In this document: positions 1-64,000 of the stretch, piece by piece
Position numbering within the stretch: the stretch's first letter is position 1
Layout: each line of letters starts with the position of its first letter
From: Chitinophagaceae bacterium
Lineage (GTDB): Bacteria; Bacteroidota; Bacteroidia; Chitinophagales; Chitinophagaceae
NCBI GenBank assembly: GCA_025934485.1
Contig: JAICXX010000012.1
Span: forward strand, 1-64,000
Length of the DNA stretch: 64,000 nucleotides
Direction of reading: 5' to 3'
Notes under the pieces: model-generated
The model's input: only the letters and a program-made list of their open reading frames with translations
Database searches by the model: none
What the model was told of the DNA's origin: nothing
Translations under genes and position numbers: made by a program

Positions 1-137
1 AAAAAGTTCAAGCAAAAGGAATGATCGAAACCAAAAGAGGAAATATCATATGCCTTTGTACTTTGTGACATTTCTACTAAATAACAGAATAGAAATCATT
101 AGTCTTACTACCTTTTCGCAAATAAAAACATTTGAAG

Positions 138-153
138 TATGACATACGTCATA
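138..153. promoter_or_regulatory. Crp/Fnr-like palindromic operator
   Basis: Perfect inverted repeat TATGAC-ATAC-GTCATA. The TGAC/GTCA half-sites and short spacer resemble Crp/Fnr-family operators. Its centre (145.5) lies about 41 bp upstream of the start site expected from the -7 element at 175-182, the class II activator position. Operator identity is inferred from geometry; the cognate regulator is not in view. Confidence 0.5.
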
Positions 154-174
154 TACTACTACCCCGGCGGTTAG

Positions 175-182
175 TAACTTTG
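175..182 (+). promoter_or_regulatory. Bacteroidota -7 promoter element
   Basis: TAACTTTG matches the Bacteroidota TAnnTTTG -7 consensus, 21 bp before the ATG at 204. No TTG-type -33 element sits at the usual spacing, which fits an activator-dependent promoter using the palindrome at 138-153. Confidence 0.5.
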
Positions 183-203
183 TGCATCAGAAACTCTTCG
201 ATT

Positions 204-566
204 ATGAAAACAACAACGTTAGATACGCACCATTGGTCTAAAAGGCCTTTTTACCATAATAAATTCGGCGTATTCGCACATCTAAAAGGATGGATAAAAG
301 TACAAGAGCCTGGCTGGGAACACAATCGTTTAGGGATTTCCGGCGCAGGAATATTTATACAGGTGACTTTTGCCGGCGCCATGATGGGCGTCCTTTCACT
401 AGCAGGAGCTTCTCCATTTGTCTATACTGCTGGTGCATTATTCGCTTTTATGGCCAATAGCTTTGCATTTGCACAGCTTCCAATGCGCTGGGTGCTGGGC
501 GTAATGATGGCGGGTATTGTATTGGACATTTTGCTCATACTTATTTATGGAATCCCGCTACTATAA
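204..566 (+). CDS. small three-helix membrane protein, unknown function
   Basis: 120 residues from the ATG at 204. The frame is open upstream to a TTG at 132, but the -7 element at 175-182 lies inside that extension, so ATG 204 is preferred. About 45 soluble N-terminal residues rich in His, Trp and Lys are followed by three predicted membrane helices (about 48-70, 73-92 and 96-118). I do not recognise a family. It is divided from the neighbouring Rrf2 regulator by a convergent 89-bp gap and stands alone behind a palindromic operator, so it is probably induced by a Crp/Fnr-type signal such as oxygen limitation or nitric oxide. That role is inference from the promoter only. Confidence 0.7.
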   Translation: MKTTTLDTHHWSKRPFYHNKFGVFAHLKGWIKVQEPGWEHNRLGISGAGIFIQVTFAGAMMGVLSLAGASPFVYTAGALFAFMANSFAFAQLPMRWVLGVMMAGIVLDILLILIYGIPLL

Positions 567-655
567 TAATTTAGAAGATGGTAAGTTCTAGAATAACCTA
601 CAGCTCCAGGGACCCTGGTCATTTGCGGATCAATTATTGTTCCACATCCACATCC

Positions 656-1087
656 CTACCGTTTTAAATGTTTAATACCCAAGGCCAACTCCTTATTAAA
701 CTCTCCGACCGAAGCAGATTGCAACATGTCGTGCATTTCATTCCGAATAGCTTTAAACTGATCATGCAGCGGACAAGGCTTCTTTTCGGAACAACTTTCC
801 AATCCCAATGCACATCCGGTGAAAAGCAAGTCTCCATCAACAGCATTTACAATATCTGCCAACGTGTGCCTTCTTGAATTTTCTCCGAGAAAAAATCCAC
901 CATGCGGGCCTTTTGCCGATTCAACCAGGCCCTTTCGAGCAAGGTCCTGAAGAATTTTTGCTATAAAATGTTCAGGAGAGGCAATGCCTTGAGAGATCTC
1001 TTTAATCCCGACTTTACCTCCATGCTCTGTTTTTTGCGCAATAAAAATCAGGGCCCGAATCGCATATTCACATGCTTTTGAAAACAT
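656..1087 (-). CDS. Rrf2-family transcriptional regulator, probable Fe-S sensor
   Basis: 143 residues starting at MFSKACEYAIRAL, with AAGGA just upstream of the ATG at 1087; a longer frame to 1153 would run through its own promoter. Residues 1-65 form the winged helix-turn-helix typical of Rrf2 proteins (IscR, NsrR, RirA). Three cysteines, C92, C99 and C105, are spaced C-x6-C-x5-C, close to the Fe-S ligands of IscR and NsrR (C-x5-C-x5-C), so a cluster sensing iron, oxidative or nitrosative stress is likely. A palindrome at 1127-1150 overlaps its own promoter and suggests autoregulation. IscR versus NsrR type cannot be settled here; no Isc or Suf genes are nearby. Confidence 0.85.
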   Translation of the reverse strand: MFSKACEYAIRALIFIAQKTEHGGKVGIKEISQGIASPEHFIAKILQDLARKGLVESAKGPHGGFFLGENSRRHTLADIVNAVDGDLLFTGCALGLESCSEKKPCPLHDQFKAIRNEMHDMLQSASVGEFNKELALGIKHLKR

Positions 1088-1103
1088 ACATTCCTTTAAA
1101 AAA

Positions 1104-1111
1104 TAAATATA
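1104..1111 (-). promoter_or_regulatory. -7 promoter element of the Rrf2 gene
   Basis: Minus-strand TATATTTA matches TAnnTTTG at seven of eight positions and lies 16 bp upstream of the ATG at 1087. Confidence 0.4.
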
Positions 1112-1126
1112 CGAATGCTTTTTGAA

Positions 1127-1150
1127 ATAAAAGAGATTTGTATCTTTTAT
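1127..1150. promoter_or_regulatory. 24-bp palindrome, probable Rrf2 operator
   Basis: Perfect 8-bp arms ATAAAAGA and TCTTTTAT around an 8-nt spacer. Relative to the -7 element at 1104-1111 it covers the place where the -33 element would be, so binding should block transcription. The AAGA...TCTT ends recall known NsrR/Rrf2 operators. Autorepression by the adjacent regulator is inferred. Confidence 0.5.
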
Positions 1151-1174
1151 CAAAAATTGAACAAGCCGGATACT

Positions 1175-1363
1175 TCAAGCGATACAATAAGGGCATTGTG
1201 TTACATGCGCTACGGCCACTGCAATCAATTGCTTTGTTTTTTCAGGAAGCGCACCGGAACAGAGAGAATTGACACCGAACCCAAAGGCCTCTTCAAATTT
1301 GCGTACGACGCCATATACCAGATGGGAAAAGGCACTTTGCCAATGTTCACAAAGCAATGACAT
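1175..1363 (-). pseudogene. truncated AhpD/carboxymuconolactone decarboxylase fragment
   Basis: 62 residues resembling the N-terminal half of AhpD-core proteins, including the LPEKTKQLIAVAVAH segment and the redox motif CPYC. A TGA comes two residues after the second cysteine. The family's proton-relay His (CxxCxxxH) and the following helices are missing, and none of the three frames downstream restores them before the Rrf2 promoter. Family members are usually about 100-110 residues or more. It therefore looks like a deletion remnant. A functional mini-protein is possible but unlikely without the His. Confidence 0.6.
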
Positions 1364-1395
1364 TAATCTTTTTCTCTTTTTCGATAGCTTAAGAT

Positions 1396-1770
1396 TTATG
1401 TAATCCTATCGGTCGATTCCGATGGCTTTGGTTGAAGCCATTCCTTGAGAACAAGCGCTTCATTATGTTCTTCGTCTTTTGCTCCATATACTAAAGTGAC
1501 AACTCCCCTCATAAGTTGCTCCTTCAATATTGCGACCTGGTCCTTATTTTCTTTGACTTCCTGGCGATATTTTTGTTTGAACGTTGCCCATTTGGCAGGA
1601 TCATGGCTAAACCACTTCCGAAGGGCTGTGCTTGGAGCTATTTCCTTTAACCAGAGATCGATGGCGGCCTTCTCTTTTGTCAGTCCACGCGGCCATAGCC
1701 TGTCTACAAGGATGCGCGTGCCGTCCTCTTTTTCCGGCTTTTCATATACTCTTTTGATTTTTAGTCTCAT
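1396..1770 (-). CDS. DUF488 family protein (YeaO type)
   Basis: 124 residues, full length for DUF488/YeaO proteins. Typical features are an early [20 protein letters not shown] segment, the WPRGL motif, a WF-SHDP region and a late [14 protein letters not shown] block. The biochemical role is not established; family members often lie near stress or redox genes. The start is well supported by a consensus AGGAGG (1776-1781) five bases before the ATG, which is unusual in Bacteroidota, where Shine-Dalgarno sites are rare. It stands between the AraC gene and the AhpD fragment on the same strand. Confidence 0.88.
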
Positions 1771-1775
1771 AAAAA

Positions 1776-1781
1776 CCTCCT
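1776..1781 (-). promoter_or_regulatory. consensus Shine-Dalgarno site of the DUF488 gene
   Basis: Minus-strand AGGAGG with a 5-nt gap to the ATG at 1770. Such a site is atypical for this phylum and fits the idea that this segment was acquired. Confidence 0.5.
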
Positions 1782-2041
1782 GATTTAACTCTTAAACCCC
1801 TCTTTTATGTTGTCTCAGAAGTTTTTGTTGGGAAAGTGCCGCGATGTCTTCTAATCTCAAAAGTACGATTAATCTTAATAAAAGACTAATTTATCTTTAT
1901 TTATTGGGCGATAGGTTTATATTCGTCTATCAAAGCAAATTATGCTTACTACTAGAAATTTGGCTGAGCCTGATGGGGCGGAAATTCTCTTCTCTAACGG
2001 TTATACTCATGGAAAAGATACAAAGGGAAGTCATAACAAGG

Positions 2042-2926
2042 CTAAGACCTTTCCTGCGCAAAACCTACCGATTTCCGGTAGATCTGTGGAGATACGTCGA
2101 CCTGTTTCTTAAAAAACCGACTGAAATAATATTCGTCCTCAAAGCCCAGGGAATGGGCGATCTCCTTAACCGATCTATCGGTTAGATAAAGTTGCCGCTT
2201 CGCTTCTATGACGATGCGTTCATTTATGAGGCTGGTGATCGTTTTGTTAAATTGCTTCTTAACCATCTTGCCCAGGGACTTTGGTGTCACATGCAAGAGT
2301 TCAGCATAATCGGCCGCAGTATGCTTAGCTTGAAAATGCAGTTCTATAAGTTCCTTCAGGTCTTGCAATACGCGCGGTTGATGAGTATGTCCAGCCACCG
2401 CAATATTATTTTGCTGGCTTTTCGCCCTGGAGGCCGTGATCAGAAAGATCTTCAGATAGGCGACCAAAGAATCGTGTTGTGCCAGATCGTTGGCCTGCAT
2501 TTCCGCCTTGATCCGGGAGATCAACCCATCCAGAACCGCAGCCATAGACTCATCCACCGTGATAAACGGCGGCTCATAGATATTGTTGAACAAGACTCCG
2601 TTGCAAGCGACCTCTTTATGATGTTGATGGATACAAAAGAAATCAGGATGAAAATTGATAGCCACACCGGTCATTTGATACTCCGGGAAAAAAATAAATG
2701 GCTGATACGGTGTAAAAGCGAATAGCGTTCCCGCCGAAAAAGGATAATCGGAGAAGTCAGCTCTCGCTGATCCCGCTCCTTGCTTTATCCAAATCAGGGA
2801 ATAGTAATTCAGGTGCTGCAAAACATCAAAAGGATTTTCGCCATCGATGGCAAAAACCCTTAGATGCAAATTGTGCGTTCCCGGATGGACAATCGTGATC
2901 GATTTCTCCGCTGCTTCTTTCATCAT
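2042..2926 (-). CDS. AraC-family transcriptional regulator
   Basis: 294 residues. The N-terminal part (about 10-180) looks like a cupin-type sensing domain. The C-terminal 100 residues carry two helix-turn-helix units, with the AraC signature around YLTDRSVKEIAHSLGFEDEY followed by YFSRFFKKQ and PQIYRK. It probably controls a nearby operon or its own gene; the ligand cannot be read from sequence. A perfect -7 element (2936-2943) lies 10 bp upstream of the first of two adjacent ATG codons (2926 and 2923), so the mRNA leader is very short or absent. Confidence 0.9.
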   Translation of the reverse strand: MMKEAAEKSITIVHPGTHNLHLRVFAIDGENPFDVLQHLNYYSLIWIKQGAGSARADFSDYPFSAGTLFAFTPYQPFIFFPEYQMTGVAINFHPDFFCIHQHHKEVACNGVLFNNIYEPPFITVDESMAAVLDGLISRIKAEMQANDLAQHDSLVAYLKIFLITASRAKSQQNNIAVAGHTHQPRVLQDLKELIELHFQAKHTAADYAELLHVTPKSLGKMVKKQFNKTITSLINERIVIEAKRQLYLTDRSVKEIAHSLGFEDEYYFSRFFKKQVDVSPQIYRKSVGFAQERS

Positions 2927-2935
2927 TTAATTCGT

Positions 2936-2943
2936 CAAAGATA
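2936..2943 (-). promoter_or_regulatory. -7 promoter element of the AraC-family gene
   Basis: Minus-strand TATCTTTG, an exact TAnnTTTG match, placed so that transcription would begin a few bases before the ATG at 2926. No convincing -33 element. Confidence 0.5.
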
Positions 2944-2957
2944 CTGGTAAACGGCGG

Positions 2958-2977
2958 AACAGCCGGCCCCGGCTGTT
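2958..2977 (-). terminator. hairpin terminator after the AhpD-like gene
   Basis: Perfect 9-bp arms AACAGCCGG and CCGGCTGTT with a 2-nt centre, starting about 14 bp after the stop of the 2991-3527 gene and just upstream of the AraC promoter. The stem is GC-rich, but the T-run is short (TTCC). Confidence 0.55.
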
Positions 2978-2990
2978 TGAGCAATCACGG

Positions 2991-3527
2991 CTATAAGACA
3001 GGTGCCGCGGGGAAGTCAACCGGAATGTCCGTAATATTGTGAATATAGTTCATCACAACCTTATCCGCAATGGCCACCACAACATCGATAAGACCTCCCT
3101 TGGTGTAGCCCGCCGCAAAGAACCTGTCGAGCACCACATCGTCGATACGTCCCCTTTTTTCGGCAACCGCCCTGACGAAATTTACAAGCGCGTCCAGTCT
3201 GGGATCGAAGGTCGCCGATCCCTGCCTGATCTCAATCGTTTGTGCTTCCGTGAGCCCGTTGATCTTTCCGAGCACGGTATGCGCCGCCAGACAGTACCGG
3301 CAATTGTTTACCTGGCTTACCACCAGGTTGATCACTTCCTTTTCCTTTTTCGAAAGAGACGTCTTCGCATTCTGCAAGGCAAGATAGTTTCCCAGCGCAT
3401 GGTCGCTGTAGGCCATCGTTGCATATAAATTGGGAACCATACCCAATACCCCTTTCAGCTGGTCGAAAATTGCCTGGTTGCCGGCGGAAACTTCGTCCCG
3501 GGTTGGGACATTGAATTGTCTTTTCAT
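2991..3527 (-). CDS. carboxymuconolactone decarboxylase / AhpD-like peroxidase-related protein
   Basis: 178 residues, typical of the longer peroxidase-related AhpD-like proteins. The active-site pattern C76-R-Y-C79-x3-H83 (CxxCxxxH) is intact, flanked by the helical segment SKKEKEVINLVVSQVNNC. By family knowledge it would reduce peroxides or act as a thiol-dependent oxidoreductase in the cytoplasm; the partner reductant is unknown. A palindrome (3546-3560) sits 19 bp upstream of the ATG. It is a separate gene from the truncated AhpD fragment at 1175-1363 and belongs to a different subgroup. Confidence 0.87.
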   Translation of the reverse strand: MKRQFNVPTRDEVSAGNQAIFDQLKGVLGMVPNLYATMAYSDHALGNYLALQNAKTSLSKKEKEVINLVVSQVNNCRYCLAAHTVLGKINGLTEAQTIEIRQGSATFDPRLDALVNFVRAVAEKRGRIDDVVLDRFFAAGYTKGGLIDVVVAIADKVVMNYIHNITDIPVDFPAAPVL

Positions 3528-3545
3528 TTTTTACGTTGATTTTTT

Positions 3546-3560
3546 TTGTCGATTTGACAA
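3546..3560. promoter_or_regulatory. palindrome upstream of the AhpD-like gene
   Basis: TTGTC-GATTT-GACAA, a perfect 5-bp inverted repeat with a 5-nt spacer, 19-33 bp before the ATG at 3527. It is a plausible repressor site; the adjacent AraC regulator or another factor could bind. Only the symmetry is seen. Confidence 0.3.
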
Positions 3561-3736
3561 CACAAATCTCCGCCAACCGGCAAACGAAAAGAATGGAGAA
3601 TAGGCACTTTATCATGGACAATTTGCCCCTGGACGGCCTGGTTGTTCCGACTTGTGCAAAGGGTCCGGCTTTCCTCCCGGGCGCAGCCGTCGGCGGCTGG
3701 CAACTGATCGGGGGAGCAAATCCCGTGAGCGCCTTA

Positions 3737-4141
3737 TTATCCTTTAATAAAGCATTTCCCGACCAGCACCGAACAGGCTTTCAACTGTAACAGGAATTCG
3801 GGCTGGTCCATCGGCCGGGTGATAACACTATCCATGTGCTTCGGCAGCGACAGCGGTTTCGAATGCGAAGCGGAAAGGGCAATGAAAATAGGTTTTTGCC
3901 CCGCCTTGGGGCGCGCAAAGTCGAGGATCCCATCGATGCCTGGAATCAGCGCTTCCATCATGATCACATCATATCGCCGCGCGCCGGCCATCGACAGGAC
4001 TTCACTGTCCGACGCTGCCTCTTCCGGCGTATAGCCCAACTCGGTGAGCTGTTGTTTCATCGCCACCCGGCGGTCGGTATCGACGTCGGCAATAAGGATC
4101 TCGAGGGGATAGATGGAGGCAAAGGAATCTGTAGCTTTCAT
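3737..4141 (-). CDS. degenerate response-regulator receiver domain
   Basis: 134 residues, one stand-alone receiver (CheY-like) domain with no output domain. The beta1 acidic pocket is present (LIADVDTDRR, D19 and D21). At the phospho-acceptor position the segment reads VIMMEALIPGIDG, so the usual Asp is Glu63. The switch Ser is retained (IALSAS), but the conserved Lys is Arg109 (ITRPM). Glu can mimic the phosphorylated state, so this is probably a constitutively active or phosphorylation-independent pseudo-receiver. No histidine kinase is adjacent. Decay after loss of selection is the alternative, though the reading frame is intact. Confidence 0.8.
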   Translation of the reverse strand: MKATDSFASIYPLEILIADVDTDRRVAMKQQLTELGYTPEEAASDSEVLSMAGARRYDVIMMEALIPGIDGILDFARPKAGQKPIFIALSASHSKPLSLPKHMDSVITRPMDQPEFLLQLKACSVLVGKCFIKG

Positions 4142-4281
4142 AGAAAGGGTTTAGGGGTTGCTGCCAAAATAACCCGCATTCGGCCTGGTTTATGCATATT
4201 CCTACCCCCGATGTCGACCAATTAAAGAAAAGGGCCTTTTTGGCTACAAGGTTTCTACTATCGGTTTATTAAGCGTCATAG

Positions 4282-4461
4282 ACCTACGATGCCGGCGGCG
4301 GCGCCTCGAACAAGGCTACCTTAGCCCCCGGCGCTACGCATGACTTCGATTGCCCCAACGGCAGCCATCTGTCGATGTACGACGATCAGCAGACCTATAT
4401 GAAGGGGCTGATAAAATTCATCAAAGCGGTCGATGCGGGTAAGAAAAGTGTAACGCTATAG
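4282..4461 (+). pseudogene. 3' remnant of an alpha/beta hydrolase (proline iminopeptidase-like)
   Basis: An open frame of 59 codons with no start, preceded by in-frame stops at 4270-4272 and 4279-4281, ends at TAG 4459-4461. The translation contains CPNGSHLSMYDDQQTYM followed by GLIKFIKAVD. This matches the C-terminus of proline-iminopeptidase-like alpha/beta hydrolases, where the His of GSH is the catalytic base. The rest of the enzyme, including the nucleophile elbow, is absent. I read it as the scar of a deletion or rearrangement. Confidence 0.6.
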
Positions 4462-4578
4462 CGGGCGGATCAGCCACCAAAACATAATGGCGGCCACCAT
4501 GCCGGCAATGAAGCAAAGCAGGAGTGTCAGGAACGAGCCGGACTTGGGGGCGTTGGGGTTTTGCTCAAAACGAATCAT
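4456..4578 (-). CDS. 40-residue single-pass membrane microprotein
   Basis: An ATG at 4576-4578 opens 40 codons to TAG. About 15 polar residues (MIRFEQNPNAPKSG) precede one hydrophobic helix (about 16-37, SFLTLLLCFIAGMVAAIMFW) ending in Trp-Trp and Arg-Pro-Leu. A TAnnTTTG element (TATATTTG, 4583-4590) lies a few bases upstream. The last six bases overlap the stop region of the hydrolase remnant on the other strand. I know no homologue; the hydrophobic profile and promoter suggest it is real. Confidence 0.45.
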   Translation of the reverse strand: MIRFEQNPNAPKSGSFLTLLLCFIAGMVAAIMFWWLIRPL

Positions 4579-4582
4579 CCGT

Positions 4583-4590
4583 CTGCAAAT
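4583..4590 (-). promoter_or_regulatory. -7 element upstream of the microprotein
   Basis: Minus-strand TATATTTG exactly matches TAnnTTTG and ends 4 bp before the ATG at 4578. If used, the transcript would be leaderless or nearly so. Confidence 0.35.
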
Positions 4591-4771
4591 ATAAGCCAAA
4601 TGCGGCCTTTATCACTCCTCAAAATTCACCCAATCTATCCCGGGAGGACAAGGATCTTTTAGGGCTTTTACTATGGACAACCCCGTGATACGTTGACCGT
4701 TGGCCCTATTTCCGGTAGCGCTTCCGGAACGCCCGGGCGGGCATCCCGGCGCAAGGCGGTTTGCGCGCATC

Positions 4772-5347
4772 CTACGCAGGCTCGACAAGGATATCGAACC
4801 GGTCGAGAAGCCCCACAACGGCCGGTAGCGCGAACCTCGCCTTTTTGACCCGGTTGATGGTCGGATCGATGGAATAGTTGAAAGCCTTCCGGAGATCGGC
4901 TTTCTCCAGGATCGTATTGTCGAACCTGGCATCACGGAGATCGCAGCCGTCAAAGACCGCACCCGTGAGGTCACAGCCGGTAAAATCCGCTTCCCGCAGG
5001 GTTCCCCCGCGAAATACCATCTTCTTCAGTTTCATCTGGTAAAAAGACACGTGGTTCAACGTACATCCTTCGAAGGAGAACTGGCGGCCGAAGGTATCAC
5101 AGTCCTCAAAATGAAGTCCCAACATCTTACAATCCTTGAATTGCACATCCCTGAAGACCGTAGCCTTCAGGTTCGCCATGCTCAGGTTGCAGCCGGAAAA
5201 AACACATTCCACGAACAGGATGCCCCCCAGGTCGGCGCCTGAAAGTTCGCAATGCCGGAACACACAGTTCTCGTATTCGCCCTTTGGCAGTGGCGCTCCG
5301 CGAAAATCCTGCCGGTCGAAGGCGGCGTCGGTATATAACTGCTCCAT
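4772..5347 (-). CDS. pentapeptide-repeat protein, Qnr-like
   Basis: 191 residues made almost wholly of pentapeptide repeats of the A(D/N)LxX and F-centred type, for example ELSGADLGG, NLSMANLKA, TLREADFTG, DLTGAVFDG and DLRDARFDN. These build a right-handed quadrilateral beta-helix. The C-terminal NRVKKARFALPAVVGLLDRF is like the dimerisation tail of Qnr/MfpA-type proteins, which mimic DNA and protect gyrase. Chromosomal homologues often have unknown natural roles, so gyrase protection is only a possibility. The preceding 190 bp (4579-4771) holds no other convincing gene. Confidence 0.85.
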   Translation of the reverse strand: MEQLYTDAAFDRQDFRGAPLPKGEYENCVFRHCELSGADLGGILFVECVFSGCNLSMANLKATVFRDVQFKDCKMLGLHFEDCDTFGRQFSFEGCTLNHVSFYQMKLKKMVFRGGTLREADFTGCDLTGAVFDGCDLRDARFDNTILEKADLRKAFNYSIDPTINRVKKARFALPAVVGLLDRFDILVEPA

Positions 5348-5365
5348 AGCCTAAAGGTAGGAAGC

Positions 5366-7084
5366 TTACCGGTTCATTTTCCTATACAGCATGTTCAACG
5401 ACTGGATATTGGTCGGCGAAGGATCGATCGCACATGCCTGCTTAAAATAAAAAACGGCTTCACTGGTATCGCCGAGCTCGAAATTCAGTCTGCCGGCGTA
5501 TAAAGCATACCGTGTATAAAGTGGCCGGTCCAGCGACAAAGCTTCCACAGCCTTTAGCGCCGTGCGCTTATCCCCTACCCGCATGCTCAGCGTATACAGT
5601 TCGTTCAACGCCTGGCTCCAGTCGATCCGGCCTACGGCGAGGCCACCGGCCAGTTGCTCCGGCACCGTGTTCCCACGTTTGAAACCCGAAGGTATCGGCT
5701 CGTTGAACGGCCATCGGCTTTTGAGCATCAGGATCGTATAGGCGCCGTCGAGTGAATCCACGGCCGTCACCGGCATCTTTACCAGCAAGCTGTCGAACCC
5801 CAATGAATCCGGAGCGTGCGGCGAAGAAAAAAGATGCGCCGCCATCATCGACCGGTAGAACGCGTCGGATAGTAACGCATATCCATAAAGGTTAGGGTGT
5901 ACATGTTCCAGCAAGGTCTCGTGCCCCACCACCCCATGCGGGGAGGCGGCTTCAAAACGTTCCAGCGCATCCACGAGATGCACGTTGGAATACTCTCCCG
6001 CCAACACCCGGATGACGCTGTCGATCGCCGATGGCGCCCGGAATCGCAGCAGATCGGCGTCCCTGGCCGCCACATAGTCCCGTTTGGCCGTGGCATAATC
6101 CCCGGCCCGCCAGGCGCTGTCCCCCGCGGCAAAAGCCCTGTCGGCGCCGCGCGCGGCAAAGGATGCATCTGCACCACCCGCGGCACCGGACGCATCGCCC
6201 CCCGACCCGATAAAGGGTCGCTGGTCCCGCAAGTTGCTGACGACCGTACTCAGGAACACCGGCACGCCCAGAGTCTGGGTGATCCGGCACAGCTCATCCA
6301 TGTTCTCCCGGAACTGAAGGATGCCTGCGGCATACGCCGGCGAGCCCAATACGATACGTTGATCGGCCGCCATGCGTTGCATCAGATTCTCCCGCTGATC
6401 AGGGGCCGCCGACGACCCGCGCACCCGGGACCGCAACCCCGACCATAGCCGGCCGAGCCATTGCACCAGCCGCAGCCGCCGCAGGTTCACCATCGTCCAG
6501 ACCAGCCACCGGCTGTTCGCGATATGGCTGGTAGAGCCCACTCCCAGCGCGCCATAGTATTCGTTATGACCGGTATAGACCAAAAGCGCATCCGGCTGAT
6601 AGGACATGACCTGGCTGCCAAAATCAAGCACCGTATAGGAATTGACCGCGGTTAGCGACACATTGATAATCTCGAAGTGAAGTCCGGGATATTCATGCAT
6701 CAACCGGAATTCCAGCCACCGGTGAAAAGACCCGTTATGGAAATAAGGATAACCCGCCGTCGTCGACTCGCCGAGCACAAAGATGCGAAAGGTACCCGCA
6801 GGCTTATCAACCAAAAAAGGCTCGATGCCGCCCCTGGTCTCATTGACGGTGTCCGTGAAATAGCGCTCGGCGGCATATTTGTTCATCACCCAGTACCGCG
6901 GGTCATCCGGATAGCGGATAAACAAGCGGGTATCGTGACCATAGCCCACCCACCGCAACACGAGCTCGATGATGACCAGCAGACACAACGGCAGCACCAT
7001 CGCGATCACGCGGAATGCCCAGAGCCGGCGCCGCGAACGTGGCCGCAAACCCGCCCCCGCCGTCGAACGCGACCTACTCCGCAT
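5366..7084 (-). CDS. membrane-anchored SGNH/GDSL-type hydrolase with C-terminal TPR
   Basis: 572 residues. An Arg-rich N-terminus leads into one membrane helix (about 23-46), so the bulk is periplasmic or extracytoplasmic. Block I has the nucleophile motif VLGESTTAG (Ser107), an Asn occurs in TGHNEYYG (Asn174), and a late LEHVHPN supplies an Asp/His-like block near 395. An Ala/Gly-rich low-complexity stretch lies at about 295-330, and the last 60 residues resemble TPR helices. SGNH enzymes of this kind deacylate glycans. Its ATG overlaps the end of the GH127 gene by 11 bp, so the two are translationally coupled and probably work on the same glycan. Confidence 0.78.
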   Translation of the reverse strand: MRSRSRSTAGAGLRPRSRRRLWAFRVIAMVLPLCLLVIIELVLRWVGYGHDTRLFIRYPDDPRYWVMNKYAAERYFTDTVNETRGGIEPFLVDKPAGTFRIFVLGESTTAGYPYFHNGSFHRWLEFRLMHEYPGLHFEIINVSLTAVNSYTVLDFGSQVMSYQPDALLVYTGHNEYYGALGVGSTSHIANSRWLVWTMVNLRRLRLVQWLGRLWSGLRSRVRGSSAAPDQRENLMQRMAADQRIVLGSPAYAAGILQFRENMDELCRITQTLGVPVFLSTVVSNLRDQRPFIGSGGDASGAAGGADASFAARGADRAFAAGDSAWRAGDYATAKRDYVAARDADLLRFRAPSAIDSVIRVLAGEYSNVHLVDALERFEAASPHGVVGHETLLEHVHPNLYGYALLSDAFYRSMMAAHLFSSPHAPDSLGFDSLLVKMPVTAVDSLDGAYTILMLKSRWPFNEPIPSGFKRGNTVPEQLAGGLAVGRIDWSQALNELYTLSMRVGDKRTALKAVEALSLDRPLYTRYALYAGRLNFELGDTSEAVFYFKQACAIDPSPTNIQSLNMLYRKMNR

Positions 7085-9065
7085 GTGCCGCCCCCTCCGC
7101 CGGGATCGCCGGGAACCAAACCGTCATTTCCCCACGCCCTCTGTTCGCCCAATCACAATAGGGGATCGCAGTCATTTCAACAGGCGCCCCCCGCTGATCA
7201 ACAGTACCCTTGAGCACCATGACCCCGCCAAACAGCTCCGGCTCGAACTGGGGAACAAAGCGCGTATGAGCAGGGATCTCGAGGTTGCTCACCGTGCAGA
7301 CATTGTCCTTCCACTCCGCGGCATACATGATCGGTCCCCGCTGCAGGGCCACCTTGCCGCGATCCGCATGAACGGCCGGATCGGCAACGATCTCATGGAC
7401 GGTCATCGGTAGTATCCATTCTACCTTGTCGCCTTTCTTCCATACCCGGTCGACCACCGCATAGCCATCATGAACGGTATACGAATACGCCTCTCCGTTG
7501 ACCTTAAGCACGAGCTTCGGGGACGGATCGCCAAAATCCGCAAACGTATAAAGCGAGGAAGGCCACGCCTGGCCAAGCGCCCAGCCGGGTATCCGCAACC
7601 GCATGCCAAACCGCACCGGCGACGCCGCATCGACCTCGAAATGGAGATCGCCATCCCAGGGATAGTTGTTCGATTGGATAACCCGTACCGACTTTCCGCC
7701 AAGCGTCAGGTCCGCGGACCCGGCAATAAAAAGATTCACATATAGCTGGTCGCCCCGCTGCGCATAGATATACCCGGGAAGCGAAGGCAGGAACCGCGCC
7801 ATATTCGTGGGACAGCAGGAACACTCGAACCAGCCCGACCGCTCCGGTTCCAGCGAAGGATAGCTGGAATCTTTGACCACCTGCATTGCATTGGTATAAA
7901 AGAACGACTTCCCGTCTAACCCCACACCGGATATCAGGCCATTATAAAGCACCTTTTCCAGCACATCGATATACATCGGACTACCATGCAGCAGGAACAT
8001 GCGTTCGTTCCAGAACACCTCCCCTATCGACGCACAGGTCTCATTGTAGGCCGTAGTATTGGGCAGGTAATAATCGTCGCCAAACCGTTCCCCATCGGGT
8101 ACCGCGCCGATCCCACCCTGGACATAGACCTTTTTGCCGACCATATTGTCCCAGATGCGATCGATCGCGTGGATATAAACCGTGTCCCCAGTGAGGGCCG
8201 CGACGTCTGCGATTCCCGAATAGAGATACATGGCCCTTACCGCATGCCCCTCGGCCTCCTGCTGATCGACTACCGGCTCGTCATCCTGCCAATACATGCC
8301 GTTCTTCCATTCGTCGGTGCTGTTCTTATCATAAGTCCGGTGCCCGCGTTCGTCGATAAAGAATTTGGCCAATTGCAGATACGCCGAACGACCCGTAATG
8401 CGGTATAGCCGCACAAGCCCCATTTCCACGATCTCATGCCCCGGCGCCACATGGCGTTTGCCGGGTCCGAAGGTCCGCACCAGCAGGTCGGCATTCTTCA
8501 AAGCAATGTCCAGAAAGTTCCGTTCGCCGGTGGCCAGGTAATGGGCGCTCGCCGCCTCGAACAAATGTCCCGAGTTATACAGCTCGTGGCTCAGCTCGTT
8601 CTCTTTGACCCACCGGTCCATGCCGCTCCAGGGATGCGGATGCAGCGAGTCTATCTCCCGGGCCGTATACAGATAGCCGTCGGGCTCCTGCGCCTTGCCG
8701 ACGATCGTGATCAGCGAATCCACATACCGGCGCAGCTCGGGATCAGGATGCACGGCCAGCGAATAGGAAGCGCCTTCGATCGTCTTATAGATATCCGTGT
8801 CGTCGAATGGAAATTTCGTGCAGAACTTTCCCTTGTGCACCGCCGCCATCTCGAAATTCTTTACCCGGCCCGTATTCTCACAACGGGCAAAAGAAGCGGG
8901 TATCGTCACCGTTCGGTTCGTCTCGATCCGCGGTAACCAGAACCGGTCGTCGAGCCGGACTTTTGTAAACGATACAGGCTGGATGGGATAATCCTGCGCA
9001 AACGCCCCAAGTGAAATAGCGCAGGACAGCAAAACTGCCCCGCGCCGTTTTAAAAGAAGATTCAT
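7074..9065 (-). CDS. GH127 beta-L-arabinofuranosidase (DUF1680)
   Basis: 663 residues with signal peptide LLSCAISLGAFAQ, so exported to the periplasm. The sequence fits GH127/DUF1680: an early RLDDRFWLPRIETNR, the YNETCASIGE segment (Glu and Cys of the zinc site) and the FECSCCPTNMAR segment, whose CC pair contains the catalytic nucleophile Cys in the characterised enzyme HypBA1. The predicted reaction is release of beta-linked L-arabinofuranose. The ATG at 9065 overlaps the SusD stop as TGATG; the TTG at 9068 is a less likely start. Position after SusC/SusD places it in a polysaccharide-utilisation operon. Confidence 0.9.
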   Translation of the reverse strand: MNLLLKRRGAVLLSCAISLGAFAQDYPIQPVSFTKVRLDDRFWLPRIETNRTVTIPASFARCENTGRVKNFEMAAVHKGKFCTKFPFDDTDIYKTIEGASYSLAVHPDPELRRYVDSLITIVGKAQEPDGYLYTAREIDSLHPHPWSGMDRWVKENELSHELYNSGHLFEAASAHYLATGERNFLDIALKNADLLVRTFGPGKRHVAPGHEIVEMGLVRLYRITGRSAYLQLAKFFIDERGHRTYDKNSTDEWKNGMYWQDDEPVVDQQEAEGHAVRAMYLYSGIADVAALTGDTVYIHAIDRIWDNMVGKKVYVQGGIGAVPDGERFGDDYYLPNTTAYNETCASIGEVFWNERMFLLHGSPMYIDVLEKVLYNGLISGVGLDGKSFFYTNAMQVVKDSSYPSLEPERSGWFECSCCPTNMARFLPSLPGYIYAQRGDQLYVNLFIAGSADLTLGGKSVRVIQSNNYPWDGDLHFEVDAASPVRFGMRLRIPGWALGQAWPSSLYTFADFGDPSPKLVLKVNGEAYSYTVHDGYAVVDRVWKKGDKVEWILPMTVHEIVADPAVHADRGKVALQRGPIMYAAEWKDNVCTVSNLEIPAHTRFVPQFEPELFGGVMVLKGTVDQRGAPVEMTAIPYCDWANRGRGEMTVWFPAIPAEGAAHAE

Positions 9066-10702
9066 CAATATCCTGGATTTTGTTTCAAATTTACATTCGT
9101 TTGCAATGCGCTGGTCGGAATGGGAAGCAAACTGCGGTAAGCACCATTGGGGGAATGCGACAACCAGGATTTGGTAGTAAAGACCCCGAACCGGATCAGG
9201 TCCTGCCGGCGCCGGCCCTCCTGCGCAAACTCCCAGCCGAGTTCGTCCAGCATCCGCCCATATTGTATATCGCTCACATTGTCAGACGTCGAGTCCAGGT
9301 GATTTCGAAGACCATAGCTATAGACCGTCGGGTCGCTGAGCTCTGCCGCCGTCACCGTGGCCTTGGCCGGGTTCGACGTAAAGTCGCGCTGACGTACCTC
9401 GGTGACCAGCGCAGCCGCCGTATTGGCATCGCCGGACCGGAGCGAAGCCTCTGCTTTCATCATCAGGATATCGGCATACCGGAACAACGGAAAATCATTG
9501 CTCATGCCCACCAGCTCGCCCGTCTGGATCTGGTATTTACCCAGCCGGAATCCATGGATCTCCTCGGACGAATCGACGCCGGGTAATGCATTGATGTAGT
9601 GCAACGGCTTCCCTCTATAAGCACCCAGCTGACCGATGAGCGCGTCGCCCGAAGCCGTATACTGCTGTCCCTGCACCCAGTTAGCCGTCAACCGGCTGTC
9701 GGCAGGATCGAAGGTGTTGATGAACTGCGGGATCGCGCAGATACCGCCCCAGGGCGAGTTCTGAAAATCATAGGTAGCCTGGTTCTCGGGCTCCAGCGTT
9801 TCCATGTGCAGGGTCCACGCCGTACTGCCGTCTGCGGTATACACCTTGTCGAAAGGAATGGAGAACACGATCTCCTTGCTGTTCTCATTCTCTGTGGCAA
9901 AGACATTCTCCTGCACCGGCTCCAGGCTGTAAAGACCCGAATTGATCACCTTGTCGCAGGCCGTAATACAATCGGCCCAATCCGGCGTACCCGTATAAAC
10001 GCCAGCATTCTGATACATCTTGGCTAGCAGCGCATAGCCTGCCCACATATTGAACCGGCCATAGGTCGTGGCATTGTTGGCCGAATCCAAAAGGGGGATA
10101 TTACCCGTAAGCTCGGAGATGATGAACGAATAGACCTGCGACCGCGTACTCTGGGTCGGCTGGAACGATGCCGGCTGATTGAAGGTAGTATCGATGGGCA
10201 CGTTGCCGAAGAAATCGCACAACGCATAATAGAACGAAGCCCGCAGGACATGCAGCTCGGCGACGAGCTGTGCCTTGCCCGAAGTCACCGGGATCAGGTT
10301 CCCATTGATCTGGTAAAGCAGCCGGTTGCAGTTCGTAATCCCTTCATAGGCATTGGTCCAGATCTGATAGCAATTGTCCTCATCTGCCGTCCAGGTATGC
10401 GTATGCATCCGGCGATAGATGCCGCCGTCTACCCAACCATTCGGCCGCTCGGGGATCACCGTCTCGTCCGCGGAGATCTCGTTAGTACGCCAGATGGCGT
10501 TGGCGCTGCGGCCCAGTTCCAGCGTACGCCAGTTCGTATAGGGAACGCCTACCAGCGCGGCGACATCCGCCGGTCCGGGATTGAACTGGCTGGAGACGAT
10601 GGTGGAATAATCCTTATTATCCAATTTCGTGCAGGCAAAGAAACCCGTGAGCAGGAGCAGCCCAAACCCGCATATGATTATAGAGAGAGGTATTTTTTTC
10701 AT
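9065..10702 (-). CDS. SusD/RagB-family outer-membrane nutrient-binding lipoprotein
   Basis: 545 residues. The signal peptide ends in a lipobox with Cys24 (LTGFFAC), so it is a surface-exposed lipoprotein. Family marks are RTNEISADETVIPERP early, LRASFYYALCDFFGNVPI in the TPR-like region, FRYADILMMKAEA and the end block WEFAQEGRRRQDLIRFG. It would bind the glycan and cap the SusC pore. It lies 12 bp downstream of susC and overlaps GH127 by one base. Confidence 0.93.
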   Translation of the reverse strand: MKKIPLSIIICGFGLLLLTGFFACTKLDNKDYSTIVSSQFNPGPADVAALVGVPYTNWRTLELGRSANAIWRTNEISADETVIPERPNGWVDGGIYRRMHTHTWTADEDNCYQIWTNAYEGITNCNRLLYQINGNLIPVTSGKAQLVAELHVLRASFYYALCDFFGNVPIDTTFNQPASFQPTQSTRSQVYSFIISELTGNIPLLDSANNATTYGRFNMWAGYALLAKMYQNAGVYTGTPDWADCITACDKVINSGLYSLEPVQENVFATENENSKEIVFSIPFDKVYTADGSTAWTLHMETLEPENQATYDFQNSPWGGICAIPQFINTFDPADSRLTANWVQGQQYTASGDALIGQLGAYRGKPLHYINALPGVDSSEEIHGFRLGKYQIQTGELVGMSNDFPLFRYADILMMKAEASLRSGDANTAAALVTEVRQRDFTSNPAKATVTAAELSDPTVYSYGLRNHLDSTSDNVSDIQYGRMLDELGWEFAQEGRRRQDLIRFGVFTTKSWLSHSPNGAYRSLLPIPTSALQTNVNLKQNPGY

Positions 10703-10714
10703 GATGTTGATGAT

Positions 10715-13700
10715 TTAGAAGTTCGCTGATACGCCTACGGTATAGGTGCGGATGGTCGGATAGGTATCCCGGCTGTCTACCCCCGGGGCCAGTAAGTTGG
10801 ACACCGAATTGGCCGAAGGCGACCCCGTTTGCAGAACTTCGGGATCCGTGCCCCTGTATTTGGTAATGATCGCCGTATTCAGCGCCGTAACATAGGCCCG
10901 CAGGTTATGCACGTATTTGGAATGCACCTGTTTGAAATTATAAGCGATATTGATGTTATCGATCTTCCAGAAATTCCCATTCTCGATATAATGACTGTTG
11001 AATTCCTCCGGCATCGTCGGACTCAACACCGCTACCCCGCCGATCTTATCCTTGGAAGACGCCAGCCGGTTGTAATTCTGTACGGAGGTGTTCTCGAAAT
11101 ACATCCGCTGCATGTTGAGCACCTGGAACCCAAAGGCGCCGCGCATGGTCACCCCGAAGTCCCAGTTCTTATAGCTCACCGTATTGTTCCAGCCGCCGTA
11201 ATATTTCGGCAAACCATTGCCGATGACCTGCTTATCACCGAACGCATGATTGAACTGGCTCCAGGGAACGACTTTCCCATTGGGCTCCTGGTAGAGCCAC
11301 GCCCCATTCTGGTCTACACCCAGCACCTTGAACCCATAAAAATCGCCGATCGAATGGCCTACCTGCACGATACTGCTAAAGGTCTGAATAGGATCCAACG
11401 TATATCCCGTTGTAAAATAAGGAACCGTAGCCTTATAGATCTGGTTGGACAAACTAACCAGCTTGTTGCTGTTCGTGGAGAAGGTAAAGCCGCTGGTCCA
11501 GGTGATGTTCTTATTACGGACCGGCGTTACATTCACCGCGATCTCGAGACCTTTGTTCTCCATCGTACCGACATTGGCCTCGGTGGTGGGATAAAGGTTT
11601 GGCGGACTGGGAACGGAATAGGTGTACAACAGCCCTTCGATCTTATTGTCATAATAATCGATCGTGCCGGTGATCAGGCCTTTCAGAAGGCTATAATCCA
11701 GACCGACATTGGTTTCGTGTTTGGCTTCCCATTTCAAGGCGGGGTTGGCATTCTGGCTCGGCCCCAGCGTTTGTATCCATTGCCCGTTGTACAGGATATA
11801 GTTCCCATAGCCCAGCAGCCCCACACCCAGAAAGCCATTGGCAGGCGGGTTACCGGTGATCCCAAAACCGCCGCGCAGCTTCAGATCGTCGAAAAGAGTC
11901 TGGTTCTGCATAAACTGCTCCTTGGTGATCCGCCAGCCGACCTGCACCGATGGGAATTTCCCATAAGGCTCACTGGCGCCATACAGCTGGCTGGCGCCGT
12001 CGATCCGCAGACTGGCCAGCAACAGGTATTTCTCTTTGTAGTTATAGGTAGCCCGGGCAAAATAGCTGATGAGATTGGTCTGGGTATAGCCCTGAGTCGT
12101 CGCTGTACCGACACCAGTTGTGTTCGTTCCATTACTTTGTGCCGCGCCGAGATAGATGGCGTTGTACCCGAAGATATCAGTGGGAAAATCGTGGTTATTG
12201 ATGACCGTGAAGAAATTGTTGTCGTCCTGGTACTCATACCCCGCCAGGAGATCTACATGATGATCCCCAAAAGCCTGCGAATATTCCGCATTCAGATTCA
12301 GATACCGGGTCACATCCTGTCCCTGGCTGATATTGGCAACCCCGTTCTGCTGATCCCGAATGGTGGAGATATTCTGGAAGTTCGCGAAATATTTATTTAG
12401 GTAGGTTTGTTTGGTATAAGCTCCCGTCGCCGAAATACGAAGTCCGCGTACGGGTGTAAGCGTTATACTCGCGTTGTATTTGCTCCGGGCCGATGACTGC
12501 GGCTGGCTCGTATTATAGATATCGGACAGCGGGTTCTGATATTCAAAATTGTTGGGCTCCTGGTAGTAGGTGCCATCCGATTCCTTCACCGGCGCGGTTG
12601 GATTCATCTTCAGTGCCTGCTCGTAGTCGTATTGGTTGAACGGCAGATCGCTGAAATTCGTGACAAGGACACCCAGGTTGAATTTGAGTTTCCCGTCGAA
12701 CATGCTGTGATTGATATCGGCACGTCCGGTGGTCTGTTTGTGATTGTTCTGCTGGAAGATGCCATCCAGTCCGCGGTAGTTGACGGAAGCAAAGTAATTG
12801 GTCTGGCTGTTGCCGCCCTTGAACGTAAGTCCCTGCAGGGTCGACACCGGGAAATTGTTGCTCATGGCCTTGATCCAGTCCGTCGAATGTCCCAGGTCAT
12901 ATTCCGCCTGCCGGGTGCCTGCGGCAATCTGTGCCCTATAATCCGCTGCCGTCAATAGCTTCGGGACCCGGGTCTCCTGGCTCGTGCTCACACTTCCGTT
13001 GTAATCTACCTGGTTGATCATGGCTCCGGTGGACCGCTTGGTGGTGATGATGATGACCCCATTGGAGCCCTTGACACCATAAATGGCCGTTGCCGAAGCA
13101 TCCTTGAGCACAGAGATCTCCGCGATATCCTCCGGGGCTACGGTCAAAAGATCGCCCGGAACGCCGTCGACGATGACGAGCACACCGGTATTGGCGCCAC
13201 CGATGGTATTGGTCCCGCGCAGCAGGATTTGCGATTGCGCATTCGGATCGCCGGATGGATTGGAGACAGCCAAACCGGCGACTTTACCCTTCAGCAGCTC
13301 CCCGGCATCCGTAACGGGTCCCGTGACGAACTGATCGGACTTCACCGTCGTCACCGAGCTCGTTACATCCGCCTTATGTTGGGCGCCATAGCCGATGACC
13401 ACGATATCGCCAAGCGAATTATTGTTGACATGCAAGGTGATATTGATGACCGCGTTGTCCTCGACTGGTACCTCTTTGTTGTCATAGCCGATAAAGCTAA
13501 CGATCAGGGTGGCATTGGTGCTGGCCTTGATCGTAAAAGCGCCATCCAGGCCGGTCTGCGTAGAGACACGCGACCCTTTGACCCGGATATTGGCGCCTTC
13601 CAACGGCTCGTTCTTTTCATTGACCACCCTTCCATGGATGGTGATCGGCGCCAAAGCACTGCTATCGGTCGTAGGCGATTCCACCGGTGAGGCAAGTGTC

Positions 13701-14035
13701 GACAGGACCCGTTTGACGATGATCACGTCGTTGGTGATTGCATAATTGATCCCCTGCTGGCGCAGACAATCGTCAAGCACTTCTTTCAGCGGTGCGCCAT
13801 GATACTGAATAGTGACCGGCCGGACCTTGTCCAGCAAGGCCTTATCATACATAAAATCATAGCCGGTTTGGTTTTTGATCGTTTCGAAGAGTTGGGGGAG
13901 CGTGATGTTTCTTCCGCTAAGGGTAACCTTCTGTGCAAAAGAGGTCGCTCCGACCTGGAAAGTTGCCATGAAAAATAGGGCAATCGTTAGCTTCATTACC
14001 AGGAAAATTTTATTGCCGGGTATGTACCATTTCAT
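10715..14035 (-). CDS. SusC/RagA TonB-dependent receptor with STN signalling domain
   Basis: 1106 residues. After the signal peptide (to about 35) comes an STN domain (about 38-110, with ITLPQLFETIKNQTGYDF), then a carboxypeptidase-regulatory-like domain (GRVVNEKNEPLEGANI), a TonB-dependent plug (GDIVVIGYGAQ, VLKDASATAIYG, GVIIITTKR) and a 22-strand barrel ending in Phe. The protein imports glycan fragments across the outer membrane with SusD. STN domains pass ligand occupancy to a FecR-type anti-sigma factor, and the adjacent FecR and ECF sigma genes support that circuit. Confidence 0.94.
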   Translation of the reverse strand: MKWYIPGNKIFLVMKLTIALFFMATFQVGATSFAQKVTLSGRNITLPQLFETIKNQTGYDFMYDKALLDKVRPVTIQYHGAPLKEVLDDCLRQQGINYAITNDVIIVKRVLSTLASPVESPTTDSSALAPITIHGRVVNEKNEPLEGANIRVKGSRVSTQTGLDGAFTIKASTNATLIVSFIGYDNKEVPVEDNAVINITLHVNNNSLGDIVVIGYGAQHKADVTSSVTTVKSDQFVTGPVTDAGELLKGKVAGLAVSNPSGDPNAQSQILLRGTNTIGGANTGVLVIVDGVPGDLLTVAPEDIAEISVLKDASATAIYGVKGSNGVIIITTKRSTGAMINQVDYNGSVSTSQETRVPKLLTAADYRAQIAAGTRQAEYDLGHSTDWIKAMSNNFPVSTLQGLTFKGGNSQTNYFASVNYRGLDGIFQQNNHKQTTGRADINHSMFDGKLKFNLGVLVTNFSDLPFNQYDYEQALKMNPTAPVKESDGTYYQEPNNFEYQNPLSDIYNTSQPQSSARSKYNASITLTPVRGLRISATGAYTKQTYLNKYFANFQNISTIRDQQNGVANISQGQDVTRYLNLNAEYSQAFGDHHVDLLAGYEYQDDNNFFTVINNHDFPTDIFGYNAIYLGAAQSNGTNTTGVGTATTQGYTQTNLISYFARATYNYKEKYLLLASLRIDGASQLYGASEPYGKFPSVQVGWRITKEQFMQNQTLFDDLKLRGGFGITGNPPANGFLGVGLLGYGNYILYNGQWIQTLGPSQNANPALKWEAKHETNVGLDYSLLKGLITGTIDYYDNKIEGLLYTYSVPSPPNLYPTTEANVGTMENKGLEIAVNVTPVRNKNITWTSGFTFSTNSNKLVSLSNQIYKATVPYFTTGYTLDPIQTFSSIVQVGHSIGDFYGFKVLGVDQNGAWLYQEPNGKVVPWSQFNHAFGDKQVIGNGLPKYYGGWNNTVSYKNWDFGVTMRGAFGFQVLNMQRMYFENTSVQNYNRLASSKDKIGGVAVLSPTMPEEFNSHYIENGNFWKIDNINIAYNFKQVHSKYVHNLRAYVTALNTAIITKYRGTDPEVLQTGSPSANSVSNLLAPGVDSRDTYPTIRTYTVGVSANF

Positions 14036-14223
14036 ACTTTTGAAAAGTTTTGGGGTAAAGAAAATACTCTCGTAAGAAGGGGTGGTTTCGGATCCCCAAA
14101 ATGACCGCCGGGGGTGAGGCTTCCAATTTCACTTCCGGCTTTTTTATTGGGACCCGAATTGCATGGCTGTCAAGCGCCTAGTAATCAGGTGGCATCATGT
14201 TCGTTAGTTTTGGTTTATAAAAA

Positions 14224-15438
14224 TTAGAGTCTGCGTTCTACGACGATCTTCCGTCCTTCCAGCGAAAAATGCACGATATCCGTTTGTTCGAGCACGGCCA
14301 GCAGATCGGCGACCGATTTCTTCCGGGAAATGACACCATTGAACTCTCCTGCCGGCAGCGGCCCCCGGTACTCGATATCGACATCATACCATCGGGCGAT
14401 CTGCCGCATGATGGCGTCCATCGATAGCCCCTCGAAACGGAACTCGAGCCGCTTCCAGGCCAGGACCTGTTTCATATCCGGTGTCGATACCTGCCATCCC
14501 TGCGCGCCGTGAAGCCACGAAGCCTGCTCTCCTGGCTTGATCTGCTGCCCCTTGCCGCCACGCAGGACGCGCACCGACCCGCTCACCAGTGTCGTGCGGA
14601 TCGCATCCTCATCGGAATAGGCCATCAGATTGAGCTCGGTACCCAAAACCTGCACGGTAACGCCTTGCGTATTGATCAGGAAAGGCTGCCGCGGATTCGG
14701 CGCAACCTCGAAATAGGCCTCACCGGTGAGATCCACCTGCCGGCTGGGCCCATTAAAGGCCGTAGGAAAACGCAGCGACGACGCCGCATCCAGCCACACC
14801 TTGGACCCATCGGGCAACAATAATTCATAAAAGCCGCCCCGCGGCGTGGCGATCTCATTGTAAAGCGGGCGATCGTCGGCAGGAGCCGATGTTCCGGATG
14901 CGGCCAGATCGCCCAAAACCGTTCCCGGCTTCGGGGCTTTATAGGCCAGCTGGCCGCCGGCCAGTTTGACGACCAGGACACCTCCCTGCTTCGCCAATAA
15001 CCCATCTGCCGCGCTGTCGAGCGTGACCCGCGACCCGTTCGCCAGGGTCAACACGGCCTTATTGCCCGCGGGTATGATCACCGGCGGAGCAGCAGGGGCC
15101 TTCACGACCGCTGGCTTTGGCGAAGGAGAACGATGTAATAGGAAAATGCCGGCTACCGCCAGCAGACAGGCGGCGGCGGCAGCGATGAAAAGGAAAAGAC
15201 GGAGCCCACGGCGCCCGCCCGCACGAATAGCATGCCGCTGCGCCATCTCCTCATACAGGACATCGAAATCGATGTCGCCTTCCCCCGCCGGCGCCCGCAC
15301 AAGCCCCTGGTCGATCCACTCCGTGAGAAGCTTATCGAGTCCAGCCGGGTCCCGTAGGGCCGCTTCGCGAAAAAGCCTCACCTCGTCGGGTGTAAGCTCA
15401 TCATCGAGATATTTCCGCAGTAATTCGGCAAGCGTCAT
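14224..15438 (-). CDS. FecR-family anti-sigma factor
   Basis: 404 residues from the ATG at 15438; the open frame continues to a TTG at 15471. An N-terminal cytoplasmic sigma-binding part contains LLRKYLDDELTPDE. One membrane helix follows (about 80-103, Ala-rich), then the periplasmic FecR domain (ATPRGGFYELLLPDGSKVWL) and a C-terminal DUF4974/STN-like domain (FRFEGLSMDAIMRQIARWYD). It should hold the upstream sigma factor inactive until the STN domain of SusC signals. It is co-directional between sigma and susC, with 67 bp to sigma and 188 bp to susC; the latter gap may hold the sigma-dependent promoter. Confidence 0.92.
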   Translation of the reverse strand: MTLAELLRKYLDDELTPDEVRLFREAALRDPAGLDKLLTEWIDQGLVRAPAGEGDIDFDVLYEEMAQRHAIRAGGRRGLRLFLFIAAAAACLLAVAGIFLLHRSPSPKPAVVKAPAAPPVIIPAGNKAVLTLANGSRVTLDSAADGLLAKQGGVLVVKLAGGQLAYKAPKPGTVLGDLAASGTSAPADDRPLYNEIATPRGGFYELLLPDGSKVWLDAASSLRFPTAFNGPSRQVDLTGEAYFEVAPNPRQPFLINTQGVTVQVLGTELNLMAYSDEDAIRTTLVSGSVRVLRGGKGQQIKPGEQASWLHGAQGWQVSTPDMKQVLAWKRLEFRFEGLSMDAIMRQIARWYDVDIEYRGPLPAGEFNGVISRKKSVADLLAVLEQTDIVHFSLEGRKIVVERRL

Positions 15439-15505
15439 GAAAGCATATTCGTTTGCTAAGAGGACACGCAAACCGAACCCAGGGAGGCATTAAAAAGCAG
15501 ATTTT

Positions 15506-16129
15506 TTAAAAAAATTTTTTCAGGATGGCCAGCGAGAGCAGGGTCAACGCGCCGGCAGAATGCTGTTCCAGGTATTCGCGAATAAAGGTCAGCGCCCGGG
15601 CAATGTGGCTCTTGACGGTAAGCGGGGAAAGCTCCATCTGCCGGGCAATCTCGTTGTGACTCATACCCGCCATCCTGCTCAGCACAAAAGAGCGGTTCAA
15701 CTGCGGCGGAAGATGATCCACCGCCTCCTGGATCATACATTGAAATTCTTTGAACTCCATAACCTTATCCGGTGTCGGAGCGCTCTCTTCGAAATAGTTC
15801 ATCAAAAACGTCTCATTGGTCAGATCCAGTACCTTTTTCCGCAGCTGGTTCCGGATCATGTTCAACGCCACGGTGCTCAGAAACCCCCTGAAATTGGAGA
15901 CACCCCGCAGCTGCTCCCGCCGGGTCCATAGCCGCGCAAAGATCTCCTGCGTAAGATCCTTGGCCTGTTCAACATCCTTCGTAAGCTTAATACAAAGCGA
16001 ATAGACCTGCCGGGAATAGGCATTGAAAATTTGGCGGAAGGCCCAGGCGTCACCCTGTGAGATACGCAGCAATAATTCTGGTTCGTTATCAGAAATCTCA
16101 GTTGGCAAGTAATCTTGGTTTTGGGACAC
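15506..16129 (-). CDS. ECF RNA polymerase sigma factor (Bacteroidota FecI-like)
   Basis: About 207 residues if the GTG at 16129 is used. A longer frame opens with TTG at 16180, but a perfect -7 element (16165-16172) lies inside it, so that start is unlikely; TTG 16108 is another candidate. Sigma region 2 is clear (ELLLRISQGDAWAFRQIFNAY, EQAKDLTQEIFARLW) and region 4 carries the HTH (LPPQLNRSFVLSRMAGMSHN, LSPLTVKSHIARAL). It directs transcription of the SusC/SusD/GH127 operon under control of the FecR encoded next to it. Confidence 0.88.
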   Translation of the reverse strand: MSQNQDYLPTEISDNEPELLLRISQGDAWAFRQIFNAYSRQVYSLCIKLTKDVEQAKDLTQEIFARLWTRREQLRGVSNFRGFLSTVALNMIRNQLRKKVLDLTNETFLMNYFEESAPTPDKVMEFKEFQCMIQEAVDHLPPQLNRSFVLSRMAGMSHNEIARQMELSPLTVKSHIARALTFIREYLEQHSAGALTLLSLAILKKFF

Positions 16130-16164
16130 GACTCTACCACAAGTTAAGTATTTCCCGGAAAAAA

Positions 16165-16172
16165 CAAAATTA
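16165..16172 (-). promoter_or_regulatory. -7 promoter element of the sigma factor gene
   Basis: Minus-strand TAATTTTG, an exact TAnnTTTG match, 36-43 bp upstream of the GTG at 16129. It indicates that sigma-FecR can be transcribed separately from the PPIase gene upstream. Confidence 0.5.
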
Positions 16173-16213
16173 CTTGTCAATTCAACAGTAATTATCGCCG
16201 GAGCCCTGATCGC

Positions 16214-16828
16214 TCATCGTCCATTCGCACGCAACACCGTAGCAGTCTTCTTGTCGTCATCGTCATACGTTTTCTTCACGATATAATGCCAGCCGCGATC
16301 CGATACGTCGACAAAAAAGATATCGCCTTTATTATGGGCCTTGACGGCATCCTGGAATTCCTTGGGCATCATCTCTTCGCCAAAGAACCAGCCCGTGTCG
16401 CCATGCGTGGTGTTCCCATCCATGGTATACTGATCGGAAAGCGAATTCCAGTCCGTGCCGCTGGAAGCCTTTTGCACGATGATCTTTTTGAGACTATCGA
16501 CCTGCGACTCGCTCAGCGACCCGCCATCCAGAAAGATATAGCTCGCCCGAAAGTTGACCTTCTCTACCGCCTCCAGCACCTTATACGTCACATAACCCAC
16601 GGAAAAGACATCTCCCTGGTTCTGACGCAGCAGCCGTCTGTCGATCACGGTGGAATCCTTCTGCGAGTTCAGATAAAGCAAAGCGGGTTTCAATTTCGGA
16701 TTCGCGGCGATCCATTGCTGCGCCTCCGGAACCGTCGTGATCTTCGCAAAGGCATCGTGTACGGGTTGGGCGGCAGCGGACAGGGAGAAAAGCAGCAGCA
16801 TGCCGCTTACAACGAGACTATTCTTCAT
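16214..16828 (-). CDS. periplasmic parvulin-type peptidyl-prolyl isomerase
   Basis: 204 residues with signal peptide ending ASAAAQ-like (SLSAAAQPV). Residues about 95-195 form a PpiC/parvulin-like domain: ASYIFLDGG, SGTDWNSLSDQYTMD, GDTGWFFGEEMMPKEFQDAV and GWHYIVKKTYDDD. It would assist folding of secreted or outer-membrane proteins. Although on the same strand 33 bp or more before the sigma gene, the sigma factor has its own -7 element, so co-transcription is uncertain. Confidence 0.8.
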   Translation of the reverse strand: MKNSLVVSGMLLLFSLSAAAQPVHDAFAKITTVPEAQQWIAANPKLKPALLYLNSQKDSTVIDRRLLRQNQGDVFSVGYVTYKVLEAVEKVNFRASYIFLDGGSLSESQVDSLKKIIVQKASSGTDWNSLSDQYTMDGNTTHGDTGWFFGEEMMPKEFQDAVKAHNKGDIFFVDVSDRGWHYIVKKTYDDDDKKTATVLRANGR

Positions 16829-16922
16829 ATAAAGCTGAGATTTACAAGGGAATGAAGATACTACTTTTTCATCCTAACCCTGCCGGTTAACGAATTTTAA
16901 CATTCGCTTAATCCCCTCAGTT

Positions 16923-19376
16923 TCAATCCGCCCGCAGCGCCTCGACCGGATTTTCCTTCGAAGCCTTTATCGTTTGCGACGCGATCGTGACGAGCCCCAG
17001 CGCCAGGACGATGGCCACCCCTTCCAGCACCGTTCCCCAGCCAAAATCCACCCGGTTCGGAAATTTCCGCAGCCAGGCCACATTCAACAAATAGCTCGAC
17101 GGCGCGGCAATGGCGATGGCGATCAGCAGCACCTGGATGAACTCCCGCGACAACAGCAGCGTATTGCTCCAGTTTCCGGCCCCCAGTACCTTGCGGATGC
17201 CCACCTCTCTCCTCCGGCGCTCCGTGCTATAGGTAGCCATACCCAGCATCCCGAGACAGGCGATGACGACCACCAGGAAGGCGATATATCCCAGGATCGA
17301 AACGACATCGAAGATGCCTTGCGACTCAGAAGCCAGTTGCTCGTCGAAGAAGGAACAGGAGAAAGCATGCACGGGATCGATGGCCTGCCATCGCTTGTTC
17401 AGCGCCGCCAGCACGCTACGTACATCCTGCGACGCGATCCGGACATTCAGATACCGGAAGGAAGCGGCCCTGTTCTGTAGCACCAACGGCTCGACCCTGT
17501 CGTTACCCAGCAGCATCCGCATGTGGAAATCCTTTACGACGCCGACCACCACCAACGGAGAATCGCTGTAGGGCGTCTCCAATGACGCGCCAAGCATCTG
17601 TGCAGGCTCCTGGTAGCCAAAGGCCTTCGCCGCGGCCTCGTTGACCACGACATATCGCCCGGCGGAAGGCGACCAGACCGGCAGCCCCTGCCCCGCCACC
17701 AGCTTCAACCCCATATTGGAAATAAAATGCTCGTCGGTCCGCAGCGCCATGGCCTGCGTATACAGCGAATCCGCCCGCTGCCGGCGATCCGCCGGACGCA
17801 CCTGCAAGCCCTCGGAACGGGGCGTAGCCGGCAGATATTCACAAGCTGAGATACCCGCCACACCCGGCACAGTGGCAAATTCCCGGCTTAGGAGCTTGTA
17901 ATCGCTGCCCTGCAGATCGACATTGAGGATATTGGCCGTTCGGAACTCATATTTGAAATGCAAAAAAAAACGGAACTGGTTATAGATGAGGATCGACGTG
18001 ATGATAAAGAAAAGCGAAAGGACGAACTGCGCGACACTGAGTACCTTCCGCAGCGGCAGTCTCCCCGGCCCCGTCCCTTCGGTGCTTTTCAACGCAAGGA
18101 TCGGCTGCAAACGCGACAGATAGAATGCGGGATAGACGCCTGCGAGGATACCCGTGAGCAGGGCAAGCCCAAAAAAAACTGCAAATACGCCCCAATCCAA
18201 ATGCAGCTCGAAATTCAGGTACTGATTGACCCAAAGATGCAAAAAAGCCGACCGCAGCAACAGCAACATCCCCAGCGCCATGCCCATGGCCATCAGCGCC
18301 GTGAGCACACTTTCCCCGAGGAACTGAAGGATGAGATCCAATCGCCCCGCCCCCGCTACCTTTCGAACTCCGATCTCCATGGACCGCTTCAGTGCCCTCG
18401 CAAGCGAAAGATTGATGTAGTTCAGGCAGGCCGAGACCATGACCACCAGCGCCAGCAACGATAGGATATAATAGGCCATCATCGGCAACGCAATGGTCGG
18501 CTCGTTGCCCAGCAGGATACCGGGAGAAATGCGCGTAATCGCCTGAGCCGTCATCCGGAAATCCTTGAACTCTTTCAGACCGGCAAACTCCCGCCCTTCC
18601 ACCTGTGCAAGCGTCGCATCGAGCTGCCCGCTGGTCTTACCGGGCGCCAGCACCACATAGGTAAAACAGTTGTACAGATCGCTCCAGTTACCGGTGCGAT
18701 CCGGCATCAGCGAATCCGCGCTGAGGCCAGGCAGCGAAGCGGCTGATACCAACACATCGAATTTCAAATGCGACCGGTAGGGATGGTCGGCAATAACCCC
18801 GGTGATCCGGAAGTTTCCCCAGGGAACAGTCTTCGAGCCGGCGGTTCCGCCAAAGACCGTAAGACCCCGGTCGGTAAACGCGACCGCCTTACCCAAAGGC
18901 TCTTCCTCACCAAACAGCTTCCGCGCAAGCGCATGCGTGATGACCATGGAATGGGGCTCGGTAAGCGCCGTGTTCCGGTCACCCCTCTCCAACTCATAGC
19001 TAAAGACATTGAAGAAAGCCGTATCGGCGAAATAGCCCACCATCGTCATATTTTGCTGCCCATAACGGACGTCCCCACCGACACCCATCAGCAGATGCGT
19101 CGTCGTCTCGGCCAGCGGAAAGCCTTTACCCAGGACAGCCGCCAGCGGAAAAGGACTCGTGGCATAAGGGTGCCGGTAATCCGGCCTGTCGCAAATAACG
19201 CGATACGTCCGGTCCTTTTTGACGTTGAATTGATCATGGCTCTTTTCGTCGGCCAGCATCAGAATGATCAACATTCCTACCGACATGGCCGCCGCAAGCC
19301 CAAAGACATTGATGAAGGAAAATACCTTGTAGCGCAAGAGATTCCTGATCCCGGTTTTGAGATAGTTGAAGAACAT
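16923..19376 (-). CDS. MacB/FtsX-type ABC transporter permease
   Basis: 817 residues with the Bacteroidota architecture: N-terminal membrane helix (FSFINVFGLAAAMSVGMLII), large periplasmic MacB_PCD domain (about 45-285), FtsX block with three helices (about 295-435), a second periplasmic domain, and a second FtsX block to the end. Hallmark boxes are MEIGVRKVAGAGRLDLILQF and RRREVGIRKVLGAGNWS, and the end reads ENPVEALRAD. No ATPase gene is adjacent, so it must use an ATPase encoded elsewhere or act as a mechanotransmission partner. Substrate unknown. Confidence 0.9.
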   Translation of the reverse strand: MFFNYLKTGIRNLLRYKVFSFINVFGLAAAMSVGMLIILMLADEKSHDQFNVKKDRTYRVICDRPDYRHPYATSPFPLAAVLGKGFPLAETTTHLLMGVGGDVRYGQQNMTMVGYFADTAFFNVFSYELERGDRNTALTEPHSMVITHALARKLFGEEEPLGKAVAFTDRGLTVFGGTAGSKTVPWGNFRITGVIADHPYRSHLKFDVLVSAASLPGLSADSLMPDRTGNWSDLYNCFTYVVLAPGKTSGQLDATLAQVEGREFAGLKEFKDFRMTAQAITRISPGILLGNEPTIALPMMAYYILSLLALVVMVSACLNYINLSLARALKRSMEIGVRKVAGAGRLDLILQFLGESVLTALMAMGMALGMLLLLRSAFLHLWVNQYLNFELHLDWGVFAVFFGLALLTGILAGVYPAFYLSRLQPILALKSTEGTGPGRLPLRKVLSVAQFVLSLFFIITSILIYNQFRFFLHFKYEFRTANILNVDLQGSDYKLLSREFATVPGVAGISACEYLPATPRSEGLQVRPADRRQRADSLYTQAMALRTDEHFISNMGLKLVAGQGLPVWSPSAGRYVVVNEAAAKAFGYQEPAQMLGASLETPYSDSPLVVVGVVKDFHMRMLLGNDRVEPLVLQNRAASFRYLNVRIASQDVRSVLAALNKRWQAIDPVHAFSCSFFDEQLASESQGIFDVVSILGYIAFLVVVIACLGMLGMATYSTERRRREVGIRKVLGAGNWSNTLLLSREFIQVLLIAIAIAAPSSYLLNVAWLRKFPNRVDFGWGTVLEGVAIVLALGLVTIASQTIKASKENPVEALRAD

Positions 19377-19585
19377 AAAAAAGTGTTATGCGTGATAGTA
19401 ATCGATTAAGACCAGCCGTTGTCACAAAAGGTTACAGCCCGTCCCCCGGAAGGAAAAAGTTGGAAGAGTGCAAAAGGTAACCAATTCTGGCAATTTTTCT
19501 CTATTTGGGAAGAAAGAATATAAACATGCCGTCATTACATCCTCATAATCAACCCGGTAAAAATTGGACCAATAGTGGATACATC

Positions 19586-19606
19586 TTGGGTAGAAACCCA
19601 ACCCAA
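19586..19606 (+). promoter_or_regulatory. leader hairpin next to the start codon
   Basis: TTGGGT (19586-19591), loop AGAA, ACCCAA (19596-19601), then a second ACCCAA (19601-19606) whose last A is the first base of the ATG. The single TTGGGT can pair with either copy. The second pairing would hide the initiation region. A role in translation control is inferred. Confidence 0.35.
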
Positions 19607-22600
19607 TGAAGAGACCTATACTCGTCGCTACATTAATGACCTTAGTTTGTGCCGTCCGTGCCCAGACTTCCTATACCTGGAACGGTTCCCTCTCCTCTGC
19701 CTGGACTACCGCAGGCAACTGGGCCCCTAACGGCGTTCCGGGATCGGCCGACAATGTCACGATCGTACCCGGAAGCAATACCTGCCAGCTGACAACCAGC
19801 CAATCGATAGGTAATTTCACCCTTAACAATGGAACCCTGGACCTGGGCGGGGCAACGCTCACGATCAACGGCGCCACCGTGACCTTTACTAAAGGCACGG
19901 TACAAAACGGTATGCTGAACATTGCCTCGGCGACGACCACCAGCTTTACCACCGGCCCCACCGTGATGAACTGCCCGGTGACCATCTCTTCCGCCACGAT
20001 CACCTTAAAGAATACCATCTTTCAGCAAGCGCTGACGATCACCAAAACGGGTGCGAGCAACGACGCCAGCCCCGGCGGCGACGTCTTCAACGGTCCGGTG
20101 ACGATCACCAACGCAGGCTCGGGTAGTCTCTACCTCGCCAATGGCGCCGGCGATCAATTCAATGCCAATGCAACGTTCAACAACACCGGCAGCGCGAGCC
20201 TTATGATCGCGCACAACAGTACCAACAACAGCTTCAATGGTCTCACTTCGCTCAACAATGCCTCGAGCGTCGGCGGCATTTATGTCAGCTGGTACTCCGC
20301 CGGCACCCAATTCAATAATATTGCCGTGACCTCCACGAACGGTCAGGGCATCTTGTTTTGCGGCGCCAATACCTCCGCCAGCGCTACGCTCGCCGCCGGC
20401 GACAGCATCTACATCGGTGCAGGCGGATTCTCCGCAGGCCAGCTGTCGCTGCGCCAATTTAACCAATCCGATGCAACGCCGCTGAATTTCAATCTTACCG
20501 GCACAGGCGATCTCGTCTTTGGCCTATCGAGCACTTTTCTCGGTACCGTCACCAGTTCCAGCCCGTCGCTGAGTTTCAACGGCGCCACATTCAACGGTGT
20601 GAGCAGCTTCACCAAAACAGGATCCACAGGCGACTGGAGCAATGGCGGCAACATCTTCAATGCCGCCTGTTCCATCACCAATAGCGGAAGCAGCTATCTC
20701 GTACTCGGCAACGGCAATCCCGACACATGGAACAGCGACGTCACCTTCACCGACAATGGCTCGGAACGCCTGTTGCCCGGATGGAACTCCACCGGCAACC
20801 AGTTCAACGGGAATATCTATGTCAATACGGCCGGTAGCGCCCAGGGTATCCAGTTCTGCGGCGGCAACACCACCTCCACGGCAACCCTGGCAGCTGGTAA
20901 GACGATCCTGGCGGGTACCACGGGTCTCACCGCCGGCTATCTCTATCTGAAACAATTTACCCAGCTCGGTAGCACCGCCATCAACCTTACAGGCACCGGG
21001 TCCGCGGCAATGTATCTGGGCCCTTCCAGTACTTTCGGCGGCGCGATCACAGTAACGGCTCCGGATATCTTTCCGCAAGGCGCCGCATACAACGGTCCTG
21101 CTGTCTTCACCAAGACCGGCGGCAACAGCAATAATAACAACGGGAATCAAAATATCTTTAACTCCACCTGTACGATCAACCAGCAAAGCAGCAGCGGCTA
21201 TTTTATGCTGGGCAATAATACCAACGATCTATTCAACGACAATATCACGGTGACCGCTACCGGCACAAGTAACATCTATCTCGGCTGGAATAGCGGCACG
21301 GCTACCCTCGCCGCAGGCAAGACCATCCAGGTCGGGTCCGCCGGTTACAATTCGGGGTTATTGTACCTGGACAGCTTTACGCAACTCGGTACGGCTCCGA
21401 TCAACCTGACCTTCACCGGCACGAATACCGGCATCGTGTTTGGCCACTCGTCGACATTCGGCGGCAATGTCACCGTTACTGCCCCTGATATCTATCTCAA
21501 TGGCGCCATCTTCAATGGCACGCTCAGCACGAACAAGACCGGCTCGAACGGCGATTATAGCAGTGGTGGAAATACCTTCAACGGTATCTGTACGATCACG
21601 AACAGCAGCAGCGGATATATCGTGCTGGGTAACGTCAATCCCGACACCTGGAATGCCGATGTCAATTTCATCGACGCCGGTTCAGAGCGTATTCTGCCCG
21701 GCTGGAACTCCATAGGCAACCAGTTCAATGGAAATATTTTTGTCAACACTTCGGGCAGCGCTCAGGGCATCCAGTTTTGCGGTGGCAATAACACCTCCAC
21801 GGCAATACTGGCCGCAGGCAAGACCATCCAGGCCGGGTCCATCGGACTCAATGCCGGCTACCTGATCCTGCGGCAGTTTACTCAAAACGGCAATGCTCCC
21901 GTGAACATCACCATGAACAGCACCGCCGGCTATCTGACCTTCGGCCCCAGCTCGACCATCGGCGGCAATGTCGTCACTTCGACGCCTGGTTTGAATTTTA
22001 GCGGCTGTACCTTCAATGGCACCGTGACCTCCGTCAAGAACGGCGCTTCCAATGATAATAGTAACACCGGTAACGATATTTTCAATGGCGTAGTCAATGT
22101 CACCGACTCCGGAGCAGGCTATATCGTTTTCGGCGGCTACGGTCCCGATCAATTCAACGCCGCCGCCACCTTCACCAACGCGGGGACCGCTAACTTCTAT
22201 CTCGCCCATAACGCCCCGGGCACCGTTTTCAACGGCGTCACCACCTTTATCAATACACCGGTGGGGAACAACTCGATCTATGTCAGCAACTATTCCACCG
22301 GGACGACGTTCAACAATAATATCGTAGTGAATTCCACCAGCGGCGGCGGTATCCAGTTCTGCACAGGCAATACTACGGCCACGGCAACCCTGGCCTCCGG
22401 CTATACGATGTCGGTAGGCCCCCTTGGATATACGGCCGGCTATCTGGATCTCCGGCAGTTCACCCAGTTTGGCGCCACGCCGGTGAATCTCACCCTTACC
22501 GGCACGAGCGATCTGATCTTCGGACCCACTTCGGCTTTCAATGGAGCCGTCACTACCTCGAGCCCCGCGCTTAACCTGAACGGTTGTACCTTTAACGGCG

Positions 22601-25600
22601 CTTCCAATCTGACGAAGACCGGCACCACGGGTGACTGGTCCCAGGGCGGCAACGTATTCAACGGGGTCTCCACCATCACCAACAGCGGAACGAGCTATGT
22701 TGTCCTCGGCAACACCTATCCCGATACCTGGAACAACGATGTCACTTTTACCGACAATGGCACCGAAAGATTATTACCCGCCTGGGCAACGGCCGGTAAC
22801 CAGTTCAACGGGAATATCAATGTCAACACCGCAGGCAATGCCCAGGGCATCACGTTCTGCGGCGGCAACACCACCGCTACGGCGATCCTGGCGGCGGGAA
22901 AGACCATTCAGGCGGGATCCGGCGGATTGAACGCCGGCTACCTGATCCTGAAACAATTTACCCAGAACGGGAACGCGGCCATCAACCTTACGCTGAACAG
23001 CACGGCAACCTATCTGCAATTCGGTCCGGGCTCGGCGTTGGGCGGCAACATCCTTTCCTCGAGCCCCGGCCTTTACTTCGACGGCTGTACGTTCAGCGGC
23101 ACCGTGACATCCACAAAGACGGGCGGGTCGACGGACTGGAGCTCCGGTAACAACATCTTCAATGGTGTGACGCAGATCACCGACGCAGGCAACGGCTCGC
23201 TACTGTTGGGTAGCGGCAACCTCGATCAATTCAATGCCAACGCTACGTTCAACAACACCGGCACCGCAAGCATCTATGTGGCCCAGAACAGCGTCAATAA
23301 TGTCTTTGGTGGTGTCGCTACATTCAACAATACACCCAGCGGCAATGGCATGATCTATGTCAGTCCCTATTCTACCGGTACAACCTTTAACGGCAATATC
23401 GTCGTAACCTCCACCGGCGGCGCCGGCGTTCAGTTCTGCACCGGCAACACCACCGCTACGGCAATCCTCACGGCAGGCAATACGATCTCCGTAGGTCCGG
23501 GCGGATTTTCCGCCGGTACGCTGCTGTTGCGCCAGTTCATCCAGCAGGGCTCGACCCCTCAGAGTCTCACGCTCACGGGAACGGGTAATCTCACCTTCGG
23601 TCCCCTGGTAAATCTCAGCGGTAATTTCGCCACCGTAAGCCCCGCCCTGTTCTTCAACGGCGGCGTTTACAACGGCTCCATGACCTCTACCAAGAACGGT
23701 ACCAGCAATGACGGCTCCGTAGGTAACAATACCTTCAATGCGCCTTTTGCCGTGACCAACACCGGCACCGGCTATTTCCTCATGGGCAACGGCAGCCCCG
23801 ATATCTGGCAGTCCACGGCCAGCTTTACCAACCAGAGCCCGTCTGCCCACCTGTACACCGCGTGCAACAGCACGGGAAACATCTTCAACGGTGATGTGAC
23901 TTTCAACAACCAGGCCGGCAACACGAATCTGTGGATCTATACCAACTCCTATGGCGTCAATACCCAATTCAACGGCAATATCTTCGTCGGTAATACCACC
24001 GGCGCCGGCGTGTATTTCGGTGCTAACACGGGTACGGAAACCCTTGCCGGCAGCGGCTCCATCGGCGTTAGCTCCCTTGGTTTTACAGCAGGCACGCTGC
24101 AGTTGAAGAATTTCACCCAGGCTACCGCCGGCACCCCACAGAATATCACCACCACCGGCACGAGCATCATCCAGTTCGGCCCCGCCGCCAGCTTTGCCGG
24201 CCCCGTAACGTCTTCCAGCGGTGGCATGCTGTTCAACTCCTCCACCTTTAATGGCACCGTGAATTCCACCAAGACCGGCGGTACCAACGATCAAAGCCCC
24301 GGTAACAATACCTTTAATGCCCAAAGCACATTCACGAACAGTGGTTCGGGTTATCTGGAAATGACCTACAGCGGCGGCGACACCTACAACGGCGATGTCA
24401 CCTTCGTCAAGAACGGTTCCGGCGCCCTCTCACCGAACTATAACAATACCGGCACCTATAACGGCAATGTGACCGTCACATCCCCTTCCGCTTCGGCCAT
24501 TACCTTTGGCTCGGGCTCCGGCACGGCCCTCTTCTCCGGTAGCAGCACGCAGACTATCAATGCCACCGCCGGAAGCGCTACACCGGTGTTCACCCGTTTA
24601 ATGCTCAACAACAGCAACGGCATGACCCTGAACACACCGATCAATGTATCGAACACGCTTACTTTAACCAGCGGTCTGTTCAATACTACCATGACCAATA
24701 TCCTCACCATGACGAACGGTTCTGTCACGACGGCGGGAACGGCACTCTCTACAAGCTATGTGAACGGTCCCATGCGTTATCAGAAATCGGCGTCGGGCAG
24801 CAGCACGCTGAACTTTCCGGTAGGAGCGGCGCCGGATTGCCGTCCCGTTGTCCTCACGGTGAATCACAGCACCAACACCTTGTATAGTTATACCGTCCAG
24901 GTGTTCGACGCCAGCGCCCAGGCCCTGAATTACACGTTGCCTCCATCGGTGGATCGCGTTTCGGCCCATCACTATTACATCATCGGCCGTACCGACGCCT
25001 CGGGCACGAGCCAGCCGAATGCCGGTCTGAGCGGCAATCAACAGATCCAGATCTTCTTTGGCGCCAACGATGATAGCGTGAGTAACGGCAGCACCCTGAC
25101 GATCGTCAAGAATACCTATCTCGCGCCCACCGCCTGGATCGATATCGGCGGGACCGGCGGACCAGCCTCCGTAGGCGGCGCCGAACTCAATGGCAGCATC
25201 ACCTCCACCTCTTCGCCTACGGCGTTCGCTTCGTTTTCGACCTTCGCGATTGCCGATAAGATCGGCGGAGGAAACGTATTGCCCACCGAGCTGCTGTACT
25301 TCAATGCAAAACCCGATAACACCCAGGTCGATCTGACATGGGCTACCGCCATGGAAGCAAACAGCGATTACTTTACGGTGGAGAGAAGCGCCGATGGCAT
25401 CGCCTTCGATTCCGTGCTGCGGGTAGCCACGCTGGCGCCAAACGGCAACAGCAGTATCAAGCTGAATTATTCGGCATATGACCTGACGCCGCTGCCCCGC
25501 GCAAGCTATTACCGCCTGAAGCAAACAAGCATCGACGGGTCGACAAAATATTCCGGTGTCGTATCGGTGAATTTTACGCACCAGACGCCGCTCAACATCT

Positions 25601-25830
25601 ATCCCAACCCCAGCAGGGGAACGGTCTATGTCAGCGGTCTGCCGGTGACCGCGGCTTCTATCCAGGTCTCCTGGTATGATCTCGGCGGCAGGCTCCTCCT
25701 GCAGCAGGTAGCCGCGCCCCAGGGAGGCCTATTGCAATTGAATACACACCTCGACAACGGCGACTATATCCTGAAACTGCAGGCGTCCGATGGTACGTCG
25801 TTCACTCGCACGGTGATCATGATGAAGTAA
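19606..25830 (+). CDS. giant T9SS-exported beta-repeat surface protein
   Basis: 2074 residues. Signal peptide to about 20, then a start domain with WTTAGNWAPNGVPGSADNV. Nine imperfect units begin at about residues 146, 337, 501, 641, 809, 1002, 1168, 1361 and 1553, each opening with KTG or KNG, a Ser/Asp/Asn stretch and IFN or TFN. Full unit lengths are 190, 166, 141, 167, 193, 167, 192 and 193. The composition (Thr, Asn, Gly, Ser) predicts a beta-helix or solenoid. The C-terminal 80 residues are a type A T9SS sorting domain (LNIYPNPSRGTVYVSG to the final VIMMK). It is probably a cell-surface or released adhesin; no enzyme domain was recognised. Its last 14 bp overlap the convergent exosortase-associated gene. 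Confidence 0.88.
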   Translation: MKRPILVATLMTLVCAVRAQTSYTWNGSLSSAWTTAGNWAPNGVPGSADNVTIVPGSNTCQLTTSQSIGNFTLNNGTLDLGGATLTINGATVTFTKGTVQNGMLNIASATTTSFTTGPTVMNCPVTISSATITLKNTIFQQALTITKTGASNDASPGGDVFNGPVTITNAGSGSLYLANGAGDQFNANATFNNTGSASLMIAHNSTNNSFNGLTSLNNASSVGGIYVSWYSAGTQFNNIAVTSTNGQGILFCGANTSASATLAAGDSIYIGAGGFSAGQLSLRQFNQSDATPLNFNLTGTGDLVFGLSSTFLGTVTSSSPSLSFNGATFNGVSSFTKTGSTGDWSNGGNIFNAACSITNSGSSYLVLGNGNPDTWNSDVTFTDNGSERLLPGWNSTGNQFNGNIYVNTAGSAQGIQFCGGNTTSTATLAAGKTILAGTTGLTAGYLYLKQFTQLGSTAINLTGTGSAAMYLGPSSTFGGAITVTAPDIFPQGAAYNGPAVFTKTGGNSNNNNGNQNIFNSTCTINQQSSSGYFMLGNNTNDLFNDNITVTATGTSNIYLGWNSGTATLAAGKTIQVGSAGYNSGLLYLDSFTQLGTAPINLTFTGTNTGIVFGHSSTFGGNVTVTAPDIYLNGAIFNGTLSTNKTGSNGDYSSGGNTFNGICTITNSSSGYIVLGNVNPDTWNADVNFIDAGSERILPGWNSIGNQFNGNIFVNTSGSAQGIQFCGGNNTSTAILAAGKTIQAGSIGLNAGYLILRQFTQNGNAPVNITMNSTAGYLTFGPSSTIGGNVVTSTPGLNFSGCTFNGTVTSVKNGASNDNSNTGNDIFNGVVNVTDSGAGYIVFGGYGPDQFNAAATFTNAGTANFYLAHNAPGTVFNGVTTFINTPVGNNSIYVSNYSTGTTFNNNIVVNSTSGGGIQFCTGNTTATATLASGYTMSVGPLGYTAGYLDLRQFTQFGATPVNLTLTGTSDLIFGPTSAFNGAVTTSSPALNLNGCTFNGASNLTKTGTTGDWSQGGNVFNGVSTITNSGTSYVVLGNTYPDTWNNDVTFTDNGTERLLPAWATAGNQFNGNINVNTAGNAQGITFCGGNTTATAILAAGKTIQAGSGGLNAGYLILKQFTQNGNAAINLTLNSTATYLQFGPGSALGGNILSSSPGLYFDGCTFSGTVTSTKTGGSTDWSSGNNIFNGVTQITDAGNGSLLLGSGNLDQFNANATFNNTGTASIYVAQNSVNNVFGGVATFNNTPSGNGMIYVSPYSTGTTFNGNIVVTSTGGAGVQFCTGNTTATAILTAGNTISVGPGGFSAGTLLLRQFIQQGSTPQSLTLTGTGNLTFGPLVNLSGNFATVSPALFFNGGVYNGSMTSTKNGTSNDGSVGNNTFNAPFAVTNTGTGYFLMGNGSPDIWQSTASFTNQSPSAHLYTACNSTGNIFNGDVTFNNQAGNTNLWIYTNSYGVNTQFNGNIFVGNTTGAGVYFGANTGTETLAGSGSIGVSSLGFTAGTLQLKNFTQATAGTPQNITTTGTSIIQFGPAASFAGPVTSSSGGMLFNSSTFNGTVNSTKTGGTNDQSPGNNTFNAQSTFTNSGSGYLEMTYSGGDTYNGDVTFVKNGSGALSPNYNNTGTYNGNVTVTSPSASAITFGSGSGTALFSGSSTQTINATAGSATPVFTRLMLNNSNGMTLNTPINVSNTLTLTSGLFNTTMTNILTMTNGSVTTAGTALSTSYVNGPMRYQKSASGSSTLNFPVGAAPDCRPVVLTVNHSTNTLYSYTVQVFDASAQALNYTLPPSVDRVSAHHYYIIGRTDASGTSQPNAGLSGNQQIQIFFGANDDSVSNGSTLTIVKNTYLAPTAWIDIGGTGGPASVGGAELNGSITSTSSPTAFASFSTFAIADKIGGGNVLPTELLYFNAKPDNTQVDLTWATAMEANSDYFTVERSADGIAFDSVLRVATLAPNGNSSIKLNYSAYDLTPLPRASYYRLKQTSIDGSTKYSGVVSVNFTHQTPLNIYPNPSRGTVYVSGLPVTAASIQVSWYDLGGRLLLQQVAAPQGGLLQLNTHLDNGDYILKLQASDGTSFTRTVIMMK
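20041..24560 (+). repeat. nine-unit coding repeat array
   Basis: Imperfect units of about 420-580 bp. Units 1, 5 and 7 share the DQFNA type, units 2, 4 and 6 the DTWN type, and unit 3 is a shorter variant; 8 resembles the long type and 9 is partial. Related units also share DNA words, for example around 20800, 21720 and 22800, so recombination between units is plausible. Confidence 0.75.
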
Positions 25831-26230
25831 CCTGTGTTGCCGCCAGGCGGTAGACCAGCCCGGCAACCACAAATGGGATCGGCGAGATCAGCGACTCGTG
25901 TACGGTGATGATGAAATCCCGGAACGGGACCGAAAGGCTCTGTGTCCAGAAATCATAGACACCCAATAAGAGTAGGATGCCGAGGATACCGAGATAACCG
26001 ATGTTCCATATCTGCACCAGCCAGGACGGGTAGACACGGGTAAACACCCTGAGCCCGATGGCATAGGTGATCAATATGGTAGAGAACCGGATTACATGCC
26101 GTACTCCCCGCGACGAACCATCGAGAAAACGCGGGTTGTCGAAGTACAACATATAGACCGTATACAACAAGGCGATGGCCGCCAGTCCGGCGACGAAACG
26201 CCAACGCTTGCTATTATCGTGTAAAGCCAT
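25817..26230 (-). CDS. small membrane protein of the exosortase locus
   Basis: 137 residues with four predicted helices (about 12-30, 45-62, 70-92 and 108-130) and few charged residues between them. It begins 17 bp inside the exosortase gene, so the two are translationally coupled. Bacteroidota exosortases are often followed by a small multi-pass protein (for example the exosortase F system-associated family); this one fits that role by position, size and topology, but I cannot assign it to a named family. Its end overlaps the convergent giant repeat gene by 14 bp. Confidence 0.72.
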   Translation of the reverse strand: MALHDNSKRWRFVAGLAAIALLYTVYMLYFDNPRFLDGSSRGVRHVIRFSTILITYAIGLRVFTRVYPSWLVQIWNIGYLGILGILLLLGVYDFWTQSLSVPFRDFIITVHESLISPIPFVVAGLVYRLAATQVTSS

Positions 26231-26816
26231 GTAAGTTCAGCTTTTTAGAAAGATCCAGATTCCTGGAAAACAGGAACCACAACCAGAATATAAACGCATA
26301 GACCAGGAACGTGAACAGGTAATGATGGGAAAAATCCAGATATTCAGGATGCGTCAAGTAGATCTCTGCCAACGCTGTGCACCGTATCACGTTCAACACC
26401 TCGATGCACACAACGCCGGGCAGGATAAAAAGCAGTTTCCGCTTGGTACTGGCCGGCAGACAAAGGATCAGCCCCGCATAAAGCACCATCACCTCCAGGC
26501 CATTGCAAACGTCGGCGATCGACAACACTCGCTCCCGGAACAAATTGATGTGCATCACGGGTTCCTCGATCCATGTGTCGCCGTCCTTTTTGGGATTTTC
26601 ACCCGCCACAGTCCAGAAACCGCCGGAGTGGCTGATGGCGTTAAGGGTCTTGGTTGTTCCAACCCCTATCATATAGGTGAGAGGCTTATCCAAGACCCTT
26701 CCCGGTAATAGAACCAGCAGATACAAGGTCTTCCAGGCAACAAATAAAATAACGGCTTTCAGCGAAAATATCTTGACCGGACCCGGAATCTGTTTCCATT
26801 TTCCAACGATAGACAT
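26214..26816 (-). CDS. exosortase/archaeosortase-family transpeptidase
   Basis: 200 residues with several membrane helices. The catalytic triad of the family is visible: Cys104 in ADVCNGLEVM, Arg145 in LNVIRCTAL and His164/165 in FSHHYLFTF. Exosortases cut C-terminal sorting signals of exported proteins at the inner membrane. The preceding gene encodes a protein with exactly such a signal, so this is probably a dedicated enzyme-substrate pair. A GTG at 26819 overlaps the upstream stop (TAGTGATG), so start is GTG 26819 or ATG 26816, and either way the genes are coupled. The exact Xrt subclass is not determined. Confidence 0.82.
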   Translation of the reverse strand: MSIVGKWKQIPGPVKIFSLKAVILFVAWKTLYLLVLLPGRVLDKPLTYMIGVGTTKTLNAISHSGGFWTVAGENPKKDGDTWIEEPVMHINLFRERVLSIADVCNGLEVMVLYAGLILCLPASTKRKLLFILPGVVCIEVLNVIRCTALAEIYLTHPEYLDFSHHYLFTFLVYAFIFWLWFLFSRNLDLSKKLNLHGFTR

Positions 26817-26818
26817 CA

Positions 26819-27211
26819 CTATTCCGTATCGTTGTTGTTTTCTTCAGAGGGTTTGTTCTTGCCAAAGGCTTTCTTCACGCCCAAACCGATACCAGCCGCC
26901 AAAAGCAGGCTGAGACCGCCGTCGAGCGGCGCATTCTGGCCGGCACCTGGCGGGTTGGGTTGATCGCCCTGCGAGTTGCTACCTTGATCGTCATTTCGTC
27001 CAAAACGATGACCGCGGTTCAGCTCAAACCGGCGAAGATAGGTCTGCTCTGCATCATACTGACCACGACCGCCGGACATGTCACGATATCTTTCTCTGTC
27101 CTGAAAACCGTAGGCTGGTGCAGGCCCCCCAAACGCAAAGACCGTTGAAGGGATTAAAATGGGGAGAACAAATGATGAGAAGATCACGAGGAAGCGTAGT
27201 AGCTTTTTCAT
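26819..27211 (-). CDS. secreted exosortase substrate with PID-CTERM-like sorting tail
   Basis: 130 residues from MKKLLRFLVIF; the frame is open to 27247, but the ATG at 27211 gives a normal signal peptide (to about Ala26). The mature part is short, rich in Arg, Asp, Gln, Asn and Gly. Residues 95-99 are PLDGG, followed by a hydrophobic stretch (LSLLLAAGIGLG) and KK, the plan of PID-CTERM sorting signals in Bacteroidota. Unusually, a 16-residue polar tail ending EENNNDTE follows the basic pair. Function of the mature protein is unknown. Confidence 0.75.
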   Translation of the reverse strand: MKKLLRFLVIFSSFVLPILIPSTVFAFGGPAPAYGFQDRERYRDMSGGRGQYDAEQTYLRRFELNRGHRFGRNDDQGSNSQGDQPNPPGAGQNAPLDGGLSLLLAAGIGLGVKKAFGKNKPSEENNNDTE

Positions 27212-27531
27212 AAATAATAAAGTAAGAATTAAAAAAATGGAATCCATCAGGCTCCTCGTAGGTATGTGGAGATTTAGCAGAGGATGAGGAAAAGCTTTAT
27301 CAGGGGACTTGGAAGATGTCGGATTCTAGCGTAGGATAAACTGGAAGGGATAGGGGATTGGTTTCTAAATGTAAAATTAGAAAAAAGCGTGCCCGCTTAC
27401 AAGCGAACGCGGAAAAAAGTTTCCACTTAGTGATGCATACGTTCTTCGTAGAAACACTATAGGTCGGCAATCCTATTGCGTCGGTGAGCAATATCTACAG
27501 ATGTAGAAATACTTACCCATTAAAATACAAT
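27212..27531. other. 320-bp intergenic region
   Basis: Separates the exosortase operon from the hydrolase gene, both on the minus strand. It is AT-richer than the surrounding DNA. A TCTACA-GA-TGTAGA palindrome lies at 27494-27507, about 25 bp past the hydrolase stop; it lacks a T-run. I found no exact TAnnTTTG element or gene. Confidence 0.4.
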
Positions 27532-28875
27532 TCAATGCATCCTGCTCTCGATGCGCGCAAGATCGATTTGCTGCGGCAAACGCCGGAATTCCGGCTGCTG
27601 CCGCAGCCGGTTTCTGTCGTTAAACCCATGGCTTACCGCCGAGAGCAGGTCCTCCATGGCGGAATGCACATTGCCCTCACGGGCATCCAGGATGGCAGAA
27701 AAATACCAGGCCTCGCTATTGGTGGGATCGGCCATTTTATAGAGCTCCACAAAATGTCGTGCGGCTTCGTTCTGATTGCCGTTGATGAGCTGATTGCTGA
27801 TGGAATAAAAAGCCAGCGACAGATAGGCCAGTAGCCGCTGATACATCCCGCTCGCGGTCGTTTTTGCGGCCACCTTCGCTTTGAGATCGTTTATGGTAGA
27901 CTTCCAGAAGGACATGTCGCCCTGCTGGAAGTGCTGCATATATTCGGCCTTTGTATTCTCCTCCAGCGTCAACAATTTCGCACGCGCGTCCCGCTGTTTC
28001 ACATATTCGGGATTTCGGTCGAGCCCGGCCGCCTCCCGCTGGAACCAGCCTGTCTCATCGGACAGCCCGCCCAGATAGCTTATCGCCACCGAACATTCCT
28101 GTCGCGCATCAACCAGCTCTTTCGACTGAACCTCACCGTTAACCCGTTGTTTGCTCACGGCCACAAATGCCGCAATCTCCGAAGCGTTCCCCGGCAGGAG
28201 TCCCATGGCCATGGCATCGAGATCGAGCCCCGCAAAAGCTCTTCGCATGGTGGCCGCAGGCGCCCACTGGTGTATGCCGGAAAAATAAAGTATCCGATGC
28301 CGCGTCCTCGTCCTATCGAGCCCTGCATCGAGACCCGCCAGGTCCGTCATATTCATGTCACCTTCCCCGGCGATAGCGGTAAAGCTAAAAGGGAAATCGC
28401 CGGCCGAGACCCCATCCGGCAGCCCGGCGCCATTTGCAATAACACCTTTGACCTGGGAATGCTGGATAGCGACATAGCTGGCTACCTTTGCACCCCCGGA
28501 AAAACCCGCCGTATAGATGCGTTGCTCATTGATCTTTAGCCGCTTATGCGTGTCGCTGAAAAGCCGGTCCCAGATCATCCCGGTGGTGGTCCAGTCATTG
28601 CCATTCTTTGAGTTATTGCTGCCGACAAGGATGAAACCGTACGTATCGGCCAATGTCTTGTATTTCCGCAAGGGCAGCGACCCCACCCCATGGGAGTCGA
28701 AAAAATAAACGATCGGCAGCGGCTGCTGGTCGCCGCGCACCGGGATATACAACGCATAGGATTGGGAAGGATCGGCGGCACACACGACCCTGTCGACAAC
28801 CTGGCCTGCCGTCTGTCCATAACCCTGCGTAGCAAAAGCCCATAGCGCCACGCCAACGATCATTTGTTTTAGCAT
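27532..28875 (-). CDS. secreted alpha/beta-hydrolase with helical C-terminal domain
   Basis: 447 residues with signal peptide ending GYGQ. The N-terminal 220 residues form an alpha/beta-hydrolase domain like those of PHB-depolymerase or dienelactone-hydrolase relatives: nucleophile motif YTAGFSGGAKVA, a strand with LPIVYFFDSHG and a late SGIHQWAP supplying the catalytic His. The C-terminal 200 residues are helical and TPR-like (AARHFVELYKMADPTNSEAW). The substrate is unknown. It lies 13 bp after GH43 on the same strand, so the two form an operon and an ester-linked glycan substrate is plausible. Confidence 0.8.
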   Translation of the reverse strand: MLKQMIVGVALWAFATQGYGQTAGQVVDRVVCAADPSQSYALYIPVRGDQQPLPIVYFFDSHGVGSLPLRKYKTLADTYGFILVGSNNSKNGNDWTTTGMIWDRLFSDTHKRLKINEQRIYTAGFSGGAKVASYVAIQHSQVKGVIANGAGLPDGVSAGDFPFSFTAIAGEGDMNMTDLAGLDAGLDRTRTRHRILYFSGIHQWAPAATMRRAFAGLDLDAMAMGLLPGNASEIAAFVAVSKQRVNGEVQSKELVDARQECSVAISYLGGLSDETGWFQREAAGLDRNPEYVKQRDARAKLLTLEENTKAEYMQHFQQGDMSFWKSTINDLKAKVAAKTTASGMYQRLLAYLSLAFYSISNQLINGNQNEAARHFVELYKMADPTNSEAWYFSAILDAREGNVHSAMEDLLSAVSHGFNDRNRLRQQPEFRRLPQQIDLARIESRMH

Positions 28876-28888
28876 GGCTGCAAGATAA

Positions 28889-29824
28889 CTATTTCACCGG
28901 TCCCGGTCCCGTCTTCGTGGGTATCACCTTCCGGATGGTACCATCCGCATTGTAGTAAAGCTTATCCACACAAATCGACCGCAGCCAGTCGAAATGCGAG
29001 AGCGCGCTGGTATGATAGAACGAATACCACTGTCCCTTGTATTCTACGATGCTGCCATGATTGGTATAGCTGTCCGTAGGATCCATAAAGATACCCCGGT
29101 ACGTCCAGGGGCCCAGCGGTGAAGTGCTGGTGGCATACCGCATCCGGTTGTGCTTGCCCGCAGAATCATGATTATCGGAATAAGAAAGGTAATAGAGGCC
29201 CTTGCGCTTATGCACCCAGGTCGCCTCATGAAAATCCTCCAGCCCCACCATCGGCTGCATAGCGCCGTCGATGGTCATCATATCGTTTTTTAATTTCCCG
29301 CCTTTGCATATACCGCCGCCGCCGTAATACAAATAGGCCTGGCCATCGTTGTCCACAAAGACGCAGGGATCGATCATCGGCTCCAGCCCTTGGATGTATC
29401 CTTTCACAGTAAAATCGCTGGCAGGTTTCGTGCTGGTGGCCACACCGATCTTCCAGGTCTTGTTCCAGTCCGTCCCGCTGGGATGCGGAAAATAGAAATA
29501 ATATACCCCGTTCTTGCAGGCACAGTCCGGCGCCCACATAAAACCGCCTTCCTTGCGGCCCCAGGGCACGTCGCTGGCTTGCAGGATCACCCCATGGTCC
29601 TTCCAATGGACCATATCATCAGTGGAATACACATGATATTTGTCCATCAGATCACAACCGCGGGGCGGAGCAACATCATGCGAAGGATAGACATAAAGCC
29701 GGCCGTCGGCCCATACGTGCGCCGATGGATCGGCCGTATAGATGTCGGTAACAAAAGGATTCTGAGCATGGCAGATGGCGCTAAAAGCAATCGCCGCGAA
29801 TAAAAGGCAAGTGGTCCGTTTCAT
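28889..29824 (-). CDS. GH43-family glycoside hydrolase
   Basis: 311 residues, with signal peptide ending ICHAQ. The five-bladed propeller of GH43 is supported by the catalytic Asp in YTADPSAHVWADG, the pKa-modulating Asp in MIDPCVFVDNDG and the general acid Glu in DFHEATWVHKR. These enzymes are mostly alpha-L-arabinofuranosidases, arabinanases or beta-xylosidases; the single-domain form cannot be assigned further. It heads an operon with the alpha/beta hydrolase and may cooperate with the GH127 locus 20 kb away. Confidence 0.88.
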   Translation of the reverse strand: MKRTTCLLFAAIAFSAICHAQNPFVTDIYTADPSAHVWADGRLYVYPSHDVAPPRGCDLMDKYHVYSTDDMVHWKDHGVILQASDVPWGRKEGGFMWAPDCACKNGVYYFYFPHPSGTDWNKTWKIGVATSTKPASDFTVKGYIQGLEPMIDPCVFVDNDGQAYLYYGGGGICKGGKLKNDMMTIDGAMQPMVGLEDFHEATWVHKRKGLYYLSYSDNHDSAGKHNRMRYATSTSPLGPWTYRGIFMDPTDSYTNHGSIVEYKGQWYSFYHTSALSHFDWLRSICVDKLYYNADGTIRKVIPTKTGPGPVK

Positions 29825-29881
29825 ATCCGCAAATAAAGGTTTCCCGCTTAATTTGCGCTTAACAGGTCCTTAATAAAGCGA

Positions 29882-30475
29882 TTAATGCGTGTCGTAGTAG
29901 CGAAGAATATTAAATTTATAGCCTCCGCTCTCGCCCTTGCTGAGAGCATATTGAACGGTCCGCGTGCCCCCCGTGGGCGCATCATCCCTATCGCCGGGTT
30001 TAAAAATGGGAAACCGTTGCAACAGCGTCCCTTCCAGCAGCTTAAAAACATCGTGGCCCTTATACCCCGTGTTGATCTTCCCGTCGAGTGCGGGATCGGG
30101 CAGCCCGGCAGGCACAATGGTCTTGCTATCCTGCGAGACCAGGACATACACCGTACCATGTATCGCCGCCGAATCGGTATAGATAAAGAGGATGAGATCG
30201 GCAAGCCCGTCGCTGTTCAGATCGTCGACCATGGCGGCGGATACACGGCCCCGGACAGGCATGTTCATGGTCTCATTGGCCGGGCTCTCAAAACCAAGGG
30301 GCCGGATCGAAAGCGAATTGGATTTGATATCCCTGTTCCGGCAATCGACCTTATACCCGTATTTCCCGATCTTCATGGTGGTATCGATCCGTTCGAACGT
30401 GACCGGGACCAGGGTCGTTTGGGCACGGATCCTTCCGATGAAAAGCACACCGGCAAACAGCAAAACGTATTTCAT
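29882..30475 (-). CDS. secreted protein of unknown function with one FG-GAP-like motif
   Basis: 197 residues with a signal peptide (to about Ala18). A single DDLNSDGLADLILFIY segment resembles a calcium-binding FG-GAP/VCBS turn, and the rest is predicted beta-rich. I do not recognise a family. Its start lies 30 bp from that of the divergent permease at 30506, so both promoters share a very short region. Confidence 0.65.
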   Translation of the reverse strand: MKYVLLFAGVLFIGRIRAQTTLVPVTFERIDTTMKIGKYGYKVDCRNRDIKSNSLSIRPLGFESPANETMNMPVRGRVSAAMVDDLNSDGLADLILFIYTDSAAIHGTVYVLVSQDSKTIVPAGLPDPALDGKINTGYKGHDVFKLLEGTLLQRFPIFKPGDRDDAPTGGTRTVQYALSKGESGGYKFNILRYYDTH

Positions 30476-30479
30476 CCCC

Positions 30480-30501
30480 TAAAGATAAAGGGTTAAATTT
30501 A
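30480..30501. promoter_or_regulatory. divergent -7 elements in a 30-bp intergenic region
   Basis: Minus-strand TATCTTTA (30480-30487) faces the secreted protein; plus-strand TAAATTTA (30494-30501) faces the permease. Each matches TAnnTTTG at seven of eight positions. The -33 regions of each promoter would lie inside the opposite gene. Confidence 0.35.
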
Positions 30502-30505
30502 TTCC

Positions 30506-32890
30506 ATGATCAAAAACCTGCTGCTCGTCGCACTGCGCAACTTCAAAAGAGACAAATGGTACAGCGTCCTCAACCTCCTGGGCCTTACCATCGGCATCAC
30601 CTTCAGCATCTTCCTGATCTTCTATGTCCGGGACGAGCTCAGCTTCGACCGTTTTAACGAAAAAGCGGACCGTATCTTCCGGATCGACGGCTATATTCAG
30701 GAACAAGGCAAACCGCCCTTCAAAGTGGCGCTTTCACAGACGCCGCTGGCGCCTGCCCTGCAACACGAGTATCCGGAAGTAGAGGAAGCCACTCGCCTTA
30801 TGTCCGCCGGCAAGAACATGTACAAACACGGCGAGCTGCATCTTTATGAGGACAAGGTCTACTATGCCGACAGTAATGTCTTTCGCGTCTTCACCTTCCC
30901 CTTTATCCAGGGCGATCCCCGCACGGCGCTCGATGAACCCAGGACCATGGTGCTCACGCAGTCCACGGCACAAAAATTCTTTGGCAGCGCGGCCAGGGCC
31001 CTGGGCCAGTCACTCGGGAACGCCAACGGCGATATCTTTAAGATCACGGGTGTCATCAAAGACGTCCCCGCCAATTCCCATATCCGGTTCAACATGCTTC
31101 TCTCGGCCAACACCCTGCCGCGAAATGATAACAACTGGGGGAATTTCAACATCTACAGCTATGTGTTGCTGAAACCGCATACCGACCCGGCCGTCTTCGA
31201 AAAAAAGCTGCTGCCCATGTATGACAAATACATGGCCGTGATCTTCCGTCCCGTGAATGTCAAGATCCACTATGTGGTCCATCCCATCACCTGGATCCAC
31301 CTCCATTCCGATAACCAATTGGAACCCGAAGACCTCGGCAGCATGTCCTATGTCTATATTCTATCGGCCGTGGCCTTCTTCCTGTTGATCATCGGCTGCA
31401 TCAACTACATGAACCTGACGACGGCGAGATCCGCGCGGCGCGCCAAAGAGATCGGCATCCGTAAGGTCACCGGTTCTACACAACCGCAGCTCATCGCCCA
31501 GTTCCTCCTCGAGTCGACGCTCACCGCCATCGCAGGTCTCCTGCTGAGCATCGGTCTGATCGCGCTCCTGCTGCCATCCTTCAACAACCTTGCCGGCAAA
31601 TCCATTCCCTTCTCTACCCTGCTGCAACCCGGCACCCTCGGCATCCTGCTGGCGATCATCGTTTTCGTGGGTCTTCTCGGAGGCAGCTACCCAGCGCTCT
31701 ATCTTGCCAGATTCGACCCCATTCATATCCTTAAAGGAAACCTGGCCAAGAGCTCGAGCAATGTGGTGCTCCGACGCATCCTCGTCGTCACCCAATTCTC
31801 CATCGCCATGGTGATGCTGATCTGCACTATCGTGGTCTACAACCAGCTCAATTATGTACGCAGCAAAGACCTGGGTTTCGACAAATCGGAGGTGATCACC
31901 ATCGTCGCCAATTCGAACAAGAACATCAGCAGCTCGATCCTCGCTTTCAAGAACGAAGTCCGCAAGAACCCCCATGTCCTCGCCGCGGCCAGTTCGGAAA
32001 CGGAACCCGGCGGCCCGCACATCAGCTATAGCCTGTTCCATATCCAAACCAATGACGGCTATACGGACAAGGCCGTCGACAACTATGGCGTGGATGAGAA
32101 CTATTTTAAAACGCTGGGTATGCGCGTCACCGCCGGCCGGCCCTTCACCGGTCTTGGCGATACCCTCCACAGCATCATCGTCAACGAAAATTTCGTCCAC
32201 TATTTCGGCTGGACAAACCCCCTTGGGAAACATGTGAAATATCCCGGCGATACCTCCAGCTTTTATATGGAAGTAGTGGGCGTCGTCAGGGACTTCAACC
32301 AGCAATCACTCTACAATCCTATCGGGCCACTCATGCTGTATTACCGGCCCAACCCCAACCATATCCAGCTAAAGCTGGATGGCAAGGACATCGCGGGAAC
32401 CATCGCCGCTATACAACGCACCTGGCGCAGCACTCTTTCCGAGCTGCCTTTCGAATATACCTTTCTCGACCAGGGTTTCGATTCTCAATACGCCGCGGAC
32501 CAGCGACGTGGAAAACTGTTCACAACCTTTTCCGTGCTCACGATCCTGATCACCTGCCTGGGTCTGCTCGGCCTTATTGCCTTCGTCACCCAGCAACGGC
32601 AAAAAGAGATCTCCATGCGCAAGGTCCTCGGCGCCGGCGTAGGCACACTGGTGATGCTGATCACCCGGAATTTTGTCTTCCTCGTGGGCTTCTCCTGTCT
32701 CATCGCCTTTCCCGTGGCCTATTTTTTCATGGGTAAATGGCTGCAGGCGTTCCCCTATAATACGGGATTGTCGGCCCTGCCCTTCCTGCTGGCCGCATTG
32801 ACGGTCTTGCTCATCACCATGGCTACCGTTATATATCATACGATGCGGGCAGCACTGGCCAATCCCGCCAGGAGTCTGCGCAGTGAATAA
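30506..32890 (+). CDS. MacB/FtsX-type ABC transporter permease
   Basis: 794 residues. N-terminal helix in SVLNLLGLTIGITFSIFLIF, MacB_PCD periplasmic domain to about 285, FtsX block with ARRAKEIGIRKVTGSTQPQL, second periplasmic domain and a final FtsX block with RQKEISMRKVLGAGVGTLV. Ends ALANPARSLRSE, the C-terminal form shared with the two permeases at 35.6-40.4 kb. No ATPase is encoded beside it. Unlike the other three permeases, it is on the plus strand. Confidence 0.9.
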   Translation: MIKNLLLVALRNFKRDKWYSVLNLLGLTIGITFSIFLIFYVRDELSFDRFNEKADRIFRIDGYIQEQGKPPFKVALSQTPLAPALQHEYPEVEEATRLMSAGKNMYKHGELHLYEDKVYYADSNVFRVFTFPFIQGDPRTALDEPRTMVLTQSTAQKFFGSAARALGQSLGNANGDIFKITGVIKDVPANSHIRFNMLLSANTLPRNDNNWGNFNIYSYVLLKPHTDPAVFEKKLLPMYDKYMAVIFRPVNVKIHYVVHPITWIHLHSDNQLEPEDLGSMSYVYILSAVAFFLLIIGCINYMNLTTARSARRAKEIGIRKVTGSTQPQLIAQFLLESTLTAIAGLLLSIGLIALLLPSFNNLAGKSIPFSTLLQPGTLGILLAIIVFVGLLGGSYPALYLARFDPIHILKGNLAKSSSNVVLRRILVVTQFSIAMVMLICTIVVYNQLNYVRSKDLGFDKSEVITIVANSNKNISSSILAFKNEVRKNPHVLAAASSETEPGGPHISYSLFHIQTNDGYTDKAVDNYGVDENYFKTLGMRVTAGRPFTGLGDTLHSIIVNENFVHYFGWTNPLGKHVKYPGDTSSFYMEVVGVVRDFNQQSLYNPIGPLMLYYRPNPNHIQLKLDGKDIAGTIAAIQRTWRSTLSELPFEYTFLDQGFDSQYAADQRRGKLFTTFSVLTILITCLGLLGLIAFVTQQRQKEISMRKVLGAGVGTLVMLITRNFVFLVGFSCLIAFPVAYFFMGKWLQAFPYNTGLSALPFLLAALTVLLITMATVIYHTMRAALANPARSLRSE

Positions 32891-32907
32891 TGTTGTAAGC
32901 TGTCTTG

Positions 32908-33759
32908 TCAGCGTTTGAAGATGCCGTTGAAAACGGCGTAGGGGACAATATCCTGGGCGAAGGTAAAGCTGCCCTTGTCGTGGATCTCTTCGGCAGCCCG
33001 GAGAAAAGCGCTATAGGCCGCGCGGGCCAGCGAAGCGCCCAGGCTCACCCGCCGGACACCTAGCTCGCCAAGCTCGTCGAGCGTAAAATAGCCCTTGCTC
33101 AAACCCATGACCACATTCACGGGTTTGGGTGCCACGGCGCGCACCACCGCAGCGATCTCTTCCCGTGTCGCGAGTCCGGGTGCATATAACACATCGGCGC
33201 CCGCGGCGGCAAAAGCCTCCAGCCGGCGGATCGTATCGTTCAGATCAGGACGTCCATGGATCAGGTTTTCCGCACGCGCCGTCAAGGTAAATGGAAATGC
33301 CAGGCTGCGCGCCGCGGCGACGGCAGCATTCACGCGTTCTACCGCCATTTCCAGCGGATAAATAGGGTCTGCAGGATTGCCAGTGGCATCTTCGATCGAC
33401 CCGCCCACAAGCCCCGCATCCGCCGCAAGCCGGATCGTCTCCGCACAAGCCTCGGGCGCGTCGCCATAGCCGTTCTCCAGATCGGCCGTCACCGGCAGCT
33501 CGGTCGCCCCGACGATCGTCCGGGCATTGGCCAGCGTCTCCTCCCTCGTGACCGCCGCAAGCCCATCGGCCTTGGCCAACGAGAAAGCCAGCCCGGCACT
33601 GGTCGTCGCAAGAGCCTCGAAGCCGAGATTCGCCAATAACCTGGCCGATCCCGCATCCCAGGGATTGGGAACCACAAAGATGCCCTGTCTGCGATGCAGC
33701 ACCTGTAATAATTCGCCCCTATGTAGTTGTGTATTACTCACGGCTGACTGATCGGTCAT
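32908..33759 (-). CDS. PEP mutase/isocitrate lyase superfamily enzyme
   Basis: 283 residues covering the whole TIM barrel: VVPNPWDAGSARLLANLGF at the start, TADLENGYGDAPE (metal-binding Asp), GSIEDATGN, TARAENLIHG, and a C-terminal swapped helix. The ICL active-site KKCGH is absent, so it is not a true isocitrate lyase; annotated relatives include oxaloacetate decarboxylases and carboxyphosphonoenolpyruvate mutase-like lyases. The reaction is therefore uncertain. Its start overlaps the end of the VWA gene by 26 bp, which suggests co-expression without an evident functional tie. Confidence 0.85.
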   Translation of the reverse strand: MTDQSAVSNTQLHRGELLQVLHRRQGIFVVPNPWDAGSARLLANLGFEALATTSAGLAFSLAKADGLAAVTREETLANARTIVGATELPVTADLENGYGDAPEACAETIRLAADAGLVGGSIEDATGNPADPIYPLEMAVERVNAAVAAARSLAFPFTLTARAENLIHGRPDLNDTIRRLEAFAAAGADVLYAPGLATREEIAAVVRAVAPKPVNVVMGLSKGYFTLDELGELGVRRVSLGASLARAAYSAFLRAAEEIHDKGSFTFAQDIVPYAVFNGIFKR

Positions 33760-35374
33760 CTTTACCTTCGTAGATCTTTTTTGCTTTCGCGACTAAAGAT
33801 AGATATTCCCTATCGATAAAATCGTTGTTGGGAAAGACCATTTTATTCAATTTCTGCACCTCCGACCAACTCGCCACCCCGGCATAACTGTCGCCCCGTA
33901 GCTTCATGCCAAATAACGTGACCCCGACCGCCCTTCGCTGATAAGGCGTAGCACGGTCCCATGGGACCCTTGTCCCGGGACAATCGTAGGTGATCCGCTG
34001 TGGCACTGTCCGGCCCGGCAGGCAATAATCGATATGGATCTTCGCAAAAACCCCGTTCGTATCCCGCCGGGGGACAAATTCGAACACCGCCACCAGGCTC
34101 TGACCCGAAGCAACGCTGCTACGCAACAAGGCCGTATCCGCCGGAACACCCGGCTTATTGTCAAACCCGATCAACCGGTAGTCGCTGCCCAGCGTCGTGT
34201 CGAATTCCGCTGTGACCGAAACATCATTGGCAATGGCTCCCGCCGCCACCTCTTTCAATAGCGCCCGCTCGCCTTGCTCTTCCTCCACAACCGGAACAAA
34301 CCGCCCCGCGCCCTGTCCGGCAAAATAGGGCAGTTCCCTGCTGGTGCTGTCATCCGTACCGACACCGATACAGGAAAGCCGGATGCCATTGTCACTTTGC
34401 TGGGCGATATAGTCCCCCATCGCTTCCACCTGCGCCTTGTCGTTGCAGACATCTCCGTCCGTGATAAACACGATCCGGTTATTGCCATCCGGCATGAACT
34501 GATGCTGCGCGACGGCGTAAGCCAGCTTAAGGCCGTCGCAACCCGGCGAAGAGCCATCCGGATGCAATTGCTCGATGGCGCCGGCAAGCACATCCTTGGC
34601 CGAACCCGGTATACCGGCCATGACCCGCATACCCATGCCAAACTGCACGATGGAGACCGTATCCGTCGCCCGTAAATTGCGGATCAGCGGACGTAAAGCG
34701 GCCTTGATCAATGGCAATTTGTTGGGCATATCCATGGAACCGGACACATCGATCAGCAACACCAGGTTATTGGGCGATATCCGTTCCATATTCGATTTAC
34801 GCCCACTAATGTTAAGCAGCAGCAACCGGTGGTGATTATTCCAGGGACAGCCGATCAGCGCCGATGACGTGTGAAAACAGGTGGGTGAATCCGGCAGCTC
34901 ATAGGTAGTATTGAAATAATTCACCATCTCTTCGATCTTGACAGCTTCCGCCGGCACGGTACTGCCCATCTCCAGGAACCGCTTCACCAGCTGATAGGAG
35001 AGCCCGTTGGGATGATCGGCAAAAGAGACCTTCGTCGGCCCGTCCTGCAAAGACAACAACGACTCTTTTTTCGGCACCGCGGGGGCGGCCGGCCTGTTCA
35101 GGGTGACCTTCAACACCGCTGTAGACCGGACCTGTGTCGTATAAGCCTCATAACCATCATATTGAAAAGTCAGGGTGTCGTCGGGCTGACGGGAAGTAAT
35201 GGCAAAATCGCCATCGACACCGGTACGGTAGGCTGCCCCGGTGGACAGTACCGTAATCAGCACATGTTGTAATTTATCCCCATGCAAACCCTCGACATCC
35301 CCGGTAAAATAGTACTGGGAAAATGCGGGAACATACACGAGCGCAAGCAGCGATATCAGGGCGGTCAGTCTCAA
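33734..35374 (-). CDS. secreted von Willebrand factor A protein (YfbK type)
   Basis: 546 residues. Signal peptide ALISLLALVYVPAFSQ, then a CarboxypepD_reg-like beta domain (about 20-95), the YfbK N-terminal motif EEMVNYFNTTYELP, a VWA domain with MIDAS LLIDVSGSMDM and ITDGDVCND, and a C-terminal DUF3520-like region (YQRRAVGVTLFGMKLRGDSY). It should bind metal and protein partners outside the cytoplasm. The start is a TTG at 35374. The bases TATTTTTG there also form a perfect -7 element, so the start is open to question, though a later start would lose the signal peptide. Confidence 0.85.
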   Translation of the reverse strand: MRLTALISLLALVYVPAFSQYYFTGDVEGLHGDKLQHVLITVLSTGAAYRTGVDGDFAITSRQPDDTLTFQYDGYEAYTTQVRSTAVLKVTLNRPAAPAVPKKESLLSLQDGPTKVSFADHPNGLSYQLVKRFLEMGSTVPAEAVKIEEMVNYFNTTYELPDSPTCFHTSSALIGCPWNNHHRLLLLNISGRKSNMERISPNNLVLLIDVSGSMDMPNKLPLIKAALRPLIRNLRATDTVSIVQFGMGMRVMAGIPGSAKDVLAGAIEQLHPDGSSPGCDGLKLAYAVAQHQFMPDGNNRIVFITDGDVCNDKAQVEAMGDYIAQQSDNGIRLSCIGVGTDDSTSRELPYFAGQGAGRFVPVVEEEQGERALLKEVAAGAIANDVSVTAEFDTTLGSDYRLIGFDNKPGVPADTALLRSSVASGQSLVAVFEFVPRRDTNGVFAKIHIDYCLPGRTVPQRITYDCPGTRVPWDRATPYQRRAVGVTLFGMKLRGDSYAGVASWSEVQKLNKMVFPNNDFIDREYLSLVAKAKKIYEGKDDRSVSRE

Positions 35375-35581
35375 AAATAGGTTTTAAACTGTATGTCCCC
35401 ACAAAGGCGGTGATCTTGCGCATCAAAATACAACAATATCGCGGAAATTCATAATGCTCGGGACACCCGAAATCAAACGCTGTTTCATGGGAACGAAGTG
35501 ATCGATGCAATTTCCGGGCCTCGGCCGTTCGCGGCGGATCGACCCGTGGTCAATCGACCGAAGGTCAATCATCAGCCTGGC

Positions 35582-35601
35582 AATGACGCGTCAGCGTCAT
35601 T
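35582..35601 (-). terminator. hairpin spanning the permease stop codon
   Basis: Perfect 8-bp arms AATGACGC and GCGTCATT with loop GTCA. The TGA stop (35597-35599) is inside one arm. No T-run follows, so termination is less certain than the structure. Confidence 0.4.
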
Positions 35602-38005
35602 CGCTATGCAAACTGGCGACGGGATTCATTATAGCGACGCGAATGGCCTGATAGCTCAATGTAATAAGCGTGATCAGCGCGATCCCCACCCCGGCAAGCG
35701 CAAAGATCCACCACGAGAGCGCCACCCGGTAGGCAAAATTCCCCAGCCAGGACCGCATGGCCAACCAGCCCAAAGGCCCGGCTATGAGGAAGGCCAGCAA
35801 CACCAGTTTCAGGAAATCCACCGAGAATAACGCGAGGATCTGGCTCAGCGAGGCGCCCAAGACCTTGCGGATACCCACCTCTTTGGTCCGCTGTTCCGCG
35901 GCAAACAACACCAACCCCAACAGCCCCAGACACGAGATGCCGATGGCCAGTGCGGCAAAAAGCACCGATAGCCTGGCCGTGGTCATCTCGCTGTTGTACA
36001 TCTTTCCGTATTCTTCATCGATGAACTGCCAGCCAAAGGCCAGGTCGGGTTCGATGGCTCTGTAGACCGCCGCCGCGCTCGCCAGCGCCTCTTTGGTTTC
36101 GCCGGGCTTTGTCTTGATCAGGATCATCCCGAAATATTCATATTCCTTTACATCAAGCAACAAAGGGCGGATCGCGTCCCGCAGACTTCGGGAATGATAG
36201 TCCTTGATCACCCCAATGATATGTCCGCGTTTATCCCAGGCCTTTACCCATTTTCCTATGGGGTCTTTAAAGCCCATCTCCCGGGCAGCCTCCTCGTTAA
36301 CCAGGAAAGCATCCGAACTATCGGTGGGGTTTAGCCTGGAGAAATCCCGCCCCCGGACGATGGAAAGCCCCATGATCCGTACAAAATCGAAACCCACCGA
36401 GGCCGGCTCGACATATACATTCGCATTCACCGGCTTTCCTTCCCAGGAAATATCGCTCGTGTTCACATCGAATTTCATCGAGTACGGGGCCTCGGTACAG
36501 CGATCCACCAGTGCGATCCCCGGCATCCCCGTTAACCGCTGTTTGAAGAGAGCATAGTTTTTCATCTCCTGCAGCTTTCCTTCGATGCGGACTTCCACGA
36601 GATTTTCCCGGTCATAGCCCAGATTCGTATGCTGGATATAATAGGTCTGACGGCTGATGACGATCGTCGCGATCAGCAGAAAAACGGATAACACGAATTG
36701 AAAGACCGTGAGCCCCTTGCGGAAAAAGATCGAGCCCTGCGTGAACCGCAAGACGCCTTTAAGCGTACGCACGGGTTGCAAGGAGGAAAGATACAATGCC
36801 GGATAGCTCCCCGCCACGATGCCGGTGACCAGCGCGACCAGGGTCAGCCCGCCCCAGAACCAGGATTGCCCCAGCGGCAGTTCGATTTGTTTACCCGTAA
36901 ACCGGTTAAAGGCGGGTAACAGGACGAACAGCAGGCTGATGGATAACACCAAAGCAAAGAATGAAAAAAGCAGGGACTCGCCCATGAACTGCCCAATCAA
37001 CTGTCCCCGCGAGGAGCCGATCACCTTCCGCAAGCCCACCTCCTTTGCCCGCTTGACACTCCGCGCCGTACTCAGGTTCATGAAATTGATACACGCGATC
37101 AGCAGGATGAAGAACGCCACCCCGCTGAAGATGTGCACATATTCGATGCGCCCCGTCACCGGCCGGCCATTGACGAATACGTTGTACAAATATTCGTCGC
37201 TCACCCGCTGCAGCCCAAGCTTAAAGCTCACGCCTTTTTGCGGCACCACCGCCGAATGCAGGTATTGCGTCAGCTCGGCAGCCACCTTGTCCGGGTTGCT
37301 GCCTGGTTGCAATTCGACATAGGTCCGCACCTCGTTCCCGGAATATTCGAGCAGACGCCGCTGTGCCTCCCAGTTGTTCAGAAAATCGAACTGTATCGTG
37401 CTGTTAGCGGGCAGGTCCTCGCAGACCGCCGTGACCACGAACTGACGGCTATTCATGAACCGTACCTGCTTGCCCATGGCCGCGTGCGGACTGCCGAACA
37501 GGGCCGTCGCCGTCTTCCTCGCCAGCACGATCCCGTACATATCCTTCAGCGCCGTTACCCGGTCGCCCTCGACCAATGGAAAAGGGAAGATCTTGAAGAA
37601 ATCCTCCCCTGCCCGAGCGCCATTCTTCTTCAGTATCTTGTCCCCTACCTGCAGGGATTCCGGATGCCCCCAGGGCAGCTCATAACCGACTACAAAATTG
37701 GCGAGATGTTTTATTTCGGGAATGGAGCGAGGCGCGTCTTCGATATAAAAACGTGCATGGTTGCTGTCGACCAGGTGCATGGGAGTCATATAGTACCCCT
37801 TGGTCTGCCCGTCGGACGTCTCCGTGATGTAGGCCACATAGATATCCTTCCTGCCGAAATCGTCCATCTGCTTTTCGTCCCTCACCCAAAGAAAGATGAA
37901 CAAACAGCAGGTAATGCCCAACGTCAACCCCAGCACATTGATGATGGCATAACCGCGATGCCGCGTCATATGACGCCACGCGATCTTGAGATAATTCCGT
38001 ATCAT
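35597..38005 (-). CDS. MacB/FtsX-type ABC transporter permease
   Basis: 802 residues from MIRNYLKIAWRHMTRH; the frame is open to 38038, but ATG 38005 fits the standard N-terminus of the family and leaves a 10-bp gap to the upstream gene. N-terminal helix INVLGLTLGITCCLFIFLWV, periplasmic MacB_PCD domain, FtsX blocks at VKRAKEVGLRKVIGSSRGQL and RTKEVGIRKVLGASLSQI, end NPVASLHSE. It lies in tandem with a paralogue (38016-40394) and is probably in the same operon; the pair may form a heterodimer. Confidence 0.9.
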   Translation of the reverse strand: MIRNYLKIAWRHMTRHRGYAIINVLGLTLGITCCLFIFLWVRDEKQMDDFGRKDIYVAYITETSDGQTKGYYMTPMHLVDSNHARFYIEDAPRSIPEIKHLANFVVGYELPWGHPESLQVGDKILKKNGARAGEDFFKIFPFPLVEGDRVTALKDMYGIVLARKTATALFGSPHAAMGKQVRFMNSRQFVVTAVCEDLPANSTIQFDFLNNWEAQRRLLEYSGNEVRTYVELQPGSNPDKVAAELTQYLHSAVVPQKGVSFKLGLQRVSDEYLYNVFVNGRPVTGRIEYVHIFSGVAFFILLIACINFMNLSTARSVKRAKEVGLRKVIGSSRGQLIGQFMGESLLFSFFALVLSISLLFVLLPAFNRFTGKQIELPLGQSWFWGGLTLVALVTGIVAGSYPALYLSSLQPVRTLKGVLRFTQGSIFFRKGLTVFQFVLSVFLLIATIVISRQTYYIQHTNLGYDRENLVEVRIEGKLQEMKNYALFKQRLTGMPGIALVDRCTEAPYSMKFDVNTSDISWEGKPVNANVYVEPASVGFDFVRIMGLSIVRGRDFSRLNPTDSSDAFLVNEEAAREMGFKDPIGKWVKAWDKRGHIIGVIKDYHSRSLRDAIRPLLLDVKEYEYFGMILIKTKPGETKEALASAAAVYRAIEPDLAFGWQFIDEEYGKMYNSEMTTARLSVLFAALAIGISCLGLLGLVLFAAEQRTKEVGIRKVLGASLSQILALFSVDFLKLVLLAFLIAGPLGWLAMRSWLGNFAYRVALSWWIFALAGVGIALITLITLSYQAIRVAIMNPVASLHSE

Positions 38006-38015
38006 AAACAATCGG

Positions 38016-40394
38016 TTATTCGCTACGTAAACTCTCAACCGGGTTCGCCAACGCGGCGCGAACCGCCTGGAAGCTGATCGTCGCCACCGTGATCAGGAAA
38101 GCGATGAGCGCGGTAAAGACAAAGATGTCCGCACCTATCGTCGTCCGGTAGGCGAATTCATCCAGCCAGCGGTGCATTCCCACCAGCACTACCGGGAACG
38201 CGATCCCGATGGACACCGCGACGAGCACTAAAAATTCCCTGCTTAGCAAATAAGCGATCCGCGTCGTCGAGGCCCCCACCACCTTCCGGATGCCGATCTC
38301 CTTTTTGCGTTTCTGCGCGGTAAAGGCCGCAAGCCCGAATAACCCCAAACAGGAGATAAGGATGGCCAATGCGGCAAAATACCGGCTGAGCTCCCCTGCC
38401 CTGATCTCCGACGCATACCAATGCGTATAGTCATCGTTCATATACGTGTATTCGAACGGCATCCCTGGATTGAATCGCTTATAGGCCGCGCGTATACCGG
38501 CGATAGCCTGCTCTTCGCTGCCGGAACGTAACCGGACTACGATGCTTGGCCCTAACGGGTGAACCCAAAAAAAGGCCGGTTTCACCTGCTGATATAGGGA
38601 CTCGAAATTGAAATCGGCCGCGACGCCGATGATCTCCTTTTTTTGATCCCAGAATCTGATTACGGTGCCAACGGGGTTCTTCAATCCCATGGCCCGGATC
38701 GCCGTTTGGTTCATAATGATCTCGTGATCGGCATTGGCATTGGGGGAATAATAACGGCCGGCCACCAGCCTGATCCCCATCGTCCGGAGAAAATTGTATC
38801 CCACCTCGATATTGGCAAAATGGATATTCAACGCCGGGTCCTTTCCGGCCCATTGCAATCCGTCGATGTCTCCGTGGTCGCCCATGAGATTATGTCCATA
38901 GCTGCCGGCGTTCTCCACACCCCCGATATTCTTCAGCTCACCCACGAACGCCACACCGGCAGCGATCTTTGCAGAATCCATCGAGAAAGGGATCTCGAAA
39001 TGGATCAAATGCACCCTGTTATATCCCAGATCACGGGATTGGATATACGAGATCTGCCGGTAGATCACGAGTACGCCGGCAATAAAGATCACCGAGAGGG
39101 CAAATTGGAAGACCACCAGTCCCTTGCGCGCCCATAATTCGCCTAACGAGGTCTTTACCGTGCCCTTGAGCACGGCCACCGGCCGGAAACCCGAAAGATA
39201 GAACGCCGGATAGCTGCCGGCGAAAAGCCCCGTCACCACCGCGGCACCGACGGCCGTTGCCCATAATCCCGGCGCCAGCAGCAGACTCAAGTTTTTACCC
39301 GTAATGTTATTGAAAACCGGCAGCAGCATCCATACGATGAGTAAGGCCACCGCCAGCGACAGCAGGCTTAGCAGCACGGATTCTCCAAGGTATTGCAGCA
39401 CCAGCATCCCACGACTGGCGCCTACCACTTTCTTAATCCCCACCTCACGTCCCCGGTAAGCCGCCTTGGCGGTACTCAGGTTCATAAAATTGATGCACGC
39501 GATCAACAGGATAAAGATGGCTAGAATGGTAAAGACGCGAACATAAGTGATCCGGCCGCCGCTCTGTACGCCGTTCTCGTATTGGTTATACAGGTAGCGG
39601 TCCGAAAACCGCGTCAGAAAGATCCCGGGCCTGGGGTGTCCGGCCTTGAGCGTCCAGAAGCCGGCGATCTTCCGGTTCAGGGCGGCCATATCCGTCCCCG
39701 GTCTCACCTGCACAAAGGTGTTCGGATCGGAGTCGTTCCAATCGTTCAACCCGGTGCGTTTCTCGAGCACCACCGCATAGTTGAACAACAGATCGAAATG
39801 TTCGGTGGCATTGGCCGGGTTGGCCTCGAAAATGCCCCGCACCACGAAATCGCCGCTGAAATCGTAATGATCGTAATGGATGGTTTTCCCGATCACATCC
39901 TGGCCGGGCCCGAATAGCTTGGTCGCAAACTCGGAAGAAAGCGCGACACCCTGCTTATCGGCAAAAAGCTGATCCCTGTTACCCTGTAGCCAGGGGCAGG
40001 TAAACAAGGTAAAGAAATTGCTATCTACATACTGCGGCCGGGCCTGGAGCTTCTTATCGGCATAGCCGGCGACCCCGCCATTGCCAAACCATGAGGCCGG
40101 CAACACGCTGGAAGCATCCGCGATCTCCGGGATGTCCGTCCGTAAGGCCCTGGCTAAGCCGCCCGGCGTTCCGGACCCCGTGTGGATCCCGTTGTCTTCT
40201 TTGAAATTGCCCATGACCTGGTAAAGCCGGGCGTCGTTGGCATTGTATCTTTCCATATGCAGCTCATCGGCGATCCACAAACCGATCAGTAGCGCGCAGG
40301 CGAGGCCCACCGATAATCCAAGCAGATTGAGCAGGGTAAACTGACGGTCCTTGACTAGGTTCCGCCAAACGAGTTTTAGATAGGCTTTAAGCAT
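38016..40394 (-). CDS. MacB/FtsX-type ABC transporter permease
   Basis: 792 residues. N-terminal helix LLGLSVGLACALLIGLWI, MacB_PCD domain, FtsX block AYRGREVGIKKVVGASRGML, second block KRKKEIGIRKVVGASTTRIA, end NPVESLRSE. First gene of a two-permease operon with 35597-38005. As with its paralogues, no ATP-binding subunit is present in the window. Confidence 0.9.
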   Translation of the reverse strand: MLKAYLKLVWRNLVKDRQFTLLNLLGLSVGLACALLIGLWIADELHMERYNANDARLYQVMGNFKEDNGIHTGSGTPGGLARALRTDIPEIADASSVLPASWFGNGGVAGYADKKLQARPQYVDSNFFTLFTCPWLQGNRDQLFADKQGVALSSEFATKLFGPGQDVIGKTIHYDHYDFSGDFVVRGIFEANPANATEHFDLLFNYAVVLEKRTGLNDWNDSDPNTFVQVRPGTDMAALNRKIAGFWTLKAGHPRPGIFLTRFSDRYLYNQYENGVQSGGRITYVRVFTILAIFILLIACINFMNLSTAKAAYRGREVGIKKVVGASRGMLVLQYLGESVLLSLLSLAVALLIVWMLLPVFNNITGKNLSLLLAPGLWATAVGAAVVTGLFAGSYPAFYLSGFRPVAVLKGTVKTSLGELWARKGLVVFQFALSVIFIAGVLVIYRQISYIQSRDLGYNRVHLIHFEIPFSMDSAKIAAGVAFVGELKNIGGVENAGSYGHNLMGDHGDIDGLQWAGKDPALNIHFANIEVGYNFLRTMGIRLVAGRYYSPNANADHEIIMNQTAIRAMGLKNPVGTVIRFWDQKKEIIGVAADFNFESLYQQVKPAFFWVHPLGPSIVVRLRSGSEEQAIAGIRAAYKRFNPGMPFEYTYMNDDYTHWYASEIRAGELSRYFAALAILISCLGLFGLAAFTAQKRKKEIGIRKVVGASTTRIAYLLSREFLVLVAVSIGIAFPVVLVGMHRWLDEFAYRTTIGADIFVFTALIAFLITVATISFQAVRAALANPVESLRSE

Positions 40395-40593
40395 TCAGCC
40401 AATTGCGCTAGTAACATGCCCATTTTGCACCCACTTGACGATCAGCATCTTGCCAATACTCCGACCCCCTCCACTGTCCGAAATCGATACAGCGGGTGTC
40501 CGCGCACGGCAGCGTGCCGACATATAATTCTTTGCCTTATATGTTTTGCGTTACAGAACCTTTCTATTATCTTGATGCCAAATTCAATTCCTA

Positions 40594-43500
40594 ATGCCAA
40601 ACCTCTACCCTGGCATCCTACCGCTCTTACGTAGTGGCCAAAGGCTTTTGTGTCTTTGCGCCGCGTTTCTGCTCCCTTTCTTTCTGTTCGCGCAACCCTC
40701 GATCAGTTCCGTCACGCCCGTCTCGGGTCCTGTAGGAACGACGGTCACCATCAACGGCAATAACTTCAGCACAACCACTTCTTCCAATATCGTTCGTTTT
40801 GGTACGGTCGCTGCCCCGGTCACCGCGGCTACGGCGACCTCGCTTACCGTTACCGTACCCGTCGGTGCCAGCTATAAGCCGATCACCGTGACCACCGGGG
40901 GATTGACGGCCTATTCCTATACACCCTTTAACATCACCTTTAGCGATCCGGGAGCCTTCACCGCTTCCTCCTTCGCACCGGCTAAGAATTTTTCCACGAG
41001 CTCTACCACCCCCCAGGACATGACCGCCATGGATTTCGACGGCGACGGGGTAACCGATCTGGCCGTGGCCAACGGTCAGGACAACTCCGTTGCTGTGTAT
41101 CATAACACCAGTACGAACGCGTCCGCTACGTTCACGACACAATATTTTGCAAACGGACCCAGCGGGTATTGGCCCGTGGGCCTGGCCTCGGGGGATCTGG
41201 ACGGGGATGGAAAACCCGATCTCGTGATGGCCAACAACAACGGCTCTAATTTTGTAGTCTATCAGAATATCAGTTCCCAGGGACATATCTCCTTCACCCA
41301 GCTTCCGCCCTTCGGTGAACCGGGCATACCTTACTGGGTGGCGATTGGCGACCTTAACGGTGATGGGAAACCGGATGTCGCTCTCGTGGAAACGAATGGC
41401 AACACCATCGAAGTCTTCCCCAATACCAGCACCGTGGGAAGCATTTCTTTCGGCACTCCGGTGCCCGTCTTCCTACCTAACGGGTATTCTCCCTGGGCCG
41501 TCGCCATCGGCGATTTCGACCGGGACGGCATGCCCGATCTCGCTGCGACGGACTGGAGTAATAACAACCTCTCTGTATTTCGAAACAAGGGCAGTGCCGG
41601 CGGGTCTATTTCTTTTGGCAGTCATCAGGATTTTGCCGTCGGCAACAGCCCGCAGGGTCTTGCAGTGGGTGACCTCGATGGCGATGGTTTCCCCGATATC
41701 GTCGTCGGAAATAACACAGACAACTCTTTAACGCTCTTGCGCAGCACCAGCAGTCCCGGCTCCATCTCTTTCGCGACGACCACCCACGCTACCGGCGCGG
41801 GTCCTTATTACATAGCGATCGCCGACCTCAATGGCGACGGGCTTCCGGATATCGCCTCCGCCAGCAATGGCCCGGGCACCGTTTCGGTTCTCCGCAATGC
41901 CAGCACACCCGGCTCGATCGCACTGGCGGCCAGTGTAGACTATGCGACGGATAACGGGCCGATAGCCGTCAGCCTTGCCGATCTGGACGGCAATGGTACG
42001 CCGGATATAGCCATCCTCAATGAGAACGGATCCCACCCCGCTCCGGATTTCTCGGTGCTCCTTAACCAGAACCCGAACGCCCCGGCGATCACGAACTTTA
42101 CCCCGACCAGCGGTGGAACGGGCACGCAGGTGACCATCAACGGTGTGAATTTCACCGGCGCCACGGACGTGACCTTTGGCGGTGTAGCCGCAACTTCTTT
42201 TAGCATCGTGAGCTCCACGACGATCACGGCTATCGTTGGTACCGGTGCCACGGGCGCCGTTCAGGTGACCACGCCAAACGGAACCGCCTCCCAATCGACC
42301 TTTAGCTTCGGCGCTGCGGCGTTACCGCCGTCCATCAGCAGCTTTCAGCCGGCATCGGGCACCTATGGCGACACCATCACCATCCAGGGCACCAGCCTGA
42401 TACAAACTTCTTCGGTCTCCTTTGGCTCCGTATCGGCCCTCAGCTTTACGATCCTCTCCGATACCGTGATCACCGCCATCGTGGGCGAAGGCGCCAGCGG
42501 CAACGTCACCCTCAATGCTTCCTCATCGACACCCTCTTCATTAAGCGGGTTTACCTATACCCCGCCTCCGGCCCTCGTGGTGACCGGATTTTCGCCGGCA
42601 TCCGGGATGTCAGGCGCGACTGTTACCATCACCGGCAGCGGATTCCTAAACACACCTACAGTAACTTTCGGCGGCACGGCAGCTTCTTACATTCATGTCG
42701 TCAACGATTCCGTGCTCACCGCAACTGTAGCCGGCGGGTCCACCGGATTTGTGGCCGTACAGGCATTCAACGGTACCGATTCCGTATCGGGCTTTACCTA
42801 TATCCCTTCGAGCGCGCCGCAGCCGCCTGTACTCACCTCCTTCACGCCGCTCACCGGTGGCACGGGAGCCAGGATCACCCTTGATGGCAAGCATCTCAGC
42901 GGCGTGAACAGCGTCACCTTCGGCGGCGTCCAGGCGGCGTCCTTCCAGATCGTCTCCGATTCCGTGATCATTGCGATCGTCGGTCCCGGCGCCTCCGGCC
43001 AGGTCACCATCACCAATGGAAGTGTATCCGGCTCTCTGCCCAACTTCCTTTTTTCCACCGATACCACCCAGACCTCGGCCAACGGCCCCTTCCAGCTGGT
43101 GACCTTCACCGCTTCGCTCGTGTCTAACCAGCCGTTCCTGCAATGGACCACGGTAAACGATGGCGGCATCGCGCATTACTCCGTGGAACGCGGCGTCGAC
43201 GGCAATAATTTCACGACGATCGGCACCCTCAAATCGAAGGACGCCGGAGGCCTGGGCGCCACCTATACCTTTACGGATTCTTTCCCGAAACCGGGATTAA
43301 ACTATTATCGCATCAAAGCACAGGATACCGCCGTAAACTACTACTATAGCGAGATCCGGGCCGTGCAGCTGCTAAGCATGGAGATGCCGGTCTACCCCAA
43401 TCCGGTGAAATACGGTTTCTTCCTGGTCGACCTGCCGTCGATCACGAAGTCCTCCATTTTCCAGCTGACCAATACCTGGGGAATGATCGTGCAAACGATC

Positions 43501-43626
43501 CAGGTGCCGCCCGGCGTGGCACAGCAACGGATCAATATTCCGGGGCTGCTGCCCGGAACCTATCGCCTTAGGTGGACGGATGGGACCAGGATCGCCTATC
43601 AGACCATCCTCGTGCTATACAAGTAG
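40594..43626 (+). CDS. T9SS-exported FG-GAP and IPT/TIG repeat protein
   Basis: 1010 residues with signal peptide (FLLPFFLFAQ). One IPT/TIG domain (about 35-110), then seven FG-GAP/VCBS calcium-binding turns (for example DFDGDGVTDLAVAN, DLDGDGKPDLVMAN, DLNGDGLPDIASAS) predicted to form a beta-propeller, then four more TIG domains (about 490-830; FTPTSGGTGTQVTINGVNF is typical), a fibronectin-like segment (about 845-930) and a T9SS sorting domain starting at PVYPNPVKYG and ending ILVLYK. It is probably a surface adhesin or glycan-binding protein. It stands alone, divergent from the permease pair and convergent with the phosphoketolase gene. Confidence 0.88.
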   Translation: MPNLYPGILPLLRSGQRLLCLCAAFLLPFFLFAQPSISSVTPVSGPVGTTVTINGNNFSTTTSSNIVRFGTVAAPVTAATATSLTVTVPVGASYKPITVTTGGLTAYSYTPFNITFSDPGAFTASSFAPAKNFSTSSTTPQDMTAMDFDGDGVTDLAVANGQDNSVAVYHNTSTNASATFTTQYFANGPSGYWPVGLASGDLDGDGKPDLVMANNNGSNFVVYQNISSQGHISFTQLPPFGEPGIPYWVAIGDLNGDGKPDVALVETNGNTIEVFPNTSTVGSISFGTPVPVFLPNGYSPWAVAIGDFDRDGMPDLAATDWSNNNLSVFRNKGSAGGSISFGSHQDFAVGNSPQGLAVGDLDGDGFPDIVVGNNTDNSLTLLRSTSSPGSISFATTTHATGAGPYYIAIADLNGDGLPDIASASNGPGTVSVLRNASTPGSIALAASVDYATDNGPIAVSLADLDGNGTPDIAILNENGSHPAPDFSVLLNQNPNAPAITNFTPTSGGTGTQVTINGVNFTGATDVTFGGVAATSFSIVSSTTITAIVGTGATGAVQVTTPNGTASQSTFSFGAAALPPSISSFQPASGTYGDTITIQGTSLIQTSSVSFGSVSALSFTILSDTVITAIVGEGASGNVTLNASSSTPSSLSGFTYTPPPALVVTGFSPASGMSGATVTITGSGFLNTPTVTFGGTAASYIHVVNDSVLTATVAGGSTGFVAVQAFNGTDSVSGFTYIPSSAPQPPVLTSFTPLTGGTGARITLDGKHLSGVNSVTFGGVQAASFQIVSDSVIIAIVGPGASGQVTITNGSVSGSLPNFLFSTDTTQTSANGPFQLVTFTASLVSNQPFLQWTTVNDGGIAHYSVERGVDGNNFTTIGTLKSKDAGGLGATYTFTDSFPKPGLNYYRIKAQDTAVNYYYSEIRAVQLLSMEMPVYPNPVKYGFFLVDLPSITKSSIFQLTNTWGMIVQTIQVPPGVAQQRINIPGLLPGTYRLRWTDGTRIAYQTILVLYK

Positions 43627-43633
43627 GGCCCGG

Positions 43634-46021
43634 TTACTCCCATTTCCAGTTCAGGATCTCCGGCATATCGATGCCCTGGTCCCGGATATAGGCGCGGTGA
43701 CGGATCAGCGTATCCTCCATCTCCTGTTTGAGATAGGCGGCGCGCTCTCCGAGCTGCGGCAGCCGCGCGATGACATCCATCACCAGGTGAAAACGGTCCA
43801 TCTCGTTGAGAACGGTCATATCGAAAGGCGTCGTGATCGTTCCCTCCTCTTTGTACCCGCGTACATGCAGGTTATCGTGATTGGCACGCCGGTACGTCAG
43901 CCGGTGGATCAGCCAGGGGTAGCCATGATAAGCAAAGATCGTCGGCTTGTCACGCGTGAAAAGCAGATCGAAATCGAAATCGCTCAACCCATGCGGGTGC
44001 TCGCTTTGCGGCTGCAGCTTCATCAGATCTACCACATTGATCATGCGTATCCTCAGCTCGGGCAGCTTCTTCCGCAGGATCGAGATGGCGCCCAGGATCT
44101 CCAGCGTGGGTACGTCCCCGGCAGCCACCATCACCACATCGGGCTCCGAATCCTGGTCATTGCTGGCCCAGCTCCAAATGCTGACGCCCTTGGTGCAATG
44201 CAATACCGCCTCGTCCATCGAAAGCCATTGCGGCGCGGGGTGCTTCCCCGCAACCATCACATTCACATAATGCCGGCTGCGCAAACAGTGATCCATCGTC
44301 GACAGCAAACAGTTCGCATCCGGCGGCAGATAGACCCGTACGATCTCCGCCTTTTTGTTCACCACATGATCGATAAAACCAGGGTCCTGGTGCGTAAATC
44401 CGTTGTGGTCCTGCCGCCACACATGCGAAGCAAGCAGGTAGTTCAGCGACGCGATCTTCCGGCGCCAGGATAGACCCGCCGTTACCTTGAGCCATTTTGC
44501 ATGCTGATTGAACATCGAATCCACGATATGGATGAAGGCTTCGTAGCTATTGAATATCCCATGTCGTCCGGTAAGCAGATAACCCTCCAGCCACCCTTCA
44601 CACTGATGCTCGCTCAGCATCTCGATCACCCGGCCGTCGGGGGCGAGATATTGATCGTTCGGCTCGACCACCGGCAGCTCCCATTGTCTATTGGTCGCTT
44701 TGAATACCTGATCCAGCCGGTTGGACAGCGTCTCGTCGGGACCAAAGATGCGGAAATGACGCTGTTCCTCGTTCATCCGGACCACCTCCGCCAGGAATCC
44801 CCCCAGCACCAGCGTATCCGCAGCCTTTACCGCACCATGTCCTTCCATCTTCACGGCATACCCGCGGAAGTCCGGCAAAAACAATTCTTTTAACAATAGC
44901 CCTCCGTTTGCATGCGGATTGGCACCCATCCGCCGCTCCCCTTCCGGCGCGATGGCCGCTATCTCCGGCAACAAGGCTCCCTTCGCATCGAACAGTTCCT
45001 GCGGCCGGTAGCTCCGCATCCAGGCCTCCAGCTCCCGCAGATGTTGCGGATTGTTCGCGGGATCCGACAACGGCACCTGGTGGCTCCGGAAAGACCCTTC
45101 CACCGGGAGACCGTCGACGAATTTTGGTCCCGTCCATCCTTTGGGCGACCTGAGCACCAGCATCGGCCACCGCGGCCGTTCTCCACTGCCATGCGCGGCA
45201 GCCGTTTCCCGGATGATGCGGATATTCTCCAAAATGGTATCCAATGTCGCGGCCATAGCCTGATGCATGGGCGCCGGTTCGTCCCCTTCCACGAAATAAG
45301 GCTCCCAGCCATACCCCGTCAGCAACTGCTCCAGCTCGGTGCGGCTGATCCGGGCGAGCACCGTAGGATTGGCGATCTTATACCCGTTGAGGTGCAGGAT
45401 CGGTAAGACCGTCCCATCCGTAACCGGATTCAAAAATTTATTGGAATGCCATGCCGTCGCGAGCGGCCCCGTCTCAGCCTCACCGTCCCCGATGACGCAG
45501 GCCACCATCAACCCCGGATTGTCGAAGACCGCGCCAAATGCATGGCTCAGCGAGTATCCCAGTTCCCCGCCCTCATGGATAGAGCCCGGACATTCCGGCG
45601 ATACATGACTCGGAATGCCGCCGGGAAAAGAGAACTGTTTGAATAATCGCTGCAGACCCGCCACATCCCGCGTGATGTGCGGATACACCTCGCTGTAAGT
45701 CCCTTCCAGATAGGTATTGGCAACAAGCGCCGGCCCGCCATGACCAGGTCCGGCGATATAGATCATGTCGAGATCATGCTCTTTGATCAGCCGGTTGAGA
45801 TGCACATAGATAAAATTCTGCCCCGGCGTCGTCCCCCAGTGGCCCAGCAGGAGTCTCTTGATGTGCTCCGCCGACAGCGGCTCGCGGAGCAGGGGATTGT
45901 CCCGCAGATAGATCTGCCCCACGGACAGATAGTTCGCCGCCCGCCAGTAAGCATCCATCTTATGCAGCATCTCGGGCGCCAATGGCTGCTGTTGTACCTG
46001 TGGCTTGGATATAACTTTCAT
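43634..46021 (-). CDS. xfp: xylulose-5-phosphate/fructose-6-phosphate phosphoketolase
   Basis: 795 residues from ATG 46021. Phosphoketolase signature [15 protein letters not shown], the thiamine-diphosphate motif [19 protein letters not shown], and AGKHPAPQW in the C-terminal part are all present, and length matches the family. It cleaves xylulose-5-P (and perhaps fructose-6-P) with phosphate to acetyl-phosphate and glyceraldehyde-3-P (or erythrose-4-P). The ATG overlaps the acetate kinase stop as ATGA, which fixes the start and couples translation; the product acetyl-phosphate is the next enzyme's substrate. Confidence 0.95.
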
Positions 46022-47259
46022 AGCACTTGTTTTACAATTGCCGCGATCATCCACTCTTCGTCCGTGGGGATCGAATAAACGCGGGTACGGGCGTCAGCCG
46101 AAGAAAGCATCACCTCATCGGCTGCATTGGCCCGCTGATCCAGCCCGATGCCCAGATAACCGAGACCGGCGCAGATCCGGCTCCGGATGATGGAAGACCG
46201 CTCGCCGATACCGCCGGTAAACACCAGCGCATCCAGCCCGCCAAGCACCGCAGACAAAGCGCCGATGGCCTTCCTGACCTCGTAACAGAACAAGGCTACG
46301 GCCTCCGCCGCCCGGACGTCGCTGCTTTCCAACGCCAGCAATTCCTGCATATCCGAACTCGTCTCCGACACACCCAGCAACCCACATTCATGATTGATAA
46401 AATGGTCGAGCTGCTCCGGACTATACCGCTCCCGGTCCTGGATCGCCCATAGCACACCCGGGTCGAGATCCCCCGGCCTGGTCCCCATAACGACGCCGCC
46501 GGCCGGCGTGAAACCCATGGTCGTATCGACGCTGATCCCATCCCTGATCGCCGCAAGACTGGCACCACTGCCCAGGTGAGCGACGATCACCGGGCCCATG
46601 GCCACCACCGGCCCCGCGATCCGTGTGAGCTCCGTGACAATATAGGCATACGATAGTCCATGAAAACCATAGCGCCGGATGCCCGCCCGGGTGTATCGTC
46701 GGGGAATGGGCAGCATCCTGGCTACCGCCGGAAGCGTCGTATGAAAAGCCGTGTCGAAACAGGCGATCTGTAACAGTCCGGGATATTGCCTCCGGATCAG
46801 CTGCATCAGCTCGATCTCCCCCGGAAGATGGTCGGGGTCATAGACGGTCAGCTGCCGGAGGTCCTTCAACAGGTCCTCATCGACCGCACAGGCCTCTGTG
46901 CGCGAACCTCCATGGACGACACGATGACCCACCGCGGCCAACGGGAAAACATCTCCCCGCTTCTCCAGCCAGTCCAGCAGAAAAAGGCCCGCTGCCGAGA
47001 GATCGGATGCCTTCACAGGCAACTGCTCCTTTTTTAGATCCTGGCTGTTGGTCTTTACATCCTGGCTGTTGGTCCCTAGACTCCGATTACTGGTATACGT
47101 TAGTGTAGCATTGTCCTGGCCGATCCGTTCGATCTTCCCGGACAAAAGTTTCTCGTCCGTTTCATGACTGGCCACCGGCCCGCTGGCGCCATACAACGCA
47201 AATTTAATGCTCGACGACCCGCCGTTGACGGCCAGAATATTTTTTGCTCCCGCCCTCAT
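46018..47259 (-). CDS. ackA: acetate kinase
   Basis: 413 residues from ATG 47259 ([20 protein letters not shown]); the open frame further upstream lacks family similarity. Signatures: [42 protein letters not shown] and [13 protein letters not shown]. It makes acetate and ATP from acetyl-phosphate in the cytoplasm. A short tandem duplication, [14 protein letters not shown], is inserted in a surface region near residue 70. It is the first gene of a two-gene operon with phosphoketolase (4-bp overlap). Confidence 0.94.
47038..47074 (-). repeat. 21-bp-period tandem duplication inside acetate kinase
   Basis: Two 16-bp identical copies (forward atcctggctgttggtc, starting 47038 and 47059) spaced 21 bp, giving a seven-residue in-frame repeat. 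Confidence 0.7.
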
Positions 47260-47821
47260 TGTTTTGCTTAACTTATCTAATCTTACAACTGAAACGCGAA
47301 AAGGTTCAGGGCAGCGCAAACGCGATATACTTCCCACCCCTTCCCCCACCATCGGCCATGATGCCCGCCACGCCGCGCGACATGGCTGCACTTGCTGCAA
47401 GGCAAACGCCTTGCCGGATAAAGCTTCTTCTGTTATTGTCCATATAGTCTATAGAATGACCAAATTAGCGAATATAGAACACCGTTATATTCATCGACTT
47501 CTTTTCGCAACATAAAATAACAATTTTAACCGCGGTCAATAACAGCCGGTCTTGAAAAGGCCAAGGAATGGATAAAATAGTACTACATATTCTGGCGATT
47601 TGTGCGGAGCTTTATGTCGTCAAAATGACACCCAGAATTTAACTATATTCAAAACTGCTTGCTTATGCTTTTCCAGGTAAACCCTTCGGGGCCACCCGGG
47701 CGACTGGTCTTATTTTATTGCCCGACCGGTTTAGCTTCTTTCCCCTCCACGCTTTTTTTGCTTCGCGCTTATCTCATACCTGCGTCTTAGTTATTAGTCA
47801 TCAATTCTTAAACACATAACA
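47260..47821. other. 562-bp divergent intergenic region
   Basis: Between acetate kinase (minus) and susC (plus). It must hold both promoters, but I see no exact TAnnTTTG on either strand near the starts, which suggests alternative sigma factors or degenerate elements. It is markedly AT-rich around 47450-47650. No credible gene is present. Confidence 0.4.
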
Positions 47822-50800
47822 ATGAACAAACAATCATTGGTTCGGGTAATTCCTATAAGCAGAAGCTTTGCGTTGCTGCTGCTGTTGATGGTCTTTACCC
47901 ATACTGACCTTCTTGCCCAAACCAAAAAGATCACCGGCAAGGTCTCGGCAAGCGACAACGGCACCATGTTGGCCGGCGCAACGGTGAAGGTCAAAGGTGC
48001 CAACGTCGCCACCTCCACGGATGCGGACGGCGCCTTTACGATCGAAGCTGCGCCCAATGCGATCCTTACGATCACTTCGGTAGGCTACACCCCGCAGGAT
48101 GTCCCTGTAGGCAACAATACCTCGCTCGTCGTCCGGCTGGTCGCCGACCCACAGTCAATGCAGCAGGTGGTCATCGTGGGCTATGGATCGGTTAAGCGTC
48201 GCGATCTCACCGGCGCCGTCGCCACCATTTCCGCAGACCAGATTGCCAAGGTACCGGTAACGACCCTCGACCAGGCGCTGCAGGGCCGCGCCCCTGGCGT
48301 TCAGGTCACGAATAATGACGGTGCCCCGGGCGGCGGTGTCCAGGTACAGATCCGCGGGGTCGGCAGCCTTGGTTCCAATGACCCGCTGTATGTGGTCGAC
48401 GGTTATCCCATCAGCGGTGGCCTCAACACACTCAACCCCAGCGACATTGCTTCGATGGAGATCCTAAAGGACGCTTCCGCGACCGCCATCTACGGTAACC
48501 GCGCAGCAAACGGCGTCGTGATCATCACCACCAAACGCGGCCGGAAGAACGGTACCCAGGTGAGCGTGGATGTGGTAAGCTCCATCCAGGGAAGACCCAA
48601 AACATATAAGGTGCTTGACGCCCAGCAATGGGGTGCTCTCGCCTATCAGCATGCCTCCGTCGACGGCTATACCGCGCTGGCCAACTGGGCCGATGCCGAC
48701 ACCCTTCATGAGGCCGATTGGCAGCACGCCGTTTATCAAACCGGTCTGCGCCAGACGTATAACGTATCCATCCGCGGCGGCTCGGACAAAGTGCAAACAG
48801 CCTTCTCCGCCGGCTATTTCGACCAGAAAGGCATCGTCATGGGTTCGGACTTCAAACGCATCAACGCCAGCATCAATGTGGACTATGAACCCATGTCCTG
48901 GCTGAAATCGCAGACGAGCATGAAATATACCCGCGGCAATACCAAGCTCCCTTACCCAACGGGCGGACAAGGCGCCGGCGCCGGCGTCGGCTACCTCAGC
49001 AAATTGCCGCCGACCCTCGACGGCGGTAACCTCCTGACGCCGCTGATCAAAGACAATAAGGGTAACTACGGTTTCTTCAACCCGAACAACCAGTCCGTGC
49101 GCAACTGGGGCGATGGGCCCGTTTGGGGCATTCAAACGCAGGATCAACGGAACCTTACCAATTATTTCCTCGGCACATCATCGCTGGAAGCCACCATCGC
49201 TCCCGGCCTGCGCATCAAAACAAATTTCGGCATGAACGTCAACGCCTACAGCGGGTATTACTTCACTCCTTCGGACACCCGCCAGCAGGCACAGTACGGG
49301 ACGGGCACCCAAAGCACGCTGAACTTCTTCTCCCAGTCCTCCAACAACACTTTCGAATGGCTCTGGGAAAACACCATAGCCTACACCCACACGTTCGGCG
49401 ACCATATGATCGATTTCGTGGGCGGCTACTCAGCGCAGGATAACCTCTTCAGCCAAATCGGAGCCCAAGGCAATAACCTCGTGAGCAATTCTTTGCGGGA
49501 CCTCCAGGATCTGCCGGCGCTTACCAACTACTACGGAAACCAAACGATCACCACACTGGTTTCGCAGTTCGGCCGCATCAACTATTCCTTCAAAAGCAAA
49601 TACCTGCTGACGGCGACCCTTCGTCGGGACGGCTCTTCGCGCTTCGCCCCGGATCACCAATATGGCTACTTCCCCTCGGGCTCGCTGGCCTGGAAGGTCA
49701 AAGACGAAGGCTTTCTGCAGGACGTGAACTGGCTGTCCGACCTGAAACTCCGCGGCAGCTATGGCGAAACGGGCAACCAAATAAATGCGGGCAACTTCCA
49801 GTTCCTCGCGCAATACACCTCGGGCCCCGGTCAAAGCAATTCAGGCAACAACGGCTATCCCTTTAATAAGGTTTATCAACCTGGCCTCATCCTGACTCAG
49901 CAACCGAACCCAGACCTCAAATGGGAAGTTGCCAAAATGACGGATATCGGCATCGATGCCGCGTTCCTCAATGGCAACTTGACCTTTACCGCAGACTACT
50001 ATCGCAAAGTATCGAGCAATTTCCTGCTGAATATTCCCATTGCACCGCAAAGTGGTTTCAGCAACCAGTTCCAGAACGTTGGCAGCATTCTAAACGCCGG
50101 CGTGGAACTGGGCGTCAACTGGGCGCACAACGCTGGCGACCTGCATTATAACATCGGTTTGAACCTGACCACGGTCAAGAACAAGCTGATGAGCCTTACC
50201 AATCTGCAGGACTATGTGTACAACCTGGTCAATCTGGGTTTCTCCACCACCGGATCGAATAACTGGGGTCAGTTCAGCAAGACCGTGGTCGGCGGTCCCA
50301 TAGGCGAATTCTATGGTTATAAATCTGCCGGTATCTTCCAGAGCCAAAAAGAAATCGATGACCTCAATGCCGCTGCAGTTGCCAAATATGGTCCCGGCGC
50401 CGTGTACCAGACCTCCACGGCTAAATCGGGCAGTGCGCAACCCGGAGATCGCAAATTCGTCGACATCAGCCACTCCGGCCACATAACCGCCGACTCCTCG
50501 GAGACCTCCCTGGGCAGCCCGATACCCAAACTCTACGGCGGCGTTACGTTCGACGCCTCCTGGAAGAACTGGGACCTGAGCGTCTTCTTTTATGGCTCGT
50601 ACGGCAATAAGATCTATAACTACCAGGAACGGACACTCGAAAGCTTCGGCAGTTCCACCGGCTCTGTGGGTCTCGAGAACATCGGTCTCAAATACTTCCA
50701 GAATGCCTGGACGGCGTCGAACCCTTCGAACCGCTATGCCCGGATCGATGCCAATGAAGCAGCCGCCAATACCCGGCCGTCGGACGTCTACGTGGAGGAC

Positions 50801-51079
50801 GGCAGCTACCTCCGGATGCGCAACCTGACTATCGGCTATACCCTTCCGCTCAAGACCATCGGCGCCTTCGCCCCCAAAATAAGGATCTACGTTACCGGTC
50901 AAAATCTACTGACCATCACTAAGTATTCGGGTCTAGATCCGGAGATCGGCCTGCCGCAGGGAACGGATGTCAACAATTCTACTAATACTACTTACCGGAA
51001 TGTCACCGGCTCGGGCGTGGACGTAGGTACCTATCCCTCTTCCCGCTACTACGTTGTCGGTTTTAATGTCACTTTCTAA
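47822..51079 (+). CDS. SusC/RagA TonB-linked outer-membrane protein without STN domain
   Basis: 1085 residues. Signal peptide (to about LLAQ), carboxypeptidase-regulatory-like domain (KVSASDNGTMLAGATVKVKG), plug with VVIVGYGSVKRRDLTGAV and MEILKDASATAIYGNRAANG, barrel ending in NVTF. It lacks the STN domain seen in the SusC at 10.7 kb, so it is not expected to signal to a FecR anti-sigma factor. First gene of an operon with SusD and the ASPIC/VCBS lipoprotein. Substrate not evident. Confidence 0.94.
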   Translation: MNKQSLVRVIPISRSFALLLLLMVFTHTDLLAQTKKITGKVSASDNGTMLAGATVKVKGANVATSTDADGAFTIEAAPNAILTITSVGYTPQDVPVGNNTSLVVRLVADPQSMQQVVIVGYGSVKRRDLTGAVATISADQIAKVPVTTLDQALQGRAPGVQVTNNDGAPGGGVQVQIRGVGSLGSNDPLYVVDGYPISGGLNTLNPSDIASMEILKDASATAIYGNRAANGVVIITTKRGRKNGTQVSVDVVSSIQGRPKTYKVLDAQQWGALAYQHASVDGYTALANWADADTLHEADWQHAVYQTGLRQTYNVSIRGGSDKVQTAFSAGYFDQKGIVMGSDFKRINASINVDYEPMSWLKSQTSMKYTRGNTKLPYPTGGQGAGAGVGYLSKLPPTLDGGNLLTPLIKDNKGNYGFFNPNNQSVRNWGDGPVWGIQTQDQRNLTNYFLGTSSLEATIAPGLRIKTNFGMNVNAYSGYYFTPSDTRQQAQYGTGTQSTLNFFSQSSNNTFEWLWENTIAYTHTFGDHMIDFVGGYSAQDNLFSQIGAQGNNLVSNSLRDLQDLPALTNYYGNQTITTLVSQFGRINYSFKSKYLLTATLRRDGSSRFAPDHQYGYFPSGSLAWKVKDEGFLQDVNWLSDLKLRGSYGETGNQINAGNFQFLAQYTSGPGQSNSGNNGYPFNKVYQPGLILTQQPNPDLKWEVAKMTDIGIDAAFLNGNLTFTADYYRKVSSNFLLNIPIAPQSGFSNQFQNVGSILNAGVELGVNWAHNAGDLHYNIGLNLTTVKNKLMSLTNLQDYVYNLVNLGFSTTGSNNWGQFSKTVVGGPIGEFYGYKSAGIFQSQKEIDDLNAAAVAKYGPGAVYQTSTAKSGSAQPGDRKFVDISHSGHITADSSETSLGSPIPKLYGGVTFDASWKNWDLSVFFYGSYGNKIYNYQERTLESFGSSTGSVGLENIGLKYFQNAWTASNPSNRYARIDANEAAANTRPSDVYVEDGSYLRMRNLTIGYTLPLKTIGAFAPKIRIYVTGQNLLTITKYSGLDPEIGLPQGTDVNNSTNTTYRNVTGSGVDVGTYPSSRYYVVGFNVTF

Positions 51080-51105
51080 TCCACTCACCACGCAAATCAA
51101 ACGAA

Positions 51106-52731
51106 ATGAAAAATAAACGAAGCATACTTTGGGTAGTGTTGGGGACCATGATGATCCCGCTGGCCTGTTCGCGGAACTTTCTGAATCCCGCCGATACCCA
51201 GGGCTCGAGCGCTACGGCGCTTTTCCATACCCCGCAGGATGGGATCAGCCTCGTGAACGCGATCTACGACGGTTTCCAACACGACAACCAGAACTTCGTC
51301 CTCAAAGGACTCTGGTACAATGCCAACTATACCACCCAGGATTTCTTCAACTGGGGAGCGGATGTGTCTTACAATACTTATCAATTTCCCACGGACTTCG
51401 CTTCGCTGCCCGTTTTCTGGGCCGATTCCTATCAGGGCATAGCGCGCGCCAATTCGGCCCTGCCAATCATCCGGCAGATGCGGCAACAGGGGGTGATCAC
51501 GGATAGCCTCGCCAATTTTCTGTTAGGCCAGGCCTTCTTCCTCCGCGGCGTCTATTACTACTATATGGCCTGCACCTTCGGCGGCGTGCCGCTTGAGCTC
51601 AACGTCATCACCAATGGCCTTCATCCCCGCGCCACCCAGGATTCGGTATTTATGCAGGTAGCCAGCGACATGGACTCCGCTTCACTGCTCTTGCCCTGGC
51701 CGCAACAGCTCGCTCCGGCCGACCTCGGCAGGGCGACAAAAGGCGCGGCCTTGGGTTATAAAGGAGCTGCCGAAATGTGGCTCAAAGATTACAAGGATGC
51801 GATCACGGATTTTACCACATTGATCCCGCACTATACGCTCCTTCCCAAGTTCATGAGCATCCACGAATACAATAATCAGAATAACGCGGAATCGATCTTC
51901 GAACTGCAGTTCCAGCTGCCGGCCGGCCAGACGCCGGACTGGTCTTACAACAATAACGAGGTGACCTGGCAGTCTTCCTTCATGTGGCCCTGGGAGACCT
52001 CCAACTTCGGCTATACTTATTGCAACAAGCTGCTCTATACCTCCTTCGAGCCCGGCGATACGCGCAAAGCGGCTTCCATCATCGGACCCGATGATTCGAT
52101 CCAGAGCCCCGGCATCATCGCCATCGGCGGTATCCGCAATTATGCCCAGGTAAAAGCCGGATTCGCCGGCACGCTCTCGCTACCGGCCTCCCACTTCACC
52201 GGTACCGACGGCAAGATCATGAACACCTGCGGCAAGACCGGCGATCTCTGGACCGGCGACCAGCCCGGACAACCCCGCTCGGGTTATTATCCGATGAAAT
52301 ACTGGCGCGACCCCAATGTCAGCGGCAATACCCCCAGCTCCGTCGATGGCAAGACACATATCTTCGGCGACCAGAACATCACCCTGCTTCGCCTCGGCGA
52401 GATCTGGCTAGACCTGGCGGAATGCTACTATAAGACAGGCGACCAAACGGACGCCACGAACGCGCTGATGACCGTCCGCAACCGTGCCTGGGGCGGCTCC
52501 GCTCCGGCCTCGTCCTTCGGCCCCGACTTCATGCAGATCATGCTGGAAGAATACCGCCATGAGTTGGCAGGCGAAGTGTCGACCTGGTACGACATGCGTC
52601 GCACCGGTTTGCATATCCAGTACATCCAGAACACCTTTGGTATCACGATCCCGACAGGCCATGACCTGCTCCCGATCCCCCAGGCGGAGATCGCAACCAA
52701 TCCGCTTCTTACACAGAACCCAGGTTACTAA
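51106..52731 (+). CDS. SusD/RagB-family lipoprotein
   Basis: 541 residues with lipobox Cys21 (MMIPLAC). SusD marks: AFFLRGVYYYYMACTFGGVP, RLGEIWLDLAECYYKTG, and an end block YRHELAGEVSTWYDMRRTG. It forms the surface lid of the SusC transporter. The 26-bp gap to susC and the 1-bp gap to the next gene indicate a single operon. Confidence 0.93.
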   Translation: MKNKRSILWVVLGTMMIPLACSRNFLNPADTQGSSATALFHTPQDGISLVNAIYDGFQHDNQNFVLKGLWYNANYTTQDFFNWGADVSYNTYQFPTDFASLPVFWADSYQGIARANSALPIIRQMRQQGVITDSLANFLLGQAFFLRGVYYYYMACTFGGVPLELNVITNGLHPRATQDSVFMQVASDMDSASLLLPWPQQLAPADLGRATKGAALGYKGAAEMWLKDYKDAITDFTTLIPHYTLLPKFMSIHEYNNQNNAESIFELQFQLPAGQTPDWSYNNNEVTWQSSFMWPWETSNFGYTYCNKLLYTSFEPGDTRKAASIIGPDDSIQSPGIIAIGGIRNYAQVKAGFAGTLSLPASHFTGTDGKIMNTCGKTGDLWTGDQPGQPRSGYYPMKYWRDPNVSGNTPSSVDGKTHIFGDQNITLLRLGEIWLDLAECYYKTGDQTDATNALMTVRNRAWGGSAPASSFGPDFMQIMLEEYRHELAGEVSTWYDMRRTGLHIQYIQNTFGITIPTGHDLLPIPQAEIATNPLLTQNPGY

Positions 52732-52732
52732 T

Positions 52733-55700
52733 ATGAGCAGACATCGCTTGCTTTTTCTGCTTGCCGTATCACTATTGTGCGCCTGCCGCCATGCTTCCAC
52801 ACTTTTCGAAAGGATCCCCGAATCACATTCGGGGATCTCTTTCAACAATACCATCGTAGAAACCGACTCTATCAATCCGGTGGACGTCGTCAATACCTAC
52901 AACGGCAGCGGCGTGGGCATCGGCGATTTCAACAACGACGGCCTTCCCGATATCTTCTTCGGCGGCAATATGGTTCCCAGCCGTCTTTATCTCAATAGGG
53001 GCCATTTCCATTTCGAGGACATCACCGATAAAGCCGGGGTCGGAGGTCTCGGTCGTTGGGCCCGCGGCATTTCCGTGGTCGACATCAACAACGACGGCCT
53101 CCCGGATATTTATATCTGCAATACCATCTATCGCGATTCCCTGCGCCGGCGCAATATCCTCTACGTCAACCAGGGTATCGACAAGAACGGCATTCCGCAC
53201 TTCAAGGATATGGCCGCCGAATACGGCTTGGATATTCATGTCCAATCGACCATGGCCGCCTTCTTCGATTACGACAATGATGGCGACCTGGACATGTACC
53301 TCACGGTCAATGAAGCCTTCAATGGCGATGCCTCACATAACTTCATCCACCGCAATGACCGGCAAACGGCGCCCAGCCGGGGCAGGCTCTTCCGCAACGA
53401 CTGGGACAGCACACTGGGCCATCCCGTGTTCCACGATGTCTCCGATAAGGCCGGCATCCGCCTGGAAGGTTATGGCCATGCGGCCACCGTATGCGACATC
53501 AACAACGATGGCTGGAAAGACATCTTTGTCTCTGACGATTTCCTGTCGAACGACATCCTCTACGTCAATAACGGGAACGGAACCTTCACGGACAAAAGCC
53601 GCGAATACCTGAAACATACCTCCTTCAATTCGATGGGCCAGGACATTGTCGACATCAACAACGATGGCCTCCCCGACATCGTCGAGTTGGACATGAACCC
53701 CGAAGACAACTATAGGAAAAAAATGACGCTCGCGTCCGAGAGCTACCTTGCGTATCAGAACTTCGACCAATTCTCCTACCAGTTCCAATATGTTCGCAAC
53801 ACTTTGCAGCTGAACCGCGGACCACAGGTCGGCGAAGGCGACTCACTCGGCATCCCGGCCTTCAGTGAGATCGGATTCATGAGCGGCATCGCACAAACGG
53901 ACTGGTCCTGGTCGCCCCTGGTAGCCGATTTCGACAACGACGGCTACCGCGATATCGTTGTAACCAACGGTTTTCCCAGCGATGTTTCAGACCACGACTT
54001 TATGGCCTATCGCGACGCCCACAACGGCATAGTGTCTAAACGAGAACTTCTCAAACACATCCCGGAAGTCAAACTGCACAGCTATGCATTTCGCAACAAA
54101 GGTGACCTCACGTTCGCCGATGTCTCCACGGCCTGGGGGCTCGGACAGCCCTATTTCTCCAATGGCGTAGCCTACGCCGATCTCGACGGCGACGGCGCGC
54201 TCGATATGGTAGTCAACAACACCGATGACGAAGCTCTCCTCTACCGAAATACCTCACGCGACAACGACACCGCCTCGACCCATTATCTTCAGGTCCGTTA
54301 CAAAGGCAACAGCCGCAATCGGGATGGCCTTGGCGCTATCGCCACCATCTATTACGATCATGGGAAGCGGCAAACGTATGAGAATAACCCTTACCGCGGC
54401 TACCTCTCCAGTATGGAAAACATCACCCATTTTGGCCTGGGCTGCATCGAGGAGATAGACTCGCTCGTGGTCAAATGGTACAATGGAAAACAGCAGACCC
54501 TTGCGCATATTAAAGCCGACCAGCTGGTTACAGTCGATATTGCCAACGCAGTAACCCCTTACTCCTATCAAAGACCGGCGATCGCCGCAGATGCTCTCTT
54601 CAAAGAGGTCACCACCGCCAAAGACATCCACTATCGCCACCACGACTACGATTTCGTGGATTTCAACCAGCAGCATTTGCTACCGCATAAGCTTTCGGAA
54701 TATTGCCCCGCCCTGGCAGCAGGGGACGTCAACGGCGACGGTCTCGATGACATTATCATCGGCGGCAACGGCGTCTGGCCAACACACGTCCTGCTGCAAC
54801 AACCCGGTGGCCGCTTCCTCCAAAAAGATTCGTTGCCGGGAAAAGAACATCCGTCCAAATTCGCCAAGGATGAAGGACTCCTCCTTTTCGACGCCAATGG
54901 CGATGGCGCCCCCGATCTATATATCGCCAGCGGCGGCAACGAGTTCGCACCCGGTAGCCCATACTACCAGGACCGCCTCTATCTAAACGACGGCAAAGGA
55001 CATTTTACCCGCGATTCTCTGGCCCTCCCGGAGAACCATACCAGCAAATTCTGCGTCCGCGCCTTCGACTACAACCACGATGGAAAAATGGACCTCTTCG
55101 TTTCCGGCCGGGTAGATCCCTGGCATTACCCCCGCCCGGTGAACAGCTTCATCTATCGAAACGATACGGAGAACGGCCGCGTAAAATTCACTAATGTCAC
55201 GGCAGACGTAGCTCCCGATCTCAACAACTTTGGCATGATCACCGACGCAATCTTCACCGATTTCGACGGCGACGGCGCCACCGATCTCATCGTCGTCGGC
55301 GAATGGTCGCCCATCACCTTTCTTAAGAATGAGCACGGGAAATTCGTAAACGTCACAGCAACAACCGGGCTCTCCGGGCAAACCGGCTGGTGGTCCTCCA
55401 TCGTCGGCGGTGATTTTCGGCATACAGGCCGCACGGACTATATCGTTGGCAACACGGGTCTTAACACCCTTTTTCAACCTACTAAAGATCAACCCATCCA
55501 TATTACCGCCGGTGACTTCGATGGCAGCGGCCATTACACCGGCATCCTCTCCCTATTCCTTCCAGATCGCAAAGGGATCAAACGTGAATTCCCGCTGCCT
55601 TCCAAAGACGATCTTGTCAACCAACTGCCCGACCTGAAAACGAAATTCCCCGACTATAAATCCTATGCTGTCGCAACAATGGACGACGTGCTTTCACCCG

Positions 55701-56305
55701 AACAACGCAAAGGAGCCTTAAGACTCAATGCCACGACGCTCCGGTCCTGTTATCTGCGCAACGACGGCGGCGGCAGGTTTACGATGATTCCGCTGCCCAA
55801 CCTGGCGCAGATCTCCGTGATCTACGGCATGGTCGTGGACGATTTCGACGGCGACGGCAACCTGGACGTGCTGATCAATGGAAATGATCTAGGGACCTCG
55901 ATAGGCATCGGCCGCTACGATGCCTCCTATGGGCTCCTGCTCAAGGGCGATGGCGCGGGCGGCTTCACACCGCTCTCCCTTAATGAAAGCGGCATTTGTA
56001 TCCCCGGCAATGGCAGGGCGCTGGTGAAGCTTCGCGGCGCCACCGGCCAATACCTCGTCGCCGCCAGTCAAAACAAAGATTTTCTTAAACTCTACCAGCT
56101 GGAGAAAAATACCGGAGCGATCCCGATAAATACAGGCGATGTCAGCGCGCTGATCCGGTATAAGAACGGCAAAATACAAAAACAGGAATTGTATTACGGG
56201 TCTTCGTTCCTTTCTCAGTCGGCCCGCTTCCTGCGCACCGACTCGACCATGAGCAATATCACCGTTACCGACGACCGGGGACATCGGCGGGTAATCCGGC
56301 TTTGA
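52733..56305 (+). CDS. ASPIC/UnbV and VCBS-repeat lipoprotein (CRTAC1-like)
   Basis: 1190 residues from the ATG at 52733, one base after the SusD stop; the longer frame (from 52484) lies inside susD. Lipobox LLCAC near residue 18. At least twelve calcium-binding turns of the FG-GAP/VCBS type (DFNNDGLPDIFFGGN, DINNDGLPDIYICN, DFDGDGATDLIVVGE and others) form two propeller blocks around a central ASPIC/UnbV domain (about 525-605, RDGLGAIATIYYDHGKRQ). Surface location is likely through export with SusC/SusD. Its role is unknown. The 3' end overlaps the convergent cytochrome gene by 41 bp. Confidence 0.88.
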   Translation: MSRHRLLFLLAVSLLCACRHASTLFERIPESHSGISFNNTIVETDSINPVDVVNTYNGSGVGIGDFNNDGLPDIFFGGNMVPSRLYLNRGHFHFEDITDKAGVGGLGRWARGISVVDINNDGLPDIYICNTIYRDSLRRRNILYVNQGIDKNGIPHFKDMAAEYGLDIHVQSTMAAFFDYDNDGDLDMYLTVNEAFNGDASHNFIHRNDRQTAPSRGRLFRNDWDSTLGHPVFHDVSDKAGIRLEGYGHAATVCDINNDGWKDIFVSDDFLSNDILYVNNGNGTFTDKSREYLKHTSFNSMGQDIVDINNDGLPDIVELDMNPEDNYRKKMTLASESYLAYQNFDQFSYQFQYVRNTLQLNRGPQVGEGDSLGIPAFSEIGFMSGIAQTDWSWSPLVADFDNDGYRDIVVTNGFPSDVSDHDFMAYRDAHNGIVSKRELLKHIPEVKLHSYAFRNKGDLTFADVSTAWGLGQPYFSNGVAYADLDGDGALDMVVNNTDDEALLYRNTSRDNDTASTHYLQVRYKGNSRNRDGLGAIATIYYDHGKRQTYENNPYRGYLSSMENITHFGLGCIEEIDSLVVKWYNGKQQTLAHIKADQLVTVDIANAVTPYSYQRPAIAADALFKEVTTAKDIHYRHHDYDFVDFNQQHLLPHKLSEYCPALAAGDVNGDGLDDIIIGGNGVWPTHVLLQQPGGRFLQKDSLPGKEHPSKFAKDEGLLLFDANGDGAPDLYIASGGNEFAPGSPYYQDRLYLNDGKGHFTRDSLALPENHTSKFCVRAFDYNHDGKMDLFVSGRVDPWHYPRPVNSFIYRNDTENGRVKFTNVTADVAPDLNNFGMITDAIFTDFDGDGATDLIVVGEWSPITFLKNEHGKFVNVTATTGLSGQTGWWSSIVGGDFRHTGRTDYIVGNTGLNTLFQPTKDQPIHITAGDFDGSGHYTGILSLFLPDRKGIKREFPLPSKDDLVNQLPDLKTKFPDYKSYAVATMDDVLSPEQRKGALRLNATTLRSCYLRNDGGGRFTMIPLPNLAQISVIYGMVVDDFDGDGNLDVLINGNDLGTSIGIGRYDASYGLLLKGDGAGGFTPLSLNESGICIPGNGRALVKLRGATGQYLVAASQNKDFLKLYQLEKNTGAIPINTGDVSALIRYKNGKIQKQELYYGSSFLSQSARFLRTDSTMSNITVTDDRGHRRVIRL

Positions 56306-57539
56306 ATGCAGCCGATCCGATGTTCAGCCTGGCAAGATAGGCTTTCACCTGCTCCGGGTAGATGGCAATCCGGTGCGTCCGCACCAGGTTGGCGATCAAC
56401 TTAGCGCTGTCCGGGCTTCCGGATAGCCGGAGCATGATCTTCTGGCTCGGCAATGCCGGCATATGACAGTCGATGCAGTTATTACCAAGGACCAGCCCCT
56501 TTAGCGATGGCATGGCACATAGCGCACCGCTGGTCCCGTTGTGACAGCTCATACACCGTTGCGAATAGGCCGGCATATTGCCCTCCTGATCTCCATGGAC
56601 CCGGTGACAGGTCGAGCAGGTCATCGATGAAGCCGCGAAACATTTGCTGGTGCTCAACAACCCATATTGATTCCCATGTACATCCAGGGAAGCTGCTTCC
56701 TGGGGCAAATACTTGGCCTGCGAAAAATCGTCGAGGCGGTCCCCCACCCGAAAGCTAAAAGCGGGTTTCAGCGGGTAACGCGAGCCGGAATGGCACAGCG
56801 CACAGGCATCCAATTGCTGCTGACGCGTCAGCCTGCCGGCATCGATGATGTACACGCCCGCATGTTCATCCGGATGCTCGGTATGAAAGGCCACATGTTT
56901 TGCGCCGGGTCCATGACAACGTTCACAAGTGATACCATAGATGATCTGTCCGCGATCGAAAAAATCTCCATACTCTTCACCTGGTTCGACAACCGTTCTG
57001 GCCTGGGTAGCATGACATTCCAGACAGTAGGACGGGACCGCCCGGTCGAATAAGGGCGTATCGGCCTTGTAGCCCGGGCTGTTACACCATGTGCCGGTGG
57101 GTGCAAAATAGCTCACCGGCAGCTGATACAGCTTCTCCCCTTTCCAATACAGATAACTTTGCCCCTTCCTGCCCGAACCGATCACCACGCCGAAAGCCTC
57201 ACTTCGATACTTATGCCCGTTATGAAAGGCCGTTTGATAAAAGTTGCTGTCCCGCTGCTCCATCCTTACCCGGTAAGCCGGCTGATAGACGAAGAAATTG
57301 CTGTCTGCCCGAAAGCTCCCTTTGATCGCCGCCGCCGAAGCCGGGCGGGAGTCACGGTAATGCGCCGTGCGCATAAAGCTATCACAGATGGCGCGATGGC
57401 AGCTGCGACAAGCTTCCGTGCCGGCATAAGCCTCGCCATAGAGGTTTCGCACGGGTTCGACTTCCCGCCGCGACGTGCACAACATGGCGAACAAACAAAT
57501 GCCGGCAAGCAGCAGCAGGAGCACATTCCATCTTTTCAT
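56265..57539 (-). CDS. seven-haem c-type cytochrome
   Basis: 424 residues with a hydrophobic N-terminus and Cys21, possibly lipidated. Seven CxxCH haem sites: Cys44, 172, 205, 246, 308, 329 and 355 start each motif (CRSCH, CLECH, CERCH, CALCH, CSTCH, CMSCH, CIDCH). The spacing resembles cytochrome c554/NrfB-type multihaem proteins. It should carry electrons in the periplasm or at the surface. It converges on the SusCD-ASPIC operon with a 41-bp overlap and has its own promoter at 57548-57578. Partner redox enzyme is not in the window. Confidence 0.88.
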   Translation of the reverse strand: MKRWNVLLLLLAGICLFAMLCTSRREVEPVRNLYGEAYAGTEACRSCHRAICDSFMRTAHYRDSRPASAAAIKGSFRADSNFFVYQPAYRVRMEQRDSNFYQTAFHNGHKYRSEAFGVVIGSGRKGQSYLYWKGEKLYQLPVSYFAPTGTWCNSPGYKADTPLFDRAVPSYCLECHATQARTVVEPGEEYGDFFDRGQIIYGITCERCHGPGAKHVAFHTEHPDEHAGVYIIDAGRLTRQQQLDACALCHSGSRYPLKPAFSFRVGDRLDDFSQAKYLPQEAASLDVHGNQYGLLSTSKCFAASSMTCSTCHRVHGDQEGNMPAYSQRCMSCHNGTSGALCAMPSLKGLVLGNNCIDCHMPALPSQKIMLRLSGSPDSAKLIANLVRTHRIAIYPEQVKAYLARLNIGSAAFKAGLPADVPGRR

Positions 57540-57547
57540 GTTGCTCG

Positions 57548-57578
57548 CAAAGCTATCGTTTCTTCCGCGCTTTCACAA
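57548..57578 (-). promoter_or_regulatory. promoter of the multihaem cytochrome gene
   Basis: Minus strand: TTG (57576-57578), 20-nt spacer, TAGCTTTG (57548-57555, exact TAnnTTTG), 8 bp before the ATG at 57539. This is the best full promoter match in the window. Confidence 0.6.
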
Positions 57579-57668
57579 CTGCGCATCCAGCACGGCCCAG
57601 ATCGCGATCGCGCCGTTGTAGCTGGTGTACATGCCGGGAAAAGGTAACAATCTTTTGAAATTAGGTGC
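57573..57668 (-). pseudogene. possible 3' gene remnant upstream of the cytochrome
   Basis: A 31-codon frame following an in-frame TAA reads as a plausible protein end (GMYTSYNGAIAIWAVLDAQL then TGA) in GC-rich codons. No family recognised. It overlaps the -33 element of the cytochrome promoter. Chance coding is a real alternative. Confidence 0.25.
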
Positions 57669-57712
57669 TTACCCTTAAATAAATTTACCTGTTCTGACGT
57701 TATTGCGAAAGT

Positions 57713-58342
57713 ATGAGGCTATCGCGCAGTATGAAAAACCGCCTGGCTATCGCCTGGCTGATCTTGCTTTCCTGTGGCATCGCTTTTGTCTTCTGGCAAT
57801 ACCAGTGGAAATATAGCCTGCCCACGCCCGTGCCGGAGGGCTATCACGCGGTTTCGCGGGGTACCCTGGTACAGCTTCCCGCAAGCGCCCAGGCACTGCG
57901 GGCGCGGAACGGTAAACCGCTGTTCCTGCATTTCTTCAACCCCGACTGCCCCTGTTCCCGTTTCAATATGCCACAATTCAAGGCCCTCGTAGACCAATAT
58001 GGCGATAAGGTAGATTTCGCCATCGTGGTCATGGGCGACAGGTCTTTTACCGCCGCAGCGATCCAGGACAAGTTCAACCTGTCCCATCCCCTGCCCGTAT
58101 TGCAGGATAGCGCGGTGGCCGCCGCCTGCGGGGTCTATTCCACCCCCCAGGCCGTCCTCATCGACGCCCGTGGCCAGCTTTATTTCCGGGGCAACTACAA
58201 TCGCAGCCGCTATTGTACCGATGAACGCACCAGCTTCGCCAAACTGGCGCTGGATGGGCTGCTGCAGGGTAACTATTCTCTGATCTTCAGCCCCCTGGCC
58301 CTGAAAGCCTACGGTTGTCAACTTCCGGAGTGTACCAGATGA
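57713..58342 (+). CDS. membrane-anchored thioredoxin-fold protein with CPC motif
   Basis: 209 residues. One N-terminal helix (about 10-28) anchors a thioredoxin-like domain outside the cytoplasm. The redox site reads FFNPDCPCSRFN (Cys79, Cys81), a CxC-type pair rather than CxxC; Cys139 (AACGVYSTPQ, with cis-Pro context TP), Cys168, Cys202 and Cys207 are additional. It resembles the DUF6436/redoxin group. The last four bases ATGA hold the start of the histidine kinase, so the two are translationally coupled and may form one redox-sensing unit. M7 (57731) is an alternative start. Confidence 0.82.
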   Translation: MRLSRSMKNRLAIAWLILLSCGIAFVFWQYQWKYSLPTPVPEGYHAVSRGTLVQLPASAQALRARNGKPLFLHFFNPDCPCSRFNMPQFKALVDQYGDKVDFAIVVMGDRSFTAAAIQDKFNLSHPLPVLQDSAVAAACGVYSTPQAVLIDARGQLYFRGNYNRSRYCTDERTSFAKLALDGLLQGNYSLIFSPLALKAYGCQLPECTR

Positions 58343-60615
58343 GCACGTCCGCGTCCATACCGATGATGGATGGCAGGGATCTGCAGGCGCAAACGGAGTA
58401 TTTCCACTCCACCGTAAAACGCAGATCGGACAACCTGATGAACTACTTCCTCATCGGATTCTTCGTCGTAGGTCTGCTGCTGGCCGGCTATTACGATACC
58501 TGGGGGATCGCCGTCGGCGTAGGTGGGCTCTGTCTCCTGGCGTATTACTCCGTGAAACTGCTTGTACCGTCATCGGATCTCTATCAATATGTCCTGAGCA
58601 CCATCATGGGCATCTTCATGGCGCAATACATCTACCAACTGCACGGCCTTTTCGAAATGCATTTTTTCGCCTTTATCGGCTGCGCCATCCTCATCACCTA
58701 TCAGAACTGGAAACTGCAGATCCCGCTGCTGATCTTTGTGGTCCTGCACCACGCCATTTTCAACTACCTGCAATACAAAGGCGATACCGATATCTATTTT
58801 TCCAGGCTGGAGTATCTCGATCTCCAGACCTTTATCATTCATATCCTCCTCACGGCTGTCATCGTCTTTATCTGCGGACTATGGGCCTATCAGCTCAAGA
58901 AATCGGGCGAGATACAGATCGCACAGACCGTTCAGATGACGGCCCTGCAACGCGAAGCCGCCCTCCTCACGGAACGGAAGCGCAATGCCGACGAGCTCGA
59001 ATCCGCATGGATCAATGCGGAGATCGCCCGGCAGGAAGCGGAAAAAGCAAGGGAAGAGGCGGAGCGGGCGAACCGGGCGAAAAGCATCTTTCTCGCGACC
59101 ATGAGTCATGAGATCCGCACCCCGATGAACGGCGTCATCGGCATGACCTCACTGCTGGGTGAGACCCCCCTCAACGAACAGCAACGCGCCTACGCCGAAA
59201 CGATCGCCACCTGCGGGGAGACCCTGCTGGGTGTGATCAACGATATCCTCGATTTCTCCAAGATAGAATCCGGCGGGATGGAACTGGAAGAAGAAGATTT
59301 TGAATTGCAAAGCAGCATCGAACATATCCTCGATATCTTCGGTGCCCGCGCGGCCCGGTCGGGCATCGAGTTGCTCAACCAGGTAGAACGGGAAGTACCC
59401 GCCTTTATCCGCGGCGACGACCTTCGTCTTCGCCAGATCCTCACCAACCTCGTCGGCAACGCCATGAAGTTCACGGAACAGGGCGAGATCTTTATCCGCG
59501 TACGCGTCGAGGATGCCGCATCCAATGGCGAATTATTGCTAGGTTTCGAAGTACGTGATACCGGCATCGGCATTCCTGCCGAAAAACAGGAAAGACTCTT
59601 CAAGGCTTTTTCCCAGGTGGATTCCTCCACGACACGCAAATATGGCGGCACCGGTCTCGGGCTCGCGATCTCCCAACAGCTCGTCAAGCTCATGGGCGGG
59701 ACGATCCGCGTGGAAAGCGCACCGGGCAAGGGGTCGACCTTTTATTTCAACATCCGCACCCGCGCCGGTGCGGGCAAACAGGCACCCATCCAGATCGACG
59801 GCCTTACAGGACATGCCGGGAAAAAAGTGCTGATCGTCGACGACAACCATACAAACCGCATCATCCTCCGCACCCAGCTCGAGTACTGGAATCTCCAGCC
59901 TGTCCTCGCCGCCTCGGGGGTGGAAGCGCTCAATATATTGGACGCCGACTCCCGTTTCGATCTCATCCTCACGGATATGCAGATGCCCTTTATGGACGGC
60001 ATCCGGCTGGCACAGAACATCCACGGCCGGTATGCGCACATCCCCATCATCCTGCTGAGCTCGGTGGGCGACGAATACAAAAAGAAGCAGCTCTTCAGCG
60101 CCGTGATGACCAAACCCATCAAACAGCAGCTATTGTATCGCAATATCCTTGCCGGGTTACAGCACCAGGGCCGATTCACCGTGGATGGCAGGCAAGTGCC
60201 TTCCCGTCTGCCGGAAAACCTTTCGGCCACCTTCCCACTCCAGATCCTCGTCGCCGAAGACAACGAGATCAACCAACAGGTAATCCACTACATCCTCCAA
60301 AAGATCGGCTATATGGCTACGATCGTAGCCAATGGCCAGGAGGCCGTGGACGCCGCCGAAGCCATGACCTATGATATCATCTTCATGGATCTTCAGATGC
60401 CCGATGTGGATGGCCTGGAAGCGACCCGGATTATCCGCGGCAACAAAACCCTCCACCAACCCGTGATCATCGCGCTCACCGCCAATACCATGGAAGGCGA
60501 CGAAGAAGAATGTCTGCTCGCGGGTATGAATGATTACATCGGCAAACCGGTGAAACTCGAAGAGCTGCTCGGTAAGCTGCGCAAATGGGCGCTCCATCTG
60601 CAGCAACGGGCCTGA
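58339..60615 (+). CDS. hybrid sensor histidine kinase with two receivers
   Basis: 758 residues from ATG 58339 (ATGA overlap). Five or six membrane helices (about 34-190) contain in-membrane or near-membrane histidines (102, 108, 137, 138), with the MHFF and HHAIF segments found in a group of membrane sensor domains. A coiled coil rich in Glu/Ala/Arg (200-248) leads to HisKA (His257, MSHEIRTPMNG), HATPase (LTNLVGNAMKFT, DTGIGIP, GGTGLGLA), receiver 1 (ILTDMQMPFMDG) and receiver 2 (IFMDLQMPDVDG). There is no HPt or DNA-binding output, so phosphotransfer to other proteins is expected. Confidence 0.9.
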   Translation: MSTSASIPMMDGRDLQAQTEYFHSTVKRRSDNLMNYFLIGFFVVGLLLAGYYDTWGIAVGVGGLCLLAYYSVKLLVPSSDLYQYVLSTIMGIFMAQYIYQLHGLFEMHFFAFIGCAILITYQNWKLQIPLLIFVVLHHAIFNYLQYKGDTDIYFSRLEYLDLQTFIIHILLTAVIVFICGLWAYQLKKSGEIQIAQTVQMTALQREAALLTERKRNADELESAWINAEIARQEAEKAREEAERANRAKSIFLATMSHEIRTPMNGVIGMTSLLGETPLNEQQRAYAETIATCGETLLGVINDILDFSKIESGGMELEEEDFELQSSIEHILDIFGARAARSGIELLNQVEREVPAFIRGDDLRLRQILTNLVGNAMKFTEQGEIFIRVRVEDAASNGELLLGFEVRDTGIGIPAEKQERLFKAFSQVDSSTTRKYGGTGLGLAISQQLVKLMGGTIRVESAPGKGSTFYFNIRTRAGAGKQAPIQIDGLTGHAGKKVLIVDDNHTNRIILRTQLEYWNLQPVLAASGVEALNILDADSRFDLILTDMQMPFMDGIRLAQNIHGRYAHIPIILLSSVGDEYKKKQLFSAVMTKPIKQQLLYRNILAGLQHQGRFTVDGRQVPSRLPENLSATFPLQILVAEDNEINQQVIHYILQKIGYMATIVANGQEAVDAAEAMTYDIIFMDLQMPDVDGLEATRIIRGNKTLHQPVIIALTANTMEGDEEECLLAGMNDYIGKPVKLEELLGKLRKWALHLQQRA

Positions 60616-60621
60616 TGCGGC

Positions 60622-61752
60622 TTAATTGGCATAGATGCTCGAAAGCCGCTGGGCCAGCTCCTCGCCTCTCAAACCCGTCGCGACGATCTTTCCCTGCGGA
60701 TCCACGAGAAAGCTGGAAGGCACGGCCCGGATCGCATAGAGCTTACAGGCCGCATTGTTCCAACCATGCAAGTCGGAGACATGCAACCAAGTCATTCGAT
60801 CCTGGAGAATGGCTTGTTTCCACCTGTCCGCGTGGTCATCCAGCGAAACGGAGAGGATCTGAAAGCCTTTATCTTTATAAAGTGCATATTGTTTGACGAG
60901 GTTGGGATTCTCCCCACGGCAGGGATGACACCAGCTCGCCCAGAAATCCACCAGCACATAGTGCCCGCGCAGACTCGACAACGCTATCGCCTTGCCCGTC
61001 GTGTCGTCCTCGGTGAAATCGGGTGCCATATTGCCCGGCACTACCGTCGTTAGCGCATTGATCCTGTCCTCCAGCTCGGAGCCTGCCACAGAGCTCCGCA
61101 GCTTTTCATCCAACGCATCGAATACCGGCTTCAGTTCCCTGGCCTTCTCCGCGGTATTGGTCAGATCGGACAACGCGATAAGACTGAAGAACGACCGGGG
61201 ATAAGCCTTCGCAAAGTCCAGCTCTTTATCATGCATATGCTGTATCCGGTCTCTGAACCGTTTGTCGACGGCGTGTAAAAAGGCAGTATCTTTTTTCTGT
61301 TCTTCCGTTCCGCTGTTGAATTCGGCATTCGCCTGTTTCGTCAGCGCCATGATCGGCCCGCCGGTATAGGTATTGAAACTGTCATATTCTGCGTCGATGG
61401 GCGAGCCGGTGATCACCGCATTGCTCAGCGAATCTTTCGAATCCAGCCGGATATGTTCTTTCCCGATAAAGAAATAGCTCACATCGCCTGTGTAAACGGC
61501 TTTGTCTTTTCCATCGCCCAATGGGGCAAAAGCCATCCGCACGGTAGCAGGCCCCTTGAGGTTGCCCGAGAATTTAAATTTCCCGTCGACGAGCACGGCA
61601 CTGTCCGACTTCCCTTCGCCACCGGCCTGATAATCGAAATAGATCTTGGCCGGCGCATTATAATGACCGATACGGCCGGTGAGCGTAAAATCCGGTTGCT
61701 GGGCGCTCGCCACGAACGGCGCCAGGGCCGCCATGAATAAGAATTTGTTCAT
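60622..61752 (-). CDS. TlpA-like thiol-disulfide reductase with DUF4369 N-terminus
   Basis: 376 residues with signal peptide (APFVASAQ). The first 100 residues form the DUF4369 beta domain (FTLTGRIGHYNAPAKIYFDY). The C-terminal 140 residues are a thioredoxin-fold AhpC/TlpA domain with WASWCHPCRGENPN (CHPC active site) and cis-Pro RAVPSSFLVDP. It reduces or isomerises periplasmic disulfides. Nine bp separate it from the PKD-like lipoprotein gene, so it ends a Sus-type operon; such reductases often close these operons in Bacteroidota. Converges on the kinase gene with a 6-bp gap. Confidence 0.88.
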   Translation of the reverse strand: MNKFLFMAALAPFVASAQQPDFTLTGRIGHYNAPAKIYFDYQAGGEGKSDSAVLVDGKFKFSGNLKGPATVRMAFAPLGDGKDKAVYTGDVSYFFIGKEHIRLDSKDSLSNAVITGSPIDAEYDSFNTYTGGPIMALTKQANAEFNSGTEEQKKDTAFLHAVDKRFRDRIQHMHDKELDFAKAYPRSFFSLIALSDLTNTAEKARELKPVFDALDEKLRSSVAGSELEDRINALTTVVPGNMAPDFTEDDTTGKAIALSSLRGHYVLVDFWASWCHPCRGENPNLVKQYALYKDKGFQILSVSLDDHADRWKQAILQDRMTWLHVSDLHGWNNAACKLYAIRAVPSSFLVDPQGKIVATGLRGEELAQRLSSIYAN

Positions 61753-61761
61753 TATGTTTTG

Positions 61762-63189
61762 TTATTGTATACGTACTGCAACATCTATCGGCGAACCAGG
61801 GACATTATCGATCTCCCGGATGAGCTGTCCATTCCTTCCCGTGCTGATATCCAGGAAATAAACGGTTCCATTGACGCCTGTGATCAGCGTGTTACCGCCG
61901 TCCGTGACCTTGAGCATGGTGATCTCCTGCCCGTTGAAATTCGTGGCAAGCGCTGTCACCTGCTGGCTAAGGGGATTATAGCTATAGATCGTAGAACCGG
62001 AGCTGAAATAAAAGACCTCCGCCGGAGTGCTCGCCCATTTCGTATCGGGCAAGATAAGGTCAGACCGGATAAACGGCCGTTTGTACTGTGGCGAGAGCTG
62101 GATGATCCCCATGAAGGCCGCGCCAAATTTCAACTCATATAAGGTACCGTCGGCGGCCGTCCCAAAGGCGTAACAGTTCTGATCATTGATCTGCTCGAAA
62201 TCCAGCATCTTCAACCCGGCCGTGATCGGACTGAACGCCGTGCTGTCTGTGACCTTGTACGCGGTGCCCACATAGGCCGGACCGCCAAAGTTGGTGAAGA
62301 CCACGAACTGCTGCTTCACACTGTCATAACCCAGGAAATAAGGAAAGGTCTGATTACAGGCCAACTGATGATACAAATTGTAATTGCCCGCGGGCGCCTG
62401 GCCGAACATGCCATAGGTCGGCGCCAGGTTCCAGGTCTGGTTGGTCCCCCAATACAGCTTGCCGCTGATCACCCCCTCCATGGTTCCAAAGACACTGGCC
62501 GAAAGACTTCCCGGCACCAGCGTCGCCGGCGCCTTAAAGAAATTACCCTTTAGCGTATTGATGGGCAACAGCGTATTGGCGTCGATTTGCACACCCGGAT
62601 CGGCCGAGCCGCCGCAGATGATCCAATAACAGGTAGTCGTCACGGGTACGATATACTGGTCGGCGAGCGGAATCAGTTGCTGCGGTCCCGGCGGCAGATC
62701 CTGCCCATTGATCGCCCGGTATACCCGCGGCTGCATTTTACCCAGGGTATCGACAAAGGACAACTGAGATATCCCGTTCTCCACGCTCAGGATGGTCGTT
62801 CCCTTCACATACTCGGTGACGCCATTGACCCGGAAGGGGTAGAAATATTGCATGCTGTCCGCACTGTCGGTTATCGTCAGCATCGCGAAATAACTGTTGG
62901 GTGGTAACCCAAAGACATACTGGAGCTTGGGCCCTGTAAAATACACCGAGCTGTCCCCTTTCGGGTTGTCGATCCGCCAGCTGAAACCCAGCCGGGGGCT
63001 CTTCTCCGCGATCGTTACGGTGGGCGCTACGATGAGGGTATCGCCCAGGGTAGCCGAATAAACCGAATCCAACCCTTTGACCACGGGCGCCGGGGGAACA
63101 TTGTACTTATAATTGCCCAGGTCCTTATAACAGGAGATGGCGCAGCAGGCCGCCAGGGCAATGAAAATATAAGCGATCGATTGTTTCAT
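61762..63189 (-). CDS. PKD-like family surface lipoprotein
   Basis: 475 residues. Lipobox CAISC with Cys20, then YKDLGNYKYN, the start typical of Bacteroidota PKD-like lipoproteins found after SusC/SusD. Residues about 35-110 form a PKD/Ig-like fold, and the remainder is predicted beta-propeller-like. Probably a glycan-binding partner (SusE/F-like role). It lies 23 bp after the DUF4843 gene on the same strand. Confidence 0.82.
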   Translation of the reverse strand: MKQSIAYIFIALAACCAISCYKDLGNYKYNVPPAPVVKGLDSVYSATLGDTLIVAPTVTIAEKSPRLGFSWRIDNPKGDSSVYFTGPKLQYVFGLPPNSYFAMLTITDSADSMQYFYPFRVNGVTEYVKGTTILSVENGISQLSFVDTLGKMQPRVYRAINGQDLPPGPQQLIPLADQYIVPVTTTCYWIICGGSADPGVQIDANTLLPINTLKGNFFKAPATLVPGSLSASVFGTMEGVISGKLYWGTNQTWNLAPTYGMFGQAPAGNYNLYHQLACNQTFPYFLGYDSVKQQFVVFTNFGGPAYVGTAYKVTDSTAFSPITAGLKMLDFEQINDQNCYAFGTAADGTLYELKFGAAFMGIIQLSPQYKRPFIRSDLILPDTKWASTPAEVFYFSSGSTIYSYNPLSQQVTALATNFNGQEITMLKVTDGGNTLITGVNGTVYFLDISTGRNGQLIREIDNVPGSPIDVAVRIQ

Positions 63190-63212
63190 GTTGTCATTTT
63201 TACAGTTAGGAA

Positions 63213-64000
63213 TTACATGACCTCTACGCCGTTCTCGTCGATGAAGAACCAGTTACCCGTCGAGGGGTCCTGAACCAGCGGGATCACGCTCTGGGGATTG
63301 TTGGCATTATAAAAATTGTAGCTGCCATCAGGCTGCTGTGTAAGCACATACCCCGCTTTCGGATTGTTCACGACCCAATCGAAAGGGTCCTGCAGCAGGG
63401 TGTTCAGCTCACTCACATAATACAGGTTCTTGGGGGCATCCAGGCCGCTTTCCGATAAGGTCGTCAAACCCGTGGCGATAATGAATAGCTGATATTTCGT
63501 GCTGGAAAAATACGGGGGCAGCCAATAGGTCCACCAGTCCGGCTCCTCCAACTTATTCGAGATGATCACCTTGCCCATATCCTGGTCCGCAATGGCCACC
63601 CCCAGGTCATTTGTCGCAACAAGATGGAGGCTCAGCGCGACCGACCGCTTGCGTAGCAGCGTATCCGTATTGTAAATGATGATGGGCAAATAGGTCGTAC
63701 CCGAATCGGCCGGCAGGGTGTAATTGGACTGCAACGGCGCATAGTGCTTGCCTGAAACGGCCGTCGTATTGCTGTCGGTAACGGCCACCACATACTGCCT
63801 GGCCCGGTCTACCCGCCTGCCGGAAAGCTGCATGGGAACATAGACCGTGTCCGCCTCCTGACCTGGGGTAAAAGCAAACGTATATACGATGCTATCGACC
63901 GTTGGAGCCACAAAATTGAAATGGATATTGTCGGGCGAATTGTACAGCATGTACTCCCCCTTCTTGCAGGAGGCCAGCGCACAGCTCAGTACTAAAAAGC
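63213..64000 (-). CDS. DUF4843 surface lipoprotein, 5' end outside the window
   Basis: At least 262 residues visible. An internal Met occurs at 63950, but the frame stays open to the window edge and reads FLVLSCALASCKKGEYM, a lipobox-like signal end, so the true start lies beyond 64000. The body fits DUF4843, with an early TVDSIVYTFAF and the WWTYWLPPYFSS segment. These proteins follow SusC/SusD in Bacteroidota uptake operons; the SusC/SusD genes are expected just outside the window to the right. Confidence 0.82.
   Translation of the reverse strand, partial: FLVLSCALASCKKGEYMLYNSPDNIHFNFVAPTVDSIVYTFAFTPGQEADTVYVPMQLSGRRVDRARQYVVAVTDSNTTAVSGKHYAPLQSNYTLPADSGTTYLPIIIYNTDTLLRKRSVALSLHLVATNDLGVAIADQDMGKVIISNKLEEPDWWTYWLPPYFSSTKYQLFIIATGLTTLSESGLDAPKNLYYVSELNTLLQDPFDWVVNNPKAGYVLTQQPDGSYNFYNANNPQSVIPLVQDPSTGNWFFIDENGVEVM

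Follow-up and report, generated by a model that had tools for sequence, protein, structure and literature searches.

A PID-CTERM/exosortase trio of Chitinophagaceae and the pairing of PID-CTERM genes with type IX secretion cargo genes

Introduction

What do exosortases do in the Bacteroidota, and for which proteins? The only experiments that we found, as far as the available text of PMC10936215 goes, connect biofilm and zorbs with one of these enzymes, XrtF, for which no substrate is known. The same question is raised in a compact form by a locus in the window, the whole 64,000-nucleotide stretch of Chitinophagaceae DNA analysed here, where a minus-strand trio of genes encodes a PID-CTERM substrate (130 aa), an exosortase (200 aa) and a helical membrane partner (137 aa; Table 1). 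A sequence-only reading had taken this trio for the strongest candidate for an undescribed system. That novelty is lost, since each of the three kinds of part already has a name in NCBIfam: PID-CTERM, exosortase X and XrtX-associated membrane protein. What is new here is the pairing of PID-CTERM genes with genes for cargo of the type IX secretion system (T9SS), a pairing which the curators of NCBIfam may already know and which is not described in the available portions of the literature containing both 'exosortase' and 'T9SS' (PMC7468200, PMC10936215, PMC12645872).

Table 1. Features of the trio locus, in window positions
Feature	Position	Strand	Support
PID-CTERM substrate, 130 aa	26819..27211	-	NF046080 33.3 bits, cut-off 26; sole over-cut-off match in genome
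Substrate sorting tail: PLDGG (residues 96-100), glycine/alanine-rich helix, KK and polar end	26822..26926	-	model match 26870-26929
XrtX-like exosortase, 200 aa	26214..26816	-	TIGR04178 50.6 bits, cut-off 23; 87 loci aligned
Cys104 codon, presumed nucleophile	26505..26507	-	invariant 87/87
Arg145 codon, presumed catalytic	26382..26384	-	invariant 87/87
His164-His165 codons, His164 presumed catalytic	26322..26327	-	His164 87/87, His165 75/87
Membrane partner, 137 aa, possibly a remote relative of XrtX-associated membrane protein	25817..26230	-	homologue 3' of exosortase in 78/87 loci
Giant surface protein of 2074 aa, convergent with the trio and possibly a functional neighbour; T9SS type A sorting domain at its C-terminus (25597-25815)	19606..25830	+	TIGR04183, PF18962

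The trio and its parts

The substrate/exosortase junction is TAGTGATG, the exosortase being counted from its ATG; a GTG at 26819 is an alternative start. The exosortase and partner genes overlap by 17 bp (26214-26230), and the end of the partner gene overlaps that of the convergent giant gene by 14 bp (25817-25830). The arrangement was surveyed in 87 exosortase loci. Besides the window and six named loci, these comprise 80 regions surrounding matches of E about 8e-19 or stronger; weaker matches were excluded. Because a partner homologue lies directly 3' of the exosortase in 78 of the 87, and a PID-CTERM gene no more than 700 bp upstream in 29, the arrangement is not due to chance, and the earlier proposal of three coupled genes is borne out. 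Fixed stoichiometry, which had been read into the overlaps, is unsupported because the spacing of exosortase and partner ranges from -142 to +101 bp across the 78 loci; the overlap argues for coupling only. A plasmid search gave no match.

The substrate consists of a hydrophobic N-terminus, ending by eye in VFA, a polar low-complexity body of about 70 residues and a sorting tail made up of APLDGG, a glycine-rich helix and KK. The tail had been recognised beforehand from its PLDGG-helix-KK pattern, and the match to NF046080 (PID_CTERM), which covers residues 95-114 of 130, agrees with that assignment. The tail is conserved, its pattern being kept across the listed PID-CTERM loci, whereas by eye the four closest substrates have bodies unlike one another.

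The exosortase passes TIGR04178, the model of the exosortase/archaeosortase superfamily. Its best-scoring exosortase model is NF046081 (exosortase X), whose cut-off of 170 bits it misses at 123.9, and it also stays below the cut-offs of TIGR04128 (XrtF; 62.5 bits, cut-off 90) and PF09721 (18.1 bits, cut-off 25.7). The NF046081 cut-off is passed by none of the 294 genomes of the window's family, including the 100 with a match; L014, from a Bacteroidetes MAG, reaches 171.3 bits. The Pfam model Exosortase_EpsH is too insensitive here, giving 0 matches at E <= 0.001 in the window's own genome despite the exosortase present. Cys104, Arg145 and His164, which we take to be the catalytic residues, are invariant in the 87 loci, which were picked by similarity to the window's enzyme; His165, previously listed as an alternative to His164, is found in only 75. 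A tree of 86 loci (one fragment was dropped) places the window with L010, L046 and L047 in one clade (95/89), all four members of which have an adjacent PID-CTERM gene.

The description of the partner as a four-helix protein fits a model of moderate confidence, with helices at residues 2-30, 41-66 and 69-96 and a broken one at 101-134. Both structure models obtained were moderate (pLDDT 72.1 and 72.4, built from 7 and 6 sequences), and a search of the two against the PDB returned no match with E <= 0.001. Of the 78 partners 77 could be aligned, one being cut by a contig end. The window's partner has no direct match to NF046082 (XrtX-associated membrane protein, cut-off 75 bits), a model matched by four of the 77 at E <= 0.05, and the partners of L014 and L013, scanned singly, score 28.1 and 39.5 bits. 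When 40 of the 77 were compared by hhalign, profile against profile, with the four partners of XrtX type (L011, L013, L014 and L015), the probability was 89.9% and E 1.7e-6 over 93 columns. The 23 families matched by partners do not include the exosortase F system-associated model. The window's partner resembles PEN-2 (E 0.022, 15.6 bits, under the cut-off of 25), but this similarity, seen in one of 77 partners, was rejected.

Single substrates and co-occurrence

In the window's own genome (93% complete) a single PID-CTERM tail exceeds the cut-off and there is a single clear exosortase of the XrtX-like group, a second XrtX match having E 0.65. Six weaker PID-like matches (E 0.36-8.7) are not tails, as five lie inside open frames far from the C-terminus and one in no 30-aa frame. 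The exosortase was thus correctly described as sharing an operon with one substrate and a partner, but the one-substrate state is common and not peculiar to the window: exactly one PID match is found in 87 of the 113 PID-bearing Bacteroidia genomes and in 43 of the 105 within the window's family, and relatives carry up to 21. These counts (E <= 0.001 for the class, E <= 0.01 for the family) include matches below the cut-off; at least one match above it is present in 107/113 and 94/105 genomes, respectively. In the window's clade, three genomes (G000, G035 and G271, the last 67% complete) each have one PID match and one exosortase match.

Across 294 genomes of the family, PID-CTERM and XrtX-like exosortase occur together in 90, PID-CTERM without exosortase in 15, exosortase without PID-CTERM in 10 and neither in 179 (Fisher p 2e-47, uncorrected for kinship). 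Nine of the 15 genomes with a PID match and no exosortase match have PID matches with E 1.2e-6 or better, and five of those nine are at least 93% complete. Both are present in two of the six genomes searched from the window's genus, and neither in the other four.

Many PID-CTERM genes follow T9SS cargo genes

A gene for a T9SS type A protein lies directly upstream, on the same strand, at 25/30 PID-CTERM loci of the window's family and at 16/30 and 8/20 loci class-wide, leaving 5/30, 14/30 and 12/20 PID-CTERM genes that have none in this position. The first set comprises the best 30 genomes of the family by score, one locus each, which favours strong tails and contains close relatives, the second the best 30 of the class list, and the third 20 genomes of the class list with E between 2e-8 and 3.3e-7, other than those used before. 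Overlaps of up to 60 bp were permitted, which through L131 raised the count in the first set from 24 to 25. That set also contains two almost identical loci, L133 and L134. Of the 26 upstream neighbours in the family set, 23 are confirmed by the model TIGR04183. By comparison, the figure is 8/525 for genes in 40 control loci, which were hand-placed, all within the window's family and unmatched to the class-wide sets, with five in one genome and 20 on exosortase-bearing contigs.

The pairing is also polar. Around 36 PID-CTERM genes with 5 kb on each side, the T9SS gene is upstream on the same strand in 26 cases, downstream on the same strand in three and on the opposite strand in none. An earlier count, in which 41/42 T9SS genes were upstream on the same strand, was discarded as proof since loci of about 3 kb show only C-termini near the PID-CTERM gene. 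The gap between cargo and PID-CTERM gene has a median of 37.5 bp (40 pairs), and cargo proteins ahead of a PID-CTERM gene are larger than others (median 1160 aa, n=35, vs 607.5 aa, n=46; p 1.5e-5). No cargo-specific fit is visible, because in a genome with 21 PID matches (G232) eight of the 11 PID-CTERM genes read have the same predicted product next to differing cargo genes.

Exosortase loci without an adjacent PID-CTERM gene are barely enriched in T9SS cargo (8/34, vs 6/40 control loci, which at 14 kb are shorter than most exosortase loci), and cargo makes up 41 of the 967 genes in exosortase loci. T9SS genes within 4 kb were counted in those 53 of the 81 loci that extend that far to each side.

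In the window itself the T9SS protein of 2074 aa (TIGR04183 35.8 bits, cut-off 23; PF18962 32.1 bits, cut-off 27) converges on the trio and is not upstream of it, and within the clade only the window has a T9SS neighbour, L010, L046 and L047 having none. The genome as a whole has 51 matches to T9SS type A domains. Both the convergent giant gene and the pairing of PID-CTERM with cargo genes had been overlooked in the sequence-only reading.

Relation to known systems

Closely related is the system of NF046080, NF046081 and NF046082. In the trio, as in the XrtX-type loci L011, L014 and L015, a PID-CTERM gene is followed by the exosortase and then by a small membrane protein, and the type of tail is shared; they differ in that the exosortase of the trio falls short of the NF046081 cut-off and its partner has no direct match to NF046082. 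The XrtF system of Flavobacterium johnsoniae (Fjoh_1448/1449) likewise combines an exosortase with an associated partner gene, but the window's exosortase does not reach the TIGR04128 threshold and the partners do not match the XrtF-associated model. In the available text of PMC10936215, deletion of xrtF or of the partner gene Fjoh_1449 abolishes zorbs and much reduces biofilm, and the substrates of XrtF are said to be unknown. Deletions of sprA, porV, porU and porZ have the same zorb and biofilm phenotype, which weakly favours a T9SS link, but so do those of genes for an aminotransferase and a hypothetical protein, so that the phenotype is not specific to T9SS (PMC10936215).

The PEP-CTERM/EpsH systems of Proteobacteria resemble the trio in their substrates, with signal peptide, short motif, helix and basic end, and in a membrane enzyme of proposed sortase-like action (PMC1569441, available portion). 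However, the motif there is PEP and here PxDGG, the median number of substrates is eight there and one here (PMC1569441), and exopolysaccharide genes accompany those systems, whereas none were recognised among six proteins beside the trio scanned with Pfam. PEP-CTERM genes are also unlike PID-CTERM genes in that over 65% are apparent single-gene operons with long upstream gaps (PMC1569441).

The PorU sortase, together with the T9SS type A C-terminal domain, likewise targets surface proteins of such bacteria. PorU is a different enzyme with a different signal from exosortase, and acts at the outer membrane. A PorU-like frame in the window's own genome matches NF033707 only piecewise and under the cut-off. 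A whole-word literature search gave nothing for exosortase X or PID-CTERM, and its matches for XrtX were unrelated by title; one match for 'exosortase X' was XrtA (PMC9860564, in the part available).

A possible role at the cell surface

The preferred reading, to which we give a probability of roughly 0.6, is that of an XrtX-like exosortase unit whose small product serves T9SS surface proteins. By analogy with the family, the substrate is very probably processed by the exosortase of the trio. The conserved Cys, Arg and His and the joint occurrence of PID-CTERM with XrtX-like exosortases speak for this reading, the 15 genomes with PID-CTERM only against it. After export by Sec the small precursor would be retained in the inner membrane through its tail helix, and the exosortase, through Cys104, Arg145 and His164, would cut at or near PLDGG and leave the tail behind; the product of about 70 residues may then be freed or joined to an acceptor in the envelope. 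The partner accompanies the exosortase gene with far greater regularity than the substrate, and may therefore be a permanent subunit of the enzyme or its chaperone. The processed product would most likely serve the surface layer built by type IX secretion, because in Bacteroidia many PID-CTERM genes come second, after a gene for T9SS type A cargo; the case is weakest at the window's own locus. Gene order thus suggests that PID-CTERM proteins in general probably have a T9SS-related role, while for the window's trio in particular the odds are slightly under even.

A bolder version, offered tentatively, makes PID-CTERM proteins dedicated T9SS accessories. Large type A cargo would be co-transcribed with a tiny exosortase substrate, whose product of 10-70 residues, often near-identical, might anchor, mature or help to display it; the inner-membrane exosortase and the outer-membrane T9SS would act on one surface layer, and the window's trio would be a stripped-down, one-to-one form. 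Gene order points to candidate substrates (the PID-CTERM genes) and a candidate client (the cargo gene ahead), which makes the role of exosortases in the Bacteroidota testable gene by gene. For the enzyme itself the window's trio offers a minimal setting, since it has a single substrate and a single partner.

A less likely alternative is that the unit is an ordinary exosortase system linked to exopolysaccharide or to the biofilm matrix, as has been suggested for PEP-CTERM/EpsH, and that its T9SS neighbours reflect mere clustering of genes for surface proteins. PEP-CTERM systems accompany exopolysaccharide genes (PMC1569441), the XrtX-type loci L011, L014 and L015 adjoin a large protein that by eye is GumC/Wzz-like, and a mutant in a surface-polysaccharide gene cluster shares the xrtF phenotype of F. 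johnsoniae (PMC10936215, available text). On the other hand, a Pfam scan found no domain for exopolysaccharide or polysaccharide synthesis in six proteins neighbouring the trio, two of which matched nothing; the predominance of single-gene operons among PEP-CTERM genes (PMC1569441) is not the PID-CTERM pattern; and clustering alone does not readily yield 26 same-strand upstream T9SS genes against three otherwise, with gaps mostly of tens of bases.

There are two further readings. It is improbable that the exosortase releases a short peptide or protein whose own signalling or competitive role has nothing to do with T9SS: the one-to-one genomes of the clade and substrate bodies that differ by eye among close relatives, as in fast-evolving secreted factors, would suit it, but the product shared beside different cargo in G232 is more in keeping with a generic accessory than with diverse signals. 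Far less probable is a vestigial system, its lone substrate left over after others were lost, given that none of the three frames is interrupted, all three catalytic residues are preserved, and a single PID match per genome is both common (87/113) and kept in the clade.

An exosortase X-like trio

The three-gene trio described in the sequence-only reading proved sound (see table; open frames were called mechanically). The substrate tail runs from an APLDGG start through a glycine-rich helix to KK and polar residues at its end, and passes the NCBIfam PID-CTERM model (NF046080) at 33.3 bits (cut-off 26). The best model for the exosortase is exosortase X (XrtX; NF046081), at 123.9 bits and below its cut-off of 170, which likewise is passed by none of the 100 genomes of the window's family, Chitinophagaceae, that have a match. 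The nearest named relative of the window's exosortase lies in a Puia dinghuensis MAG (L010; 58% identity), which points to that family. No NCBIfam model matches the partner, whose sole tie is a profile comparison with the partners of XrtX-type units (probability 89.9%, E 1.7e-6), and at E ≤ 0.001 no solved structure matched the moderate-confidence structure models of exosortase and partner. PID-CTERM, exosortase X and the XrtX-associated membrane protein (NF046082) are neighbouring accessions, and because all three kinds of part are already in NCBIfam the proposal of an undescribed system falls. XrtX-like is a fair name for the window system, which forms a side branch of the named kind and is not a formal member of NF046081.

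Features of the trio, of neighbouring T9SS proteins and of PID-CTERM loci elsewhere
Feature	Position or loci	Strand	Description
PID-CTERM substrate	27211..26819	-	130 aa; hydrophobic N-terminus, ~70-residue polar body, sorting tail
Exosortase	26816..26214	-	200-aa membrane enzyme; exosortase/archaeosortase signature 50.6 bits (cut-off 23)
Partner	26230..25817	-	137-aa helical membrane protein
T9SS giant	19606-25830	+	2074 aa; repeated units and T9SS type A sorting domain
Second T9SS type A surface protein	40594-43626		1010 aa; no PID-CTERM gene behind
C[WFI]PPPC motif	L198-L200, L202, L207, L209-L213, L215, L217, L220, L221, L224; also L011, L014, L015		C-terminal part of PID-CTERM gene

One substrate, one enzyme

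As far as the window genome is sequenced (6.75 Mb, 93% complete) the substrate is dedicated: there is one PID-CTERM hit above cut-off and one clear XrtX-like enzyme. Six weaker tail matches were rejected as PID-CTERM tails, not being C-terminal. The suggestion of an undescribed one-substrate system was thus partly right, in its single substrate; a lone match is, however, common. Exactly one is found in 87 of the 113 Bacteroidia genomes with a PID-CTERM match (247 searched; E ≤ 0.001), and in 43 of 105 such genomes in the family (294 searched; E ≤ 0.01), where the maximum is 21.

PID-CTERM and XrtX-like exosortases go together: of the 294 family genomes, 90 have both, 15 PID-CTERM only, 10 the exosortase only and 179 neither, while the six genomes of the window's genus comprise two with both and four with neither. 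Nine of the 15 PID-CTERM-only genomes have a match at E 1.2e-6 or better, and five of these nine are at least 93% complete; therefore either the two do not always occur together or the enzyme of these genomes has diverged beyond the reach of the model. In G017, G024, G190, G208 and G238, all fairly complete, a strong PID-CTERM match stands without an XrtX model match, and the enzyme that processes their PID-CTERM proteins may be more distant or of another kind. Three to five exosortase matches occur in each of G047, G135, G199 and G285, with 16-20 PID-CTERM matches in the first three, and sub-specialised enzyme-substrate sets are possible in these genomes.

The partner as constant companion

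An exosortase relative was found in 90 of 294 family genomes (E ≤ 0.001), and 87 loci were compared, namely the window, six named loci and 80 regions fetched around the stronger hits. Cys104, Arg145 and His164 are invariant in all 87, and His165 is present in 75. A homologous partner lies downstream of the exosortase in 78 of the 87 (gap -142 to +101 bp) and a PID-CTERM gene within 700 bp upstream in 29, so that the constant companion of the exosortase is the partner, not the substrate. The window falls in a supported clade (95/89) with L010, L046 (same genus) and L047; all four have an adjacent substrate gene, and their substrates, judged by eye, have the tail alone in common.

Variants were also seen. 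L105 and L108 have a tandem pair of PID-CTERM-like genes ahead of one exosortase, one motif being altered to PLEGA. One exosortase branch (L052, L059, L075, L078, L084, L087, L088, L106) has no adjacent PID-CTERM gene and lies directly behind a gene whose product end is, by eye, IspF-like (isoprenoid synthesis). Outside the window's family, C[WFI]PPPC, a motif with two cysteines, stands no more than two residues ahead of PIDGG in many PID-CTERM proteins; in 30 loci of the family no such motif was seen.

PID-CTERM genes often lie behind T9SS cargo genes

Away from exosortases, PID-CTERM genes often lie just behind genes for proteins ending in a type A sorting domain of type IX secretion (T9SS cargo). 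This pairing was first noticed in 20 loci, of which a single genome supplied half, and was recounted with one locus per genome. A T9SS gene is directly upstream in 25 of 30 loci from the family, 16 of 30 class-wide and 8 of 20 class-wide with lower-scoring tails, counts that are uncorrected for kinship among loci and come from sets of which two of the three are biased to strong tails. In 40 control loci, placed by hand and from the window's family only, T9SS genes account for 8 of 525 genes. The sorting domain model TIGR04183 confirms 24 of 27 cases tested, namely the giant in the window together with 23 of the 26 neighbours lying upstream.

The arrangement is polar. Long loci were used, in which every arrangement is visible: around 36 PID-CTERM genes flanked by 5 kb on each side, 26 T9SS genes lie upstream on the same strand, three downstream on the same strand and, within 700 bp, none on the opposite strand. 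The median gap is 37.5 bp (40 pairs), and cargo followed by a PID-CTERM gene is larger (median 1160 aa, n=35) than cargo without one (607.5 aa, n=46). Of 11 PID-CTERM genes read in ten loci of G232, eight have an identical product sequence (predicted by eye) behind differing cargo, which fits a generic accessory. Cargo, PID-CTERM, exosortase and partner form four-gene sets in L049, L050, L051, L061, L073, L112 and L121. Where an exosortase locus has 4 kb of sequence on either side, a T9SS gene is found within that distance in 14 of 19 loci that have a neighbouring PID-CTERM gene and 8 of 34 that do not, compared with 6 of 40 control loci; the link therefore tracks the substrate, not the enzyme.

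At the window locus itself the neighbour is convergent: the gene for the giant, probably a repetitive beta-rich adhesin (fold by eye), overlaps the end of the partner gene by 14 bp. This arrangement recurs in L098, but in the window it may be coincidence, since L010, L046 and L047 are without it. The window genome has 51 type A domain matches.

Proposed working

From what is known of the family, the precursor would be exported by Sec until its tail helix stops it in the inner membrane; the exosortase, through Cys104, Arg145 and His164 and assisted by the partner, would cut it near PLDGG, and the product may be set free or joined to an acceptor. Gene order argues that this product serves T9SS-secreted surface proteins. 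The open-access literature searched did not contain the cargo/PID-CTERM pairing, which cannot on that account be called unpublished. Its lasting interest is that it offers candidate substrates and a candidate purpose for Bacteroidota exosortases.

Phenotypes in F. johnsoniae lend weak independent support to the T9SS reading. According to the available text of PMC10936215, strains deleted for xrtF or for its partner gene form no zorbs and have strongly reduced biofilm, and deletion of sprA, porV, porU or porZ gives the same loss; the phenotype is not specific, because two further mutants, in genes with no annotated tie to T9SS, behave likewise, and that text draws no link between exosortase and T9SS cargo. 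The available part of PMC7468200 speculates that the acceptor compound of exosortase substrates may be made by VimA-related enzymes, which are active in the glycolipid pathway of T9SS.
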